Below the pieces are notes generated by a model. That model was not told the DNA's origin, did no database searches, and saw only the letters and a program-made list of their open reading frames with translations. 64,000 nt of DNA from the NCBI GenBank assembly GCA_017478965.1, contig JAFVCV010000013.1, positions 1 through 64,000 of the forward strand, read 5' to 3'. This stretch comes from Ruminococcus sp. Lineage in GTDB: Bacteria > Bacillota > Clostridia > Oscillospirales > Ruminococcaceae. Of the stretch, positions 1 to 64,000 are shown one piece after another. Made by a program: the position numbers and the translations under genes. Numbering within the stretch: position 1 is the first letter of the stretch; each line of letters opens with the position of its first letter.

Positions 1-590
1 ACGTTCTTCTGAACGCCGCCGTAAACTACGCCGTACTTGCTCACATCAATAGGCTCGCTCAGGACGCAGCTGGAAACGTCTGCTACCAGGATATGGCCCT
101 TGGTGTTGGGCAGCTCCTTATACTTGGTGCCGTAGATGGTGTTGTTCTCGCAGATGTAAACATAGTCTGCATCCTCAGGGATATCAAGGTCAGAGCAGTC
201 AGGGATATAAGAGAAGGTCTTGTCAGCGGAAGATGCAACTCTTACTACCTCGCCGTACTTCTCAGCCTCGGCAGCGGCCTTCTTTGCCCACTGACCGGTG
301 ATGATGTAAGCAGCCTTGCCGTTTTTCATCAGGTTCATAGGTACCTCTGCGAACTGCAAAGATGCGCCGCCCTGTCTGAAAATCACTTTATAGTTGTCGG
401 GTATGCCCATAAGCTCTCTCAGGTCGGCCTCAGCCTCCTTGATAATGGTGTCATAAGCCTTTGAACGGTGGCTCATCTCCATAACGCTCATGCCGGTGCC
501 CTTATAATCGAGCATCTCCTCAGCAGCCTCTTTGAGCACTTCCTCAGGAAGTACAGCGGGACCTGCGCTAAAATTGTACACTCTACCCAT
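1..590 (-). CDS. serC: phosphoserine aminotransferase, C-terminal part outside the window
   Basis: SerC converts 3-phosphohydroxypyruvate and glutamate to phosphoserine in cytosolic serine synthesis; it is a PLP-dependent fold-type I aminotransferase. The first 196 codons are visible. They begin MGRVYNFSAGPAVLPEEVL, the classic SerC N-terminus, and end at the PLP-lysine motif YGGVQKN, with the lysine at residue 195. The ATG at 588-590 follows a GGAGG ribosome site (about 600-604), and a perfect sigma-A promoter lies upstream. The gene diverges from alaA, another aminotransferase. The rest lies beyond the left edge. Confidence 0.95.
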   Translation of the reverse strand, partial: MGRVYNFSAGPAVLPEEVLKEAAEEMLDYKGTGMSVMEMSHRSKAYDTIIKEAEADLRELMGIPDNYKVIFRQGGASLQFAEVPMNLMKNGKAAYIITGQWAKKAAAEAEKYGEVVRVASSADKTFSYIPDCSDLDIPEDADYVYICENNTIYGTKYKELPNTKGHILVADVSSCVLSEPIDVSKYGVVYGGVQKN

Positions 591-669
591 TTTAAATAAC
601 CTCCAGTTCATTTTGGTACGGTCAGGCCTCAGGCCTTACACCCGTGATAATTAATAAATCAACACTATT

Positions 670-698
670 ATTATATTACTTTATGTCCTGATTGTCAA
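670..698 (-). promoter_or_regulatory. sigma-A promoter for serC
   Basis: On the minus strand TTGACA (693-698) is followed by a 17-base spacer and TATAAT (670-675), a perfect consensus. The transcript would have a leader of about 75 bases before the serC start. I see no T-box or riboswitch in that leader. Confidence 0.85.
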
Positions 699-889
699 GG
701 GGATTTTGATAATTATTCAATAAAATCCCCCGGGAAAGCGGCCCTTCCATGAATAAATCTCTTCCGGGAAATTCGCATCGGTCCCGAAGGTCAGGCTTTT
801 GGGTCCTCACATAGGGCCGATTTTGAATTATTTGATCCAAAAAATTGCATGAGCCGGGCGCCCCGGGGCCTTTTTGTCGATATTGCTCC
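699..889. other. non-coding stretch between the serC and alaA promoters
   Basis: No supported gene was found here. A GC-rich inverted repeat CCGGG-cgc-CCCGG (854-866) is followed within a few bases by TTTTT (871-875). It resembles a weak rightward terminator just upstream of the alaA promoter, although no rightward gene precedes it. A half-palindrome CCCCCGGGAAA near 726-736 vaguely resembles half of a Noc-type site but is too degenerate to call. Confidence 0.3.
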
Positions 890-918
890 TTGACATTATC
901 GGTAAATGGTGGTACAAT
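890..918 (+). promoter_or_regulatory. sigma-A promoter for alaA
   Basis: TTGACA (890-895), a 17-base spacer and TACAAT (913-918). The alaA start lies about 50 bases further on, behind an AGAGGT ribosome site. Confidence 0.8.
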
Positions 919-970
919 AGGACCCGTAGGTCAGTTTTTCTGACAATAATCACATAAAGAGGTAATCGAA

Positions 971-2188
971 ATGAGAACGTTCCTGAAATCCCATAAGCTG
1001 GATAATGTTTGTTACGATATCAGAGGTCCCGTAATGGACGAGGCCGACAGAATGATAGCAGCGGGTGAAAAGATACTGAAACTCAACATCGGCAATCCTG
1101 CGCCCTTTGATTTTGACGCCCCGGACTATATCCTCAGGGCTATGACGGACAATCTGCGCAACGCCCAGGGCTATTCGGCCTCCAAGGGCATCACCGAGGC
1201 CAGGGAGGCCATACTTGGATATCACAGGAAAAAGGGCCTGAATGTGGAGTCCATCGACGATATTTACACCGGCAACGGCGTAAGCGAGCTTATCACCATG
1301 GTCATGCAGGGGCTGCTCGACAACGGCGATGAGGTACTGGTGCCTGCGCCGGACTATCCACTGTGGACGGCCTCAGTGACCCTTGCGGGGGGAACTGCGG
1401 TCCACTACATATGCGACGAAAGCTCTGAGTGGTATCCGGACATCGAGGATATGAAGAGCAAGATCACCCCGAAGACCAAGGCCATAGTCATCATCAACCC
1501 CAACAATCCCACCGGGGCCGTTTATCCTAAGGAGGTCCTGGAGAAGATAGCAAAGCTTGCAAAGGAGAACGAGCTGATAGTTTTCTCTGACGAGATCTAT
1601 GACAGGCTGCTGATGGACGGGGTGGAGCATACCTCTATCGCCTCCATCGACCCGGAGCTGTTCTGCGTGACCTTCAACGGGATCTCAAAGTCCCATATGT
1701 CAGCCGGTTTCCGTTCGGGCTGGATGGTGCTCTCGGGAAACAAGAGCGGCGTCAAGGGCTACATAGAGGGGCTGAATATGCTGTCCTCCATGAGACTTTG
1801 CTCAAACGTCCAGGCTCAGTACCTTATACCTGCGGCCCTCAGCGGCAGCGGCGCACCGGATAAGGAGCTTTTGCCCGGGGGAAGGATATATGAGCAGAGA
1901 GAGTGCATCTATACTCTTCTCAACGAGATCGACGGCATGAGCGCCGTAAAGCCCAAGGCTGCTTTTTACATCTTCCCCAGGCTGGATGCTGCGAAATTCG
2001 GCATCACCAGCGACGAGCAGTTCGTGCTGGATTTTTTAAGGCAGAAGAAGATACTTCTTGTCAGCGGCACCGGTTTCCACTGGGAACAGCCCGATCATTT
2101 CAGGATAGTATACCTTCCCACTGTGGAGGAGCTTCGCTACGCTATGGGCGAGATGAAGGATTTCCTTTCCACCTACAGACAAAACTGA
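971..2188 (+). CDS. alaA: alanine-synthesising aminotransferase (AlaA/YfbQ type)
   Basis: PLP-dependent class I aminotransferase, 405 residues, matching the E. coli AlaA length and showing strong similarity along it: KLDNVCYDIRGPV near the start, KLNIGNPAPF at 37-46, LVPAPDYPLWTA at 123-134, and the NPNNPTG motif at 176-182. The Schiff-base lysine is K240 in GISKSHMSAGFR. AlaA makes alanine from pyruvate with glutamate as amino donor in the cytosol. The ATG is set by AGAGGT eight bases upstream. It sits alone between its own promoter and a strong bidirectional terminator shared with proS. Confidence 0.93.
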   Translation: MRTFLKSHKLDNVCYDIRGPVMDEADRMIAAGEKILKLNIGNPAPFDFDAPDYILRAMTDNLRNAQGYSASKGITEAREAILGYHRKKGLNVESIDDIYTGNGVSELITMVMQGLLDNGDEVLVPAPDYPLWTASVTLAGGTAVHYICDESSEWYPDIEDMKSKITPKTKAIVIINPNNPTGAVYPKEVLEKIAKLAKENELIVFSDEIYDRLLMDGVEHTSIASIDPELFCVTFNGISKSHMSAGFRSGWMVLSGNKSGVKGYIEGLNMLSSMRLCSNVQAQYLIPAALSGSGAPDKELLPGGRIYEQRECIYTLLNEIDGMSAVKPKAAFYIFPRLDAAKFGITSDEQFVLDFLRQKKILLVSGTGFHWEQPDHFRIVYLPTVEELRYAMGEMKDFLSTYRQN

Positions 2189-2198
2189 CAGATATGAA

Positions 2199-2226
2199 AA
2201 GGCCCTGCCGGAGCAGGGCCTTTTTT
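2199..2226. terminator. bidirectional terminator between alaA and proS
   Basis: A GC-rich stem GGCCCTGC (2201-2208) and GCAGGGCC (2213-2220) with a four-base loop. It has AAAA on its left and TTTTTT on its right, so it can act for the convergent genes on both strands. Confidence 0.9.
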
Positions 2227-2237
2227 ATATGCCTTTA

Positions 2238-3680
2238 TCAGTATGCTTTGCCCCAGAGGACCATTTTCTTTGCGGGCTTTCCGCAGCAGATGCAGACGTC
2301 TGAGAGCTGCTCCTGATCGAAGGGTATGCAGCGTGAGCCTACGCCGGTCAGTTCCTTGACCCTGTCCTCACATTCCTCTTCGCCGCACCACATGGCCTTG
2401 ATAAAACCGTCGCCCTTCTCTTCCAGAGCCTTTGTGATCTCGTCGATAGCCGTACACTTATAGGTCCGTCTTTCACGGTTCTCAAGAGCCTTCTGATAGA
2501 TGCCGTCTCTGACGGCCTCCAGCCTGTCCCTGACAGTCTCTGTCACGTTTTCAAAAGCACAGAAGGTCTTCTCTCTGTCGTGCCTGGTAACTACCACGCA
2601 CTGACCGTTCTCTATATCCTTAGGGCCAAGCTCTATCCTGACAGGAACACCCTTCATCTCGTACTCAGCGAATTTCCAGCCCGGGCTCTGCTCGCTGTCA
2701 TCAAGCTTTACCCTTATGCCTGCGGCTTTAAGGGTATCATAAAGCTCCTTAGCCTTGTCCAGCACACCCTCCTTGAACTGCTGTATAGGCACGATGACTG
2801 CCTGGACAGGCGCAACTGCCGGAGGCAGCACAAGGCCGTTGTCATCGCCGTGGGTCATGATGATGGCGCCGATGAGCCTGGTGGTAACGCCCCATGAGGT
2901 CTGGTGGGGGTAGGCCAGCTTATTGTCCCTGCCGGTGAACTGTATATCAAAGGCCCTTGCAAAGCCGTCCCCGAAATAGTGGGAGGTGCCGGCCTGGAGA
3001 GCCTTGCCGTCGTGCATAAGGGCCTCGATGGCATAGGTGGCCTCGGCCCCGGCGAACTTGTCGCTGTCGGTCTTCCTGCCCTTTACCACAGGCATAGCCA
3101 GGTCCTTCTCGCAGAAGTCCGCATAGACATTCAGCATACGCTCTGTCTCTTCGATGGCCTCCTCAGGGGTCTCGTGGATAGTGTGGCCCTCCTGCCAGAG
3201 GAACTCTCTTGACCTGAGGAAGGGTCTGGTGGTCTTTTCCCATCTCACCACGCTGACCCACTGGTTATATAGCTTTGGCAGGTCTCTGTAGCTGTGAACG
3301 ATGTTGGCATAGTGCTCGCAGAAAAGAGTTTCCGAGGTAGGCCTTACGCAGAGCCTGTCCTCTAACTTTTCACTTCCCCCGTGAGTGACCCAGGCCACTT
3401 CAGGGGCAAAGCCTTCAACATGGTCCTTTTCCTTTTGCAGCAGGCTCTCGGGAATGAACATAGGCATACAAACATTCTCATGCCCCAGCTCCTTGAATCT
3501 CTGGTCAAGATCTTTCTGGATATTCTCCCAGATAGCGTAGCCGTAGGGCCTTATGACCATGCAGCCCTTCACGCTGGTGTAGGCTATCAGTTCAGCCTTG
3601 GTACAGATGTCGGTGTACCACTTTGCGAAATCCTCGTCCATAGAGGTTATCGCATCAACCATTTTTTTGTTTTTTGCCAT
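2238..3680 (-). CDS. proS: prolyl-tRNA synthetase, archaeal/eukaryotic type
   Basis: Class II synthetase that charges tRNA-Pro, 480 residues. It is the short form without the editing domain inserted between motifs 2 and 3 of the usual bacterial enzyme. Visible class II motifs include RPTSETLF and the motif-2 strand [14 protein letters not shown]. The C-terminal extension carries cysteines (CGEEEC and CICCGKP) that fit the zinc-binding domain of this type, and the chain ends in tyrosine, as is usual for archaeal-type ProRS. It is the last gene of the yfhO-Nudix-membrane protein-proS operon and overlaps the preceding gene by 26 bases. Confidence 0.95.
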
Positions 3681-4011
3681 TTTTCAACTCAACTCCATAT
3701 ATGTCAGAATTATAGATCTTATAGTTCGGGTCGAAGTCCTCCAGCTTTGAGGACTCAAAGGCCCCGTGGACCTCATACTTTTCCGGGTCCGTGACCTGTT
3801 CGGTGTTTCCGGCTCCCTGGGGGATCTCAGTATCTTCCTCTTCCCGGACGAAGAGCTTGCCCCGCTCGATCCTGTCCGCAGTTTTCGGGTCGTTTTTCTG
3901 TATCCAGGCGGCGATCTTCGGGGTAACGATGCAGGCTAAAGCGATAAACACCATGACTATCACACATTTGCCTGCCACCTTCAGCAAAAGCTCCGTGAGC
4001 TGGCTGTTCAT
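3655..4011 (-). CDS. small single-pass membrane protein, unknown function
   Basis: 118 residues. A hydrophobic segment at about residues 8-32 ([21 protein letters not shown]) is followed by a charged tail of about 85 residues rich in Asp, Glu and Lys. I recognise no family. Its start overlaps the end of the Nudix gene as ATGA, and its end runs 26 bases into proS, so the three genes are translationally coupled and the frame is very likely real. Confidence 0.75.
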
Positions 4012-4592
4012 TTCCCCTGCCCCTCGCTTTTTATCTTCATATAAGCCTTTATTATGGCCAGCTGGGTCTTGGCGTCGGGGACTTCATCGTTCATCACCAT
4101 ACCAAAGGCCTGCTCCAGCGGTATCTTCTTTACGCCTAAGAATTCACCCTCGTCCAGATGCTGCTCGCCGAAGCTCAGGTCCCTGGCAAGGTACATATGT
4201 ATGATCTCAGTATCATAAGCTACTGTCGGATAGAGCTTTCCCAGATACTCAAACCTTTTCGCCTCAGCGCCCACCTCTTCTTTAAGCTCTCTTCTTCCGC
4301 ATTCCTCCGGGTCCTCGCCGAACTCCAGCTTTCCTGCGGGGACCTCGGTAAGGGCCGTATGGAAAGGATATCTGTACTGCTCGACCATATAGAGCATACC
4401 CTCCCCGTCAACTGCCGCAACGCAGACGCCGCCGGGGTGCCTGATGAACTCTCTGACAGCCTTGCCGCCGTTTTCAAGCTCCACGTCGTCCCTGAAAAGC
4501 TTTACCACTATTCCGTCGAAGATCTGCTCCGAACCAAGGGTCTTTTCGTTTATATATGCCAATCTCGCCGCCCCCTTACTTATCTTCGCCAT
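4008..4592 (-). CDS. nudF: Nudix hydrolase, ADP-ribose pyrophosphatase family
   Basis: 194 residues. It carries a full Nudix box from GKLEFGEDPEECGRRELKEE through the following VGA, matching GX5EX7REUXEEXGU. The upstream EVPAGK and the N-terminal pattern (EKTLGSEQIFDG) are typical of ADP-ribose pyrophosphatases, which hydrolyse ADP-ribose to AMP and ribose-5-phosphate in the cytosol. It overlaps yfhO by 17 bases and the next gene by 4, so it belongs to one operon. The substrate is inferred from family resemblance. Confidence 0.88.
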   Translation of the reverse strand: MAKISKGAARLAYINEKTLGSEQIFDGIVVKLFRDDVELENGGKAVREFIRHPGGVCVAAVDGEGMLYMVEQYRYPFHTALTEVPAGKLEFGEDPEECGRRELKEEVGAEAKRFEYLGKLYPTVAYDTEIIHMYLARDLSFGEQHLDEGEFLGVKKIPLEQAFGMVMNDEVPDAKTQLAIIKAYMKIKSEGQGK

Positions 4593-7071
4593 TGTCCGGC
4601 CTGGCTGGCTTTTTCTTCCTGCCGCCGTTTCTCTTCTTTATCTCCGCATACCAGGAGGGTCCTGCATAGATGAACAGCGCAGCCACGCCCATTGCTGTCA
4701 TTACGGCGCCGGCCTTCTGGCCCTGAGCGCTGTAGCTGAACTTTATCTCGTTGTCGCCTGCCGGGCAGCGAACAGCCATAAAGCCGTAGTCTACCCTTTC
4801 GACCTTGGCGGCGATGCCGTTGACCTCAGCTTTCCAGCCCTTCTCATAGGGGACGCTGAAGAACACCAGCTTGGGGCTGTCCAGCTTTATCCTTCCGGTA
4901 AAGCCGTTGGTGTCGTATTCAAAGCTGTAGCAGCTGTTCTCTCTTCTGTCAAGGCAATTCTGCCTGTAGGCCTCCTTGGTATAGTCGCTGTCCTCAAAAT
5001 TATAGTAGGAGATGATGTCCGAATACTGAGCGGCCTGGTTATCATTGAGTACCAGTGCCTTCATAAGTATCTGGGTCTTTTCGACTTCGCCTGCGTCCTT
5101 GACGGTCTTGTCGTTGGTGTAGTGATCGAAGGCAAAGCCCATGGGGACATAATACTCGTTCTCATAGACATTGAACTTGTTCTGGGTATCAACGTAGTGG
5201 AAATCCTCCATCTCGAAAAGGTCCTGGTCGGGGTCGTTCTCCTTGGTGCCTTCTCTCTGTGCGTCGTCGAGCTGATCGAAGTAATACTTCACCGAGAACA
5301 GCCCTCTGAGCGGATAGACCTTCTTTTCCATTCTGGAAGCCACGTCCCTGGTCTGGCCTATCTCTGCATAGAAGTCCAGTATAGCCGGAGTAACGCAGCT
5401 GTGGAAGCATCTCATAGAGGACAGTCCCCAGAACATACAGAAGTTGTCCACGTTCTCAGAGGAATCTATCCTGTAGAAATTGTTGGTCGGGCTGTAATTG
5501 GCAGAGCGGCTCTCCAGCTTATCCATGTCGATATCCCTGCTGCCGAAAATGGCTATCTCTGCATAGTCCTTGTTCTCGCCGCCCTGAGCCACGCCGTAGA
5601 GCACCTCAGAGGTATTGCAGATCACGCAGGCCACCACCGTCATCCAGGCGGCTATGCGGCCGAAGTTTATCTTGTCCCTTATGCCCTTTTTAAGCAGGCC
5701 CTTTACCAGTATGGCGAGCATTATCATCATCATGGCGGTAACGCCTATCTGGATATAGTAAAGCTCCGGGTAAACGGCCAGATGGAAGTAGGTGAGCTTG
5801 CCGTCGATATACTTAGGCAGTGACCCTACCCCAAGGAAACCTATACCGGCCAGTATAGTCGGAAGAAATCCCTTTTTCAGCCCGACCGGGTCCTCGTCTA
5901 TGACCTTTGCCGTCATCAGGCAGAACAGCAGTATGGGCATATAGAACCATCTTGCATAGTAAGACGAATTGAACAGTATGAAAGAGGAATTGAGTATCGG
6001 AACGCAGGCCATTATGATGAAAACTATCAGCGACCAGCACAGCCAGTCCTTCTTGCCTGCCTTATTGCGTATCCTGTAGTAAGCGATGACGCCGCACATG
6101 GAGAACAGCGGCAGATAGCCGGCTATGGAAGCCCACCTGGCCGAGTTTACGTCGAAGAGGTTCACTCTTGCGGGCATATCCGAAAGGGTGAAAAATGCCT
6201 GGAATATCCTGCCGATCCTGGCCTTGTCGCCGTAGAGTATGATATCAAGGCCTATGAGCCTGCTGTCAACACGGTTGTTGTTCATGACCTGCAGGACCGA
6301 CGGCAGCAGCATTACGGCTGCGATAAAGCCGCCTATGCAGGCCTCGATGAGCAGATTTATGAACTTCTTCATATCCACGTCGAAGTCCTTGTCGAGACAT
6401 CTGAGGAAGAAATACACCACTATGAAAACTGCCTCGCAGACTAAGAAGAAGTAGCTTATAAAGGCCGACAGTGCCACCGTCAGCGCAAAGACGCCCTTCT
6501 TGTTGTCCTTGACAAGCATCTCAAAGCCAAGGAGCATCAGCGGGAAAAAGGCCGTGGCGTCATGGAAATGGTTGAAGAATATGTTATAGGTCTGAAAACC
6601 CGAGAAGGCGTAGAGCATAGAACCGATGAAAGCGGCATTCTTGTTGTTCACGAACCTTCTGAGATAGGCATAGGCGCAGACCGCCGCAACGGCAGTTTTC
6701 AGGCACAAGAGCCAGGGCATCAGATAGACAGTGTCCCCCACGGGGAACAGAGTCGTCAGCCAGAAAAACGGCGAGCCTAAAAGATAGAATGACCAGGTGC
6801 TCACCACGCCGGTGCCAAGGTCCGTCCCCCAGTCCCAGCCGAAGTTGCCGTTCTTGACCATCTCCTGCATATGCTTGTAGAACATGAGCTGCTGGGAAGT
6901 GAAGTCGCCGTAGTACATGAATATGCCGTTATTCTTTATCATTGATGGGATAAAGCAGATGAGCATACCTAAGAATGCGCACACGAACAGGGACACATAT
7001 TTCTCCCTGCTCCTGCCGGTCTCCACATCGACATCCGGTGCAAAGAAATAACCTTTCAGCTTTTTTATCAT
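4576..7071 (-). CDS. yfhO: YfhO-family polytopic membrane protein
   Basis: 831 residues with a dozen or so hydrophobic helices in the first 500 residues, a large extracytoplasmic domain, and a final helix near the C-terminus. The N-terminal part (GDFTSQQLMFYKHMQEM, GWDWGTDLGTG) is characteristic of YfhO, a GT-C-like fold that in Bacillus and Listeria is tied to glycosylation of cell-envelope polymers. The tail is very basic. The ATG at 7069-7071 is preferred because AGAGGA sits seven bases upstream; an in-frame start 11 codons earlier lacks a ribosome site. First gene of the operon ending in proS. Confidence 0.88.
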   Translation of the reverse strand: MIKKLKGYFFAPDVDVETGRSREKYVSLFVCAFLGMLICFIPSMIKNNGIFMYYGDFTSQQLMFYKHMQEMVKNGNFGWDWGTDLGTGVVSTWSFYLLGSPFFWLTTLFPVGDTVYLMPWLLCLKTAVAAVCAYAYLRRFVNNKNAAFIGSMLYAFSGFQTYNIFFNHFHDATAFFPLMLLGFEMLVKDNKKGVFALTVALSAFISYFFLVCEAVFIVVYFFLRCLDKDFDVDMKKFINLLIEACIGGFIAAVMLLPSVLQVMNNNRVDSRLIGLDIILYGDKARIGRIFQAFFTLSDMPARVNLFDVNSARWASIAGYLPLFSMCGVIAYYRIRNKAGKKDWLCWSLIVFIIMACVPILNSSFILFNSSYYARWFYMPILLFCLMTAKVIDEDPVGLKKGFLPTILAGIGFLGVGSLPKYIDGKLTYFHLAVYPELYYIQIGVTAMMMIMLAILVKGLLKKGIRDKINFGRIAAWMTVVACVICNTSEVLYGVAQGGENKDYAEIAIFGSRDIDMDKLESRSANYSPTNNFYRIDSSENVDNFCMFWGLSSMRCFHSCVTPAILDFYAEIGQTRDVASRMEKKVYPLRGLFSVKYYFDQLDDAQREGTKENDPDQDLFEMEDFHYVDTQNKFNVYENEYYVPMGFAFDHYTNDKTVKDAGEVEKTQILMKALVLNDNQAAQYSDIISYYNFEDSDYTKEAYRQNCLDRRENSCYSFEYDTNGFTGRIKLDSPKLVFFSVPYEKGWKAEVNGIAAKVERVDYGFMAVRCPAGDNEIKFSYSAQGQKAGAVMTAMGVAALFIYAGPSWYAEIKKRNGGRKKKPARPDNGEDK

Positions 7072-7171
7072 TTCTAGATCCTCTTTCCTGTGAACTTTTA
7101 CCAAAGTCTCCGGGGGCGGAAAAGCGGAAAAGCTCCCGCCCCGGCCGGACTTTCCCGGTCATACATTGTTT

Positions 7172-7200
7172 ATTATAGCACATATCGGCTCCAAATGCAA
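7172..7200 (-). promoter_or_regulatory. sigma-A promoter for the yfhO-proS operon
   Basis: On the minus strand TTGCAT (7195-7200), a 17-base spacer and TATAAT (7172-7177). About 100 bases separate it from the yfhO start. Confidence 0.75.
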
Positions 7201-7245
7201 GGTTTTCGGCAAAAATTCAGAAAAAGTTGCCTTTCTGAAAGCTCC

Positions 7246-7274
7246 TTGACAAATGTGGCAGTATATGGTAAAAT
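7246..7274 (+). promoter_or_regulatory. sigma-A promoter for the CotH-dockerin gene
   Basis: TTGACA (7246-7251), a 17-base spacer and TAAAAT (7269-7274), about 85 bases ahead of the TTG start at 7360. Confidence 0.8.
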
Positions 7275-7359
7275 ACCTTATACGGTTTTATACAAAAATC
7301 GAAGGGAAATGTTAAAACTTTTGTTCATTTCATCAGATGGATAATAAGGAGGGACCGAT

Positions 7360-9069
7360 TTGAAAGAGATCATCGGAAAAAAGCTCAGGACATTACTGAC
7401 AGGGGCGGCGGTCAGTGCGGCGGCAGCGCTGCTGTGTACTCTGCCGGCAGGGGCGCAGTTCATGAACGACCCCGGCGACGTTAACTGCGACGGGGCCACG
7501 GACTATCTTGACGTTGACGCCATGATATCCATGATAAACAAGGAGAGGGAGCTCAGCAAGCAGGGCAAGCTCAACGCCGACATTACCGGCGACGGACTTG
7601 TGACCTATGAGGACCTGGACCTGCTCATAAGCATAATCAACGGCGAATACGTGCCGAAAAAGACTGAAGAGATCGCTCTGCCGACAGACGAGAGCCAGGT
7701 GGTGAATGAAACGCCGGCGACCTACAGCAGCCTTGGGGTCAGCAGAGATGATAAGGACGCCTTTGAGGAGAAGATAAAAAGCGAGACAAAGCTCCCCGCC
7801 ATCAACATCACCACAAAGGACAACAGCGAGCTGATCCTTTCGAGGGACATCTACACCTCCTGCGTGGTGGACGTTTTCAATGCAGGTGAAAAATTCGAGC
7901 TTGACGAGGTCAGTGCCGGCATAAGGGTCAGGGGCAATTCCTCGGCCTTTTACGGCGACGTAGAGAAGATAAAGCAGAACACCGTGCCGTACAGGATAAA
8001 GTTCGACAAGAAGACCAATATGCTCGGCCTTAACGACGGAGCGAAATGCAAGAGCTGGGTGCTCCTGAAAAGCGACTGGGACCTGGTTAGAAACGACATC
8101 GCCCTCAGGTTCGGCCGGACCATTTTCGGTGACGACGCTTATTGCAGCGATGCTAAGCTGGTGGACCTTTATGTAAACGACAAGCTCCAGGGCGTATATC
8201 TGCTTTGTGAGCAGAACCAGGTGAACAAGAACCGTGTGAACGTCAGTGAGCCTGAGGAGAACTACACCGGCAAGGACTTCGGCTTTTATCTGGAGCTTGA
8301 CAACTACGCCTGGGAGGACCCGGACAATCAGTATGTGAATATGCGCTACGGCGGGGCCTACTGCACGGACATCACCGGGGTAAGGAGAAAGTTTGAATCT
8401 GCGGCCTACTCCATAAAGAACGATATCTACACCCAGGCCCAGAAGGACTTCATAAGCAAATATCTCAACAATATCTTCAGCATAGTCTACAGGGCCTGCG
8501 AACGGGGCGAATACTACACCTTCGACAAGAATTACGACCTGGTAAAGGCTGACTTCACCTCGGCGGAAGAGACCTTGGCAGCGGTCATGGACCTTGACAG
8601 TGCGGTGGATATGTATCTGCTTTACGAGATAGTCCACGACTACGACTGCGGCGAGGGCAGCTTCTATCTCTGCGTGGACTTTGACAAGGACAGCAAGATA
8701 AACAAGCTCCAGTTCACCTCGCCCTGGGATTTCAACTGGGCCTATAACGACAGTACCGAGCGTTACTGGGCAGGGGCTTTCTGCGAGCAGAGCTTTGCTG
8801 ACAGTTTCGGAGACAGGTCCAACCCATGGTTCATAGTTCTTGCCAAGCAGGACTGGTTCAGGCAGAGAGCCAGCGAGAAATGGCAGGCACTTAACGGGCA
8901 GGGCGCCATCAGAGCCTGCATAGATGAAGAAAAGGCCATTCTTGAAACTTACAGAGAAGACCTCAACAGACCCGCCGACGGCGCAGTTGACGCAGCTTAC
9001 AGTCTGCTGGACGGCTGGCTGACACAGCGCCTTGACTGGATGGACAGGACCTTTAAGAGTGAACAGTGA
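7360..9069 (+). CDS. secreted CotH-family protein with N-terminal dockerin module
   Basis: 569 residues. A signal peptide covers residues 1 to about 32 (basic start, Ala/Leu-rich core, PAGAQF). Two dockerin-like calcium-binding repeats follow: DVNCDGATDYLDVDAMISMI (40-59) and ADITGDGLVTYEDLDLLIS (73-91). The rest matches CotH: VPYRIKFDKKTNMLGL, KSWVLLKSDWD, LQGVYLLCEQNQVNKNRV and SPWDFNWAYND. CotH of Bacillus spores is an atypical protein kinase, and CotH modules also occur in rumen cellulosomes. I infer a cell-surface, cohesin-bound protein. The start is TTG, set by AGGAGGG eight bases upstream. Monocistronic between its own promoter and terminator. Confidence 0.88.
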   Translation: MKEIIGKKLRTLLTGAAVSAAAALLCTLPAGAQFMNDPGDVNCDGATDYLDVDAMISMINKERELSKQGKLNADITGDGLVTYEDLDLLISIINGEYVPKKTEEIALPTDESQVVNETPATYSSLGVSRDDKDAFEEKIKSETKLPAINITTKDNSELILSRDIYTSCVVDVFNAGEKFELDEVSAGIRVRGNSSAFYGDVEKIKQNTVPYRIKFDKKTNMLGLNDGAKCKSWVLLKSDWDLVRNDIALRFGRTIFGDDAYCSDAKLVDLYVNDKLQGVYLLCEQNQVNKNRVNVSEPEENYTGKDFGFYLELDNYAWEDPDNQYVNMRYGGAYCTDITGVRRKFESAAYSIKNDIYTQAQKDFISKYLNNIFSIVYRACERGEYYTFDKNYDLVKADFTSAEETLAAVMDLDSAVDMYLLYEIVHDYDCGEGSFYLCVDFDKDSKINKLQFTSPWDFNWAYNDSTERYWAGAFCEQSFADSFGDRSNPWFIVLAKQDWFRQRASEKWQALNGQGAIRACIDEEKAILETYREDLNRPADGAVDAAYSLLDGWLTQRLDWMDRTFKSEQ

Positions 9070-9086
9070 ACAGATAACAGTGAACA
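9059..9086 (+). repeat. four tandem 7-base repeats across the CotH stop codon
   Basis: GTGAACA occurs at 9059, 9066 and 9080, with one variant copy GATAACA at 9073. The run covers the stop codon at 9067-9069. The last copy forms the left arm of the terminator. Confidence 0.8.
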
Positions 9087-9119
9087 GTAAGGGGCTGACC
9101 CTTGCTGTTCACTTTTTTT
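9080..9119 (+). terminator. terminator of the CotH-dockerin gene
   Basis: GTGAACAG (9080-9087) pairs with CTGTTCAC (9105-9112), with further AGGG/CCCT pairing inside the loop, followed by TTTTTTT (9113-9119). Confidence 0.85.
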
Positions 9120-9122
9120 GCC

Positions 9123-9151
9123 TTGACATCGGAGCGTGTATGGTTTATAAT
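9123..9151 (+). promoter_or_regulatory. sigma-A promoter for the HAD-rsmG pair
   Basis: TTGACA (9123-9128), a 17-base spacer and TATAAT (9146-9151), a perfect consensus that begins four bases after the CotH terminator T-tract. Confidence 0.88.
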
Positions 9152-9158
9152 TGTAAAA

Positions 9159-9213
9159 GACCCGCTGCGGGCGGGTCGGTCATTTTGTCCCTTCCCGGCC
9201 TGCGCCGGGGAAG
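9159..9213 (+). other. two-hairpin leader of the HAD gene
   Basis: GACCCGC/GCGGGTC (9159-9165 and 9171-9177) forms a stem right at the predicted transcript 5' end. CTTCCCGGC pairs with GCCGGGGAAG (9191-9199 and 9204-9213) with one bulge. Neither is followed by a convincing T-tract. They may protect the 5' end or regulate; function unknown. Confidence 0.45.
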
Positions 9214-9263
9214 AAAGAAGGATAACTCCACCGCTGAGGGCGGGAAAAGGTAAGGTAAGAAAA

Positions 9264-9914
9264 ATGAGATATTCAGTATATCTTTTTGACCTTGACGGGA
9301 CGCTCTGCGACACCGGCGAGGGGATAATCAAAGCGGCGGGATACGCTCTGGAAAGGCTGGGAGAGCCTATGCCGGACAGCGGTACCATGAGAAAGTTCAT
9401 CGGGCCTCCCCTGTGGGACTGTTTTGAGAAGGTAGTGGGCCTTGACAGCGAAAAGACCGGCCGGGCGGTAAAGCTCTACCGGGAATATTACGCAGAAAAG
9501 GGCCTGTATGAAAACAGGCTGTATGAAGGCATCGAGGAGACTCTCAGGACCCTGAAAGAGGGCGGCGCCGTCCTTGGGGTGGCTACCTGCAAGCCGGAGC
9601 CTTTTTCCGTAAAGATACTCGAAAACCACGGTATTGCGGGATATTTTCAAAGCATAACAGGCTCGCTTACCGACGGCGGAAGGCGTGAGAAGGAAGAGGT
9701 CATAAACTGCGTGCTGGAACGCATAGGCTGTGATGACATCGGGAGCCGCCGGAAGGCAGTCATGGTAGGGGACCGCAAATACGACCTTATCGGAGCAAGA
9801 AAGACAGGCTTACAGTCGATAGGAGTGCTTTACGGATACGGCAGCCTGGAGGAACTGAGGGAATACGGGGCAGAACACCTGGTAAACAGACCGGAAGAGA
9901 TACCGGCCGTCTGA
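9264..9914 (+). CDS. HAD-superfamily hydrolase, phosphoglycolate phosphatase-like
   Basis: 216 residues. Motif I is DLDGTLCDT (residues 8-16) with the nucleophile and acid aspartates, motif II is ATCKP, and motif III/IV is MVGDRKYDLIGARKTG. The helical cap between residues 20 and 85 is as in Gph-type phosphatases. Such enzymes dephosphorylate small metabolites such as phosphoglycolate or nucleotides in the cytosol; the substrate cannot be told here. The ATG has only a weak AAGGTAAG upstream, but codons before it are not HAD-like. It lies 55 bases ahead of rsmG, probably co-transcribed. Confidence 0.88.
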   Translation: MRYSVYLFDLDGTLCDTGEGIIKAAGYALERLGEPMPDSGTMRKFIGPPLWDCFEKVVGLDSEKTGRAVKLYREYYAEKGLYENRLYEGIEETLRTLKEGGAVLGVATCKPEPFSVKILENHGIAGYFQSITGSLTDGGRREKEEVINCVLERIGCDDIGSRRKAVMVGDRKYDLIGARKTGLQSIGVLYGYGSLEELREYGAEHLVNRPEEIPAV

Positions 9915-9969
9915 AAACTAACCGGCCGCCCCGCAGGCAGCATACCGTGAAAAGTCAAAGGAGAAAACG

Positions 9970-10683
9970 ATGCTAAGCAGAACACAAACAGACGATCTCT
10001 TCGAGCCATATGGGATAAAGCTCACCGACAGTATGTATGAGCGGCTGTCTGTCTACGCCCATATGCTCACAGAACGCAACAAGGTCATGAACCTGACAGC
10101 CATAACGGACGATATGGGGATAGCTGAAAAGCATTTTTTTGACAGCATATATCCCTTCACCCTCTTTGTGCCGGATAAGGGGAGCAGGCTCATCGACGTC
10201 GGCACGGGCGCAGGTTTCCCGGCCGGGCCGCTGAAAATATTCCGGGACGACCTTGATATCACCCTGCTAGACAGCCTTAACAAAAGGGTGGGTTTCCTGA
10301 AAGAAGTCTCAGATGCGGCGGGCCTTGGCGCAAAGTGCATACACGGCAGGGCCGAGGACCTTGGAAAGGACATAGCCTACAGAGAGAGCTTTGACATCGC
10401 CACTGCCAGAGCGGTATCCAACCTTACTGCCCTGAGCGAATACTGCCTGCCCCTTGTCAGGATCGGGGGGTATTTCGTTTCACTAAAAGGCTCCGCCGGC
10501 GGGGAAGAACTCAGAGCCGCAGAGAAGTCCATAAAGGTCCTTGGGGGCAGCGTTGAAAAGACCCTGCGCTACACCCTCCCCAGCGGCGACGGCAGGACGC
10601 TCATAATAATAAAAAAGACCGCCCCTACTCCGGCGGTCTATCCCAGGAACGCCGGTCAGATCAAAAGATCGGCGCCTGTCTGA
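9970..10683 (+). CDS. rsmG: 16S rRNA (guanine-527-N7) methyltransferase
   Basis: 237 residues. The AdoMet-binding motif is LIDVGTGAGFPAGPLKI, preceded by NLTAITD and EKHFFDSIYP, all hallmarks of RsmG (GidB). The enzyme methylates G527 of 16S rRNA, near the streptomycin site. The family usually sits beside gidA or parA near the origin. Here it follows a HAD gene, about 23 kb from oriC and about 50 kb from parAB, so the usual linkage is broken. AAAGGAG precedes the ATG. Confidence 0.95.
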   Translation: MLSRTQTDDLFEPYGIKLTDSMYERLSVYAHMLTERNKVMNLTAITDDMGIAEKHFFDSIYPFTLFVPDKGSRLIDVGTGAGFPAGPLKIFRDDLDITLLDSLNKRVGFLKEVSDAAGLGAKCIHGRAEDLGKDIAYRESFDIATARAVSNLTALSEYCLPLVRIGGYFVSLKGSAGGEELRAAEKSIKVLGGSVEKTLRYTLPSGDGRTLIIIKKTAPTPAVYPRNAGQIKRSAPV

Positions 10684-10722
10684 GCCATTGGCTCACCTAT
10701 GATGGGCGGCATCAAAGAGCCC

Positions 10723-10751
10723 CGCAGGCCGTTTGCGTTAAACGGCCTGCG
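10723..10751. other. perfect 12-bp hairpin without a T-tract
   Basis: CGCAGGCCGTTT (10723-10734) and AAACGGCCTGCG (10740-10751) with a five-base loop, lying between convergent rsmG and a small minus-strand gene. Neither side has a run of T, so it is not a classical intrinsic terminator. It may still end or protect transcripts. Confidence 0.6.
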
Positions 10752-10763
10752 TCAGAAAGATCA

Positions 10764-10940
10764 CTATATATCCACGACCCAGATAATGTCGTCTGCCACT
10801 ATCTTGTCAGGCTTCAGGTCCAGGTTCGGGTAGACGTACTTATAGAACAGGATCGCCAGCACGCCCAGCAGCAGCAGGACACTGATAAAGGTGAACATTC
10901 TTTTCGCTTTCTTTTCAGGGTCGTCCTTCTTATCTTTCAT
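10764..10940 (-). CDS. 58-residue single-pass membrane protein, unknown
   Basis: It begins MKDKKDDPEKKAKRMF, then has one hydrophobic helix (TFISVLLLLGVLAILFYKYV, about 17-36), and ends IVADDIIWVVDI. The start codon at 10938-10940 follows GGAGG with eight bases between, a strong ribosome site. The basic residues before the helix predict a cytoplasmic N-terminus. Family unknown. It runs convergent to rsmG and away from mgtE. Confidence 0.7.
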   Translation of the reverse strand: MKDKKDDPEKKAKRMFTFISVLLLLGVLAILFYKYVYPNLDLKPDKIVADDIIWVVDI

Positions 10941-11063
10941 ATCTATTCCTCCAATTTATTTTCTCCCCGCAGGGTCTGAACTTACTACCATTATACACGC
11001 CATTTTACCGAATGTCAAGAGCGGAGACGAATTTTAACAAAAACGGGTATTTTATGGGATTTT

Positions 11064-11096
11064 CCCCCGATGAAAAATTTTTTCGGGGGTATTTTT
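11064..11096 (+). terminator. terminator-like hairpin upstream of the mgtE promoter
   Basis: CCCCCGA (11064-11070) pairs with TCGGGGG (11083-11089), followed by TATTTTT. It points rightward and would stop antisense or read-through RNA just before the mgtE promoter. Confidence 0.55.
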
Positions 11097-11110
11097 CTGG
11101 TCTGCGGCGA

Positions 11111-11139
11111 TTGACAAAGAGAGAAAAATATGTTATAAT
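11111..11139 (+). promoter_or_regulatory. sigma-A promoter for mgtE
   Basis: TTGACA (11111-11116), a 17-base spacer and TATAAT (11134-11139), a perfect consensus nearly 300 bases ahead of the mgtE start. Confidence 0.9.
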
Positions 11140-11201
11140 TTATAAGCAAAAATTTTTTTAGTTTTTAATTTTGTCGTGTTTTTCAAAGTGAGGTGAAAAA
11201 A

Positions 11202-11315
11202 GTGACGAACGGTGACAGTTGCGGGTCAAAAGGACGAGCGGTCTGGTTTTACGGTATAAATGCCAATATCCTTTGCAGGGGCGCAGCTGTGGGCGTCGCT
11301 TTTTGCGGGGGATAG
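11202..11315 (+). CDS. possible 37-residue leader peptide of mgtE
   Basis: GTG at 11202 has AGGTG six bases upstream, and the frame runs 37 codons to TAG at 11313-11315, 26 bases before the leader terminator. The product begins MTNGDSCGSKGRAVWFYG and ends AAVGVAFCGG, with no known motif. Placement between promoter and terminator fits an attenuation peptide, but the frame may be a chance opening inside a riboswitch. Confidence 0.3.
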   Translation: MTNGDSCGSKGRAVWFYGINANILCRGAAVGVAFCGG

Positions 11316-11341
11316 TGCCCTTGTGTCATAAAAACAGTCTA

Positions 11342-11394
11342 CTCGTATGAGCTTACGGCCCGCAGGCATATCATAGGCTCATGCGAGTTTTTTT
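11342..11394 (+). terminator. leader terminator of mgtE
   Basis: CTCGTATGAGC (11342-11352) pairs with GCTCATGCGAG (11377-11387) with one G-U pair, followed by TTTTTTT (11388-11394). It ends 45 bases before the mgtE ATG, the place expected for transcription attenuation. Confidence 0.88.
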
Positions 11395-11439
11395 GTCCCT
11401 TTGGCTCCTATGTCGATATTTGAAATAGGAGGTAAAGCT

Positions 11440-12891
11440 ATGTCAGAAGAGATAGAGAAGGCTGCACAGAGCGCTGAGACAGTGACGGACAGCGACGGGC
11501 TGAGTGCGGCCAAGCCTGACTACGAGCAGGAGATCATAAACATAATCAGGGGGAACATCTCCCCCAAGGCAATGCAGCAGAAGCTTGACGACTATCACGG
11601 CAACGACGTCGCCGGGGTAATGGAAAAGCTTACCTTGCAGGAAAGAAAAAAGCTATACAGGGTCTGCAATGCAGGTATGCTGGCAGAGGCCTTCGAGCAT
11701 CTGGAGGAGGACGCTGCGGGGGTATACCTTAACGAAATGGACCTGGCAAAGGCAGCGGCGGTCATTTCCCAGCTGGAGACAGATACGGCGGTGGATATCC
11801 TCCATGAGATAGACAAGGAAAAGCGCTCGCTGATGATAGACAGTCTGAGGCCCGATATCAGGGACGAGATAAAGCTCATCGCCTCCTTTGACGACGATGA
11901 GATAGGCAGCCGCACCACCACCAACTGCATAATAATAAGGGAGAACCTGAGTGTAAAGCAGGCCATGAGCGAGCTGATAAGGCAGGCGGAGGTCAATGAC
12001 AACATCTCCACCATATTCGTAGTGGACGAGGAGGGGGACTTCTACGGGGCCATCGACCTTAAAGAGCTCATAACCGCCCGCAGCCACACCTATCTTGACA
12101 GTCTCATTGCCACCTCGTTTCCCTATGTCTATGCCCATGAGACTATCGACGACTGTATAGAGATGCTAAAGGATTATTCTGAGGACAGCATACCGGTCCT
12201 GGACAACAGCAACAAGCTTTTAGGCGTCATCACCGCAAAGAGCATGATAGAGGTCGTTGACGACGAGATGGGTGAGGATTACGCAAGGCTGGCCGGTCTG
12301 ACCGCAGAGGAAGACCTTCAGGAGCCGCTGAAGGAGAGCATGAAAAAGCGCCTGCCATGGCTGCTGGTACTGTTGTGCCTGGGGATGCTGGTCTCCGGCG
12401 TGGTGGGGGCCTTTGAAAAGGTCATCGCACAGCTGACGCTCATCATGGCGTTCCAGTCCCTGATACTTGACATGGCCGGCAACGTGGGCACACAGTCCCT
12501 TGCGGTCACCATCAGGGTCCTGATGGACGAGAACCTGACATTGAAACAGAAAATGCACCTTGTGACCAAGGAGATGAGGGTGGGCCTCTGCAACGGACTT
12601 TTGCTGGGCGCCATAGCCTTTGTTTTCGTGGGGCTGTACATTATGTTCTTCAAGCACAAGGCGGCGCTGTTCTCATTTGCGGTGTCGGGCTGCATAGGCA
12701 TCTCCCTGGTGCTTGCCATGCTGATATCGAGTTCTGTGGGAACGCTCATACCTTTGTTTTTCAAGAAGATTAAGGTAGATCCTGCCGTGGCTTCCGGTCC
12801 GCTGATAACCACCATCAACGACCTGGTGGCGGTAGTTACCTACTACGGTATGAGCTGGATACTGCTGCTGAACGTTCTAAAACTTGCATAA
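11440..12891 (+). CDS. mgtE: magnesium transporter MgtE
   Basis: 483 residues from the ATG at 11440, chosen for AGGAGG seven bases upstream. Order of domains: an acidic N domain with MgtE repeats (to about 140), paired CBS domains (about 140-275, with VVDEEGDFYGAIDLKEL and DNSNKLLGVITAKS), a plug helix, then five membrane helices. LDMAGNVGTQSLAVTIR is the conserved pore signature, with the Mg2+-coordinating region DPAVASGPLITTINDLVAVVTYYG near the end. It imports Mg2+ and gates on cytosolic Mg2+. The attenuated leader upstream implies expression control by Mg2+ as well. Confidence 0.95.
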   Translation: MSEEIEKAAQSAETVTDSDGLSAAKPDYEQEIINIIRGNISPKAMQQKLDDYHGNDVAGVMEKLTLQERKKLYRVCNAGMLAEAFEHLEEDAAGVYLNEMDLAKAAAVISQLETDTAVDILHEIDKEKRSLMIDSLRPDIRDEIKLIASFDDDEIGSRTTTNCIIIRENLSVKQAMSELIRQAEVNDNISTIFVVDEEGDFYGAIDLKELITARSHTYLDSLIATSFPYVYAHETIDDCIEMLKDYSEDSIPVLDNSNKLLGVITAKSMIEVVDDEMGEDYARLAGLTAEEDLQEPLKESMKKRLPWLLVLLCLGMLVSGVVGAFEKVIAQLTLIMAFQSLILDMAGNVGTQSLAVTIRVLMDENLTLKQKMHLVTKEMRVGLCNGLLLGAIAFVFVGLYIMFFKHKAALFSFAVSGCIGISLVLAMLISSSVGTLIPLFFKKIKVDPAVASGPLITTINDLVAVVTYYGMSWILLLNVLKLA

Positions 12892-12900
12892 AAACGAACC

Positions 12901-12931
12901 AGTCCTTCCTCTGTTTTGAGGAAGGACTTTT
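12901..12931. terminator. terminator between mgtE and the response regulator gene
   Basis: AGTCCTTCCTC (12901-12911) and GAGGAAGGACT (12918-12928) form a perfect 11-bp stem, with TTTT on the right and an A-rich left side. It can serve both convergent genes. Confidence 0.85.
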
Positions 12932-12957
12932 CTGGCTGCTCCCGATAACAGGAAAAG

Positions 12958-13587
12958 CTACTGGCCTTTTATTTCTTTATAGTAGAATACCGCAAGCTGG
13001 GTACGGTCCCTCAGGTCCAGCTTTTCCAGCAAAGCTGAAAGATAGTTCCTTACCGTCCCTTCGCTCAGATACATCTTCCCGGCGATCTCCTTGTTGTTCA
13101 GCCCCTCTGCTACCAGAGTAAGTATCTCCTTCTCCTTGTCGGTGATCCCGAATTTGCCGAAATCAAATTCCTCCCGGCTCTTCATTACCGCCGGCAGCCT
13201 GTCGGCCACCTCTGAGCCGAAGACCGTCTGCCCCCGCATCACCGCCTCTAAGGCCGGAGCTATCCCCTCGAAGTCCTGCTTTAATATGTAGCCCCTGGCT
13301 CCTATGAAAAGCGCCTTCGCTATGTATTCATCGTCCGAAAAGGTCGTAAGGTACAGTATCTTAGCCTCCGGATGCTTTTTCATAAGGATCTCCCCGGCCT
13401 CCAGTCCGGTCATGCCCTCCATCCTTATGTCCATCAGCATTACGTCCGGCCTAACACTTTCGTAAATACCCATGGCCTCCGTGCCGCTGCTGCCCATGGC
13501 CTCCACGGTCACGCTGCCCGTGCTTTCCAGAATGGTCTTCAAAGATATGGCCGCTAACCTGTCGTCGTCTATGACCGCTATCCTCAT
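12958..13587 (-). CDS. NarL/LuxR-family response regulator
   Basis: 209 residues. The receiver domain (1-118) has the acidic pocket IDDD at 6-9 and the phospho-acceptor D53 in LMDIRM, with the T/K switch residues in YLTTF and ILKQD. The C-terminal LuxR-type helix-turn-helix (about 146-205) contains TDKEKEILTLVAEGLNNKEIA and the recognition helix EGTVRNYLSALLEKL. Its ATG overlaps the kinase stop as ATGA, so the pair is co-translated. The likely target is the divergent ABC exporter operon, as in Bacillus LnrK. Confidence 0.92.
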   Translation of the reverse strand: MRIAVIDDDRLAAISLKTILESTGSVTVEAMGSSGTEAMGIYESVRPDVMLMDIRMEGMTGLEAGEILMKKHPEAKILYLTTFSDDEYIAKALFIGARGYILKQDFEGIAPALEAVMRGQTVFGSEVADRLPAVMKSREEFDFGKFGITDKEKEILTLVAEGLNNKEIAGKMYLSEGTVRNYLSALLEKLDLRDRTQLAVFYYKEIKGQ

Positions 13588-14657
13588 CTGCTTTTCTCTC
13601 CCTTCCTTACTGTCATGAATATCTTAAAACCCTTTTCAGATGACTCGATGTTCAGAAGTCCCCCTGCGCTCTGCGCTCTCTCCCTCATGTTTTTAAGGCC
13701 TATGCCCGTCTCTTTTATGGGGCCGCTCCTGCCGTTGTCCTCTATCATGAGCTGGTAGAAACCCGGGTGCTCCCTGATGATGACCCTTAGCCTGTCGCCG
13801 GAAGAATGCTTCACCGCATTGGAGACTCCCTCTTTGACTATGCCAAGTATACAAAGCCTTAGCCTGGAGGGCATATCGTTCTCCACATCGTATTCAAGGA
13901 CCGCTGTGAACCTGTCCCCGGCGCTTTTAAGGCACTCCTGCACGGAGCTTTTAAGGTCCACCGAGTCGTCATGAAGATCGTGGACGCTCTTTCTTATGCT
14001 TGTCATGGCGCTGTCAAGAGTCTCTTTCAGCCCCGACAGCGGCTCTTTCAGCTTTTCGTCCTTGTTTATGACCATCAGCGCCCCCGCCTGCAAAAGCGAC
14101 CGGGTCAGCATATGGCCCACGTTGTCATGTATCTCTCTTGCGATGCGGTTTCGTTCCTTTAAAGTTGCAAGATGTATCTCGTTGTCCTGTGCGTCGATGA
14201 GCCGGCGGTTCATGGTGTCAAGCTCCATGTTCCGCTGCGCCGTCATGTCCCTCAGCTCTGTCATTTTGTCAATGATGTCAATGAGCTTTGATAGCCTGAC
14301 ATAGAATATCAGCGCCACGGCTATCCCCACGGCGGACAGCATGAGCTGGAAAGGCTCTATCCCCTCCAGGTCAAGCAGGACCCCGGCACAGGGCAGGACG
14401 CTCCATTTTTTCTTTTCCCACAATGCCAGATAGAGAAGCATGGGCGCCGCACAGAAGAACGCCGGCATGAAGATGCACAGCGCTGAAAATCCCGCTATGA
14501 TAAAGGGCGCCGCCTTTTTCCCGGAAAACATCTCGATGGCCGAGGCCGCCCCCACGGTGAGCAGTATACCTACTACCGGCTGCCTTTCGCTGCTGCCTAT
14601 GGAAAATGCCGCTATGCACATTATCAGCACAGCCAGCCTGTCCGCAAGCCTTTCCAT
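13584..14657 (-). CDS. NarL-type sensor histidine kinase
   Basis: 357 residues. Residues 5-120 hold four to five hydrophobic segments with no large external sensor domain, so the signal is probably sensed in or at the membrane. A coiled linker leads to the HisKA_3 motif KERNRIAREIHDNVGHML, with phospho-accepting H177, and a HATPase domain with NAVKH and GIGLKNMRERA. This layout is that of LnrJ/DesK-like kinases. It overlaps the response regulator by four bases; the ATG follows GGAGGGGAG. Confidence 0.9.
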   Translation of the reverse strand: MERLADRLAVLIMCIAAFSIGSSERQPVVGILLTVGAASAIEMFSGKKAAPFIIAGFSALCIFMPAFFCAAPMLLYLALWEKKKWSVLPCAGVLLDLEGIEPFQLMLSAVGIAVALIFYVRLSKLIDIIDKMTELRDMTAQRNMELDTMNRRLIDAQDNEIHLATLKERNRIAREIHDNVGHMLTRSLLQAGALMVINKDEKLKEPLSGLKETLDSAMTSIRKSVHDLHDDSVDLKSSVQECLKSAGDRFTAVLEYDVENDMPSRLRLCILGIVKEGVSNAVKHSSGDRLRVIIREHPGFYQLMIEDNGRSGPIKETGIGLKNMRERAQSAGGLLNIESSEKGFKIFMTVRKGEKSR

Positions 14658-14698
14658 TTTGCTCCCCTCCTGCCTTTAAGATACGATCTGTCCATACC

Positions 14699-14727
14699 AT
14701 TATAACACGGCGGGGAGACAAAGTAAA
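14699..14727 (-). promoter_or_regulatory. sigma-A promoter for the two-component operon
   Basis: On the minus strand TTTACT (14722-14727), a 17-base spacer and TATAAT (14699-14704). Confidence 0.7.
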
Positions 14728-14757
14728 GGCCTTACAGGCTGAGAGCCGGCAAAAAAA

Positions 14758-14769
14758 TGACATTTGTCA
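14758..14769. promoter_or_regulatory. candidate response-regulator operator
   Basis: TGACA-TT-TGTCA is a perfect palindrome in the divergent gap, about 23 bases upstream of the weak -35 of the exporter promoter. A NarL-family regulator dimer could bind here. The link is inferred from position and symmetry only. Confidence 0.4.
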
Positions 14770-14792
14770 CTACAGTTCCTGACGGCCGGCAC

Positions 14793-14821
14793 TTAAAATC
14801 TCCGGCGGAAAGTGATAGAAT
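14793..14821 (+). promoter_or_regulatory. weak, probably activated promoter for the ABC exporter
   Basis: TAGAAT (14816-14821) has a poor -35 (TTAAAA at 14793-14798) 17 bases upstream, as expected for a promoter that needs an activator. Confidence 0.5.
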
Positions 14822-14881
14822 ATATACAGTAAGAAACATACACAGATCACATAACAGCTGATCCGACCATGAGGTGATAAA

Positions 14882-15832
14882 ATGGAAAACACTATAGTAA
14901 AGATCGAAGGGCTTGTAAAGCGCTACAGTGAGCTTATCGCTCTTGACCACCTGGACCTGGAGATAAAGGAGGGCGAGGTCTTCGGGCTTCTCGGACCTAA
15001 CGGCTCCGGCAAGACCACTACCATAAACTGTCTTTTGTCACTGCTTTCCTTCGACAAGGGCAGCATCGAGATCTTCGGCAGGAAGATGAGCCCCACGGCC
15101 TATGACATCAAGAGGGACATCGGCGTGATAATGCAGAACGTGGCGGTCTATGAAGAGCTGAGCGTCTATGACAACATAGATTATTTCTGCGGACTTTATG
15201 TGAAGGATAAGGCCGTCAGAAAGCAGTATGTGGAAGATGCGGTGAAGTTCGTGGGCCTGGAGGAATTTCTGAAATTCAAGCCGAAAAAGCTTTCCGGCGG
15301 TCTTTTCAGAAGGCTCAATATCGCCTGCGGCATCGCCCACAAGCCCAGGCTCATAATCCTTGACGAGCCTACGGTGGCTGTTGACCCTCAGAGCCGCAAC
15401 AAGATACTTGAAGGGATAGAGGAGCTCAACCGTAACGGCGCCACTATCATCTACACCTCCCACTATATGGAGGAAGTGGAGCAGATCTGCACCCGCATAG
15501 CCATCATGGACAAGGGCAAAAAGATAGCCGAGGGCACCAAGGACGAGCTAAAACGCACCATCAAGAATACCGAGACAGTCACCATCGAGATACTTTCCCT
15601 GCCTGAAAAGGTTAGGGAGGAAACAGGTTCACTTCCTCACGTTTACAGCGCCGAATATGACGGCGCAAGGCTGACCGTCAGATGTTCGGGAGGGAAGCAC
15701 AACCTTATCCGTATCCTGGAGGTCCTGCAAAAAAACGAACTGAGCTTTGGCAGAGTCTACACCGAGCTTCCCACGCTGAACGACGTTTTCCTGGAGATCA
15801 CCGGAAAGGCTCTCAGAGACAAGGAGGACTGA
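14882..15832 (+). CDS. ABC exporter ATP-binding subunit (LnrL-like)
   Basis: 316 residues. Walker A GPNGSGKTT (38-46), signature LSGG (137-140) and Walker B LIILDEP (157-163). It has the extra C-terminal region of about 80 residues usual in drug and lantibiotic exporters of the DrrA/CcmA type. It energises the two permeases encoded directly after it (one- and minus-14-base spacing). With the adjacent NarL-type system the layout matches Bacillus LnrJK-LnrLMN, which confers resistance to linearmycin-like membrane-active compounds; the actual substrate here is unknown. Confidence 0.92.
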   Translation: MENTIVKIEGLVKRYSELIALDHLDLEIKEGEVFGLLGPNGSGKTTTINCLLSLLSFDKGSIEIFGRKMSPTAYDIKRDIGVIMQNVAVYEELSVYDNIDYFCGLYVKDKAVRKQYVEDAVKFVGLEEFLKFKPKKLSGGLFRRLNIACGIAHKPRLIILDEPTVAVDPQSRNKILEGIEELNRNGATIIYTSHYMEEVEQICTRIAIMDKGKKIAEGTKDELKRTIKNTETVTIEILSLPEKVREETGSLPHVYSAEYDGARLTVRCSGGKHNLIRILEVLQKNELSFGRVYTELPTLNDVFLEITGKALRDKED

Positions 15833-15833
15833 A

Positions 15834-16979
15834 ATGTTTCTTCATGAACTGTTCTATCAGATAAAATGCTCGCTGAAAACCAAGGAGCTTTATATCTGGA
15901 TAATACTTTTCCCCGCCTTTTTAGGCATAGTTTTCAAGGCCGCACTTTACGACATCTACAACAGGCAGACTAAATTCGAGACTGTCCCGGCGGCCGTGGT
16001 CACGGTCAGGGACGACCCAATTTTCTCTCAGGTCACAAAGGGCATAAACGAAAGCGAGGACCCCATGTTCAGCTTTACATTCTTCTCCGCCGATGAGGAG
16101 CAGAAGGCTCTGGAACTTCTTGACAGCGAAGAGGTGGGCGGGGTCATCTATCTTGAAGACGAGCTTTCCATGAAAGTAAAATACGACGGCATGAAGGCAA
16201 CTATGCTAAAGACCTTTATCGAGACTTACACCTTCCAGGAAACGATCATCAAAGACGCCGTTATGAAGGACCCCCTGGGCTATCAGAAAGTGGCTGACGC
16301 CCTTACTGAGGACATCAGCACCGTCACGGAGGTCCCCCTTATCCCTGAGGGCACCAACACCAACTACATGACCCAGTACTTTTACAATCTGCTGGCCATG
16401 GTGGCCCTTTTCGGCTCCATGACGGGCCTGAGAAAGACCGTGGAGAGCCAGGCCAATCTTTCGGCCCTTGGTGCAAGGCGGAGCTGCTCGCCGGTGAAAA
16501 AGTCCGTTACCACCGTCGCCGGCCTCACTGCTAACTTCATCGTCCAGTCCCTTTGCATGGTCTTTTCAGTGACCTTTATCAGGTTCGTGCTTAAAGTAGA
16601 TCTGGGCGACAAGCTGCCAATGATCTACCTTACCGCTGTTATCTCCGGTTTATTGGGCGTTTGCCTGGGCTTTCTGATCGGCTCCGCAGGGACCTTCAGC
16701 GAAGACTCCAAGGAAGGCATATCCACCGTAGTTTCGCTGCTGATGTGCTTTCTGAGCGGACTGATGGCCGGAGACATGAGGATAAAGATAGAAGACCGTA
16801 TACCGATCATCAACCGCATAAACCCATCCGCTCTCATATCCGACTGCTTTTTCAGCCTGAATATGTTCAGCGACTACAGCCGATACATCACCGACATCGT
16901 TTCAATACTCATCATCTCATTCATTTTTGCCCTTATAGGGTTCGTTCTTACCAGGAGGAGAAAATATGCAAGTCTTTAA
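15834..16979 (+). CDS. ABC-2 type permease, first subunit (LnrM-like)
   Basis: 381 residues. One N-terminal helix (about 20-38) is followed by an extracytoplasmic domain to about residue 170, then five helices with a core region (SALGARRSCSPVKKSVTTVAGL) typical of ABC-2 exporters. The two permeases are distant relatives of each other and probably form a heterodimer with two ATPase copies. Starts two bases after the ATPase stop. Confidence 0.87.
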   Translation: MFLHELFYQIKCSLKTKELYIWIILFPAFLGIVFKAALYDIYNRQTKFETVPAAVVTVRDDPIFSQVTKGINESEDPMFSFTFFSADEEQKALELLDSEEVGGVIYLEDELSMKVKYDGMKATMLKTFIETYTFQETIIKDAVMKDPLGYQKVADALTEDISTVTEVPLIPEGTNTNYMTQYFYNLLAMVALFGSMTGLRKTVESQANLSALGARRSCSPVKKSVTTVAGLTANFIVQSLCMVFSVTFIRFVLKVDLGDKLPMIYLTAVISGLLGVCLGFLIGSAGTFSEDSKEGISTVVSLLMCFLSGLMAGDMRIKIEDRIPIINRINPSALISDCFFSLNMFSDYSRYITDIVSILIISFIFALIGFVLTRRRKYASL

Positions 16980-18117
16980 AGCTTTTTTCAAGGTCCTCAG
17001 GACCAAGCTCACCATGGCGATGATAATGATGGCTGTCTTTATCTTTATAGCCGTTGCATATGCCAGAACATCTTCTCCAACGCAGAAGGCCTTTGAGGAC
17101 AGCAGGCTGAATATCGCCCTGACCGACAACGACGATACTCCCGAGAGCCGTTCGCTCATAGCCTTCATCGGACAGAAACACAACATCGTCGATCCGGACC
17201 CTGATATGGACCGCAACATCGACAGGCTCTACTATGGCCACCTTGACTGTATGCTGACCATAAAAAAAGGTTATGCCGAGGCCCTGAAAGAGGGCAGGAC
17301 CGATGACCTTTTCGAGAGCAAGCGTATGCACGACAGCTACGCTAACATATATATCCTCAGCAGATTAGACCAGTATGTAGGCGGCGTCAGGGCCTCCATG
17401 CTCTCCGGCAGCAGCCTTGACGAGGCGGTCTCCAGGACCGAGGAGCTGCTCTCAAAAGAGGCAAAGGTCAGCTACGCCGACCTTAATACCAGAGATGACC
17501 CGGAGTTCAGCCGGACCTTCTCAAACTACTTCCAGTATATGCCTTATATACTCATAGCCTCTGTTATCTCCGCACTTTCGCCGGTGCTGATGGCTATGCA
17601 GCGCAGAGAGATACGCTACCGCACAGGCTGCTCATGTATACGCTCCTCATCCTACTTTTTCCAGCTGATCTTAGGCAGCACGGCCTTTGTAGCTGTACTG
17701 TGGCTCATCTATATGGTGGTGGGGATCTTCCTCAAAGGCGGTATGTATGAGGGCAAGGCCTGGTTCGCAGTTCTCAACAGCCTGGTGTTCTCCTTCGTCT
17801 GCACCGCTATGGCTATCCTTATCGCCACCCTGACAGACAACAGCAGGGTCGTGAGCTTCCTTACCCAGATACTCAGCCTTGGCATGAGCTTTTTCTGCGG
17901 CATATTCGTGCCCCTATCCATCATGGGTGAGGGCATAAAGAAAATAGGCAGGCTGCTGCCGGCCTACTGGTATATCAGCATAAACGATATGCTCTGCGGC
18001 AGAGAGACTCTTGAAAGCTCGAAGATGATCTCATGCTTTGTCATCGAGGCCCTCTTCGGCATAGTGATGGCGGGCGCCGCCCTGGTGATCTCCCGCTACA
18101 GCAGAGACAGAATATAG
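16966..18117 (+). CDS. ABC-2 type permease, second subunit (LnrN-like)
   Basis: 383 residues with the same plan as the preceding permease: a first helix (residues about 15-30), an external domain, then five to six helices after residue 185 with REIRYRTGCSCIRSSSYFF in the core. The ATG lies 14 bases inside the previous gene and follows AGGAGGAG. Last gene of the exporter operon; a GC-rich hairpin follows. Confidence 0.87.
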   Translation: MQVFKAFFKVLRTKLTMAMIMMAVFIFIAVAYARTSSPTQKAFEDSRLNIALTDNDDTPESRSLIAFIGQKHNIVDPDPDMDRNIDRLYYGHLDCMLTIKKGYAEALKEGRTDDLFESKRMHDSYANIYILSRLDQYVGGVRASMLSGSSLDEAVSRTEELLSKEAKVSYADLNTRDDPEFSRTFSNYFQYMPYILIASVISALSPVLMAMQRREIRYRTGCSCIRSSSYFFQLILGSTAFVAVLWLIYMVVGIFLKGGMYEGKAWFAVLNSLVFSFVCTAMAILIATLTDNSRVVSFLTQILSLGMSFFCGIFVPLSIMGEGIKKIGRLLPAYWYISINDMLCGRETLESSKMISCFVIEALFGIVMAGAALVISRYSRDRI

Positions 18118-18129
18118 ACAATAACAAAG

Positions 18130-18153
18130 GCCCCCGCCGATGGCGGGGGCTTT
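18130..18153. terminator. terminator between the exporter operon and cls
   Basis: GCCCCCGCC (18130-18138) and GGCGGGGGC (18142-18150), loop GAT, with TTTCC on the right and an AAA on the left. Shared by convergent genes; the T-tract is short. Confidence 0.75.
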
Positions 18154-18170
18154 CCTTCTCTGATGAACAC

Positions 18171-19802
18171 CTACAGCAGCGGTGCGAACATTCTCAGTAT
18201 GACCGAAGCGAACCGGCTCATGAAGCTGATGTTCCTTACGTCCTCCATGGTTATCTTATGGCACTTCTCCTTGAAAAGGTCCTCGAAATCTGCTTTTATA
18301 TCCTTTATGCAGGGGGTGTCCTGCATGAAGACCGCACACTCGAAATGCAGATAAAGGCTGCGGTAGTCAAGGTTTATGGTCCCCACCGCAGCCCGGCTGT
18401 CGTCGGAGAGAAAATTCTTCGCATGGACAAATCCCGGCACATATTCGTATACCCCTATGCCCATATCGAGCAGTTCCCTGTAGTAGGAGCGGGTTATGCA
18501 GTGTATATACCACTTGTCGGGGATATGGGGAGTGACTATCCTCACATCTACCCCTGACTTTGCCGCAAGCTCCAGGGCGGTTATTATCTCAAAATCCGGT
18601 ATGAAATACGGGGTGGTGATATAGAGATACTTCTTGGCGGTGTTTATCATGTGAAGATAGACCATTCTGCCCACCTTCTCCTCATCAAGGGGAGAGTCCG
18701 CATAGGGAATGACAAAGCCCTCCTCGCATTCTTCACCCTGACTGTCCGGCCGGTATTTGTCGTAGTCAGTCCTTTCGCCGGAGGTGACTTCCCACATCTG
18801 CATGAACATCATGGTAAGGTTCCATACAGCCTGTCCGCATATCATCACCGCCGTGTCCTTCCAGTGGCCGAAACGCAGGCGGCGGTTTATATACTCGTCT
18901 GCGATATTTATACCTCCGCAGAAGCCCACATTGCCGTCGATAACAAGTATCTTTCGGTGGTCACGGTTGTTCTGTATGGTGGATATCATTGGCCGGAACT
19001 TATTGAAAATAAGAAACCTTGCCCCGGCAGACTTTAGTTCCTTTATATCCTTGGCCGGTATGGTGAACTGTGAACCCATGCCGTCGCAAAGTATCCTTAC
19101 CTCCACGCCGCTTTTTGCCTTGGCGGTCAGGATATCCATTATCTCTCCCCACATCTCGCCGTCGTCGATAATAAAATATTCCATCAGTATAAAGCGCTGC
19201 GCCTGCCTTAATTTCTCCGTCATCACGGCGAACTTGTCCTCACCCAACGGAAAATACTGCGCCCCGCCGCTGCGGTAAATGGGAAAGCCTGCGCAGTCGT
19301 CAAGATATGTGGCAAGCCTGTAAAGCTCCTTATCCTCCCGCTTTATCTCCTTCATCAGCTCCTCATCCTGCTCCATTAACCTGCTGGTCTCGGCAAGCTT
19401 ATTGGCATACATTTTCGATATCTTTATCTTATGGGGCTGATTGGAAAGCAGTATATAGAGCACCGTAGTAAAAAACGGCACCACCAGCAGCGGCACTATC
19501 CAGGCCAGCTTATATGCCGGGTTCTTCTCCGTATTGAGTATATAGATCGCCACCGCAATGCTCATGGTCTGAAAAACTATGGAAAAATAGGTATAGTTCT
19601 CATTAAAGAACCTGACCACCAGAAACAGCTGCAAAAATTGCAGCAGCAGCAGCAGGATTATGGTAGTCTTCTGGGAGAAAATGATATTTATTAGCTTTTT
19701 AGGCTTTTTTTTGCGCTTTGCATATTTGTTCTTATCCTTCTTAGGCACCTTTTCGTTTATGGCGAAACCGTCTGCACTTACGTTTTTTGTCCCCTTCTGC
19801 AT
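18171..19802 (-). CDS. cls: cardiolipin synthase
   Basis: 543 residues. A very basic N-terminal segment of about 40 residues precedes two membrane helices and two phospholipase-D HKD motifs: HRKILVIDG with GGINIADEY, and HAKNFLSDDSRAAVGTINLDYRS. It condenses two phosphatidylglycerol molecules into cardiolipin at the membrane. The lysine-rich N-terminal extension is longer than in Bacillus ClsA. Start set by GGAGG seven bases upstream on the minus strand. Confidence 0.93.
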   Translation of the reverse strand: MQKGTKNVSADGFAINEKVPKKDKNKYAKRKKKPKKLINIIFSQKTTIILLLLLQFLQLFLVVRFFNENYTYFSIVFQTMSIAVAIYILNTEKNPAYKLAWIVPLLVVPFFTTVLYILLSNQPHKIKISKMYANKLAETSRLMEQDEELMKEIKREDKELYRLATYLDDCAGFPIYRSGGAQYFPLGEDKFAVMTEKLRQAQRFILMEYFIIDDGEMWGEIMDILTAKAKSGVEVRILCDGMGSQFTIPAKDIKELKSAGARFLIFNKFRPMISTIQNNRDHRKILVIDGNVGFCGGINIADEYINRRLRFGHWKDTAVMICGQAVWNLTMMFMQMWEVTSGERTDYDKYRPDSQGEECEEGFVIPYADSPLDEEKVGRMVYLHMINTAKKYLYITTPYFIPDFEIITALELAAKSGVDVRIVTPHIPDKWYIHCITRSYYRELLDMGIGVYEYVPGFVHAKNFLSDDSRAAVGTINLDYRSLYLHFECAVFMQDTPCIKDIKADFEDLFKEKCHKITMEDVRNISFMSRFASVILRMFAPLL

Positions 19803-19855
19803 ACCTTTCCTCCTTTCCTCTTCTTTATCCTTTCTCTATCCTTACGATCTCTGTC

Positions 19856-19881
19856 AAAAAGGGACCGCTCCGTGCAGTCCC
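19856..19881 (-). terminator. terminator of the lexA-zinc ribbon transcript
   Basis: On the minus strand GGGAC-tGC and GC-gGTCCC pair around a short loop, followed by TTTTT. It separates the zinc-ribbon gene from cls. Confidence 0.75.
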
Positions 19882-19912
19882 TCAGTTGCCAAGCTCTTGC
19901 CGGAGCTGTCCC

Positions 19913-20698
19913 TCAGATCAGCCCGGAATTTTCACCGACCCGCCGGAAGGCCGTGCCTCCGTCTATTTTTCCCCGTTCGCTCATAAACATACCGAGGATG
20001 TAGTTATCCATGATGTTATCTGTCCCCGTTATCATCTCGCCGTCGATATAAAGCTCCACCACTGCGATCTTCTGTCCCACCTTGCCGAACTCCATCTCAA
20101 ACTTCTGTCCCTTTGAGTTCCTGCCCTTATAGGTAACGCAGTTCCCGGTGATATCAAAGCGCCACTTCCCGCTCTCGAAATAGTTTTCAAAGGCCTGGGA
20201 ATATGTAGAATTCGGCAGGGTCATCCCCTCCTCCAGCTCAAAATCATACCCGGCCTTCTTGACCTGCATGACTCTCACCAGCGAGTAAACTATGAACGCT
20301 ATCACAAGAAGAACGATTATCTTTATAGCCACGCCGACCCCTGCCGAGGCCGAGCTCCGGTTCTCGAACTTCCCGCTGGAGGTATTATGGGCAAAGGGGA
20401 CCCGCTGCTCCTGTGCGGCCTTTACATGGTCGAAATCTGCATGGTCCTTTTTACCGCCGGGCTTGCCGTAATTCTCATCCGGAGTCTCCATTCTCCTGCC
20501 CTCTCTTACCGAGGCATGAGATGCGGTTATAGGAGTATTCTTGGCATTAGGCGTAAGGCCGGTATCATTGCTGTCGCCGAACTGTTTCATCTCTTTCTTT
20601 TCCGACCCACGAAAAGCCGGCGCCACTCTCCCGCAGCCGGGACAGATCTTAGCCGAGCTGTCTATGAGCGCCCCACAGAATCTGCAATTTATCTTCAT
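19913..20698 (-). CDS. zinc-ribbon, single-pass membrane protein of unknown function
   Basis: 261 residues from the ATG at 20696-20698, which has AGGAGG seven bases upstream; the in-frame codons before it overlap this ribosome site. A four-cysteine zinc ribbon opens the protein (C5, C8, C19, C22 in NCRFCGA and CPGCG). A polar linker follows, then one helix (IKIIVLLVIAFIVYSLVRVM), then a domain of about 100 residues with EMEFGKVGQKIAVVELYIDGEMI. The zinc ribbon would be cytoplasmic and the tail outside. It is 58 bases downstream of lexA. Confidence 0.8.
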   Translation of the reverse strand: MKINCRFCGALIDSSAKICPGCGRVAPAFRGSEKKEMKQFGDSNDTGLTPNAKNTPITASHASVREGRRMETPDENYGKPGGKKDHADFDHVKAAQEQRVPFAHNTSSGKFENRSSASAGVGVAIKIIVLLVIAFIVYSLVRVMQVKKAGYDFELEEGMTLPNSTYSQAFENYFESGKWRFDITGNCVTYKGRNSKGQKFEMEFGKVGQKIAVVELYIDGEMITGTDNIMDNYILGMFMSERGKIDGGTAFRRVGENSGLI

Positions 20699-20756
20699 TG
20701 ACGTTACCTCCTTTTTGTTCCCCGACGGCAGGCGGACCAAGCTGCCCGCCGCAGGA

Positions 20757-21350
20757 TCAGTCTAAATATCTTATCACGCCTACTACTTTTCCGAGTATCG
20801 AGCAGTTCTCTACGATTATCGGCTCCATATCATCGTTCTCCGGCTGAAGACGGTAATGACCGTCCTCCTTGTAGAAGGTCTTGACAGTAGCGTCTTCCCC
20901 ATCTACCAGCGCTACTACTATGTCGCCGTTATCCGCCGTCGGTACCTGCTCAACCACTACAATGTCTCCGTCAAGTATAGCGGCGTTTATCATCGACTCG
21001 CCCCTGACCTTCAATGCGAACAGCGGGTTCGCATAATGTCTCGGCGGCTGATAGCTTATGTACTCGCTGACATATTCGATGGCGGTTATGGGCATACCCG
21101 CCGTCACCGTCCCCACCAGAGGTATCTTCATGCCGCCGCTGCCCACCAGCTTTATGGCCCGGTTCTGATTGTCTCCCTTTTCTAAAAAGCCCTTCTCCGT
21201 CAGTGTCTTTATATACCTATGGGCAGTAGAGGTGGACTTATAGCCGAATTTCGCACAGATCTCCCTTACCGTGGGCGGATAGCCCTCTTCCACTCTCGAC
21301 TTGATGAATTCAAAAACCCTGCGTTCGTTATCGGTCACTTTTGCAGACAT
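20757..21350 (-). CDS. lexA: LexA SOS repressor
   Basis: 197 residues. A winged helix-turn-helix (1-65) precedes the self-cleaving domain: cleavage bond A84-G85 in TVTAGMP, catalytic S119 in RGESM and K157 in TVKTFY. It represses DNA-damage genes until RecA filament triggers cleavage. It lies 31 bases after murC, suggesting co-transcription. I see no GAAC-N4-GTTC operator directly upstream of lexA or murC, so autoregulation is not evident from the sequence. Confidence 0.95.
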   Translation of the reverse strand: MSAKVTDNERRVFEFIKSRVEEGYPPTVREICAKFGYKSTSTAHRYIKTLTEKGFLEKGDNQNRAIKLVGSGGMKIPLVGTVTAGMPITAIEYVSEYISYQPPRHYANPLFALKVRGESMINAAILDGDIVVVEQVPTADNGDIVVALVDGEDATVKTFYKEDGHYRLQPENDDMEPIIVENCSILGKVVGVIRYLD

Positions 21351-21381
21351 TCAGATCTTCCTTTCATTGTCTCTGGCCTTT

Positions 21382-22806
21382 TTACTCCCGTAGTCTTGCT
21401 GCCAGCTTTTTCGCCAGCTTGTATACGTCTCCGCAGCCAAGAGTGATGACGATGTCCCCCTCCCGGCAGTTCTCCGTCAGATAGTCTATGCAAAGATCAA
21501 AGTTCTTCTCCTTCTGCTCTGCGGTCTGTTCATCAACTGTCTCATGAGGAGTGAAGAACCATTTTGCGTTTGGAGTCTTTTCGCCCAGCATCTCAGTATA
21601 GATGCCATGGGTATTTTTTTCCCGGCTCCCCATGATATCTGTTATAACAGACCTGTCAGCGATCATCAGCGCCCTGGCGAAGTCCTCCATCAGTATCTCA
21701 GTCCTTGAATAGGTAAAGGGCTGGAACACCGCCCAGACTCTGTTAAAGTCAAGTCCCTTGGCGGCCCTGAGGGTGCAGGCGATCTCAGCCGGGTGGTGGG
21801 CATAGTCGTCAACCACAGTGATGCCCTTTACTTTATCTATGAGCTGGAACCTTCTTATGGCGCCCTTAAAGCTTTCAAGGCCCTTTCTTATGTCCTCAAA
21901 GCTCACCCCTAAATACCTTGCAGCGGCGATCGCAGCAAGAGAATTGAGCACATTGTGGTCCCCGGGGACGTTTATAGTGAACTCCCCTGCGGGCTGGCCC
22001 TTGAAGAAAAGCCCGAACCCGGTCTGAAGTCCTTTTTTCCACCTTATCTCGGCGGAATAATCGTTCTTTTTCTCCCAGCCGAAAGTGATGAGCTCCTTGC
22101 CCTCTACTCCCTCCAGTGCCTTGACGGTATTGGCGTCATCGCCGTTATATATGACCGCCTTTGAGGACATTTTTGCAAAGGTGTTAAAGCTCTTTATGAT
22201 ATTTTCGATATTCTTGAAATACTCCAGATGGTCTGCATCGACGTTAAGTATTATAGCAGCGTCCGGACTGAGCTTCAGGAAGTGGTCCTCGAACTCGCAG
22301 GCCTCGCAGACCATGGTCTGTGAAGAACCGGACCTGCCGGAACCGCCGATGCTGGGCAGTTTCCCTCCGATAACACAGCTGATATCCTCCCCAGCGTCAA
22401 CAAATATCTGCGTCAGCATTGACGAAGTCGTGGTCTTGCCGTGGGTCCCGCAGACGCACAGAGCGTTATCATACCATCTTGTCACAAGTCCTAATATATC
22501 CGCCCTTTCGCAGACGATGGCACCGCTGTTCTTAGCGGCGATAAGCTCCGGATTGTCGGCCATGATGGCGGCGGTATAAATAATGAGGTCGGCCCCCTGG
22601 ATATTCTCCGCCCGCTGTCCTAAAAAGACAGTGATACCCATTTTTCTCACCGCATCCAGAGTCTCAGTCTCGTTATTATCAGACCCGGTGATAAAATAGC
22701 CTTTGCTGTGAAAGATCTGGGCGATGGGATACATACCCGAACCGCCTATGCCTATAAAATGAACGTGTCTGATGCCCGAAAGCATCTCATCGGTTATCAA
22801 TGCCAT
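21382..22806 (-). CDS. murC: UDP-N-acetylmuramate--L-alanine ligase
   Basis: 474 residues. The N-terminal Rossmann motif VHFIGIGGSGM, the ATP-binding GTHGKTTTSSML, and DDYAHHPAEI of the C-terminal domain are diagnostic. It adds L-alanine to UDP-MurNAc, the first peptide step of peptidoglycan synthesis, in the cytosol. The ATG at 22806 is chosen because GGAGC lies seven bases upstream; a TTG two codons earlier is too close. First gene of murC-lexA-zinc ribbon. Confidence 0.95.
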   Translation of the reverse strand: MALITDEMLSGIRHVHFIGIGGSGMYPIAQIFHSKGYFITGSDNNETETLDAVRKMGITVFLGQRAENIQGADLIIYTAAIMADNPELIAAKNSGAIVCERADILGLVTRWYDNALCVCGTHGKTTTSSMLTQIFVDAGEDISCVIGGKLPSIGGSGRSGSSQTMVCEACEFEDHFLKLSPDAAIILNVDADHLEYFKNIENIIKSFNTFAKMSSKAVIYNGDDANTVKALEGVEGKELITFGWEKKNDYSAEIRWKKGLQTGFGLFFKGQPAGEFTINVPGDHNVLNSLAAIAAARYLGVSFEDIRKGLESFKGAIRRFQLIDKVKGITVVDDYAHHPAEIACTLRAAKGLDFNRVWAVFQPFTYSRTEILMEDFARALMIADRSVITDIMGSREKNTHGIYTEMLGEKTPNAKWFFTPHETVDEQTAEQKEKNFDLCIDYLTENCREGDIVITLGCGDVYKLAKKLAARLRE

Positions 22807-23070
22807 AAACAAAGCTCCTTTAAAGATTTGGCTTATCTGTGAAAGGGTCTTTTGAATCCCCTTTTCCGCTGTGATAAAGTCAAAGATATAACTAATGATA
22901 TTATACTACATTTTTTCAGAAAAATAAACCCCTTTTTCACATTTTTTTTGATTTCTCACGATTATATTGAAACTTTGGGGGAATGATATCTAAGGGCGGC
23001 GGTCAGGCTTTGCATTTTTCCTGCCGCAGGCCTGGTAAAAACGGGACAAAAAACAGAAAGGAAGGACAAA

Positions 23071-23352
23071 ATGGAGATAAGCGAGATAAAATTCAGGAAA
23101 TTCCTTACAGAGGGCAGGCTAAGGGGCATCGTCAGCGTCACCTTTGACGGGGTCTTTGCGGTCCATGATATAAAGGTCATACAGGGTGACAAGCGGCTTT
23201 TCGTGGCGATGCCGAGCCGCCGTGACGAAAGCGGCATTTTCCGGGACATCGTCCACCCCATAACTCTCAGCGCCCGCAGCCGGATAGAATCCGAGATACT
23301 TGACGCTTACGAAAGAGAGTCTGCCCTTCACAGCGCCGAGGACGGTGAATAG
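23071..23352 (+). CDS. spoVG: SpoVG-family regulator
   Basis: 93 residues, close to the family length. The conserved blocks EISEIKFRKF, VTFDGVFAVHDIKVI and RLFVAMPSRR are present, followed by IFRDIVHPI. SpoVG is a small nucleic-acid-binding protein first found through its effect on septation and cortex in Bacillus spores and later as a pleiotropic regulator. AGGAAGG precedes the ATG. It stands alone, divergent from murC. Confidence 0.94.
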   Translation: MEISEIKFRKFLTEGRLRGIVSVTFDGVFAVHDIKVIQGDKRLFVAMPSRRDESGIFRDIVHPITLSARSRIESEILDAYERESALHSAEDGE

Positions 23353-23375
23353 CGGCCCTGCCGGAAGTCCGTTCG

Positions 23376-23405
23376 CTGTATTTCCCCCGCCGAGGGGAAA
23401 TACAG
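23376..23405 (+). other. perfect 12-bp hairpin without T-tract after spoVG
   Basis: CTGTATTTCCCC (23376-23387) and GGGGAAATACAG (23394-23405) around a six-base loop, 24 bases after the spoVG stop. There is no T-run after it. It may end or stabilise the spoVG RNA. Confidence 0.6.
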
Positions 23406-23554
23406 TGCATGATCTAGTTACGCACTTATTACAAATCAGTTTGCCGGGGATATTTACTTAAACGTTATCGGAGTCCGATTATTTGGATATGAGTGTAATA
23501 AATTAGTTACAGCATGATTACAGACAAGAGAAAAAAAAAGGACAGCTTTGATTT

Positions 23555-23739
23555 GGTTGAAAAGTTTTCAACACTATCTTGCCCGAAAATCAAACTTTTC
23601 CCCGACTTTTTAACAGTTTCAACAGAGTTTTCAACACTTTTCTGAAAATTGGGTGTTGATAACTGAACTGTCCAAAAAAGTTCTTGTCATCAAATTTTAA
23701 CCGTTTGTAATAACTGACGGCTCAATAATTTTTTCAACT
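23555..23739. repeat. second cluster of DnaA-box-like nonamers
   Basis: Matches to the local oriC consensus TGTTGAAAA / TTTTCAACA: GGTTGAAAA 23555-23563, TTTTCAACA 23565-23573 (these two form a palindrome), GTTTCAACA 23616-23624, TTTTCAACA 23628-23636, TGTTGATAA 23654-23662 and TTTTCAACT 23731-23739. The stretch is AT-rich and lies upstream of the phosphoribosyltransferase-like gene, 9 kb from the main origin. The rest of the 23353-23941 gap holds only the hairpin above and the promoter below. Confidence 0.7.
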
Positions 23740-23844
23740 GCCGGCGGAGATATGGTTATCTATTAAGGCCGGTCCTTTGCTAAATTTACAAAAATATCCT
23801 CAAAACATTGTGAAAAAAATCAAAAGATTTCGCCCTTGATATTA

Positions 23845-23873
23845 TTTACAAGATATTGATTTTATGATATAAT
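23845..23873 (+). promoter_or_regulatory. sigma-A promoter for the phosphoribosyltransferase-like gene
   Basis: TTTACA (23845-23850), a 17-base spacer and TATAAT (23868-23873). Confidence 0.8.
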
Positions 23874-23941
23874 AATGTTGTGCGAATTCTACATTTCACA
23901 CCAAGGAAAACGTAATTCTATTGATCAGGAGGAGTTTATAT

Positions 23942-24571
23942 ATGGAAGACCGTATGCAGACAATCGAATCCGGCAAGAATGTCAAGGTACAGATAGGCGT
24001 TATCCCCGGACATTATGCCACTAACCATTCCCATGTCAATTATTATGTTGACATGACCTCTATCAAGACCAGCTACAAGATGGCCAAGGAGGCTGCAAGA
24101 GAGCTTGGTTCCACCTACACCAACACCCACATAGACACGATCATCTGCCTGGAGGGCACTGAGATCCTGGGGGCGTTCCTGGCTGAGTACCTTTCTCAGG
24201 GCGGCATAAACATGGGCTCTGACATCAATCTGGTAACTCCGGAAATGAATGCTGTCAATCAGATGATCTTCAGGGACAATACCCAGAAGAAGATCTGGGG
24301 CAAGCAGGTGCTGATACTTATTTCTTCCGCATCTACCGGCAAATCTATCGGACGTGCAGTAGAATGTCTGAGGTACTACAACGGTCAGCTCACCGGCATC
24401 GGGGCTATCTTCTCGGCTATAAAGATATATGAGGACACCGAGGTCCATGCCCTTTTCACTGATAAGGACCTTCCTCATTACGAGAACTTCCTGCCCAACG
24501 TTTGTCCTATGTGCAAAGCCGGGCAAAAGGTCGATGCGCTGATAAACAGTTTCGGCTACTCAAAGCTCTGA
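23942..24571 (+). CDS. phosphoribosyltransferase-like protein
   Basis: 209 residues from the ATG at 23942 (GGAGGA eight bases upstream). The fold resembles orotate/adenine phosphoribosyltransferases: CLEGTEILGAFLAEYLS is the usual early substrate-loop region, and VLILISSASTGKSIGRAVECL occupies the place of the PRPP motif. The two acidic residues expected there (VDDVxTTG) are replaced by serines, so catalysis is doubtful. The C-terminal CPMCKAGQKVDALINSFGY carries a two-cysteine knuckle. It is monocistronic, with a DnaA-box cluster upstream. Confidence 0.75.
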   Translation: MEDRMQTIESGKNVKVQIGVIPGHYATNHSHVNYYVDMTSIKTSYKMAKEAARELGSTYTNTHIDTIICLEGTEILGAFLAEYLSQGGINMGSDINLVTPEMNAVNQMIFRDNTQKKIWGKQVLILISSASTGKSIGRAVECLRYYNGQLTGIGAIFSAIKIYEDTEVHALFTDKDLPHYENFLPNVCPMCKAGQKVDALINSFGYSKL

Positions 24572-24583
24572 TAATTTCTTACG

Positions 24584-24617
24584 AAAAAAACTCCCGCCGT
24601 CTGACGGGAGTTTTTTT
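24584..24617. terminator. bidirectional terminator between the phosphoribosyltransferase-like gene and gyrA
   Basis: ACTCCCG and CGGGAGT arms, flanked by seven A on the left and seven T on the right, fit intrinsic termination on both strands. Confidence 0.9.
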
Positions 24618-24629
24618 ATTGGAAAATTA

Positions 24630-27164
24630 TTATTCTTCGTCGCCGTTATCAGGCTCTTCTTCGGAATTTTTCTCGCTTTCCGAAAGTGCTCCCTCCTGCT
24701 CTCTGTCAAGAGCAAGCTCTTCTTCGCTGGCCTTTTCTACCTCTTCTATGTCGGCCTCTTCATCATGCTCAGTCCTGGTGAAGGTCACGACCTTGTTTTC
24801 GCCTGTGAGCCTCATGAGCCTTACGCCCTTTGAGTATCTGCTCATCATGCTGATATCGCAGGCCCTTATCCTGATGACTATGCCGTCTGAGGATATCATG
24901 ATTATATCGTCGTCCTCGTCCACTACCTTTATGCCGCATACGCTGCCGTTCTTATAGTTCATAAGTCCGAAGCCGCCTCTGTTCTGCACTCTGTAGCTTT
25001 CAAGGGGGACCCTTCTGCCAAGACCGTTTTCAGAAACAGTCAGCACGCTTGCACCGGCCCTTACTCTTGCCATGGAGATAACTGTGTCGTCGCCCCTGAG
25101 GGTGATGGCCTTTACGCCGTGGGCAGTCCTTGACATCTGCCTTATCTTACTTTCGTGGAAACGTATAGCCATACCGTTATGGGTGGCCACTATCAGCTCG
25201 TCCTTGCCGCTGGTGAGCCTTACTCCGGCGATCTCGTCGCCCTCATCAAGGCCGATGGCTATAAGTCCGTGCTTTCTGACGTTCTTATAGGAGGACAAAG
25301 GCGTGCGCTTGATCTTGCCGTTCTTGGTGACCATGACGATGAACTTGTCCTCATCAAAATCCTCCACCCTTATCATTGCGGCTATCAGATTATCGTCCTC
25401 AAGCTCCAACAGGTTCTTGATATTAGTGCCCCTGGAGGCTTTCGACCCCTCCGGCAGCTCATAGCACTTCATTTTATAAGCCTGCCCCTTGGTGGTGATA
25501 AAGAGTATATTATCGTGAGAAGAGCAGACCGACATCTCGGTGATACAGTCGTCCTCACGCTGTTTCATGCCGGTGACGCCCTTTCCTCCACGGTTCTGGC
25601 TCTTGTAAACTGAGACCGGCATCCTCTTTATATAACCGACGTTGGTGTAGGTAACGACGCTCTCCTCCACAGGGATAAGGTCTTCTATATCCACCTCGCC
25701 GCTGACATTTTCTATCCTGGTCTTTCTTTCATCTCCGAACTTCTCCTGGATAGCCTCCACTTCTTCGATGATGATATCCAGCACCCTCTGATGGTCGGCA
25801 AGTATATCCTCCAGGTCCTCTACCTTTGCGGTTATCTCAGCCAGCTCGTCGATTATCTTCTGCCTTTCCATACCGGTCAGACGGCCCAGGGTCATCTGTG
25901 CGATATGCTCGGCCTGTATATCCGTCAGCCCGAAACGCTGTCCTAACCTTTCCTTGGCCTCGGGTACGTTTTTCGAGGTCTTCATTATCTCGATGACCTC
26001 GTCGATATTGTCCAGGGCTATGACAAGGCCCTGGAGTATATGCTCCCTCTCCTTGGCCTTTTTAAGGTCAAACCTGGTCCTTCTCTCGATGACCTCCACC
26101 TGGAAGTCTATATAATGCTGGAGTATCTCCTTCAATGTCAGGGTCTTCGGCACCCCGTTCACAAGTGCAAGGAGTATGACTCCCACAGAGTCCTGCAGCT
26201 GAGTATAGCTGAAAAGCTTATTAAGGACTACCTGAGGATTAGCGTCCTTTTTCAGCTCTATGACTATCCTTACGCCAACGTCCTTATCGCTCTCGTCTCT
26301 CAGATCGTGTATGCCGTCCACACGCTTTTCCTTCACCAGGTCTGCGATGGAGGCCACCAGCCTTGCCTTATTGACCATATACGGTATCTCGGTGACGATT
26401 ATGCAGGTGCGTCCCTTTATCTCGTCTATCTCCGTCTTGGACCTGAGGATTATCTTGCCCCTGCCGGTACCGTAGGCGGCTCTTATACCGCTGCGGCCCA
26501 TGATGATCCCTCCGGTGGGGAAGTCAGGTCCCTTGATGGCTGTCATCAGCTGGTCAAGAGTGCAGTCGGGGTCCTTCATGACTATCTTCATGCCCTCGAT
26601 GACCTCATGGAGATTATGGGGAGGTATATTGGTGGCCATTCCCACAGCTATACCAACAGAACCGTTGCACAGCAGGTTCGGGAACCTGGAAGGCAGCACC
26701 ACCGGCTCCTGCAGCCTGTCGTCGTAGTTGGGCTGGAAGTCCACCGTTTCCTTCTTGATATCGGTGAGCATATTAAGGGCCATCTTCGCCATTCTTGCCT
26801 CGGTATAACGGTAAGCAGCCGGAGGATCTCCGTCCATGGAGCCGAAGTTGCCGTGACCGTCAACAAGAGGATATCTCAGCGAAAAGTTCTGGGCCAGTCT
26901 TACCAGAGCGTCATAGACCGACGCATCGCCGTGTGGGTGGTATCTACCCAGAACAGAACCGACGGTATCGGCGCACTTACGGTAGGCCTGGTCCGGGGTA
27001 AGGCCGTTTTCGTGCATAGTATATAAAATTCTTCTGTGAACAGGCTTCAGGCCGTCTCTTACATCAGGCAAAGCTCTCGAAACGATAACAGCCATCGAAT
27101 ACTGAAGGAAACTTTCCCTCATTATGCTTTCGACGTCCTGATCTATAAGATTGAATTCGTCCAC
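24630..27164 (-). CDS. gyrA: DNA gyrase subunit A
   Basis: 844 residues. The catalytic tyrosine is Y120 in AAYRYTE. The breakage-reunion domain is followed by a C-terminal beta-pinwheel with the GyrA-box-like [10 protein letters not shown], and an acidic tail rich in Glu after about residue 805. At the quinolone pocket the sequence reads HGDASVYD, so the residue equivalent to E. coli Ser83 is Ala81. GyrA with GyrB introduces negative supercoils. The start is GTG with AAAGGAG ten bases upstream. Last gene of the leftward dnaA-to-gyrA cluster. Confidence 0.97.
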
Positions 27165-27195
27165 AAAATATCAACTCCTTTATCTGTGGTAATTA

Positions 27196-27921
27196 TTAGG
27201 TCCTTATCTCATAGTCTTCTCTCAGCAGCTCAGAGAACTTGTCTCTTAAAAGCTTCTGGTCGTCCTCACTGATTATCCTCTTTGAAAGGACATAGATAGT
27301 CTCTTTTCTCAGGATTATCACGAACAGCTCCGAAGTTTCTATGATATTCAGGCTTATGTCCTCGAACTTGACTATCCTCGGCTTTACAGGCACAAAGTCC
27401 TCTGCGGCCATTTCCTCTTCGGTAAAGACTGTCTCTATCTTGAAGCACTCGTCATAAAGAGAGAATTTATAGATATCCTCCTCCAGAGGTTTCAGGGCCG
27501 ATATTAGATATTTCTTGACTCTGAAAGTATTGAACCAGGTCATGAATATCATGAAAAAGCATATAAAACAAAGTATCCAGTTAAGATAGGCCGAGGGGTC
27601 CCTGACGCAGGCTATCAGAAACATGATCCCCACCAGGCCGAACAGACCTGTTATGAGAAAATTATGCTTATAGACATACTTGCGCTGGAAAATGGTAAAG
27701 GCCATATTTTCCTCTTCATTGGTCACATTGTATTCAAAGCTGGTGAGCGCAAGGCCCTTGGGTCTGTATTCCTCTTCCTCCTCGGGCTTTTCCTCCTCCG
27801 GCTCCTCCTCTGCTGAGGCTCTGTTCTCCTCCGGGAACTCTCTTATATACTTCCCGTCGATATCGGGCTTTTCTTCTTCCTTTTTCTTGCCCTCTGCCAG
27901 ACTGCTGATGTCAATATCCAA
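27196..27921 (-). CDS. membrane protein with YcxB-like C-terminal domain
   Basis: 241 residues. A Glu/Pro-rich acidic N-terminal stretch (about 11-52) precedes two membrane helices (about 90-130, LITGLFGLVGIMFLIACV and WILCFICFFMIFMTWF), then a cytoplasmic domain ending KETIYVLSKRIISEDDQ, which resembles the YcxB/PH-like fold. The start is TTG with AAAGGAG upstream. Function unknown. It is placed between gyrB and gyrA, where most Firmicutes have nothing. Confidence 0.7.
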   Translation of the reverse strand: MDIDISSLAEGKKKEEEKPDIDGKYIREFPEENRASAEEEPEEEKPEEEEEYRPKGLALTSFEYNVTNEEENMAFTIFQRKYVYKHNFLITGLFGLVGIMFLIACVRDPSAYLNWILCFICFFMIFMTWFNTFRVKKYLISALKPLEEDIYKFSLYDECFKIETVFTEEEMAAEDFVPVKPRIVKFEDISLNIIETSELFVIILRKETIYVLSKRIISEDDQKLLRDKFSELLREDYEIRT

Positions 27922-27977
27922 ACAGGCATCTCCTTTCAGATATATGTCACATATAACTTGCTATGATTTTTCCTGCG

Positions 27978-30298
<2,321 letters not shown>

Positions 30299-30311
30299 AA
30301 GCACCTACCCG

Positions 30312-31457
30312 TTATCTGTTTGTCTCACCGTCGCCGGCAGTGACCCGGCCTCCTTCTATCATGAACAGTCTGCCGTCCTTTTTCCCGAAGGGTATATTAA
30401 GATCACAGCAGGTAATGAACACCTGCATACCGTGTATCTTCGAGATGACGAACCTTTGTCTGGACGGATCCAGCTCGCTCAGAACATCGTCAAGAAGTAT
30501 CACCGGGAAATCGTCTATCTCTTCTTCCAGAATATAGGCCTGGGAAAGCTTCAGAATGAGCGCTATGCTCCGGTGCTGTCCCTGTGAGGCGTCCTCCCTG
30601 GCATTTTTCCCGTTTATCTTAGCGGTCATATCGTCCCTGTGAGCGCCCCGCTGAGTAAAGCCGGCCCTGATGTCGTCCTCGATGTTGTTTTTCAGCGTCC
30701 TGAGATAATGCTCCGTCAGCCCCCCGGTATAGTCCGTACTTTTTTGCAGCAGCTCGTTCGGATACACAGTGGAACTGTAGGCTATATCCAGCTCCTCCTG
30801 TCTGTCCGATATCTCATAATAAAGCTTTTTGGCAAAAACATTGAGCTTTTTGGTATAGTTATACCTGAGCAGTGATATATAAGCCCCCATATGTGCAAGC
30901 TGCACGTCCCAGACCTCCAGCTGTTCCCTGTCCGCCCGGCCGAAGGCTATGTTTTTCAGCAGCACATTGCGCTGCTCTAAGACATTCTCATATTTAGCCG
31001 CCACATGAGCGTAATTGTTCTTTATCTGCGAGACTGAAAGGTCTAAAAACTGTCTTCTGTTATCCGGCGATCCTTTTGAAAGCTCCAGGTCCTCGGGAGT
31101 GAATATCACACAGTTAAGGTTCCCGAAAAGCTTTGACGGGGTCTTTAGTTTCACGCCGTTCAAAAATACATTTTTTTCCCTTATATTGGGCTTTGCCATG
31201 GAAAACCTTATATCCTGCTGTCTGAAATTGTTCTTAAAACTCAGCCCTATATCCATGACCTGCTCGTCATCGCCTATGAACCTTCTGTCCTTGGTGCTGC
31301 GAAAGCTCCTGGCCCCCGTACACAGCCACACCGCCTCTATCAGGTTGGTCTTGCCCTGGGCGTTGCGCCCGCAGAGGATATTGAGCCTTTCGTGCGGCTC
31401 CATCTCCACGTCTTTAAGGTTCTTGAACCCGTTTACCGATATCTTCCCGATAAACAT
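30312..31457 (-). CDS. recF: DNA recombination/repair protein RecF
   Basis: 381 residues from an ATG that overlaps the yaaA stop (TAATG), which marks translational coupling; 27 earlier in-frame codons belong to the yaaA overlap and have no ribosome site. Walker A is GRNAQGKTNLIEA, the signature region DDASQGQHRS reads as EDASQGQHRSIAL, and Walker B is VILLDDVLSELD. RecF loads RecA at gaps during repair of stalled forks. Confidence 0.95.
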   Translation of the reverse strand: MFIGKISVNGFKNLKDVEMEPHERLNILCGRNAQGKTNLIEAVWLCTGARSFRSTKDRRFIGDDEQVMDIGLSFKNNFRQQDIRFSMAKPNIREKNVFLNGVKLKTPSKLFGNLNCVIFTPEDLELSKGSPDNRRQFLDLSVSQIKNNYAHVAAKYENVLEQRNVLLKNIAFGRADREQLEVWDVQLAHMGAYISLLRYNYTKKLNVFAKKLYYEISDRQEELDIAYSSTVYPNELLQKSTDYTGGLTEHYLRTLKNNIEDDIRAGFTQRGAHRDDMTAKINGKNAREDASQGQHRSIALILKLSQAYILEEEIDDFPVILLDDVLSELDPSRQRFVISKIHGMQVFITCCDLNIPFGKKDGRLFMIEGGRVTAGDGETNR

Positions 31458-31681
31458 TACTTTACCACTATCTCGCTTTTTATCTCGTCTATCTGCACCC
31501 TGTCCCCGGGCCTTATCTTTTTGCCCCTCATGGTGCATATCTCGCCGTTTACCTTTATCCTCTCTTCAAGGATTATCTCCTTGCCTATGCCGCCCGTTTC
31601 AACTATCCCGGCAAATTTCAGCAGGGAATCCAGCTTTATATACTCGGTCTTTATGCTTACCTCTATCTGCTTATAGCCCAT
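31457..31681 (-). CDS. yaaA: S4-domain RNA-binding protein YaaA
   Basis: 74 residues: a compact S4 domain with YIKLDSLLKFAGIVETGG and ERIKVNGEICTMRGKKI. It lies between dnaN and recF as in Bacillus, where the protein is linked to ribosome assembly. Its stop overlaps the recF start. Confidence 0.93.
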   Translation of the reverse strand: MGYKQIEVSIKTEYIKLDSLLKFAGIVETGGIGKEIILEERIKVNGEICTMRGKKIRPGDRVQIDEIKSEIVVK

Positions 31682-31707
31682 CTAAAAGCTCACTCCCTAT
31701 TATACAT

Positions 31708-32817
31708 TTATCCCTCTTTAGGCAGTCTCACCGGCAGCACCAGGAAGGTATACTTATCCCCCTCGCAGGGCACTATCTTCATCGGCAGCAGGCTGCCGCT
31801 CATCTGTAGTTTTATCTTGTCCTCGCCTATGACTTTAAGCGGATCCAGAAGATACCTGCACTTGAAGCCTATCTCTATGGAAGGCCCGGTTATATCCGCA
31901 TTGATCTCGTCAGAGATCTTTCCCTGTGCGGTGGAGCAGTTTATCCTCAGCCGGCCGTTCTCAAAAAAGCACCTTACCGGCGAAGGCGACCTGTCGTTTA
32001 TAAGAAGGATAGCTCTTTCCAGAGTCTCTATAAGCTCCTTCCTGTCAACTATCACGTCGGTCTTTGACTCCGGCGGGATAGCTGTTTTATAGGGGTGGAA
32101 ATCCCCCTCCAGCAGTCTGGAATATACCATATACCCGCCTATCTCAAAGATTATATGTTTTCTCGACGGATATATGTTAACGCTATCCTCGTCGTTCTCT
32201 CCCAGTATCCCCTGTATCTCCGTAAGGGTCTTTGAGGGCACCACGAACTTTATGCTCTCGCTGTATTTCACAGGCTCGTATCTGACTGCCAGTCTGTATC
32301 CGTCGATGGCCGCAAGGTTCAGCTGACCGTTCTCTATATCGAAAAGCTCGCCTTTCAGTATAGGCTTGGTATCGTTTATAGCAACTGCGAACTTGGTCTG
32401 CGCTATCATGCTTTTGAGGACCGGCTGCGGGATACTTATGACAGTCTCGCTGTCCTTATTCGGCAGATCCGGATAGTCTTCAGCGGACACAGCGAACAGA
32501 TTATACTTTGTCACACCTCCGGAAAGGGTTATCTGATAGCTTTCCGAAACATCTATCAGTATATCCTCAGCGGGCATTTTCTTTATCATCTCGGCAAAAA
32601 GCCTTGCATTCACTATGAACTGTCCCTTGTCCTCGCTTTTCACTGCGATGACTGTCCTTATGCCCAGCTCCAGGTCATACCCTGTCAGTTCCAGCAGAGA
32701 ATCAGCCAGGGAAAATCTTATGCCCTCCAGGGACGGCAGCGTAGATCTTTCCGACACCGCCTTCGATACTGTTATGACTGCGTCATACAAAGGCTGTTTT
32801 GAACAGATGAATTTCAT
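31708..32817 (-). CDS. dnaN: DNA polymerase III beta clamp
   Basis: 369 residues in three similar clamp domains; visible landmarks are LPSLEGIRFSL, LTGYDLELGIRT, and the C-terminal MKIVPCEGDKYTFLVLPVRLP. DnaN forms the ring that tethers DNA polymerase and binds many repair and initiation-control partners. AAGGAAG precedes the ATG. The 568-base gap to dnaA is the origin. Confidence 0.97.
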   Translation of the reverse strand: MKFICSKQPLYDAVITVSKAVSERSTLPSLEGIRFSLADSLLELTGYDLELGIRTVIAVKSEDKGQFIVNARLFAEMIKKMPAEDILIDVSESYQITLSGGVTKYNLFAVSAEDYPDLPNKDSETVISIPQPVLKSMIAQTKFAVAINDTKPILKGELFDIENGQLNLAAIDGYRLAVRYEPVKYSESIKFVVPSKTLTEIQGILGENDEDSVNIYPSRKHIIFEIGGYMVYSRLLEGDFHPYKTAIPPESKTDVIVDRKELIETLERAILLINDRSPSPVRCFFENGRLRINCSTAQGKISDEINADITGPSIEIGFKCRYLLDPLKVIGEDKIKLQMSGSLLPMKIVPCEGDKYTFLVLPVRLPKEG

Positions 32818-33385
32818 TATATCTTCCTTTCCGTATACAGATATTTTTTTATCAGGACAGTCCCGGCATTCTCAACACCTCATATCCTGTCCCGCTGTTT
32901 TTATGTTGAACAGAAGAATAGAATACATAAATAAATTCAGTAGTAATAGTAGGGTGTGTTGAAAATGTTGACTTGTCTCTTTTTCCCCTGAAAAGCTCCC
33001 TTTCAGACTAAAAGTTCTCAAACATCTCTCTGTTGAGAAAATGTTGAAGGATCAGGGGGCGTTGAAAAGTTGAAAACCTGTTGGTTTAAAACTAAAAAAC
33101 AGGGACTTTTTTGTTGAAAGTTTTTCCAGATATATACAGCAAACGAGCCGATCCTGTTTTCAACAAATTTTTGTTTAAAGATATTACTGTCTGCCCTGTC
33201 CAGTTTTTCACCATGACCCTGAAAATGGATAACTTCGGGAATAGATCAGGAATTTTTTTCAGATGACGGTCATCAAAACTGTTGAAAACTCTGTTGAAAA
33301 TGTTGATAAGTGCGTGTTTTCAACGTTTTTGAGGCTCTGATCTTCCAAAAAGTGCTGTTTTAGGCCGTTTTTCATCACTGTCCTG
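32818..33385. other. replication origin oriC (dnaA-dnaN gap)
   Basis: About a dozen DnaA-box-like nonamers are present. Perfect TGTTGAAAA is found at 32957, 33280 and 33292, and the reverse form TTTTCAACA at 33157. One-mismatch copies start at 32904, 33031, 33060, 33068, 33112, 33301 and 33317, and a two-mismatch copy at 33042. An AT-rich stretch (32901-32952) and a DnaA-trio tract sit at the dnaN side. Gene direction switches around dnaA-rpmH, as at a bidirectional origin. The classical box TGTGGATAA is absent; the nearest is TGTTGATAA at 33301. Confidence 0.9.
32938..32974 (+). other. DnaA-trio unwinding element next to DnaA boxes
   Basis: CAG-TAG-TAA-TAG-TAG (32938-32952) is followed by GG-TG, then the box TGTTGAAAA (32957-32965) and a second, degenerate box. 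In Bacillus the basal unwinding system has TAG-like trinucleotides in this orientation, separated from DnaA boxes by a short GC-rich step. The AT-rich tract lies on the other side of the trios, as expected for the melted region. Confidence 0.8.
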
Positions 33386-34774
33386 TCACTTTTCCTTCAG
33401 GTTTTTTATTATATCGGCCACAGTATCGCTCATTTCCCTGTTTCTTTCCAGCATCTCCACCACGTCCTTATAGTGTATAGTCATAGTGGAATGGTTCTTG
33501 TTCAGCGCCTTGCCGATGTCCGTATAGGTCATATCCTTGACCTCTTTGAGAACATAGATAGATATTTTCCTTGCGATAGAGATATTTGCATGACGGTGGT
33601 TGGACTTGATGTCTTCAACGCTGACGTCAAAGGCCTCCGCTACCTCGCTCAGCACCCGGTCCACGGTTATCTCCGCCGGCTGGTTCTCTATCATTACCTC
33701 CTTTATGACCCTATGGGCCATGCTTATCGAAGGAGACTCGTTTGTATATGTACTCAGGGCCTTGATCCTCTTTACTGTGCCCTCCAGCTGTCTGATATTG
33801 GTCTTTATCTTGTCGGCTATGAGCCTTAATATATTGTCAGAAAGTTTCAGGTCCAGCAGTTCGGCCTTGCGGCTCACGATCGCCATTCTGGTTTCAAAAT
33901 CCGGTACCTTGACGTCCGCCATGACCCCAAGGCTCAGCCTGGTCCGCACCCTCTCCTGCAATTTGGTTATCCTTGTAGGGGGTATGTCTGAGGTGAGCAC
34001 GATCTGTTTGCCGGAATTGTACAGGTCGTTGAACGTATGGAAAAATTCTTCCTGCATACGGTCCTTGCCGGCGATGGTCTGTATATCGTCCACCAGCAAA
34101 AGATCCGCATTGCGGTATTTCTCGTGGAACTTTACCGTATTCTTATACTCCAGCGCCTTTACCAGCTCGTTTATAAAAGACTCCGCTGTGGTATAGATTA
34201 TCCTCAGGTCCGGGTCGTTCTTCCTGACCTCATGCTCTATGGCCTTCATAAGGTGGGTCTTCCCCAGTCCTGAATCGCCGTAGATTATCAGCGGGTTAAA
34301 GACCTTATTCGGGTCTATCTCTCCGCTGCTGCCGCCCTTGGCGTATTTTCTCGCTACCGCAGTGCAGTAGGCATAGGCCAGCTCGTTCGAGCTGCCCTTG
34401 ATGAAATTCTCAAAGGTCAGGCTGTTTTTCGTATCCTCCGAAAAATCCGCCGGGGCGATCTCTATATCCTTCTCCTGTTTTTCCGGCTCGCTGCTCTGGG
34501 GGCTGCTCACAAGTACCTTGATCTCCACCGGAAAACCCATCACGAATTCAAACGCTTTCCTTATCCTGTCACCGTAGGCGTACATGGCCGTGTTCTTTAT
34601 AAAATCAGTCTCCGCCAGCAGATAGGCCGTATTGTTCTCAAATTTATACGGTTTCAGCTTTTTTATCCATTTATTGTATCCCAGCTCGCTTATCCTGTCG
34701 TTAGGATCATTTGAATTTATCAGCTGATAGCAGTATTTTAGCACCTCTGAAAATACCTCGTTGAACGAATCCAT
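33386..34774 (-). CDS. dnaA: chromosomal replication initiator DnaA
   Basis: 462 residues from the ATG at 34772-34774 (GGAGGT 12 bases upstream; a TTG four codons earlier overlaps the ribosome site). Domain I (1-85), linker, AAA+ domain with Walker A GDSGLGKTH (166-174) and Walker B LLLVDDIQ, then domain IV. In domain IV the motif that reads the DnaA box is LNKNHSTMTIHY where most bacteria have GGRDHTTVIHA: the aspartate equivalent to E. coli D433 is Asn427 and T435 is Ser429, while the histidine and the minor-groove arginine (ARKIS) remain. This fits the altered boxes in oriC. Confidence 0.97.
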   Translation of the reverse strand: MDSFNEVFSEVLKYCYQLINSNDPNDRISELGYNKWIKKLKPYKFENNTAYLLAETDFIKNTAMYAYGDRIRKAFEFVMGFPVEIKVLVSSPQSSEPEKQEKDIEIAPADFSEDTKNSLTFENFIKGSSNELAYAYCTAVARKYAKGGSSGEIDPNKVFNPLIIYGDSGLGKTHLMKAIEHEVRKNDPDLRIIYTTAESFINELVKALEYKNTVKFHEKYRNADLLLVDDIQTIAGKDRMQEEFFHTFNDLYNSGKQIVLTSDIPPTRITKLQERVRTRLSLGVMADVKVPDFETRMAIVSRKAELLDLKLSDNILRLIADKIKTNIRQLEGTVKRIKALSTYTNESPSISMAHRVIKEVMIENQPAEITVDRVLSEVAEAFDVSVEDIKSNHRHANISIARKISIYVLKEVKDMTYTDIGKALNKNHSTMTIHYKDVVEMLERNREMSDTVADIIKNLKEK

Positions 34775-34911
34775 TTTTCTTCTCAAACCTCCGAACTTAT
34801 ACTTCCCGTATCCTTTTCATCTCACTGAACATCTATTCCAAATAATGCTTTTTCTGTATAGTTTTTACAGTAAAAAAGCCACATATTTATCAGCGCACAA
34901 ATATATAGAAT

Positions 34912-34940
34912 ATTATACCACACTTTCAAAAAAATTTCAA
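34912..34940 (-). promoter_or_regulatory. sigma-A promoter for dnaA
   Basis: On the minus strand TTGAAA (34935-34940), a 17-base spacer and TATAAT (34912-34917), about 140 bases from the dnaA start. Confidence 0.8.
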
Positions 34941-35312
34941 GTCCCCTATATATAATAATAGTATTGGCGCAAAACACGGTAAAAGGCTCATTTCTGATAA
35001 AAAAACGGGGGTCTTCCGTCAAAAACGGACACTATATAGGAGGTTTTATTAAAGAAGGCCTACTATATGTAGACAGGCGCTTAAAAATTATTTTATTAAG
35101 TTAACAAAAAATTCAGAAGTTTGCCTCCGGCGGCGGGATTACTGACCAAAAAAATTCTCACCGGACCTGAGGATGGAAGAACAAAGCTTACCTCTGATGC
35201 TGATGACTTTCCCGAAATGAGGTGGGAATAGGGATATCTGGCAAATTTAAGAAAATGGAGCAGAGAAAGAGGCTGAAATTATAAAAAAATTGTGAACAGT
35301 TTGTCTAAGGTC

Positions 35313-35342
35313 TTGACAAATGCCTATGAGATAATATATAAT
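35313..35342 (+). promoter_or_regulatory. sigma-A promoter for rpmH
   Basis: TTGACA (35313-35318), an 18-base spacer and TATAAT (35337-35342); the start codon follows about 105 bases later behind AAGGAGGGTG. Confidence 0.82.
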
Positions 35343-35446
35343 TGTAAATTACAAGGGCTATGCCGACTTGAGTTTTTATTGGCACAGCTTGGATCTATGT
35401 TGTGTAACAGATCTTATATAGAGATTTGATAAGGAGGGTGAAAAGT

Positions 35447-35581
35447 ATGAAGAGAACATATCAGCCTAAGAAACTCCAGAGGAAGAGAGTTCACGGCTTC
35501 ATGAAGAGAATGTCAACTTCTAACGGCAGGAAGGTTCTGGCTCGCAGAAGAGCTAAGGGCAGAGCAAGACTCAGCCACTGA
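35447..35581 (+). CDS. rpmH: ribosomal protein L34
   Basis: 44 residues, the standard length: [18 protein letters not shown] at the start and [12 protein letters not shown] at the end. L34 is a small basic protein of the large ribosomal subunit. AAGGAGG lies nine bases before the ATG. First gene of the rightward rpmH-rnpA-yidD-yidC-jag cluster, directly opposite dnaA as in most bacteria. Confidence 0.98.
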
Positions 35582-35680
35582 TCTTGAATGATTGGGCCTG
35601 TATAGGGTGGTCTTCAGTCTGCCCTATATTAGGTCTTTATCTTTTTTATGAGAAAGATGCTGAAATATGACCGGGGGTAG

Positions 35681-36079
35681 ATGGAGCTGCTGTTTACTGA
35701 GACGATCAAGGACAACAAGGATTTTCAGAGGTGTTACCGCAGCGGCAGATATGCGGTCTGCGGGTATGTATGCGCATATTTTTACCCAAACGGGACTCCT
35801 TATAACAGGCTTGGCATAACGGCGGGCAAAAAGCTGGGAAATGCTGTCAGGCGCAACCGGGTGAAAAGGATAATAAGGGCTGCCTACAGAGAGTGTGAGG
35901 AGATGATGCCCATGGGGTATGACCTTATCTTTGTAGGAAGGAACGACGCTGCTGAAAAAGGCTCTGAGGACATAAGGTCCTTCATTACCGGAAGGCTGAT
36001 AGGCGAGATGGAAAAGGCAGCGGCCTCGGGGACTTTTTCCAGGAGGAAAAAGGCTCAGGGTGACAGGCATGGCGGATAG
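35681..36079 (+). CDS. rnpA: ribonuclease P protein component
   Basis: 132 residues. The diagnostic RNR motif is in GNAVRRNRVKRIIRAAYRE, with the substrate-contact strand near FYPNGTPYNRLGITAGKKLG. It binds RNase P RNA and aids 5' processing of precursor tRNA. The Ser/Arg/Lys-rich tail (TFSRRKKAQGDRHGG) overlaps the yidD start by 11 bases. Confidence 0.94.
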   Translation: MELLFTETIKDNKDFQRCYRSGRYAVCGYVCAYFYPNGTPYNRLGITAGKKLGNAVRRNRVKRIIRAAYRECEEMMPMGYDLIFVGRNDAAEKGSEDIRSFITGRLIGEMEKAAASGTFSRRKKAQGDRHGG

Positions 36080-36377
36080 AAGCATATTCAGTACATTCAG
36101 AAGGATACTGACTTTTCCGGTCAGGGTCATGATAAGGGCGTATAAGAAATTTATAAGTCCCCTGAAACCGCCGGTCTGCAAATATTACCCCTCATGCTCT
36201 TCATATGCGCTGACCGCTTATGAAAAGCACGGTCTTGCCTTGGGTACGGTGCTGGCAGTCTGGAGACTGCTGAGATGCAATCCGTGGTCCCTGGGTGGGA
36301 TAGACTATGTTCCTGACAGGGTCAGGATAGATTATTTTAAAGTAAGAAAGAAAAATGGAGCCGGCGGGTCTGACTGA
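36069..36377 (+). CDS. yidD: membrane protein insertion efficiency factor YidD
   Basis: 102 residues from the ATG at 36069, chosen for AGGGTG six bases upstream; a GTG three codons earlier is an alternative. The HASF-domain signature YKKFISPLKPPVCKYYPSCS, then YALTAYEKHG and RLLRCNPWSLGGIDYVP, is clear. It sits between rnpA and yidC, where it helps YidC-dependent insertion at the inner face of the membrane. Confidence 0.94.
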   Translation: MADRSIFSTFRRILTFPVRVMIRAYKKFISPLKPPVCKYYPSCSSYALTAYEKHGLALGTVLAVWRLLRCNPWSLGGIDYVPDRVRIDYFKVRKKNGAGGSD

Positions 36378-36409
36378 GATCTGCCTGTGAGCGAGAGGAA
36401 AATAATAAA

Positions 36410-37750
36410 ATGAGTCTGATAGCAACGCCTTTAGGCTGGATAATGAAGTTCTGCTACTGGCTGTGTAAGAATTACGGCTTAGCACTGCTTTTGTTTACGT
36501 TCATAACAAGGATAATAGTTTTCCCGCTTTATGTAAAGCAGCAGAAGAATACGGCAAAGATGTCCATGCTCAAGCCTAAGCTGGACGAGATACAGAAGAA
36601 ATATTCCAAGAACCAGCAGAAGCTCCAGGAAGAGCAGATGAAGCTCTACACCGAAAGCGGCACCAACCCTATGGCGAGCTGTCTTCCGATGATAATATCG
36701 CTGGTGATACTGTGGGCGATGATACCTGTTATCTACGGACCGCTGACCTATGTTTCAAATCTGGATAAGGATACGGTGAAGGAATCAAACAACCTTATCT
36801 CTGATCTGAGCGTGGTGAGCAAGGAGGTAAAGTCCCACGATACTACTCTTGAAGAGCTTATCAAGGGCTATGAAGAAGAAAATAAGGACCCCTATGAGGA
36901 GATGAAGACCCTTTTCAAGGATAAGGACCAGTATCCTGAATCCGCCAAGGCTCTTGATTCCGACAAGAGGGTGGATAATGTTATAGAGACTGTTAAGAAA
37001 TATAATGATATAGATACATTTGTCACCGACGAGACTTATTTCTCCCAGGGACTCATCACCTCCAGGCCGGAGCTGATGACCTTTGTTTTCACCAACGAAA
37101 AGGGCGGTAAGTATTCAGGGGTGCTGTCGGTAGTTTCTGATAAGGTGGAAGATTTTGCCAAGGATTTCAGATATGACCTGTTCGGTATCTATATGGGTAC
37201 CATACCCAAGTGGAAGAGCATTTCCTGTGTGATACCGATACTTAGCTTTTTGCTCAACCTTATACTGACCATACTTTCTACCATCCATATGAAGAAGACC
37301 AACCCCGAAGCTATGAAGGTCGGCGGTTCGATGGCGATGATGTATATAATGCCGCTGTTCTCTTTGTGGATAGCCTTCAGCTATCCTATCGGCCTGGGTC
37401 TTTACTGGTGCTATTCTTCACTTTTCAGTATATTCCAGAATATCATTCTCAATAAGATATATACTCCCGAGCACGTAGCGGAGATAATAGAGAAGGATAA
37501 GGCAAAGGCAAAGGCCAGCGGCAAGCAGACCTTTATGGAAAAGGTGGCCGAGGCGCAGCTCATACAGGCCGGCAAGGACCCTGCTGAGATAAGAAAGCAG
37601 GCCGCAGGCGATGATTATGAGGAGCCTAAGAAAAAGAGCAAGCAGGAAATAAGCCGAGAGAACCGCAATAAGCTCAATGAGGCAAGGCGCCGCATGGCTG
37701 AGAAGTACGGCGACGACTATGATGAGGACGACGGATCACAGGATAAATAA
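36410..37750 (+). CDS. yidC: membrane protein insertase YidC/Oxa1
   Basis: 446 residues. Five core helices with the conserved groove arginine in FITRIIVFPL (R28), a cytoplasmic coiled hairpin (KMSMLKPKLDEIQKKY), and GLYWCYSSLFSIFQN near the end. There is no lipoprotein signal. Between the second and third core helices lies an extra stretch of about 140 mostly polar residues (about 115-260). Most Firmicute YidC proteins have a short loop there. The tail is charged and basic, as in ribosome-binding YidC. Confidence 0.93.
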   Translation: MSLIATPLGWIMKFCYWLCKNYGLALLLFTFITRIIVFPLYVKQQKNTAKMSMLKPKLDEIQKKYSKNQQKLQEEQMKLYTESGTNPMASCLPMIISLVILWAMIPVIYGPLTYVSNLDKDTVKESNNLISDLSVVSKEVKSHDTTLEELIKGYEEENKDPYEEMKTLFKDKDQYPESAKALDSDKRVDNVIETVKKYNDIDTFVTDETYFSQGLITSRPELMTFVFTNEKGGKYSGVLSVVSDKVEDFAKDFRYDLFGIYMGTIPKWKSISCVIPILSFLLNLILTILSTIHMKKTNPEAMKVGGSMAMMYIMPLFSLWIAFSYPIGLGLYWCYSSLFSIFQNIILNKIYTPEHVAEIIEKDKAKAKASGKQTFMEKVAEAQLIQAGKDPAEIRKQAAGDDYEEPKKKSKQEISRENRNKLNEARRRMAEKYGDDYDEDDGSQDK

Positions 37751-37793
37751 AAAAGCCTGATGAGATAATTATTCAACGAGAGGAGCTGGATAT

Positions 37794-38600
37794 ATGAAAC
37801 AGACATTTACTGCCTCTACAGTAGAGGAGGCAAGGGCTCTGGCAGCAAAAGAGTTTGGAGTAAGCGAGGAGAAGATCACGTTCACCGTGATAGAAGAGCC
37901 TAAGAAGGGTATTTTCGGACTGGGAAAGAATGAGGCTAAGATCGAGGCAGAGTATACCGAGACTAAGACAGATATCGCAGTGAATTATATCAAGAGAGTG
38001 CTGACCGCTATGGGAGTGGCTGATGTGAGCATAGAAGTCACCGAGATAGAAAACGGCATAGCTCTGGAGATAAACGGCGAGGGACTGGAGCCGCTGATAG
38101 GCAATAAGGGTGAGCTGCTGGATTCGCTGCAGTATCTTGCATCGCTGGTGTGCAACAAGGTGGACAGAGAGTATTTCAGGATAACCACCGACTGCAAGGG
38201 TTTCAGAGAGAGAAGGAAGAAACAGCTTGAAAGGCTGGCTGAGAAGATCGCCAATAACGTGAAGAAGAGCGGCAGATCTTCGGCACTGGAGCCTATGAAT
38301 CCTTATGAAAGAAGAATAATCCACGCAGCTGTTTCTGAGATAGAGGGCGTGACTTCACAGTCCAAGGGCGAGGAGCCTTACAGAAAGGTCATCATCAGCT
38401 CCACTAATCCCAGAAGAGGCGGCGACAGGAGAAATAACCGCAATAACAAGCGTGGCGGCAACAGAAGAAACGGCCGTGGCGGCGGAAGAAGTCAGTCAAA
38501 GGGTTTTGATTTTACCACAAGCTTCGAGAAGGAGTATAAAAAGCCAAAGCCTGAGGATTCGATGCTTGGCTCGGGACTTTATTCTAAGATAGAATTCTAA
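37794..38600 (+). CDS. jag: RNA-binding protein Jag (KhpB)
   Basis: 268 residues. An N-terminal Jag domain (KGIFGLGKNEAKIEAEY), a KH domain with the loop LIGNKGELLDSLQYLA, and an R3H domain (RRKKQLERLAEKIANNV, LEPMNPYERRIIHAAV) are in order. After residue 200 comes a tail of Arg, Gly and Asn runs (RRGGDRRNNRNNKRGGNRR), longer than in Bacillus and likely to bind RNA loosely. Follows yidC, as in other Firmicutes (spoIIIJ-jag). Confidence 0.94.
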   Translation: MKQTFTASTVEEARALAAKEFGVSEEKITFTVIEEPKKGIFGLGKNEAKIEAEYTETKTDIAVNYIKRVLTAMGVADVSIEVTEIENGIALEINGEGLEPLIGNKGELLDSLQYLASLVCNKVDREYFRITTDCKGFRERRKKQLERLAEKIANNVKKSGRSSALEPMNPYERRIIHAAVSEIEGVTSQSKGEEPYRKVIISSTNPRRGGDRRNNRNNKRGGNRRNGRGGGRSQSKGFDFTTSFEKEYKKPKPEDSMLGSGLYSKIEF

Positions 38601-38612
38601 GAGATATCAAAG

Positions 38613-38638
38613 GCGGGCGCTGAGGCGTCCGCTTTTTT
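38613..38638 (+). terminator. terminator of the rpmH-jag cluster
   Basis: GCGGGCGC (38613-38620) and GCGTCCGC (38625-38632) with one G-U pair and a four-base loop, then TTTTTT. Confidence 0.85.
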
Positions 38639-38653
38639 GTGTCAGAGGGAATG

Positions 38654-38682
38654 TTGACTTGGGGGGAGGTTTCTGATATAAT
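38654..38682 (+). promoter_or_regulatory. sigma-A promoter for the phosphopantetheinyl transferase gene
   Basis: TTGACT (38654-38659), a 17-base spacer and TATAAT (38677-38682). Confidence 0.8.
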
Positions 38683-38727
38683 TGCAGTAAAGGATCTGAA
38701 AAGGAATATGGTAAAGGAAAAGAGCTT

Positions 38728-39318
38728 ATGTTGACGATCTCATTAAAGACAGTTGAACACAGGTCGCAGAGCGCTTATGCCCATGATCTGCTGGAAAGGG
38801 CGGCCGGGCCTATAGAAGATGGGGAGATATTGCTCAGTGAACACGGGAAGCCTTACTTCGGGGAGGGCGGACGTCAGGGGCTTTGTTTTAACCTTTCTCA
38901 CGCAAAGGGCATCACTGCCTGTCTGACCGCAGAGGAAGAATGCGGGGTGGACTGCGAGTGTGTAAGGGCAATGAAAATGGGAGCCTTGAAAAAGGCCTAT
39001 TCCCCTGAGGAAAGGGAGCTGGTCCTTTCCTTGCCTGAGGGTCAGCAGAGGGACCTGATGTTTTTCAGGCTCTGGACCCTCAAGGAGGCCTATGTAAAGG
39101 CCATCGGCATCGGTATCTCCTATCCTCTGGAAAAGGTCGCTTTCAGCTTTCAGGGGGACAGGATAGTGACGGATATAGAAGGCTATGGGTTCTCGCAGCT
39201 GATAATAAACGGCGGCAGAGCTGTAGTATCGGTCTGCATAAAAAACAGGAGAATGGGGAATGTCGGGAAAGCAGAGATAGATGAAGAGGGTCTGGAAGTC
39301 TTCATGACGGAGGAATAA
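38728..39318 (+). CDS. Sfp-type 4'-phosphopantetheinyl transferase
   Basis: 196 residues. The two family motifs are CGVDCECVR (Mg2+ aspartate and glutamate) and RLWTLKEAYVKAIGIG; LCFNLSHAKG holds the conserved histidine. The enzyme moves the phosphopantetheine arm of CoA onto acyl or peptidyl carrier proteins. No carrier, polyketide or peptide synthetase gene is near. It may be the only such enzyme for fatty-acid carrier protein, or serve a distant pathway. Confidence 0.9.
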   Translation: MLTISLKTVEHRSQSAYAHDLLERAAGPIEDGEILLSEHGKPYFGEGGRQGLCFNLSHAKGITACLTAEEECGVDCECVRAMKMGALKKAYSPEERELVLSLPEGQQRDLMFFRLWTLKEAYVKAIGIGISYPLEKVAFSFQGDRIVTDIEGYGFSQLIINGGRAVVSVCIKNRRMGNVGKAEIDEEGLEVFMTEE

Positions 39319-39358
39319 CCGCAGGGTGATATGAATAGATATTACCGAGGTGGTAAAA

Positions 39359-39625
39359 ATGAACGAGGGCAGACACAATGCAATAATGGAGGACCGCAGC
39401 AGGCTGATGCTCACCGGGGTCAATGATGTGGAAAGCTTTGACGAGCACAGCATAATACTTTTCACTCAGCTGGGTGAACTGACAGTAAGAGGACAGGGAC
39501 TTCACATCAGCGAGATGAGCTTAGAAAGCGGGGAAGTGAGCGTTGACGGGGAGATAAGCGCCCTTATCTACGGCGATAAGGACAGGGTTAAAAAACTGTC
39601 AATGTTCGGTAAGCTGTTCAGATGA
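39359..39625 (+). CDS. yabP: sporulation protein YabP
   Basis: 88 residues from the ATG at 39359, which has GAGGTGG five bases upstream; a GTG three codons earlier overlaps that site. RSRLMLTGVNDVESFDEHSI and GELTVRGQGLHISEMSLESGEVSVDG match YabP, needed with YabQ for spore coat/cortex development in Bacillus. The stop overlaps yabQ as ATGA. Confidence 0.92.
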   Translation: MNEGRHNAIMEDRSRLMLTGVNDVESFDEHSIILFTQLGELTVRGQGLHISEMSLESGEVSVDGEISALIYGDKDRVKKLSMFGKLFR

Positions 39626-40077
39626 AGGGGGATATCTTTCAGGCAGCAAGGGACCTGGGAGCCTTTCAGGGGGCAATGATAGCCGGACTTATCCTGGGGG
39701 TGCTCTATGACGGTCTGAGGGTAGTTCGGTCGATACTTCCGAAATGGAGAGCCGGAGAGTTCATAAGCGATGTGCTTTATATGCTGGCAGTGGGGACGGT
39801 GATGTTCCTCTACAGTGTGGGAACACTGGGAAAGCTAAGATACCACACCTTTTTCGGCACAGTCTTCGGCATGGCCGCAGAAGAAATGGCTTTCGGCAGA
39901 TACTTTTGCCGGTGGTTCGACAGAGCGGCTGGAGCAGTAAAAAAATGGGCGGAAAAAAGAGTCAGGGACAGATATGCGCAAATTGCTAGTTTTGGAGAGA
40001 AAATAAAGCGGTTATTTGTCAAAAGCACTAAAGTTTTAAAAAAGAGTAAAAAACTTGAAAAAGGTCTTGAAAGTTGA
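39622..40077 (+). CDS. yabQ: spore cortex biosynthesis protein YabQ
   Basis: 151 residues. Three to four hydrophobic helices in the first 95 residues (AMIAGLILGVLYDGLRVVRS, FISDVLYMLAVGTVMFLYSV) fit YabQ, then a very basic C-terminal tail (KRLFVKSTKVLKKSKKLEK). Required for cortex formation in Bacillus. Coupled to yabP by overlapping stop and start. Confidence 0.9.
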   Translation: MKGDIFQAARDLGAFQGAMIAGLILGVLYDGLRVVRSILPKWRAGEFISDVLYMLAVGTVMFLYSVGTLGKLRYHTFFGTVFGMAAEEMAFGRYFCRWFDRAAGAVKKWAEKRVRDRYAQIASFGEKIKRLFVKSTKVLKKSKKLEKGLES

Positions 40078-40096
40078 AACTGCAATGTTGTATAAT
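40067..40096 (+). promoter_or_regulatory. sigma-A promoter for divIC inside the yabQ end
   Basis: TTGAAA (40067-40072), an 18-base spacer and TATAAT (40091-40096). It would let divIC be expressed in growing cells independently of the sporulation genes. Confidence 0.65.
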
Positions 40097-40129
40097 AGTA
40101 AAGAGTAGCGGGACGGAAAGGAGCGTGAA

Positions 40130-40507
40130 ATGATGAGGAAAAAAGCCGATATGATGCAGGAAACTGATAATGAGGAAAAGCTCAGCAGCAGGATAGGCGA
40201 CCTGGACGAGGAGGATATAAGCGAGAAAAAAGCCCCAAGGCTGTTCAGGCCCATATTGTTCATCATTATTTTATGCTTTTGTGTTTTCGCTGCGGTGGAT
40301 ATCGTCGTCAGACAGAACGAGATAGAACAGCTCAAACAGGAGACTGAGATGATGACCCAGAAGCTCGAGGAGTCAAAGCAGCTCAACGATGAGTATGAGG
40401 CCATGCTCAATGCCGATGAAGCCGAGTTCATGGAAAAGGTCGCTGTGGAGAAGTTCGGCTATTCTTATCCGAATGAGAAGAGGTTCTATATAGTCAATAA
40501 GGAATAG
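40130..40507 (+). CDS. divIC: cell-division protein DivIC (FtsB family)
   Basis: 125 residues: an acidic cytoplasmic N-terminus, one helix (LFIIILCFCVFAAVDIVV), and an external coiled coil (EIEQLKQETEMMTQKLEESKQL) ending in VEKFGYSYPNEKRFYIV, which is typical of the septum-formation initiator family. DivIC works with FtsL and DivIB at the septum. AAAGGAG sits six bases before the ATG. Confidence 0.9.
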   Translation: MMRKKADMMQETDNEEKLSSRIGDLDEEDISEKKAPRLFRPILFIIILCFCVFAAVDIVVRQNEIEQLKQETEMMTQKLEESKQLNDEYEAMLNADEAEFMEKVAVEKFGYSYPNEKRFYIVNKE

Positions 40508-40583
40508 CCGGGGAAAAGGCGAAGATATCTTTTGTAAGGCTCATACAGGAAAGTATAAATGGTAAGAGAGGACCAGTTGTTAA

Positions 40584-41105
40584 ATGGAGTTAGAAGTTGG
40601 AAAGATCTATGAAGGAAAAGTAACGGGTATCACTAAATTCGGCGCTTTTGTAGAGCTGGATAAGAATACCACGGGCATGGTGCATATCTCGGAGGTGGCA
40701 AATACTTTTGTCAGCGAGATAAAGGACCATATCAATGAGGGTGAGACTTTAAAGGTAAAGGTGCTGAGCCTGGGAGACGATGGGAAGATATCTCTTTCCA
40801 TCAAGAAGGCACTTCCGGCGCCGCCGAGAAAGAATGTCAGACAGGGCGATGACAGGGGCCGCAGGGATAATAAGAACAGCGCACCCAGGGAGAAGAAGAG
40901 CTTTGTCAGGAGCGGCAGCTTTGAGAAAAGACCGCCGCAGGATTTCAGCAAGAACCCGCCGCCGGTCTATGACCCGTCGGCAAATTCTGGCAATGCCGAT
41001 TTTGAGGATATGCTCAGCAGGTTCAAGGCTTCCAGCGACGAAAAGCTTTCGGACATAAAAAGGATAACGGACAACAAGAGGCGTTCGCCTTCCAGAAGAA
41101 AGTAA
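40584..41105 (+). CDS. S1-domain RNA-binding protein (YabR-like)
   Basis: 173 residues. The S1 domain (about 1-75: VGKIYEGKVTGITKFGAFVEL, GMVHISEVA, KVKVLSLGDDGKISLSIKKA) is followed by a disordered, Arg/Lys/Pro-rich linker and a short helical end. It sits directly after divIC, as yabR does in Bacillus, supporting the assignment. The role in RNA binding is inferred from the domain. Confidence 0.9.
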   Translation: MELEVGKIYEGKVTGITKFGAFVELDKNTTGMVHISEVANTFVSEIKDHINEGETLKVKVLSLGDDGKISLSIKKALPAPPRKNVRQGDDRGRRDNKNSAPREKKSFVRSGSFEKRPPQDFSKNPPPVYDPSANSGNADFEDMLSRFKASSDEKLSDIKRITDNKRRSPSRRK

Positions 41106-41123
41106 GTACATAGGCGGTCGGGC

Positions 41124-41387
41124 ATGAAAAATTTCAAGAGGACCTTTGCGTTCATTTTCTTTTTGTTAGCCGGAGTGGTCCTGGGGGGCTTTATCGCATA
41201 TATCTGTGAGGGCAGGCCCTATGTGGGGTGGTTAGCCTGGGGCAGAAGCGTCGGGGTCGAGAATATCAGCCTGGACCTTTATGTGCTCAAATTCAGCTTC
41301 GGGCTGATGGTACACGCTACTATATCGCAGATAATCACCATTCCCCTGTCGCTTATAATATTCTCGGCAACGTGTAAAAATCTGTAA
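41124..41387 (+). CDS. DUF4321 membrane protein
   Basis: 87 residues with two hydrophobic helices (FIFFLLAGVVLGGFIAYI and ATISQIITIPLSLIIFSA) and SLDLYVLKFSFGLMVHATIS between them, the pattern of DUF4321. Function unknown. 18 bases after the S1 gene, so part of the same transcript. Confidence 0.85.
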   Translation: MKNFKRTFAFIFFLLAGVVLGGFIAYICEGRPYVGWLAWGRSVGVENISLDLYVLKFSFGLMVHATISQIITIPLSLIIFSATCKNL

Positions 41388-41394
41388 TTTACGG

Positions 41395-41419
41395 GCGCAC
41401 TTCTGTGCGCCTGCTTTTG
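41395..41419 (+). terminator. probable terminator after the yabP-DUF4321 cluster
   Basis: GGCGCAC (41395-41401) and GTGCGCC (41406-41412) with a four-base loop, then TGCTTTTG. The T-tract is short. Confidence 0.65.
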
Positions 41420-41463
41420 TATGATTATTTTTCACCCGCAGACAAGAGGAGCGGACCAAAAAA

Positions 41464-42132
41464 ATGAAGAGATCTATAATAGTATTGATAACAGCAATAG
41501 CACTGACCGGCTGCGGTAAGGTGCAGGATAAGGCCGGGGGCGGGCTGATAAGGGACGCAAGGGCCGAATATAAGGGGCTGGATTCCGCCAGGGTCGTGAT
41601 GACGAACCTTGATACCGGGGAGGAGGAGCAGAGCTTTACCTTCAAATATGATGAGAAGGATACCCTGGTTTTTTCCTATTACGGGAAAAGCGAGAACAGC
41701 GAGTATGCCCAGTATAATAACGGCGCTGAGTGCTTTACCTACGACAACGGAGAATATAGCTATGTTTCAAAGGGCGAAAAGGATTTCGTAAGATATACAA
41801 GAGAGATGACACACCCTCAGGCTGACGAGGGCCTGCTCATATACAGTCCGGAGAACATCACTGAGGCCTGGGAAAGTGATGAGAACGGTATAGAACACGT
41901 CCATCATGTCTACGATGTGGATAAGATAGGAGCCAGTGTGGAGAATGGCCAGGTCACAGAGTTCTGGACGGACTATTATTTTAAGGACGGAGAGCTTTTG
42001 TATTTCGTGGAAACTACCGGCGCTGAGGATGAGGGCAAAGAACTGAGCTATTCTTATAAGATAGAGATAACCGAGAAAAACTCCGTCAAAAAGGTGGAGA
42101 ATACGGCTAAACAGTTCCAGCCGGAGCAGTAG
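41464..42132 (+). CDS. lipoprotein of unknown function
   Basis: 222 residues. A short signal peptide ends in the lipobox LTGC (C17), so the protein should be a membrane-anchored lipoprotein outside the cell. The mature part is acidic and alternates strands (ARVVMTNLDTGEEEQSFTFKYD, FCTY-like motifs absent), with no family I recognise. GAGGAG precedes the ATG. It stands between the DUF4321 gene and the CDF transporter gene. Confidence 0.75.
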   Translation: MKRSIIVLITAIALTGCGKVQDKAGGGLIRDARAEYKGLDSARVVMTNLDTGEEEQSFTFKYDEKDTLVFSYYGKSENSEYAQYNNGAECFTYDNGEYSYVSKGEKDFVRYTREMTHPQADEGLLIYSPENITEAWESDENGIEHVHHVYDVDKIGASVENGQVTEFWTDYYFKDGELLYFVETTGAEDEGKELSYSYKIEITEKNSVKKVENTAKQFQPEQ

Positions 42133-42173
42133 GGGCTTATGGGCCTGAAAATAATATAAACGGAGGTGCCCGA

Positions 42174-42998
42174 ATGGCAGCTGAGCAGATAAACATTGAT
42201 CCCGGAAGGGATAAGGTCATCATTAAGACCAGCCTTATCGGCATAGGGGCAAATGTGGCCCTGGCCGCTTTCAAAGCCTTTGTGGGAGTGCTTTCCCACT
42301 CCATCGCAATAGTGCTGGATGCGGTCAATAACCTGAGTGACGCCGGCAGCTCGGCTATCACCATCGCCGGCACCAAGCTGGCCGCAAAGCCTGCCGATAA
42401 AAAACACCCCTGGGGCCATGGCAGGGTCGAATATCTTACCGCTATGGTCATTTCGGTCATCATTCTTTATGCCGGTGTGACTTCGCTAATTGAAAGTATC
42501 AAAAAGATCATCTCCCCTGCTTCGCCGGACTATTCTGCACCCTCGCTGATAATCGTGGGTGTGGCTGTGGTGGTAAAGATAGCTCTGGGAAGATTTGTCA
42601 AGAGCACAGGTGAAAAGGTAAATTCCGACAGCCTTGTCAATTCCGGTCAGGACGCACTGAATGACTCCATAATCTCCGCCGCTACCCTGCTGACCGCACT
42701 GGTGTTTATTTTCACCGGGCTAAGGCTGGAGGCCGTCACCGGTGCGATCATCTCGGTGGTCATCATCAAGTCAGGCTATGATATGTTAAAAGATACCATT
42801 TCTGAGATCTTAGGCGAAAGGATAAGCGCCGACACAGCCCGTCAGGTCACTGAGGTCATCAACAGCTTTCCTGAGGTAGGCGGCAGCTATGACCTTATCC
42901 TTCACGACTACGGCCCGGAAAGTATCAACGGCTCGGTCCATGTGGAGATAGACAGCTCCATGAAGGCCAGCGAGATAGACCTCCTTCAAGAAAAATAG
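42174..42998 (+). CDS. cation diffusion facilitator transporter, frameshifted before its C-terminal domain
   Basis: 274 residues. Six membrane helices carry the CDF metal site: SIAIVLDAVNNLSDAGSS (H/D site with Asn-Asp), HPWGHGRVEY, and SLVNSGQDALNDSIISA. It then opens a cytoplasmic domain (SEILGERISADTARQVTEVINSF, HDYGPESINGSVHVEID) and ends suddenly with LLQEK at TAG 42996-42998. The family continues for about 100 residues more, and those residues are encoded at once in the -1 frame. CDF proteins export Zn2+, Mn2+ or Fe2+ against protons. A strong GGAGGTG site precedes the ATG. Confidence 0.85.
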   Translation: MAAEQINIDPGRDKVIIKTSLIGIGANVALAAFKAFVGVLSHSIAIVLDAVNNLSDAGSSAITIAGTKLAAKPADKKHPWGHGRVEYLTAMVISVIILYAGVTSLIESIKKIISPASPDYSAPSLIIVGVAVVVKIALGRFVKSTGEKVNSDSLVNSGQDALNDSIISAATLLTALVFIFTGLRLEAVTGAIISVVIIKSGYDMLKDTISEILGERISADTARQVTEVINSFPEVGGSYDLILHDYGPESINGSVHVEIDSSMKASEIDLLQEK

Positions 42999-43312
42999 CC
43001 GCTGAGGTCTACGATAAGACCGGGGTCATCATGACTGCCGTGGGGATATATTCGGTCAATAATAACGATAAAAATATCATCAGCCTGAGAACGAAGGTCG
43101 CCGGGATAGTCATGAAATATGACCATGTTATACAGCTGCACGGTTTTTATGTGAACGAAGAGGAGAAGTTCATGCAGTTCGACCTGATAATAGATTTCGA
43201 GGAAAAGGACCGTGGAGCACTTTTTAATAAAGCCATCGACGAGGTCAGAAAAGAATTTCCTGAATACAAGATATTTGCAGCGCTCGATACTGACTTTTCA
43301 TTAACGGAATAA
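42995..43312 (+). pseudogene. C-terminal part of the CDF transporter in the -1 frame
   Basis: Read from 42995 the frame gives IAAEVYDKTGVIMTAVGIYS and on to KIFAALDTDFSLTE, the normal CDF C-terminal domain (including LHGFYVNEEEKFMQFDLIIDF). It joins the upstream frame at a run of five A (42991-42995); six A would restore one reading frame of about 380 residues. It has no ribosome site of its own. Sequencing error, mutation or programmed -1 slippage are all possible. Confidence 0.8.
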
Positions 43313-43330
43313 TAAACGTTCCAACCAAAA

Positions 43331-43365
43331 AATACCCTCTGTGAAGGTCCTTCACAGAGGGTATT
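43331..43365. terminator. bidirectional terminator between the CDF gene and PFOR
   Basis: A 16-bp perfect stem with a three-base loop: arms 43331-43346 and 43350-43365, containing ACCCTCTGTGAAG. AAAAA lies on the left and TTTATTAT on the right. Shared by convergent genes. Confidence 0.9.
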
Positions 43366-43380
43366 TATTATGCTCTATAA

Positions 43381-46300
43381 TCAGTCGTTGTTATAAAGCT
43401 TTGCATATCTGAGCAGATAATCGTATCTGTCCTGAGCGTTCTGAACTGCCTTGTTGAACAGCTTTTCAGCTCTCTCAGGATTCTGTCTTGCAAGTGCGTT
43501 GTAACGAACTTCGCCCATGAGGAACTCCTTGTAATCAGCAGAAGGAGCCTTGGAATCGAGCATGAACGGATTCTTGCCCTGTTCCTTCAGACGAGGATCG
43601 TATCTGTACAGATGCCAGTAACCAGCCTGAACTGCCTTCTTCTCCTCGGTCTGTGCGATCTTCATGCCGCCCTTGATACCGTGGTTGATACAAGGTGCAT
43701 AGCCGATGATGATGGAAGGACCGTGATAGCTCTCAGCCTCCTGGATAGCCTTTATGCACTGGTTCATGTCAGCACCCATTGCTATGTGTGCAACATAAAC
43801 ATAACCGTAGCTCATTGCTATACCAGCCAGATCCTTCTTCTTGACTTCCTTACCTGCTGCTGCGAACTGTGCGATAGCGCCGGTAGGTGTAGCCTTAGAG
43901 GACTGTCCGCCTGTGTTGGAGTAAACTTCTGTATCGAATACGAAGATGTTTACGTCCTCACCGGATGCGATAACGTGGTCAACGCCGGAGAAACCGATGT
44001 CGTATGCCCAGCCGTCGCCGCCGAATATCCACAGGCTCTTCTTAGCCAGATAATCAGCATCTTTGAGTATCTCCTGTGCAGCTGCACTGTTCTCGGCCTT
44101 CAGAGCCTCAACAAGCTTTGCGGTAGCAGCCTTGTTGGCAGCACCGTCGTCTACAGTTGCCAGATATTCCTCAGATGCAGCCTTTAGAGCTTCATCAGCA
44201 GTGTTCTTGGAAAGGTCAAGTACCTTTGCGATGGTCCTGTTCCTGATGGTGGACTGTGCGAGGAACATACCGTAGCCGTACTCAGCGTTGTCCTCAAACA
44301 GGGAGTTAGCCCATGCAGGACCCTTGCCTTCCTTGTTCTTGGTGTAAGGAGTTGAAGGTGCAGAGCCGCCCCAGATGGACGAACAGCCGGTAGCGTTGGC
44401 AATGTACATCCTGTCGCCGAAGAGCTGTGTGATGAGCTTAGCGTAAGGAGTCTCGCCGCAGCCTGCGCAGGCGCCGGAGAATTCAAGCAGAGGCTGCTTG
44501 AACTGAGAACCCTTGACAGTGGTCTCCTTGAACTTGGCAGCTACCTCAGGCTTCTCAGGCAGAGTCTGTGCATAGTTGAATACTTCCTGCTCGGCCAGCT
44601 GGCTCTCCAGAGGCATCATGTTCAGTGCCTTCTCACCCTTCTTGCCGGGGCATACGTTCACGCAGGAACCGCAGCCTGTGCAGTCCAGTGCGGACATTGT
44701 CATTACGAAGTTATATCCGGGCATACCGGTAACAGGTACAGCCTTCTCCTTTGCCAGTGCAGGAGCAGCCTCCAGCTCGGCATCGGTCATGATAGAAGGT
44801 CTGATAACTGCATGAGGACATACATATGAACAGAAGTTGCACTGTATACAGTTTGCACTGTTCCATGCAGGAACGTCAACAGCTATGCCTCTCTTCTCAA
44901 AGGCAGCAGAACCCTGAGGGAACACACCGTCAGCCATATGGGTGAAGGTGGAAACAGGCAGCTTATCGCCTTCCTGTGCGTTGCAGGGTATCTGGATATT
45001 GTTAACGAAATCCTGAAGGGTCTTGTCAGCACACTCAACGGCCTTCATGCCCATCTCGCTGTCGGCAGCGGTCTTCCAGGACTCGGGAACGTTTATCTCA
45101 ACTACCTGCTGGCAGCCGGCGTCGATAGCATCGTGGTTCATCTTGACGATAGCGTCGCCCTTCTTGGAGTAAGAAGCGGTCGCAGCGTCCTTCATATACT
45201 TGATAGCATCGTCCAGAGGGATAATGTTAGCCAGCTTGAAGAATGCGGACTGGAGCACGGTGTTGATCCTGTTGCCAAGGCCGATCTCCTTACCGATCTT
45301 AACGCCGTTGATGGTATAGAACTTTATGCCGTTCTCAGCGATGTATCTCTTTACCTGGCCGGGAAGATGCTTTTCAAGCTCCTCAGCTGTCCACTGGCAG
45401 TTGAGCAGGAAAGTTCCGCCGGGCTTGATGTCCTGTACCATGTTGTACTTGTTGATATAGGACTCATTATGGCAGGCAACGAAGTCAGCCTGGTTGATAA
45501 GGTAGGTAGACTTGATAGGAGTCTTGCCAAATCTCAGGTGAGAAACGGTCACGCCGCCGGACTTCTTGGAGTCATAGGAGAAGTATGCCTGTGCATAGAG
45601 ATCGGTATGGTCGCCGATGATCTTGATGGAGTTCTTGTTAGCGCCAACGGTACCGTCTGCACCAAGACCCCAGAACTTACAAGCAGTGGTGCCTGCGGGA
45701 GCAGAATCCAGCTTGCCGGCAGAAGGCAGGGACAGGTTGGTAACATCGTCAACGATGCCAAGAGTAAATCTTGCCTTATAGCCCTCAGTGCCTGCCAGAT
45801 TAACATAAGCAGCCTTTATCTGGTCGGGAGTGGTGTCCTTGGAGCCAAGACCGTATCTGCCGGAGGCTACAGGGATATCATTGAACTGTGTGCCCTTGAG
45901 AGCTGCAACAACGTCCAGATACAGAGGCTCGCCCAGAGAACCGGGCTCCTTGGTCCTGTCAAGAACAGTGATCTGCTTTGCAGTAGCAGGGATAGCAGCC
46001 ACCAGTCTGTCAGCAGCGAAGGGTCTGTAAAGTCTTACCTTTACAAGGCCAAGCTTTGCGCCCTCGTTAGCGTTCAGATAATCAACAGTCTCTTCAATGG
46101 TATCGCATACGGAACCCATAGCGACGATAACGTGCTCTGCGTCCTCAGCGCCGTAGTAGTTGAAGAGCTTATAGTCAGTGCCTATCTTAGCATTGACCTT
46201 GTTCATATAATCCTCAACGATGCCGGGAACGGCGTCATAATAAGGATTGCAGGCCTCTCTTGCCTGGAAGAAGATATCAGGGTTCTGAGCGGTGCCCTTC

Positions 46301-46944
46301 AGTATGGGGTGCTCAGGATTAAGTGCATTCTTTCTGAATTCTTCGATCTTCTCGAAGTTGACCATATCCCTTACGTCCTCGATATCCCATGTCTCGATCT
46401 TCTGGATCTCGTGAGAAGTTCTGAAACCGTCGAAGAAGTGGAGGAAAGGAACTCTGCTCTCGATGGTGGACAGATGAGCAACGGTACCTAAGTCCATTAC
46501 TTCCTGAACGTTGGAGGAACAAAGCATAGCGAAACCGGTCTGACGACAGGCATAAACGTCACTGTGATCGCCGAAGATGTTCAGAGCGTGGGACGCAACG
46601 CATCTTGCTGAAACGTGGATAACGCAGGGAAGCAGCTCGCCTGCGATCTTATACATATTCGGGATCATCAGCAGAAGACCCTGAGATGCGGTGTAGGTCG
46701 TGGTCAGTGCGCCTGCGGACAGCGAGCCGTGTACAGTACCGGAAGCGCCGGCCTCAGACTGCATCTCGGCTACCTTTACGGGTGTGCCGAACAGGTTCTT
46801 CTGCCCCTTGGCAGACCACTGGTCCGTTACTTCAGCCATTACTGAAGAAGGGGTGATGGGGTAGATAGCAGCGACTTCTGTAAAGGGATAGGAAGCCCAG
46901 GCAGCAGCGTTGTTACCGTCCATGGTTTTCATTTTTCTTGCCAT
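43381..46944 (-). CDS. nifJ: pyruvate:ferredoxin (flavodoxin) oxidoreductase
   Basis: 1187 residues, the single-chain form. Order: pyruvate-binding domain I (TMDGNNAAAWASYPFTEVAAIYPITPSS opens it), gamma domain, a two-cluster ferredoxin domain (CIQCNFCSYVCP and CTGCGSCVNVCP), and the TPP domain with CAGCGETPY and the GDGWAYDIG magnesium motif, ending in the C-terminal stabilising segment. It oxidises pyruvate with CoA to acetyl-CoA and CO2 and reduces ferredoxin, the central step of clostridial fermentation. Monocistronic, strong promoter. Confidence 0.97.
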   Translation of the reverse strand: MARKMKTMDGNNAAAWASYPFTEVAAIYPITPSSVMAEVTDQWSAKGQKNLFGTPVKVAEMQSEAGASGTVHGSLSAGALTTTYTASQGLLLMIPNMYKIAGELLPCVIHVSARCVASHALNIFGDHSDVYACRQTGFAMLCSSNVQEVMDLGTVAHLSTIESRVPFLHFFDGFRTSHEIQKIETWDIEDVRDMVNFEKIEEFRKNALNPEHPILKGTAQNPDIFFQAREACNPYYDAVPGIVEDYMNKVNAKIGTDYKLFNYYGAEDAEHVIVAMGSVCDTIEETVDYLNANEGAKLGLVKVRLYRPFAADRLVAAIPATAKQITVLDRTKEPGSLGEPLYLDVVAALKGTQFNDIPVASGRYGLGSKDTTPDQIKAAYVNLAGTEGYKARFTLGIVDDVTNLSLPSAGKLDSAPAGTTACKFWGLGADGTVGANKNSIKIIGDHTDLYAQAYFSYDSKKSGGVTVSHLRFGKTPIKSTYLINQADFVACHNESYINKYNMVQDIKPGGTFLLNCQWTAEELEKHLPGQVKRYIAENGIKFYTINGVKIGKEIGLGNRINTVLQSAFFKLANIIPLDDAIKYMKDAATASYSKKGDAIVKMNHDAIDAGCQQVVEINVPESWKTAADSEMGMKAVECADKTLQDFVNNIQIPCNAQEGDKLPVSTFTHMADGVFPQGSAAFEKRGIAVDVPAWNSANCIQCNFCSYVCPHAVIRPSIMTDAELEAAPALAKEKAVPVTGMPGYNFVMTMSALDCTGCGSCVNVCPGKKGEKALNMMPLESQLAEQEVFNYAQTLPEKPEVAAKFKETTVKGSQFKQPLLEFSGACAGCGETPYAKLITQLFGDRMYIANATGCSSIWGGSAPSTPYTKNKEGKGPAWANSLFEDNAEYGYGMFLAQSTIRNRTIAKVLDLSKNTADEALKAASEEYLATVDDGAANKAATAKLVEALKAENSAAAQEILKDADYLAKKSLWIFGGDGWAYDIGFSGVDHVIASGEDVNIFVFDTEVYSNTGGQSSKATPTGAIAQFAAAGKEVKKKDLAGIAMSYGYVYVAHIAMGADMNQCIKAIQEAESYHGPSIIIGYAPCINHGIKGGMKIAQTEEKKAVQAGYWHLYRYDPRLKEQGKNPFMLDSKAPSADYKEFLMGEVRYNALARQNPERAEKLFNKAVQNAQDRYDYLLRYAKLYNND

Positions 46945-47125
46945 TTAACAAATCATCCTTTCTGCGAGCCAAGCTCGAATTTTGAGACTTTGTTTTTTGG
47001 CAGGCAGGCTTTTTTTCAGCCCGTCCCGCCGGGCGGGTAAAGTTAGCAAATGTGTACTTATGAACTTAAAATTAAGTGTAATAATTTGTACACAATTGCC
47101 AAAACACACTCGCTTTAACTCTTAT

Positions 47126-47154
47126 ATTATAACACTTATTTTCCGATTTGTAAA
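47126..47154 (-). promoter_or_regulatory. sigma-A promoter for PFOR
   Basis: On the minus strand TTTACA (47149-47154), a 17-base spacer and TATAAT (47126-47131). Confidence 0.85.
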
Positions 47155-47311
47155 GGGCTTGAAACCGTTTTTTTCGTTTTTTTTACTGTATAGAGACTAA
47201 AAAATGAAATAATTTTTGTACAAAACAGTTAGTTCAGACTAATCCAAGTTGACCGTGGGAAACTTCAGGCCTGCGGTCATATTTCTGGGGACCTTTGTCT
47301 GCGCACAGATA

Positions 47312-47336
47312 AGCGCCAATGCGGTGCATTGGCGCT
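47312..47336 (-). other. perfect 11-bp hairpin without T-tract after the CE2-like gene
   Basis: AGCGCCAATGC (47312-47322) and GCATTGGCGCT (47326-47336), loop GGT. It lies 60 bases downstream of the CE2-like stop codon on the minus strand, with no run of T on either side. Confidence 0.6.
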
Positions 47337-47396
47337 GTGATCGGATATATGCTGCTGTGAAATTCTGCGAACGGCCAGGTTTTAGCGGTCCCGAAC

Positions 47397-48503
47397 TCAC
47401 TGAGCCCAGACCTTATCGCCAAGGCGGGAAATGTATGCCGTCAGCTCGCTTGCCATCTCGTACTGCTCAGAAAGTCTGGGGTGTCCGGGAGTGGCCCTTC
47501 CCACACGGGTGAACCGCAGATGGCTTATCCTCTCGTCACTCAGCTCCTCCACTATCTCGTCAAGGGCATCGTCCCACTCCGGACCGTGATTCAGCACTGT
47601 CAGCAGCAGCACGAAATAGGGTCTGCCGTATTTCTCCCTCAGGTCCTTTATGATGTCCTTATACCTTTCCTTCCATTTTCTGCGGAAAGCCGGGTCAGTG
47701 ATGTCAGGATCTCCCTCGGCCTCGTTATGCTGGTCGTTCTGCCCCACGGCAAAGATGACCAGGCTGGGGATATACTCACCGAGATCCCAGTCGGTATATC
47801 CCTCAGGTCCCTCCGGAAAGTAGCATAGCTTGTTATAGGCAGTTTCCATGCCGATGTAGTCCGGTGCGTGGTAATAGCCGGTGTTGTCAAAAACGGCTAT
47901 GCCGCCCTGTGCGGTGCAGTGGAGCTGTGCGCCAAGATTTCGTGCGGTTATTGCGGCGTAGCTGTGCCAGGCGTTGTCGAAATTCCCCCCGTTGTTCTCA
48001 GGGTCGGGGCTTGCCACACAGTCCATGGCCTCCACCACAGCCCCTGCGCTGACAGAGTCTCCGAAACACTCTATCTTCCTGTCCGGCAGAACCGGCGCAT
48101 CAAGCACCTCGCCGTTCCCGTCGATGACAAAGCCGAAAAAGCTGAAATAATGGGTGGCGTCCTGCCGTTTGAAGAGGATTATCTCATGTTCCCCCTCCTC
48201 AAGGCCCTCAGCGATGTCGATAAGGTATTCGCCCTCGTATTCCTCCGGCGAACCAAAGTCTGCCCGGCCCTCTCTGCCGTCAAGTATAAAGCCTAAGGAC
48301 ATATCGTTGTAAAAACGCTTATTGAAAAGCGCCGCCTTGACGGAGGTCCCGGTGAACCTCATCCTCACGTTCGAGCCTGCCCAGTAGAATTCCGGGGCCT
48401 TGGGGTCCCTGAAGGATATGCGGCCCATAAAAGCCATTTTTCCGCAGTCCGGCGGGACAAGCTTTTTGCCCTCGGGGATAGATATATTTTTCATTTCTGC
48501 CAT
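47397..48503 (-). CDS. SGNH esterase, CE2-like acetyl-carbohydrate deacetylase
   Basis: 368 residues. A jelly-roll domain (about 20-135, FRDPKAPEFYWAGSNVRMRFTG) is followed by an SGNH hydrolase domain with block I IECFGDSVSAG, block III FAVGQND and the catalytic-histidine region ATPGHPRLSEQYEMA. This two-domain order is that of carbohydrate esterase family 2, which removes acetyl groups from xylan and other glycans. No signal peptide is visible, so it probably acts on oligosaccharides inside the cell. GGAGGT precedes the ATG by seven bases. Confidence 0.85.
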   Translation of the reverse strand: MAEMKNISIPEGKKLVPPDCGKMAFMGRISFRDPKAPEFYWAGSNVRMRFTGTSVKAALFNKRFYNDMSLGFILDGREGRADFGSPEEYEGEYLIDIAEGLEEGEHEIILFKRQDATHYFSFFGFVIDGNGEVLDAPVLPDRKIECFGDSVSAGAVVEAMDCVASPDPENNGGNFDNAWHSYAAITARNLGAQLHCTAQGGIAVFDNTGYYHAPDYIGMETAYNKLCYFPEGPEGYTDWDLGEYIPSLVIFAVGQNDQHNEAEGDPDITDPAFRRKWKERYKDIIKDLREKYGRPYFVLLLTVLNHGPEWDDALDEIVEELSDERISHLRFTRVGRATPGHPRLSEQYEMASELTAYISRLGDKVWAQ

Positions 48504-48538
48504 AGTGATGACCTCCGTTTTTGTTTTTTGTTATAAAT

Positions 48539-48567
48539 ATTATAAAATAATATCCCCCCGCTGTCAA
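48539..48567 (-). promoter_or_regulatory. sigma-A promoter for the CE2-like gene
   Basis: On the minus strand TTGACA (48562-48567), a 17-base spacer and TATAAT (48539-48544), a perfect consensus. Confidence 0.88.
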
Positions 48568-48666
48568 GGGGCTTAAACGTTTACATAAAAATATTTGCGG
48601 CCCCGTCAGGGCGCAGGGGCATGAAATTTTTTCCGGGTCGTTTGCAATAAATAGTTAAGTAAATTG

Positions 48667-48695
48667 TTGACAAATGATGTGTTATGTGCTATACT
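48667..48695 (+). promoter_or_regulatory. sigma-A promoter for the lysine-tailed membrane protein gene
   Basis: TTGACA (48667-48672), a 17-base spacer and TATACT (48690-48695), about 95 bases before the start. Confidence 0.8.
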
Positions 48696-48792
48696 TATGT
48701 TGGCTGAAAATAGATAGTTTTAATTTTGTTTACTTTTTATTAATTTGTTGCAGCCACAGTTATCATGATAATTCTTGCTAAGGGGTTTTAAT

Positions 48793-49509
48793 ATGACAGA
48801 ACTGGAGAAGATGGAGCAGGCTGAGGGGTATATAAACCGATACTTTGAGTTTGAAGACGGCGTTACTGTCAGCCAGGAGAACAAGGAATATCTGAAGACC
48901 TATATCAAGGACGTAAACACCATAGAAGAGGCCTTCGATCTGAAAAAGAAGATGCAGAAGTCCATAATGACCATGGGCATCGTCGCAGTAGTAGTAGGGG
49001 CGCTTTTCGCCATACCTTTTCACAGCGGTGCGCTGTGGCTGGTGCCGCTGGTGGTCTGTGCGGCCATATTCATAGGCGGGGCGGTGTTTTTCACCAGCCT
49101 GCACAAATACAAGCTGGATTCGGCCAAGCAGCATCAGAAGGAAGTCAACGAGGGGATACAGGAGCAGATAGAGATACTTGACACCAGGATAGCGCAGATA
49201 GAAAAGCAGAGGGACGACTATCTTGCAGCCCTTAAAAAGAGGATAGACTTCATGGAGCTTGACATAGACTACATGAGGAACATCGGGGCCATCAAGCAAA
49301 AGCTCATCGACGGCGAGGCTGAGACCTGTGAGGACGCAGTGTATGCCTATGAGCAGGGTATGCTGCTGTCGCAGATGAACAATATCATGAGCAAGAGCGA
49401 GCGCAAGCCTGAGATGGATATGGAAAAGAACAGGGAGCGTTTCGGCGATCCGCTGCAGGCCATCGAGGAGAAGAAGAAAAAGAAGAAGAAAGAGAAGAAG
49501 AAAAAGTAA
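48793..49509 (+). CDS. two-helix membrane protein with coiled coil and poly-lysine tail, unknown
   Basis: 238 residues from the ATG at 48793 (AAGGGG upstream). Two adjacent helices (about 63-80 and 85-103) separate a 60-residue N-terminal part from a long coiled coil (EQIEILDTRIAQIEKQRDDYLAALKK). It ends in an almost pure lysine run after QAIEE. I recognise no family. The helices and the basic tail suggest a membrane protein whose cytoplasmic end binds nucleic acid or acidic lipid; that is inference. Confidence 0.75.
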   Translation: MTELEKMEQAEGYINRYFEFEDGVTVSQENKEYLKTYIKDVNTIEEAFDLKKKMQKSIMTMGIVAVVVGALFAIPFHSGALWLVPLVVCAAIFIGGAVFFTSLHKYKLDSAKQHQKEVNEGIQEQIEILDTRIAQIEKQRDDYLAALKKRIDFMELDIDYMRNIGAIKQKLIDGEAETCEDAVYAYEQGMLLSQMNNIMSKSERKPEMDMEKNRERFGDPLQAIEEKKKKKKKEKKKK

Positions 49510-49524
49510 AGCTGAGATTTATGA

Positions 49525-49550
49525 GCGAGCCGGGTCCGGCTCGCTTTTTT
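49525..49550 (+). terminator. terminator after the lysine-tailed protein gene
   Basis: GCGAGCCGG (49525-49533) and CCGGCTCGC (49536-49544), then TTTTTT. Confidence 0.88.
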
Positions 49551-49593
49551 AAGCCTGAGGACGGCGGACGAAAACAGTCGGAAGGAGTTTAAG

Positions 49594-50394
49594 ATGGAAG
49601 AAGTAAGAGTGGGAGACGTATACGATCTCATAGACAGCATAGCGCCCTTTGGCATACAGGAGAGCTGGGATAACAGCGGGCTGTGCGTGGGGGCAAGGGA
49701 CAGGGCCGTAAAAAAAATAACAGTCGCCCTTGACTGCACGGCGGACGTGGCCAGGGAGGCCGCAGAAAAGGGCAGCGAGCTTATAGTTACCCATCACCCG
49801 GTGATCTTCAGGGCCATAAAAAAGCTGGATCTTGACAGCGTGGTGGGGACTCTTGCCGGGGCGGGACTTTCGGTCATCTGTGCCCACACCAATTTCGACA
49901 GCGCAGTGATGAACAGGCTGCTGTGCGAAAAGCTGGGGCTCACGCCTGAGGGACCGCTGGCGGTGGAGAACGGGACAGAGATGGGCTGCGTTTGCAGCTG
50001 TGGGAGCATCGGCAGCCGGGAGCTGGCGGAAAGGATAAAAAACGCTCTGGGAAACAGGGTGGTAAGGTTCAACGGCCTTAACGAAAGGGCTAAGGGCAGA
50101 GAGAACGACATAAGGAAGATCGCAGTTTGCAGCGGCAGCGGCGGAAGTTTTCTGGGAGAGGTCATTGCCGGGGGCTGCGGGGCGTTTATCACCGGGGACG
50201 TTAAGCACGACGTTTTCATCGACGCTTACAACGAGGGAGTCGTGGTCTTCGACGCCGGGCATTTTTACACGGAGGATATTTTCTGCGAGTATATGTGCGA
50301 AAAGCTTGCGCAAAGCTTTCCCGGAGTCCGGGTCGAAAAGGCTTCTTGTGACAGGGACGTGGTGGAGTACCTTGTTCAGGGGCCTGGGCTTTGA
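49594..50394 (+). CDS. Nif3-like dinuclear metal-centre protein
   Basis: 266 residues. Metal-binding motifs of the Nif3/DUF34 family are all visible: VTHHPVIFRAIKKL, CAHTNFDSAVMN, ITGDVKHDVF and AGHFYTEDIF. It begins VYDLIDSIAPFGIQESWDNSGL, as usual. The family is sometimes named GTP cyclohydrolase I type 2, but its true role is unsettled. AAGGAG precedes the ATG; rqcH follows 51 bases later. Confidence 0.92.
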   Translation: MEEVRVGDVYDLIDSIAPFGIQESWDNSGLCVGARDRAVKKITVALDCTADVAREAAEKGSELIVTHHPVIFRAIKKLDLDSVVGTLAGAGLSVICAHTNFDSAVMNRLLCEKLGLTPEGPLAVENGTEMGCVCSCGSIGSRELAERIKNALGNRVVRFNGLNERAKGRENDIRKIAVCSGSGGSFLGEVIAGGCGAFITGDVKHDVFIDAYNEGVVVFDAGHFYTEDIFCEYMCEKLAQSFPGVRVEKASCDRDVVEYLVQGPGL

Positions 50395-50445
50395 GCAGCG
50401 AGCCGCAGTGTTTTAAGATTGTGCGTGTTTTGGAGGATCGTGAGT

Positions 50446-52221
50446 ATGGCACTTGACGGTGTATTTCTTAGTTTGATAAAAAATGAAATAGAGAGCCTTA
50501 TCGGGGGCAGAGTGGATAAGGTCCACCAGCCATCCAGAGAGGAGCTGCTTATTTCGCTGAGAACGGCGGGAGGAGTGAAGAAAATACTTTTCAATACCGT
50601 TTCCGGTTCCGCCAGGGTCCATATCACCGGAACGGAGATTGAGAACCCCAAGCAGCCCCCTATGTTCTGTATGCTGATGAGAAAGCATCTTTCCTCCGGG
50701 AGACTGGCGGCAGTGAGACAGGAGGGCTATGAAAGGATACTCATGCTGGACTTTGACTGCACCAATGAGCTGGGGGACCCCGTAAGGCTGACCCTAGCGG
50801 CTGAGATAATGGGAAGAAGGTCCAACCTGCTGCTGCTCAACGGCAGCGGTAAGATCATCGACTGCCTGAAAAGGGTCGGCCCGGAGGTAACAGACAAGCC
50901 GGTGCTGCCGGGGGCAATGTATGAAATGCCGCCTAAGGACGGCAGGATAAGCCTGACGGACTGCGAAAGGGAGCAGTTCGAGAAAATGATAAAGGCCTGG
51001 CCGGGGGAGGAGCTTTCAAAGGCGATCATGAAGACCCTGGAGGGCATAAGCCCGGTGTTTGCCAGAGAGTGCGCTTTTTTCACCGGCCACGGAGCGGAGC
51101 AGACAGTGGGAAATATGACGGAGGACCGTTTTGACAGACTGTGGTTCTTTATAACAAAGGTCAGAAAAAGTCTTGCCGAGGGGACCGGTGCCTTTACCGT
51201 CCTGAGGACGCCGGAGGGGAGCCTGAAGGACTTTTGTTTTTGCAGGATAGAGCAGTACGGGGCGCTGATGGTCACGAAAGAGTTCTCTTCTCCCTCAGAG
51301 CTGCTGGACTATTTCTATTCCAGCCGGGACACTCTTGCCAGGACCAAGCAGAAGGCTGCGGATCTTTTCAGGACGCTGTCAAGTACCATAGAGAGGACCG
51401 AGAGAAGAGTACAGAACCAGAAACTGGAGCTTAAAGACTGTGAAAAAAGAGAGCAGCTCAGGCAGTACGGGGACCTGATAATGTCGAACCTTTACAGCCT
51501 TGAAAAGGGCATGGAGGTATGCGAGGCGGAGAATTATTACGAGGAGGGCTGCCCAAGGGTCAGGATAAAGCTCGACAAACGCCTGGACCCTGCGCAGAAC
51601 GCACAGAAGTACTATAGGGAATACCGAAAGCTCGACACTGCTGAGAAAAAACTCAGGGAACTCATTGCCGCCGGGGAGGAGGAGAGCAGATATCTCGACA
51701 CGGTTTTCGAGGCTCTTACAAGGGCGCAGACCGAGGGGGACATCGCAGAGCTGAGGGAGGAGCTGGCCGGGCAGGGTTATGTGAAGAGGGGCAGGAACAA
51801 GGGAAAGCCCCCCAAGTCACTGCCGCCGATGCGGTTCGTGTCCTCGGAGGGCTATGAGATAAGAGTGGGAAGAAACAACAGCCAGAACGACAGGCTGACT
51901 TGCAGGGAGGCGAAGAAGACAGACCTTTGGCTCCATGTGAAGGACATCACAGGGTGCCATGTCATCATCGACTGCAAAAGGGACACCGGAGGATATACTG
52001 CCGAGGACCTGCCGCCGGACAGGACCATCGAGGAAGCGGCGGTGATAGCGGCATATTATTCGAGGGCCAGGAACAGTTCCCGGGCGGACGTGGACTATAC
52101 CTTTATAAAGAACGTGAAAAAGCCTGCCGGGGCAAAGCCGGGTATGGTGATATTTAACAGCAACTACACTATAACGGTAAAGCCGGACGAGGACCTGGTA
52201 GAAAGTCTGAGAGCTAAATAA
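50446..52221 (+). CDS. rqcH: ribosome quality-control protein RqcH (NFACT family)
   Basis: 591 residues from the ATG at 50446, chosen for GGAGG nine bases upstream and because MALDGVFLSLIKNEI is the family start. NFACT-N domain (1-230), helix-hairpin and long coiled coil (about 290-430), and NFACT-R domain with TDLWLHVKDITGCHVII near 495. RqcH binds stalled 50S subunits and recruits tRNA-Ala to add alanine tails to the blocked chain. Older annotation calls it fibronectin-binding protein. Confidence 0.94.
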   Translation: MALDGVFLSLIKNEIESLIGGRVDKVHQPSREELLISLRTAGGVKKILFNTVSGSARVHITGTEIENPKQPPMFCMLMRKHLSSGRLAAVRQEGYERILMLDFDCTNELGDPVRLTLAAEIMGRRSNLLLLNGSGKIIDCLKRVGPEVTDKPVLPGAMYEMPPKDGRISLTDCEREQFEKMIKAWPGEELSKAIMKTLEGISPVFARECAFFTGHGAEQTVGNMTEDRFDRLWFFITKVRKSLAEGTGAFTVLRTPEGSLKDFCFCRIEQYGALMVTKEFSSPSELLDYFYSSRDTLARTKQKAADLFRTLSSTIERTERRVQNQKLELKDCEKREQLRQYGDLIMSNLYSLEKGMEVCEAENYYEEGCPRVRIKLDKRLDPAQNAQKYYREYRKLDTAEKKLRELIAAGEEESRYLDTVFEALTRAQTEGDIAELREELAGQGYVKRGRNKGKPPKSLPPMRFVSSEGYEIRVGRNNSQNDRLTCREAKKTDLWLHVKDITGCHVIIDCKRDTGGYTAEDLPPDRTIEEAAVIAAYYSRARNSSRADVDYTFIKNVKKPAGAKPGMVIFNSNYTITVKPDEDLVESLRAK

Positions 52222-52223
52222 GA

Positions 52224-52256
52224 GATCCCCCTTTGACATTTCGTCTGAGGGGGATC
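52224..52256. terminator. hairpin between rqcH and the convergent membrane-protein gene
   Basis: GATCCCCCT (52224-52232) and AGGGGGATC (52248-52256) form a 9-bp stem around a 15-base loop. No clear T-tract follows on either strand, so the terminator call is tentative. Confidence 0.5.
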
Positions 52257-52267
52257 GTTGTCTGTGT

Positions 52268-52714
52268 TCACATAACATTGAAAATGCAGTCGTTCTTTGA
52301 GCCGCAGCGAAAGCCGGAAACATAGAAACGGTCTTTATAGACCCTCACCGTGCAGTCCTCTGAAACGATACGGTCCTTGTAGCGGTAGGGCATCATAGGG
52401 GTGATGACTATGCCGCTTTTGCAGGCCACCGTCAGGGATACCTTGCCCATGTTTCTGGCACCCGGCCTAATGTCTCTGTAAATGCCCGTTATCTTCCCCG
52501 GGCAGGAGACGCCGAAAAAAAAGGTGAAAAACCAGGCGAGGATATATTTGAAGTGAAAGCCGTAAATGATGAGGGCAATGGCTAGACCTGTCAGCAAAGT
52601 ACTGGTGGAATAGAGAATTCCCGCCGCAGCTTTCATGATCACCATGATAAGGCCCCAACAAACCAGGCTGTGAGCAATGAACATTGGGTACTGATAAACA
52701 TACTTTACTCCCAT
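52268..52714 (-). CDS. small membrane protein, unknown
   Basis: 148 residues. Three hydrophobic stretches in the first 70 residues (FIAHSLVCWGLIMVIMK, LLTGLAIALIIYGFHF, ILAWFFTFFFGV) precede a soluble end with VYKDRFYVSGFRCGSKND. The start overlaps the dusB stop by ten bases with GGGAG upstream, implying coupling. Family unknown; the tail has the look of a small PH-like domain, but this is a guess. Confidence 0.65.
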   Translation of the reverse strand: MGVKYVYQYPMFIAHSLVCWGLIMVIMKAAAGILYSTSTLLTGLAIALIIYGFHFKYILAWFFTFFFGVSCPGKITGIYRDIRPGARNMGKVSLTVACKSGIVITPMMPYRYKDRIVSEDCTVRVYKDRFYVSGFRCGSKNDCIFNVM

Positions 52715-53688
52715 AAACCGTACTCCCGTTTTACTCTCTCCGCCATTTCACGGGCCTGGGCCAGTGTGGAAAGCTCGCCGCACTCAGCCCTGAGCCTGGC
52801 GCTATTGGGCAGGCCCTTGACGTACCAGGCTACGTTCTTGCGGGCCTCCTTCATTCCCCTCTCCTCACCCTTATATCTGCAAAGCAGCTCGCAGTGGGAG
52901 AGCATCACCTCCATGCGCTCTTCTATCTCCGGCTCCGGCAAAAGCTCGCCGGCAGAAAGATAGTGACTGATCTCTCTGAACACCCAGGGCCGGCCGTAGG
53001 AACCACGGGCAAGCATCACAAGGTCCACGCCAGTCTCATCATACATCCTCTTGCAGCTGATTGCGTCCTTAACGTCGCCGTTGCCGAAGACCGGTACACT
53101 CACGCTCTCCTTTACCTGCCTGATGATGTTCCAGTCCGCTGTGCCGGAATAAAACTGCATACGGGTCCTGCCGTGGACAGCCATGGCGCTGACTCCCGCC
53201 TGCTCCATGAGCTTGGCAAAGTCCGGGGCATTGATATGCTCACTGTCCCACCCGGTGCGGAATTTCACCGTCACAGGACAGCCGGCGTTCTTCACGACCT
53301 CTCTGGCTATCTCAAAGGCCCTGTCAGGGTCCTTCATGAGCGCTGAGCCTGAGCCGTTTGAAACTATCTTCGGGACCGGACAGCCCATGTTGATGTCGAT
53401 GATATCAGGCTTGCAGGCGCTGAGAAGATAAGCCGCCTTACCCATGAAATAAGGGTCTTCTCCGAAAAGCTGGAGAGCATAGGGCCGCTCGGCGTCCTCT
53501 ATCTCCGTCAGAACAGCGGTCTTTTTGTCGCCGTAGCAAAGACCCTTGGAGGATATCATCTCGCTGACCATGTAGGCCGCCCCGAATTTCCTGCAAAGGA
53601 GCCTGTAGGACTTGTCAGCCACCGAGGCCATGGGTGCAAGGGCAGCGGTCTTTTCTACAGAGACATTTCCGATATTGATCTTTTCCAT
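52705..53688 (-). CDS. dusB: tRNA-dihydrouridine synthase
   Basis: 327 residues from the ATG at 53686-53688, right after the previous gene's stop. FMN-dependent TIM barrel: ALAPMASVADKSYR at the start, catalytic cysteine in DIINMGCP-type block (DINMGCPVPKIVSNGSGSAL), VKFRTGWD, AVHGRTRMQFYSG and GNGDVKDA. It reduces uridines to dihydrouridine in tRNA D-loops. Middle gene of DUF4236-dusB-membrane protein. Confidence 0.93.
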   Translation of the reverse strand: MEKINIGNVSVEKTAALAPMASVADKSYRLLCRKFGAAYMVSEMISSKGLCYGDKKTAVLTEIEDAERPYALQLFGEDPYFMGKAAYLLSACKPDIIDINMGCPVPKIVSNGSGSALMKDPDRAFEIAREVVKNAGCPVTVKFRTGWDSEHINAPDFAKLMEQAGVSAMAVHGRTRMQFYSGTADWNIIRQVKESVSVPVFGNGDVKDAISCKRMYDETGVDLVMLARGSYGRPWVFREISHYLSAGELLPEPEIEERMEVMLSHCELLCRYKGEERGMKEARKNVAWYVKGLPNSARLRAECGELSTLAQAREMAERVKREYGLWE

Positions 53689-53689
53689 A

Positions 53690-53905
53690 CTATTTTCCGG
53701 AGGACTTTTTCTTTTTGCCCTTGCCAAGGGTGGTGTCGTAGGAGACACCTGTGCCGGGAAGGCTGGCAGTTATCTTATTCTTGTCGTTGACGGTGACTTT
53801 GACTTTTTTGCCGCCGACGGTAACGCTCTTGCTCTTTTTGTTGAAGTTTACCTTAAAGAACTTAGTGAGCTTCAGGCTCAGACGCTTTCTGAAATGCAGT
53901 CCCAT
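53690..53905 (-). CDS. DUF4236 protein
   Basis: 71 residues from the ATG at 53903-53905, which has AGGTG six bases upstream. The start MGLHFRKRLSLKLTKFFKVN, then KSKSVTVGGKKVKVTVN and GTGVSYDTTLGKGKKKK, is the DUF4236 pattern of very basic short proteins. Function unknown. It ends one base before dusB, so the two are co-transcribed. Confidence 0.8.
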   Translation of the reverse strand: MGLHFRKRLSLKLTKFFKVNFNKKSKSVTVGGKKVKVTVNDKNKITASLPGTGVSYDTTLGKGKKKKSSGK

Positions 53906-53941
53906 AATAAACACCTCACGTTCTGATATCGCAGCCATGGC

Positions 53942-54016
53942 CGGACAGGCCGCTTTTCAGAGCAAACGGCATTGGAACTTTCACACCGGCCGTTTGCAGC
54001 TGCCGCAGTCTGTCCG
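53942..54016 (-). other. structured leader upstream of the DUF4236-dusB operon
   Basis: Nested inverted repeats: outer arms CGGACAG (53942-53948) and CTGTCCG (54010-54016), inner arms GCAAACGGC (53962-53970) and GCCGTTTGC (53989-53997). Transcribed leftward this folds into one long two-part stem about 40 bases before the start codon. The rest of 53906-54218 holds the cobD promoter and nothing else evident. Confidence 0.55.
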
Positions 54017-54127
54017 CTGTGGACGCACTGAGAATAAAAAGATCGTTTGATCTGCTATATATGATAACATAATTTTCCCAAAAAGTAAAGACCGGGGGAA
54101 AGAAAAGCCTGGAAACGTCAAAAGCAC

Positions 54128-54156
54128 TTGAAAAGCGGGAAAAAATGTGTTATAAT
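54128..54156 (+). promoter_or_regulatory. sigma-A promoter for cobD
   Basis: TTGAAA (54128-54133), a 17-base spacer and TATAAT (54151-54156). Confidence 0.8.
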
Positions 54157-54218
54157 AGACCAGGATGCTGAATAACGGACAAAACTGCCGGAAAAGGCAG
54201 AAATCGTGAGGTATGAAA

Positions 54219-55205
54219 ATGATAATGAATTCATTGTGCGCACTTGCCCTTGGGTTTGCGCTGGATATGATATTCGGGGACCCGGACAGGAAATATTACC
54301 CTGTCAGGCTGGTGAAAAGGCTGGTAAGGAACCTGGAAAAAATGCTCAGACAGGCCTATGCGGACACCCCTGAGGCGCAGAACATGGCCGGGGTCATGCT
54401 GGTGGTGATAACGCTGCTGATAACCGTGGGCATAACGGTGACGGTGATGATAATATGCTATAAGATAAACGTGGTGCTGGGCATAGTCTTTGAGGGACTG
54501 CTGTGCTGGTTCTCCCTTTCGGGAAAGTATCTTAGCACCGATCTTCAGTCGGTGTTCAGGGCGGCCAAGGCTCAGAACACGGAATCGGTACACCGCTATC
54601 TGAAACGGTTCACTGACAGAGACGTGGAGGGCCTAGGGCTTGAAGACTGCATAAAATGTGCCATAGAAGAGGGCGCAGAAAATACGGTGGATTGGGTCAT
54701 AGGACCTATATTCTGGACCATGCTCCTTGGGGGAGCGGGAGGTTTTTTTTGCAGAGTAATAAATATAATGGATAACGAGGTGGGCTTTCGCAGCGAGGAA
54801 TTCGAGCACATCGGCAAGGTGGCGGCAAAGCTGGACGATGTGGTGATGTTTCTGCCCGCAAGGCTGGGAGCTTTGCTGATGAGGCTTGACACGGCATTTT
54901 TAAAGCTTGACAGCAAGGGCGCCGCCGAGGTCTACAGCAGGGACCGCAAAAAGTCCCCCAGCCCAAATTCAGGTCACCCTATGGCGGTCTGCGCCGGTGC
55001 GCTGAACATTGAGCTTGGCAGTGATGAATACTATGGAGGCAGGGTCCTGAAAAAGCCCCGTATAGGCGACAGCTACAGAAAAGCCGGAGCGGACGAGATA
55101 TTCTGGACACAGCAGCTGATGATAGGTTCGGAGGCCATGGTCATGATAACGGCGGTGATAGTCAGGGTGGTCGTATATATTGCGTACCTGGGCTTGATAA
55201 AATAA
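54219..55205 (+). CDS. cobD: CobD/CbiB-like adenosylcobinamide-phosphate synthase family protein
   Basis: 328 residues from the ATG at 54219, seven bases after GAGG (an ATG at 54213 is too close). Membrane protein with LDMIFGDPD at the start, EEGAENTVDWVIGPIFWTMLLGG, INIMDNEVGFRSEEFEHIGKVAAKLDDVVMFLPARL read in order, and PNSGHPMAVCAGAL. CobD attaches aminopropanol phosphate to cobyrinate in B12 synthesis. Here the usual HPVR near the N-terminus is YPVR, and no other cobalamin gene is present, so the exact reaction is uncertain. Confidence 0.8.
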   Translation: MIMNSLCALALGFALDMIFGDPDRKYYPVRLVKRLVRNLEKMLRQAYADTPEAQNMAGVMLVVITLLITVGITVTVMIICYKINVVLGIVFEGLLCWFSLSGKYLSTDLQSVFRAAKAQNTESVHRYLKRFTDRDVEGLGLEDCIKCAIEEGAENTVDWVIGPIFWTMLLGGAGGFFCRVINIMDNEVGFRSEEFEHIGKVAAKLDDVVMFLPARLGALLMRLDTAFLKLDSKGAAEVYSRDRKKSPSPNSGHPMAVCAGALNIELGSDEYYGGRVLKKPRIGDSYRKAGADEIFWTQQLMIGSEAMVMITAVIVRVVVYIAYLGLIK

Positions 55206-55220
55206 CAGAGAAAAATAATA

Positions 55221-55247
55221 AAGGGCGGACGGAGGTCCTGCCCTTTT
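55221..55247 (+). terminator. terminator between cobD and copA
   Basis: AAGGGC-GGAC (55221-55230) pairs with GTCC-t-GCCCTT (55235-55245) with one bulge, then TTTTC. Confidence 0.75.
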
Positions 55248-55282
55248 CTGATAGGCGAAAGCATAGAAAGTTGATGGGTATA

Positions 55283-57796
55283 ATGGAACAATACAATGTA
55301 ACGGGAATGAGCTGTGCGGCTTGCAGTGCAAGAGTGGAAAAGGCAGTCAGAGCAGTACCGGGAGTGGAGAGCTGTGCGGTGAGTCTGCTGACCAATTCCA
55401 TGAGCGTGGAGGGCAGCGCAAGGAATGAGGAAGTAATAAAGGCAGTGGAAAATGCGGGCTACGGAGCGTCGGTGAAGGGCGAAGAGAGCTCCGCCGGGGA
55501 CGGGAACAGCCTGGAGGACAGGGAGACTCCCCTGCTGAAAAAAAGGCTCATCGCTTCGCTGATACTTCTATTGCCGCTGATGTATATGAGCATGGGGCAT
55601 ATGATGTGGGGCTGGCCGCTGCCCGTCTTCTTTGAAGGAAACCATGTTGCAATGGGCCTGGCGGAGCTGCTGCCGGCGGCAATGGTGATGGTCATAAACC
55701 AGAGATTTTTCATAAACGGCGCTAAAGGACTTATACACAGGTCCCCCAATATGGATACCCTGGTAGCTATGGGATCCGGAGTCTCGTTTTTGTGGAGCGT
55801 ATATGTGCTGTTCAGAATGACCGGGGCAGCCGCACAGGGCAATGAGGAGCTTTGCGAAAAGCTCATGATGGATCTCTACTTTGAGTCCGCCGCAATGATA
55901 GTCACTCTGATAACCGTGGGAAAAATGCTGGAGGCCAGGTCCAAGGGCAAGACCACGGACGCTCTGAAAGGTCTGATGAAGCTTTCACCAAAGACCGCAG
56001 TGGTGATAAGAAACGGGAATGAGGAAAAGGTCGGGGTGGAAAAGGTCCGTGTGGGGGACATTTTCGTGGTAAGGCCCGGGGAGAGCATACCTGTGGACGG
56101 TACAGTCATAGAGGGCGAGAGCGCAGTGGACGAAAGTGCTCTGACAGGTGAGAGCGTCCCGGCGGACAAAATTGTGGGCAGCGAAGTCAGTGCAGCCACC
56201 ATCAACCGCAGCGGATTTTTGAAATGCAAAGCGGTAAAGGTGGGTGAGGACACAGCAATTTCCCAGATAATAAAGATGGTAAGCGATGCTGCTGCCACCA
56301 AGGCACCTATAGCAAAGATCGCAGACCGTGTTTCCGGCATCTTCGTCCCTGCGGTCATCGGCATAGCGGCGCTGACCCTCGTCATCTGGCTTGCAGTTGG
56401 GCAGAGCGCAGGCTATGCTCTGGCAAGAGCCATATCAGTCCTTGTGATAAGCTGCCCATGCGCACTGGGGCTTGCGACTCCGGTAGCCATAATGGTGGGC
56501 AGTGGAGTAGGGGCAAAAAACGGTATACTATTCAAGACAGCCTCCTCCCTGGAAACTACCGGAAGAGTGCAGATCGCTGTTCTTGACAAAACGGGGACCA
56601 TCACTAAGGGAGAGCCTGCGGTGACAGATATTGTTCCACGTGGAACATTCACAGAGGAACAGCTGCTGAAGACCGCTTACGGGCTGGAGATAAAGAGCGA
56701 GCACCCTCTTGCCGGAGCTGTTTGCAGGTATGCCGAGGAGAAGGGCATGAGGCCTGATGAGGTGGAGGGCTTTGAGGCTCTGGCAGGCAGCGGGCTCAGG
56801 GGTATCTGTCATGGCAGGGAGCTGTCCGCAGGGAGCATCAGGTTCATCGAAACTGTGGCCAAGGTGGACGATGACGTTAGTCAGACCGCTGACAGGCTTT
56901 CCGAGGAGGGCAAGACTCCCCTGCTCTTCGCAGCAGGAGGTGAGCTGATAGGGCTTATCGCAGTGGCGGACGTTATCAAGGAGGACAGTCCTGAAGCCAT
57001 TGAGAACCTTAAAAAAATGGGTGTAAAGGTGGTTATGCTCACCGGAGACAATGAGAAGACCGCTAAGGCCATCGGCGCTCAGGTGGGGGTCGATAAGGTC
57101 ATTGCAGGAGTCCTGCCTGGGGGCAAGGAGAGCGTTGTCAGAAAATTGCAGAAACAGGGCCGGGTGGCCATGGTGGGCGACGGTATCAACGATGCGCCTG
57201 CTCTTACTAGGGCGGACATCGGTATCGCAGTCGGGGCCGGCACTGATGTGGCTATAGATGCGGCAGATGTCGTACTTATGAAGAGCAGTCTGCGGGACGT
57301 TCCCGCAGCTATACAGCTCAGCAGGGGGACCATCAGGAATATCCATGAGAACCTGTTCTGGGCATTTATCTACAACGTGATCGGCATACCCCTTGCGGCC
57401 GGAGCTTACATCAAGCTCTTCGGGTGGGAGCTAAAGCCCATGTTCGGTGCAGCTGCTATGAGTCTGTCGAGCTTTTGCGTGGTAACGAACGCTCTGCGGC
57501 TGAACTTTCTAAAAATATACGACCGTGAGAAATACCGCCCGGCGAAGGACAGTCTGTCTGAACTTGAAGAACTAAGCGCAGACAGGGGCTTTTCTCACAC
57601 GCTGAAGATCAAGGGCATGATGTGCCACCACTGCGAAGCAGCGGTGAAGAGCGCTCTGGAGGCCTTTGAGGAGGTGGAGGAGGTCACTGCGGACTTTGAA
57701 AAGGGCACGGCAGTAATGAAGCTCAATGCTCCTCTTTCCCATCTTGAGGAGATGAAAAAGGCAGTAAAGGACAAGGGCTATAGGATCGTAAAATAA
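55283..57796 (+). CDS. copA: copper-exporting P-type ATPase
   Basis: 837 residues. N-terminal heavy-metal domain with MSCAAC (9-14), P1B membrane helices with the SCPCALGLATP metal motif, TGES actuator loop, phosphorylation motif DKTGTIT, and GDGINDAPAL. A second heavy-metal domain with MMCHHC lies at the C-terminus, which is unusual because copper ATPases mostly stack these domains at the front. The enzyme pumps Cu+ out of the cell. The start lacks a clear ribosome site. A parS sequence lies in frame in the coding region, where it reads V-P-R-G-T. Confidence 0.94.
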   Translation: MEQYNVTGMSCAACSARVEKAVRAVPGVESCAVSLLTNSMSVEGSARNEEVIKAVENAGYGASVKGEESSAGDGNSLEDRETPLLKKRLIASLILLLPLMYMSMGHMMWGWPLPVFFEGNHVAMGLAELLPAAMVMVINQRFFINGAKGLIHRSPNMDTLVAMGSGVSFLWSVYVLFRMTGAAAQGNEELCEKLMMDLYFESAAMIVTLITVGKMLEARSKGKTTDALKGLMKLSPKTAVVIRNGNEEKVGVEKVRVGDIFVVRPGESIPVDGTVIEGESAVDESALTGESVPADKIVGSEVSAATINRSGFLKCKAVKVGEDTAISQIIKMVSDAAATKAPIAKIADRVSGIFVPAVIGIAALTLVIWLAVGQSAGYALARAISVLVISCPCALGLATPVAIMVGSGVGAKNGILFKTASSLETTGRVQIAVLDKTGTITKGEPAVTDIVPRGTFTEEQLLKTAYGLEIKSEHPLAGAVCRYAEEKGMRPDEVEGFEALAGSGLRGICHGRELSAGSIRFIETVAKVDDDVSQTADRLSEEGKTPLLFAAGGELIGLIAVADVIKEDSPEAIENLKKMGVKVVMLTGDNEKTAKAIGAQVGVDKVIAGVLPGGKESVVRKLQKQGRVAMVGDGINDAPALTRADIGIAVGAGTDVAIDAADVVLMKSSLRDVPAAIQLSRGTIRNIHENLFWAFIYNVIGIPLAAGAYIKLFGWELKPMFGAAAMSLSSFCVVTNALRLNFLKIYDREKYRPAKDSLSELEELSADRGFSHTLKIKGMMCHHCEAAVKSALEAFEEVEEVTADFEKGTAVMKLNAPLSHLEEMKKAVKDKGYRIVK
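56632..56647. other. parS site inside copA
   Basis: TGTTCCACGTGGAACA, a perfect 16-bp palindrome. It is one of four parS sites in the window and is embedded in the copA reading frame. Confidence 0.9.
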
Positions 57797-57799
57797 AAA

Positions 57800-57815
57800 T
57801 GTTCCACGTGGAACA
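57800..57815. other. parS site after copA
   Basis: TGTTCCACGTGGAACA, four bases past the copA stop codon and just before the shared terminator. Confidence 0.93.
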
Positions 57816-57820
57816 ATAAA

Positions 57821-57845
57821 GGCTCCCTTTTTCAGGGAGCCTTTG
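57821..57845. terminator. bidirectional terminator between copA and the CAP lipoprotein gene
   Basis: GGCTCCCT (57821-57828) and AGGGAGCC (57834-57841) around TTTTC, with TTTG on the right and AATAAA on the left. Confidence 0.75.
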
Positions 57846-57856
57846 TTGTTTGCTTT

Positions 57857-59131
57857 TTAAACGTCCGGCACATAGGTGTCGTTGAAGAGAAGAACTTCCC
57901 AGTAAACGCTGCTGCCGTCCTTCTCACAGGCTGCGGAAAGGTATTTCATCTTTGGGTCAAGCAGGACGCTTCGGTTGTCCTCAGTACACATCAGCTTTTC
58001 AAAAAGCTCAGTAACGCTCTCACTTGTGGACTTTGCGATGCACTCACCGCTGTGCCACCAAAGCTCTCCCACGTCTATTGCTGTAACATATTCGCTGCCC
58101 TCGGGCCTGGTGTGGCTGAAATCCTCCTTCAGCTCCCCTGCCCTTACTGCGGCAGCGCTGTCCAGCAGTTCCAGACCGTATAACTCTTCCAGACCGTACT
58201 GCCTTCTGACGTGGTTGATATTCTCTAGCATATCCCTTGTCTGGGAAGATATATTTTCATTATCTGTGTTCACATCGCCGTAATTGATAGGCGGAGCGCA
58301 GGGCTGGATAACTCCTTTAGGGTCCGGGTCCGAAACCGCTGGCAGCTGATGATCGTCCCCGAAGCCCTTAGGTACCAGTTCGCTGCCGTCAATGTAGACC
58401 ACGTAATCCCAGTCGATATAGAAGCTGTTGCCGTTGAGCATGAAAACATTATAGAAAAGTCCGTCGTCAACGCCTTCCACATAAAAACCATTATCGTCAG
58501 CCTCTACTCTGACATTCTCACCGGAACCTTCCTTCAAGGTACACTTGTTGACTATCTTGCCGTCACTGTCCCTGAGTCTGTATTTTCCCCTTGCGGTACA
58601 TTCCACTACATATTCTTCATTGAGCCTGTAGGCAGAAAAAGAAGTCTGCCGGTATTCCACTGGGCTGCTGTCAAAATAAAGCTTGTCTCCCACCAGCTGG
58701 ATAAGATGTCTGTTGACCACAAAGCTGTCGGTATTGATACCGTCGCTTTTGATATCCAGCCCCTTGTCATCAAGGCTCAGGGTTATCAGATGTCCCCCGT
58801 CGTCAGTGACGCTCAGTTCCGGTGAATTCTTCCCTTGCTTTATAAGGCCGTAGCCTCCGAAACGGTCCGCAAAGATCAGGTCCTGCTCACCAAAGCTGAC
58901 CTGTCCGCAGCTCAGCTCAGGCACCGCCGGGGCCAGGACTACCTTGATCTTCTCCTCAGAGCCTTCCGCTGTCCCCGGTATCCCGCTGTTTTCAGAACTT
59001 CCCTGTCCTCCGCCGTTCACTTCTTTATTGCTGTTTTCATTGTTCTCGGACCCCGAGCAGCCCACTGTTATAAGTGCGGCGGCAGTCAGAAAAGCAATGG
59101 AAAGCTTGTTCAAAAGCTTTATCTTTGTCAT
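57857..59131 (-). CDS. lipoprotein with C-terminal CAP/SCP domain
   Basis: 424 residues. The signal peptide ends in a lipobox ITVGC (C25), then a Ser/Asn/Gly-rich linker (to about 60). The middle region is beta-rich and unassigned. The last 125 residues match the CAP (SCP/PR-1-like) fold: ENINHVRRQYGLEEL, AAAVRAGELKEDFSHTRPEG, GECIAKSTSESV and YWEVLLF. CAP domains of bacteria are extracellular and of mixed function. GGAGAGGG precedes the ATG. Confidence 0.8.
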   Translation of the reverse strand: MTKIKLLNKLSIAFLTAAALITVGCSGSENNENSNKEVNGGGQGSSENSGIPGTAEGSEEKIKVVLAPAVPELSCGQVSFGEQDLIFADRFGGYGLIKQGKNSPELSVTDDGGHLITLSLDDKGLDIKSDGINTDSFVVNRHLIQLVGDKLYFDSSPVEYRQTSFSAYRLNEEYVVECTARGKYRLRDSDGKIVNKCTLKEGSGENVRVEADDNGFYVEGVDDGLFYNVFMLNGNSFYIDWDYVVYIDGSELVPKGFGDDHQLPAVSDPDPKGVIQPCAPPINYGDVNTDNENISSQTRDMLENINHVRRQYGLEELYGLELLDSAAAVRAGELKEDFSHTRPEGSEYVTAIDVGELWWHSGECIAKSTSESVTELFEKLMCTEDNRSVLLDPKMKYLSAACEKDGSSVYWEVLLFNDTYVPDV

Positions 59132-59185
59132 ATATCCCTCTCCTTAGAGTATCCAGAAAATATCCATAAACCGAATATCAACAAT

Positions 59186-59214
59186 ATTATACTCTTATTG
59201 GAGAGATTTGTCAA
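59186..59214 (-). promoter_or_regulatory. sigma-A promoter for the CAP lipoprotein gene
   Basis: On the minus strand TTGACA (59209-59214), a 17-base spacer and TATAAT (59186-59191), a perfect consensus. The -35 lies just past the noc-like stop codon at 59225. Confidence 0.85.
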
Positions 59215-59224
59215 GAGCAGTCTC

Positions 59225-60124
59225 CTACTCCTCCCGGGCTGTCTCCTCCTCTCTGGTCTCCTGTGAGGAAGGAATCCGGATAATATACTCGATATGGTCC
59301 TCATGATCTATACGTTCAGCATCGGCTTCCACCCCGGCCATTCTGATAACGTCCAGAGCCTTGTTAACAGAATTGAAAAACAGCCTGATGTCTTTCAGCA
59401 TGACCGAACGCTTCCGATAGCTGTCAGCACGGGCCTTTTCTCTTTCGAGCCGGGCAATGTATTTTTCCGTGGCTTCAACGGTCCAGTGGCCTTGTATCAT
59501 TTTGTTGAGTATATCCAGACGCAGCTCGGTCTGCTCCACCTTCAGGAGTGCCCTGGCGTGGCGCTCTGTCAGTCCGTTGGCGCATATCATTTTCTGTTCG
59601 GCATCGGTAAGTTTCAGAAGGCGGAGCTTGTTGGCTACGGTGGACCTGGCCAGACCCAGTCTCAGGCTGACCTCTTCTCTGGATAGCTCACCGCTTTCAA
59701 GAAGTGCGGCGATAGCGTTGGCCTCTTCAAAACAGTTCAGATCTGAGCGCTGCAAATTTTCCACCAATGCCAGTACCGCCGACCTGACGCTGTCAGCATC
59801 TATAACTATACACGGCACCGACCTGAGCCCTGCCAGCTTTGCCGCTCTCAGCCGCCTTTCTCCTGATATCAGCTCAAAGCCTTCCTCGCCTCGCCTGACG
59901 GTCAGCGGCTGAACGATGCCGTTCTGCGATATGCTTTTCGCCAGCCCCGTCAGTTCCTCCGTGGAAAAGTAACGCCGTGGCTGTGAGGGGTTGGGGCTTA
60001 TCTCGGTTATGTGGATATCTACCACTCGTCCAAGCTCTATGGGCGGGTCCGACCGAAGGTGCAGGTCCCCTACCTCCGTTGTCTCGATAAATGCCTTTGT
60101 GAGTATGCCGCTGAGTTTTCCCAT
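59225..60124 (-). CDS. noc: ParB-family protein, Noc-like nucleoid-occlusion factor
   Basis: 299 residues. The CTP-binding ParB N-domain has GERRLRAAKLAG and ENLQRSDLN; a helix-turn-helix (EEVSLRLGLARSTVANKLRLLKL) follows, then a dimer domain and an acidic tail. At the four positions that separate ParB from Noc specificity (R/T/A/G against Q/K/K/R in Caulobacter numbering 173, 179, 184, 201) it reads R, K, K, R: three Noc-type and one ParB-type. Noc shields the nucleoid from division. No amphipathic N-terminus like that of Bacillus Noc is obvious. AAGGAGGTC precedes the ATG. Confidence 0.8.
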   Translation of the reverse strand: MGKLSGILTKAFIETTEVGDLHLRSDPPIELGRVVDIHITEISPNPSQPRRYFSTEELTGLAKSISQNGIVQPLTVRRGEEGFELISGERRLRAAKLAGLRSVPCIVIDADSVRSAVLALVENLQRSDLNCFEEANAIAALLESGELSREEVSLRLGLARSTVANKLRLLKLTDAEQKMICANGLTERHARALLKVEQTELRLDILNKMIQGHWTVEATEKYIARLEREKARADSYRKRSVMLKDIRLFFNSVNKALDVIRMAGVEADAERIDHEDHIEYIIRIPSSQETREEETAREE

Positions 60125-60245
60125 TTTTTTGACCTCCTTTGCTGTCCATTAAATGATATCATATCTCCCCCGCCAGGGCCACACTTTTATGGAAAGAATT
60201 TTTCGGGCCAAAGTCCTGAAACTCATCATTTTTTCTCCCGTTTTT

Positions 60246-60278
60246 CCACAAGCCGACTGTGTTTGCATCGGCTTGTGG
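60246..60278. other. perfect 11-bp inverted repeat beside parS
   Basis: CCACAAGCCGA (60246-60256) and TCGGCTTGTGG (60268-60278) with an 11-base loop, 14 bases left of parS. There is no T-tract. It may be an operator or a hairpin in the noc-like leader RNA. Confidence 0.6.
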
Positions 60279-60292
60279 CGTCCGGTGCCGAA

Positions 60293-60308
60293 TGTTCCAC
60301 GTGAAACA
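60293..60308. other. parS site between the noc-like and parA genes
   Basis: TGTTCCACGTGAAACA, identical to a common Bacillus parS form. Confidence 0.95.
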
Positions 60309-60431
60309 TTTCAGGCAGAGAAAAAAATTTGCAAAAGGGGCTTTTCAAATGGTGAAATATGTTGTATAATATAAAGAGCGGCCATACAGCGCCGTCGGAT
60401 ATTCGGATATATGAATAAGGAATGATGATAA

Positions 60432-61205
60432 ATGGGAAAAATAATTGCCGTCTCCAACCAGAAGGGCGGCGTGGGAAAGTCCACAACGGTCTGCAACCTT
60501 GCTGCGGTGTTCGGGGCAAGGGGCAAAAAGGTGCTGATAGTGGATTTTGACCCTCAGGGGAACACTACCACCAGTTATGGTATACAGAAAAGGGCTAACA
60601 ACAATATACGGGACGTTCTTATGGGGGACTGCTCACTGAGCCGGGCGGTATGTCCGACGGATTTCATGGGAGTTAGCGTGGTGCCGACGACTCAGAAACT
60701 GGCTGACACCTCTATCCAGCTCATAAATGTAAAGGACAGAGCAAGACAGCTCAGAGAGTGTCTCAAAGACGCCAGGGAGTTTTACGACTACATTTTTATA
60801 GACTGTCCGCCAACACTGGATATGTTGACCATCAATGCTCTGGTAGCGGCAGATTCGGTGCTCATACCTCTGCAATGCGAGTTTCTGTCACTGGAGGGAC
60901 TGGTGGAACTGCACAATACCATTAAAAAGGTAAGGGATACATGGAACCATGGATTATATGTGGAGGGGATCCTATTTACCATGTGTGTGGAAAGATATAA
61001 GATAACCGGACAGATAATCAGCGAGGTCAAGAAACATTTTCCCAAGGAGGTCTTTTCCACCACTATACCGAGAAACGTGGCTCTCTCCGAGGCTCCGAGC
61101 TTTGGCCAGCCTGCGATGTACTACGACAAGAAAGCAAAGGGCTCAAAGGCTTATGAGGAACTTGCCCGGGAAATGGTCAAAAGGGAAAAGAAGAGGAATA
61201 AATAA
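60432..61205 (+). CDS. parA: chromosome-partitioning ATPase ParA (Soj)
   Basis: 257 residues. Deviant Walker A KGGVGKSTT (residues 11-19), Walker A' DFDPQGN, and Walker B FIDCPPTLD. ParA binds DNA non-specifically as an ATP dimer and drives segregation with ParB; in Bacillus, Soj also controls DnaA. Followed by a parS and parB. Confidence 0.96.
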   Translation: MGKIIAVSNQKGGVGKSTTVCNLAAVFGARGKKVLIVDFDPQGNTTTSYGIQKRANNNIRDVLMGDCSLSRAVCPTDFMGVSVVPTTQKLADTSIQLINVKDRARQLRECLKDAREFYDYIFIDCPPTLDMLTINALVAADSVLIPLQCEFLSLEGLVELHNTIKKVRDTWNHGLYVEGILFTMCVERYKITGQIISEVKKHFPKEVFSTTIPRNVALSEAPSFGQPAMYYDKKAKGSKAYEELAREMVKREKKRNK

Positions 61206-61219
61206 TGTTCCACGTGGAA
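61204..61219. other. parS site between parA and parB
   Basis: TGTTCCACGTGGAACA overlaps the last base region of the parA stop and precedes the parB ribosome site. Confidence 0.93.
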
Positions 61220-61250
61220 CAATTTGACGTAATACGGACGAAAGGATAAA

Positions 61251-62159
61251 ATGATGGGTAAAAAAGACAGAATGGGGAAGGGCCTGGATTCGCTCTTTTC
61301 CGACAACAGCATAGAAGAATTCGACAGCGGTGAGGAGGGTGCGGTCAGCTCGGTGAAGATCTCGCTGCTGGAGCCTAATAAGGGACAGCCCAGGACCAAA
61401 TTCGATGAGGATAAGCTTGGCGAGCTGGCGGACAGTATCAGGGAAAACGGCGTTTTACAGCCCATACTGGTCAGGCCGTTAGATAACGGGGGATATCAGA
61501 TAGTGGCCGGGGAACGGCGTTGGAGGGCCGCAAGGATAGCGGGGCTTTCTGAGGTGCCGGTGTTCATAAAGGAACTGAGCGATAAGCAGACCATGCAGAT
61601 GGCTATTATCGAGAATATCCAGCGGCAGGACCTTTCGCCTCTGGAGGAAAGCGCTGCTTATCAGAGCCTTATGGATAATTATGGCATGACCCAGCAGCAG
61701 GTGGCTGAGGCTGTGGGAAAGTCAAGGTCAGCGGTGGCGAATTCTGTCAGGCTGCTGAGCCTCTGCGATGAGGTCAAGGAGATGGTGGATTCCGGGGAGC
61801 TTTCTGCCGGCCACGCCAAGGTCCTTGCAGGACTGAGTGAGCCGGACCAGATAGACCTGGCCGCCCAGGTCAGCGACATGGGCCTGACTGTCAGACAGCT
61901 GGAAATGATGGCTGCCGAGACGAACAAACCTAAAAGCCCTTACAATAAGGAGGAGATGGACAAGCTCCTCAAAGGCTCTGTCAGACAGAGCCGGCCCTTC
62001 TTGAAGGAGTTTGAGCTTGCCGTAAATACCACTTCCAATATCAAGGTCAAGACCCATTCCGAGAAGGACGGAGGAGTCCGCCTTGATCTGAAGATCGGCA
62101 AGGAAATGGATATCCAGGCCGTCCTGAGCAGCATCGCTGAGTTTCTGAAAGACTATTGA
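61251..62159 (+). CDS. parB: chromosome-partitioning protein ParB (Spo0J)
   Basis: 302 residues. The CTP-binding domain has NGVLQPILVRPL, GERRWRAARIAG and IENIQRQDLSPLEE, and the helix-turn-helix has MTQQQVAEAVGKSRSAVANSVRLL. At the four ParB/Noc specificity positions it reads R, S, S, G, that is ParB-like at the key first and last. A C-terminal dimerisation domain ends the chain. It loads at parS and slides as a CTP clamp. ATG at 61251 or 61254, both served by AAAGGA. Confidence 0.96.
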   Translation: MMGKKDRMGKGLDSLFSDNSIEEFDSGEEGAVSSVKISLLEPNKGQPRTKFDEDKLGELADSIRENGVLQPILVRPLDNGGYQIVAGERRWRAARIAGLSEVPVFIKELSDKQTMQMAIIENIQRQDLSPLEESAAYQSLMDNYGMTQQQVAEAVGKSRSAVANSVRLLSLCDEVKEMVDSGELSAGHAKVLAGLSEPDQIDLAAQVSDMGLTVRQLEMMAAETNKPKSPYNKEEMDKLLKGSVRQSRPFLKEFELAVNTTSNIKVKTHSEKDGGVRLDLKIGKEMDIQAVLSSIAEFLKDY

Positions 62160-62162
62160 CCC

Positions 62163-62191
62163 TTGACAAACGGACAAAACAGTGGTATGCT
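62163..62191 (+). promoter_or_regulatory. sigma-A promoter for serS
   Basis: TTGACA (62163-62168), a 17-base spacer and TATGCT (62186-62191). The leader is only about 35 bases, so there is no T-box. Confidence 0.78.
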
Positions 62192-62228
62192 GTTCTTATG
62201 ATAAATTCTAGATAAAGGAGTATTTTTT

Positions 62229-63518
62229 ATGCTGGACATCAAGCTGCTCCGGACTGATCCGGAGCTTGTAAAGGAAAATATCAGGAAAAAATTCCAGGAC
62301 GAAAAGCTGGTCCTGGTGGACGAGGTAGTCGAGTTCGACAAGCAGTGGAGGGCCGCAAGGACCAGAGCCGATGAACTCAGACATGAGAGGACCACCAAGT
62401 CTAAGCAGATAGGCGCTCTGATGGGCAAGGGCCAGAAGGAGGAGGCTGAGGCTGTGAAAGCTGAAGTCACCGCTATGGCTGCGGAGCTGGAGGAGATCGC
62501 AGAGAAGGAGAAGGATTACGAGGCTAAGATCAGGGAGAGGATGCTCGTTATCCCGAATATCATCGACGAGACCGTGCCTATAGGCAAGGACGACAGCGAG
62601 AATGTGGAGATAGAGCGCTTTGGTGAGCCGGCTGTGCCTGATTTCGAGGTGCCTTACCATGTGGATATCATGGAGACTTTTGACGGCATTGACCTGGATT
62701 CCGCCAGAGAGACCTCCGGAAACGGGTTCTACTATCTGAAGGGCGATATCGCTAGGCTCCATTCTGCTATCCTTTCATACGCCAGGGACTTTATGATAGA
62801 CCGTGGCTTTACGTATTACGTTCCGCCTTTCATGATACGTTCCAGCGTCGTTACCGGCGTTATGAGCTTTGCTGAGATGGAGAACATGATGTATAAGATC
62901 GAGGGCGAGGACCTCTATCTTATCGGTACCTCCGAGCATTCCATGATAGGCAAGTTCATCGGCAACACCCTTACCGAGGACCAGCTGCCCCAGACCCTTA
63001 CAAGCTATTCGCCCTGCTTCAGAAAAGAGGTAGGCGCCCACGGCATCGAGGAGAGGGGAGTTTACAGGATACATCAGTTTGAAAAGCAGGAAATGATAGT
63101 GGTCTGCAAGCCTGAGGACAGCAAGGCATGGTATGACAGGCTCTGGCAGAACTCGGTGGACTTTTTCCGGTCTCTGGATATTCCTGTCAGGACCCTGGAG
63201 TGCTGCTCCGGCGACCTGGCTGACCTGAAGGTCAAGAGCTGTGATGTGGAGGCCTGGTCTCCCAGACAGAAGAAGTATTTTGAGGTCGGCTCCTGCTCTA
63301 ATCTGGGCGATGCTCAGGCAAGAAGGCTGGACATCAAGGTCAAGGGCGAAAAGGGTGTGAAGTACTTCGCTCATACCCTTAACAATACCGTGGTCGCTCC
63401 TCCCAGAATGCTCATCGCTTTCCTTGAGAACAATCTTAACGGCGACGGCACAGTCAGCATACCTGAGCCTTTGAGAATGTACATGGGCGGCAAGGACAAG
63501 CTGATCCCTAAGAAGTGA
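62229..63518 (+). CDS. serS: seryl-tRNA synthetase
   Basis: 429 residues. The N-terminal coiled-coil arm (about 30-105) binds the long variable arm of tRNA-Ser. Class II motifs follow, with LIGTSEHSMIGKF, CFRKEVGAHGIEERGVYRIHQFEKQEM and the motif-3 region NNTVVAPPRMLIAFLENN. AAAGGAG precedes the ATG by eight bases. Confidence 0.97.
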   Translation: MLDIKLLRTDPELVKENIRKKFQDEKLVLVDEVVEFDKQWRAARTRADELRHERTTKSKQIGALMGKGQKEEAEAVKAEVTAMAAELEEIAEKEKDYEAKIRERMLVIPNIIDETVPIGKDDSENVEIERFGEPAVPDFEVPYHVDIMETFDGIDLDSARETSGNGFYYLKGDIARLHSAILSYARDFMIDRGFTYYVPPFMIRSSVVTGVMSFAEMENMMYKIEGEDLYLIGTSEHSMIGKFIGNTLTEDQLPQTLTSYSPCFRKEVGAHGIEERGVYRIHQFEKQEMIVVCKPEDSKAWYDRLWQNSVDFFRSLDIPVRTLECCSGDLADLKVKSCDVEAWSPRQKKYFEVGSCSNLGDAQARRLDIKVKGEKGVKYFAHTLNNTVVAPPRMLIAFLENNLNGDGTVSIPEPLRMYMGGKDKLIPKK

Positions 63519-63524
63519 TATCAG

Positions 63525-63558
63525 GCAGAGAGCCATTTTGCGGTGGCTCTCTGCTTTT
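63525..63558 (+). terminator. terminator of serS
   Basis: GCAGAGAGCCA (63525-63535) and TGGCTCTCTGC (63544-63554), then TTTTATGCTTTT. Confidence 0.88.
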
Positions 63559-63649
63559 ATGCTTTTATCCGTGAAAGCGGCTGTTCCCGGCGCCAGTGTA
63601 ATATTCTGGATAAAGGTAAAAAATTAATATTTTCTTTGCAATAAACCTG

Positions 63650-63678
63650 TTGACAAAATGCGGCGATATGTGTATAAT
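63650..63678 (+). promoter_or_regulatory. sigma-A promoter for guaB
   Basis: TTGACA (63650-63655), a 17-base spacer and TATAAT (63673-63678), a perfect consensus. Confidence 0.9.
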
Positions 63679-63708
63679 TTAATGATATTATAGGTAATAA
63701 TCAGGTGA

Positions 63709-64000
<292 letters not shown>

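Follow-up and report, generated by a model that had tools for sequence, protein, structure and literature searches.

A shifted DnaA box at a predicted Ruminococcus origin and its probable covariation with residue 433 of DnaA

Introduction

The initiator DnaA and its binding site, the DnaA box, are treated as near-universal, and origin-finding programs use TTATCCACA as their query. The nearest precedents for a changed box are the Epsilonproteobacteria (PMC5043019) and a mollicute motif (PMC3322544). In the former, altered boxes with a TTCAC core are found class-wide alongside a changed fifth helix in domain IV, and the base-specific residues of DnaA are listed there as 399, 423, 432-435 and 438-439. 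In mollicutes and phytoplasmas, TT(T/A)TCAACA has been proposed as a DnaA box, although the review doubts that role. A third point of comparison is the basal unwinding system of Bacillus subtilis, which is described in PMC8287927 as a box, a short spacer and a DnaA-trio lying downstream of dnaA.

Here, we describe the region around dnaA in a 64,000-nucleotide stretch of a Ruminococcus genome (GCA_017478965.1, contig JAFVCV010000013.1), referred to as the window, and compare it with relatives. Residues of DnaA carry E. coli numbers, and A6 and C6 denote the boxes TTWTCAACA and TTWTCCACA after the base at position 6. As in the Epsilonproteobacteria, an altered box core occurs here together with changes in the domain IV helix, and a rare C-to-A at position 6 is tolerated there; in contrast, their boxes have a fixed T5, keep C6 and are backed by footprints, whereas here A6 is the change and it is known from sequence, and they keep D433, with residues 435, 438 and 439 being blamed instead (PMC5043019). 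The mollicute motif is of the identical nonamer class, a likeness at the level of the box (PMC3322544). The B. subtilis layout recurs in the window, with the differences that the box core is TTTTCAACA and that the arrangement has been read here from the DNA (PMC8287927). A search of the open literature, outside which most subscription papers lie, returned nothing on Ruminococcus boxes or on covariation of residue 433 with the box.

A predicted DnaA origin with a shifted box

The intergenic region that separates dnaA from an ORF which we take, from the gene order, to be dnaN (Table 1) contains four exact copies of TTTTCAACA and 14 sites with at most one mismatch, while 1000 dinucleotide shuffles of the region gave at most one exact copy and five sites with one mismatch or fewer, which rules out chance or low complexity as the source of the cluster. 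Across the window TTWTCAACA occurs 8 times against 0.92 expected, a count reached in 0 of 100 shuffles. The classical pattern TTWTNCACA also has 8 sites in the window, a number reached in 5 of 100 shuffles, but none lies in 32818-33385 or in 34787-35446 upstream of dnaA, so that by this pattern the region is not a classical origin. Over this region the GC skew turns from negative to positive, with values of -0.176 at 28-32 kb, -0.026 at 32-36 kb and +0.204 at 36-40 kb, and one box is followed by a short spacer and at least three trios in the order TTTTCAACA-CACC-CTACTATTACTACTG, the arrangement seen in basal unwinding systems.

We consider it rather probable, as part of the wider explanation developed below, that this is an ordinary DnaA origin, with a box cluster, a trio-adjacent box and a position between dnaA and dnaN, in which the box has shifted from TTWTCCACA to TTWTCAACA; we infer from the sequence that DnaA would bind boxes of the latter type. 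The initial annotation of this DNA had reported an absence of classical boxes and about a dozen altered nonamers, four of them perfect, and the counts above bear this out. It had also described two base changes in the box, of which the change of C6 to A is real; position 3 is unchanged in consensus terms, and since T is allowed there the difference from TTWTNCACA is a single base.

Table 1. Features at and near the predicted origin, in window coordinates
Feature	Position	Strand	Basis
Second cluster, three exact TTWTCAACA within 98 bp	23565..23662	.	Flanked by spoVG and an ORF lacking a name; 9.3 kb off the origin
ORF adjoining the origin, presumably dnaN	31708..32817	-	ORF; gene order
dnaA-dnaN intergenic region, 568 bp, predicted origin	32818..33385	.	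Box cluster; GC skew
DnaA-trio-like array CTACTATTACTACTG	32938..32952	-	4-bp spacer CACC at 32953-32956
Predicted DnaA box TTTTCAACA adjoining the DnaA-trio	32957..32965	-	Exact match
Predicted DnaA box TTTTCAACA	33157..33165	+	Exact match
Predicted DnaA box TTTTCAACA	33280..33288	-	Exact match
Predicted DnaA box TTTTCAACA	33292..33300	-	Exact match
Predicted DnaA box TTATCAACA	33301..33309	-	Pattern match
dnaA, 462 aa, chromosomal replication initiator	33386..34774	-	Complete ORF; Pfam Bac_DnaA 1.8e-57, Bac_DnaA_C 3.5e-16
NKNHSTM codons (turn and start of recognition helix)	33482..33502	-	Translation and AlphaFold domain IV model

The recognition helix of the window DnaA

The protein encoded by dnaA carries both the AAA+ domain III (PF00308) and the helix-turn-helix domain IV (PF08299) above cut-off, as befits a DnaA, and is the single match to Bac_DnaA_C in an assembly of 2.69 Mb that is 92.8% complete. 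Its nearest sequence in the PDB is B. subtilis DnaA (8btg, 1.6e-77); its identity is 72% to the closest named record, from a Ruminococcus MAG, and 66% to R. bicirculans, of which we place the source genome as a relative. The C-terminus reads IGKALNKNHSTMTIHY and, in agreement with the initial annotation, which gives GRDHTTV as the motif of nearly all bacteria, the complete gene encodes NKNHSTM in domain IV, with Asn (codon 33494-33496) matching D433 of E. coli. An AlphaFold model of a 110-residue piece covering domain IV (mean pLDDT 90, helices at 65-72 and 76-92) retains the helix-turn-helix and places this Asn at residue 75, one before the recognition helix. Compared with relatives, the protein also lacks one residue directly before R432 and is altered at residues 437-439.

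The same box with Asp and Asn at residue 433

The combination is consistent within the genus. A DnaA match was present in 25 of 29 genus genomes, the other four having none, and every one of the 25 shows KNHST with M or I as the next residue; within 1.1 kb beyond dnaA each has one to five TTWTCAACA, while TTWTCCACA is absent from 23 and occurs once in two, and the box is therefore a stable property. This concordance is what would be expected if, as had first been claimed, D433N and T435S evolved to match the changed box and gave the lineage its own initiator code, and a wider comparison points in the same direction, with A6 ahead in 39 of 43 N433 genomes and in 101 of 216 D433 genomes among those with at least four A6 or C6 sites.

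Relatives that retain Asp speak against it. In a tree built without domain IV, the window's clade forms one branch of 27 rows (support 100/100) that includes four D433 members (L067, L154, L158 and L160), and these share with the N433 members both the deletion and HSTM. Their A6:C6 counts are 29:2 (4 genomes) against 202:24 for N433 (35 genomes; Fisher p 0.75), and C6 boxes stand at background in both, at 0.9- and 1.5-fold relative to shuffles for D433 and N433, respectively. Base 6 of the trio-adjacent box, taken from the 152 of 334 loci in which a DnaA-trio was located, is A in 27/27 N433 and 4/4 D433 genomes of the clade, compared with 12 A, 11 C and 1 T in R. flavefaciens-type genomes and 3 A and 9 C in the phylum sample. 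N433 is thus unnecessary for the A6 box, as the D433 members of the clade show the same one. By hand count on the domain-IV-free tree, the history of N433 in the clade takes three changes if D is ancestral and four if N is. Three N433 relatives (L159, L162 and L164) have boxes shifted on to TWTAAACA, with 5, 7 and 5 sites, respectively.

The R. flavefaciens-type genomes, which have GRDHST and hence D433, lead to the same conclusion, many of them having the boxes of the window, with TTWTCAACA:TTWTCCACA at 10:0, 12:0, 11:1 and 9:0 in L079, L089, L092 and L123. Across 59 such genomes A6 was found 583 times against 78.3 expected (7.4-fold) and C6 189 times against 45.2 (4.2-fold); in the phylum sample, the 29 genomes with D433 gave 3.2-fold for A6 and 21.7-fold for C6 relative to shuffles. 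A6 boxes are accordingly not confined to N433 relatives in either the family or the clade comparison, and the converse combination also exists, N433 occurring with C6 in L329, L330 and L418, which carry TTATGCACA-type boxes. A second D433 lineage with A6 drift is seen in another order, where L353, L354, L355 and L358 have A6:C6 counts upstream of dnaA of 6:2, 10:2, 7:2 and 10:1.

A simple pairing of D433N with A6 is thereby rejected on the shuffle enrichment, the clade tree and the clade A6:C6 counts. The observation that the initial annotation had itself named as fatal to its claim, relatives with the standard Asp motif carrying the same boxes, is what these genomes provide. T435S is no better placed as a partner change and is likewise rejected: S435 is ordinary in the family (GRDHSTIVY is the commonest motif string, in 96 of 320, and D433 relatives often have HST in place of HTT) and, once phylogeny is corrected for, shows no clear effect (t 1.15). 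Since the A6 shift spans much of the family, an initiator code private to this lineage is too strong a description, and we regard the matched-pair account as very improbable.

Probable covariation of residue 433 with the box core across Clostridia

For the wider sample, domain IV of DnaA was collected together with the neighbouring DNA at family, order, class and phylum level, from part of the matched genomes and among the matches listed. We left out L277, L280 and L441, in which no ORF for dnaA was picked up, L340, whose frame was misassigned, and duplicates with identical last 200 residues, and the regressions were run without the S433 row L281 and the two T433 rows L428 and L455. Among the 335 non-identical proteins sampled, residue 433 is D in 271, N in 53, H in 9 and S in 1, with one misread, and the tree of the later pooled set implies 11 parsimony changes between D and N. 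Sites were counted by pattern rather than by binding, in genomes with at least four sites for scoring A6 against C6 or at least five for scoring CC at bases 5-6, and the regression tree includes domain IV.

When A6 was scored against C6, the effect of N433 in the phylogenetic regression was weak (t 2.27), ranking twelfth of 334 tests; T435 went with C6 (t -2.91), and the GC content of the region correlated with A6 over C6 (t -3.29). This last result would suit AT-rich mutation pressure setting the letters of the box under a tolerant DnaA of unchanged specificity, but such pressure should also have produced T6, which is unenriched in every D433 or N433 group (0.8- to 1.5-fold), and A5 or T5, whereas the genus keeps C5 (CA in 89 of 128 sites). 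Adding GC as a covariate moreover leaves the effect of N433 on CC unchanged (t -3.48). AT drift alone is rejected on these three grounds, and we judge the tolerant-DnaA account improbable.

Other cores occur in N433 lineages outside the window's clade (TTTTGAACA in L192 and TTTTAAACA in L175), and a stronger association emerged for loss of CC. In the first set N433 gave t -3.46, with residue 433 ranking first and second of 328 tests. This trait had been picked after the cores of L329 and L330 were seen, and the test was therefore written down beforehand and further genomes were fetched, amounting to 51 order genomes, 9 class genomes and 27 phylum loci among the matches listed (about 60 order and 20 class genomes had been planned), taken in descending order of their match to an N433 profile. 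The 58 new genomes with enough sites, five of them N433, gave t -2.32 (lambda 0), a weak check because three of the five (L411, L418 and L460) come from genera in which N433 was already known; the remaining two, L415 and L433, are similar to L265, which belongs to the same family. The dominant cores of the new genomes were CA in 2, AA in 1, GC in 1 and CC in 1 for N433, and CC in 28 of 52 for D433.

With all genomes pooled (n=316), N433 (t -3.41) was the third strongest of 349 tests against CC loss, after a gap at 431 (-3.68) and D433 (3.47), and CC leads among the box cores in 2 of 48 N433, 117 of 261 D433 and 3 of 7 H433 genomes. Without the window's clade (n=280), N433 ranked first of 324 tests (t -4.52); the effect was -4.09 on 150 representatives and ranged from -3.26 to -4.97 when the seven N433 lineages were dropped one by one. 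Supported branches yielded few independent pairs (6 pairs), with means of 1.9 changing the same way, 0.8 the opposite way and 3.3 showing no difference; this preponderance of pairs without a difference is a further point against the matched-pair account, and it weighs on the wider association too. The covariation proposed in the initial annotation finds partial support across lineages, as an association between N433 and CC loss that is strong in the pooled set and weak in the new genomes; inside the clade, D433 and N433 members show no difference.

The pooled ranking raises the question of whether another change in the helix, namely the residue lost at 431, K432 or residues 437-439, sets the core while N433 rides along. 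In the full set the gap at 431 scores highest, K432 and R432 reach -3.09 and 3.08, and the deletion and HSTM are common to both D433 and N433 members of the clade, all as this account would have it. Without that clade, however, N433 surpasses both the gap (-3.60) and K432 (-3.27), and A6 predominates in N433 genomes lacking the deletion (A6:C6 about 26-29:0 for L175, L327, L351, L341 and L275; 3:2 for L342 and L345). We consider a helix change other than N433 a rather unlikely driver.

In our reading, residue 433 is probably among the determinants of specificity and shifts together with the core of the box. A bolder proposal, which we hold tentatively and with more doubt than conviction, is that it acts as an evolvable switch for the centre of the box, with Asp (and His) going with CC and Asn, perhaps Thr, with CA, GA, AA or GC, thrown repeatedly in Clostridia, such that a universal initiator code would have been locally rewritten within one order. 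Thr433 is found in L428 and L455 (KTHSTVKH), whose few sites are mostly non-CC and include TTTTGAACA.

Box clusters outside the origin

The 2.69-Mb genome contains TTWTCAACA 109 times, against 23 for the reversed pattern, and TTWTCCACA 99 times, against 34. Among the matches listed, TTWTCAACA clusters at the origin, at 23.6 kb of the window (contig C24) and on contig C44, consistent with the enrichment at the origin for which a genome-wide count had been advised; when 109 sites were placed at random 2000 times, a cluster of three in 200 bp arose in 9 of 2000. For TTWTCCACA in the same genome, inspection by eye found no comparable cluster. The clusters elsewhere in the genome would be further evidence that this box is used. 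The one at 23.6 kb, beside an ORF without a Pfam match, is possibly a DnaA-titrating or regulatory cluster; at least three TWTCAACA in the 150 bp preceding this ORF were seen in 7 of the 25 genus genomes parsed (2 of 27 loci were not parsed), and it is not a genus-wide conserved feature. On C44 (8768-8908; L382:3269-3409), an ORF for a SpoU-type rRNA methylase is preceded by five exact TTTTCAACA within 141 bp.

A proposed history

The explanation that we favour, with somewhat better than even confidence, is that a drifted box serves an ordinary DnaA origin, that the recognition helix has been remodelled in the window's clade, and that residue 433 and the core covary more widely. An ancestral D433 protein would have tolerated A6, since enrichment of A6 extends to the phylum sample, and boxes may then have drifted from C6 to A6 in the Ruminococcus branch, in ancestors with an ordinary protein; as the drift is also seen in D433 relatives, it most likely preceded, or was independent of, D433N. 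The helix of the clade would later have been remodelled through loss of the residue before R432, the appearance of M437, T438 and I439, and, in several branches, N433, with C6 boxes presumably falling to background level there. Elsewhere in Clostridia, too, bases 5-6 of the box would tend to move together with residue 433, N433 lineages rarely keeping CC and using CA, GA, AA or GC.

We infer that loss of the acidic side chain lets N433 tolerate, or makes it prefer, a core other than CC. Structures cited in PMC8235120 have D433 and L438 contacting box base 7, which is A in TTWTCAACA and TTWTCCACA alike, and this speaks against the simplest form of the idea, in which N433 would free the CC core, the association being at bases 5-6.

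Implications

The base-contacting residues of DnaA have been called conserved among all Firmicutes (PMC7561715), and the genomes described here are exceptions to that statement. They also illustrate how a tempting but wrong inference from a single genome is corrected by comparison with relatives. Natural sister pairs make a residue-to-base reading of the DnaA box directly testable, a natural test pair being the sister genera of one family that have N433 with TTATGCACA-type boxes (L329, L330 and L418) and D433 with TTTTCCACA (L344 and L457). For the organisms themselves, the shift means that a search with TTATCCACA would miss the boxes of a large group of bacteria from the gut.
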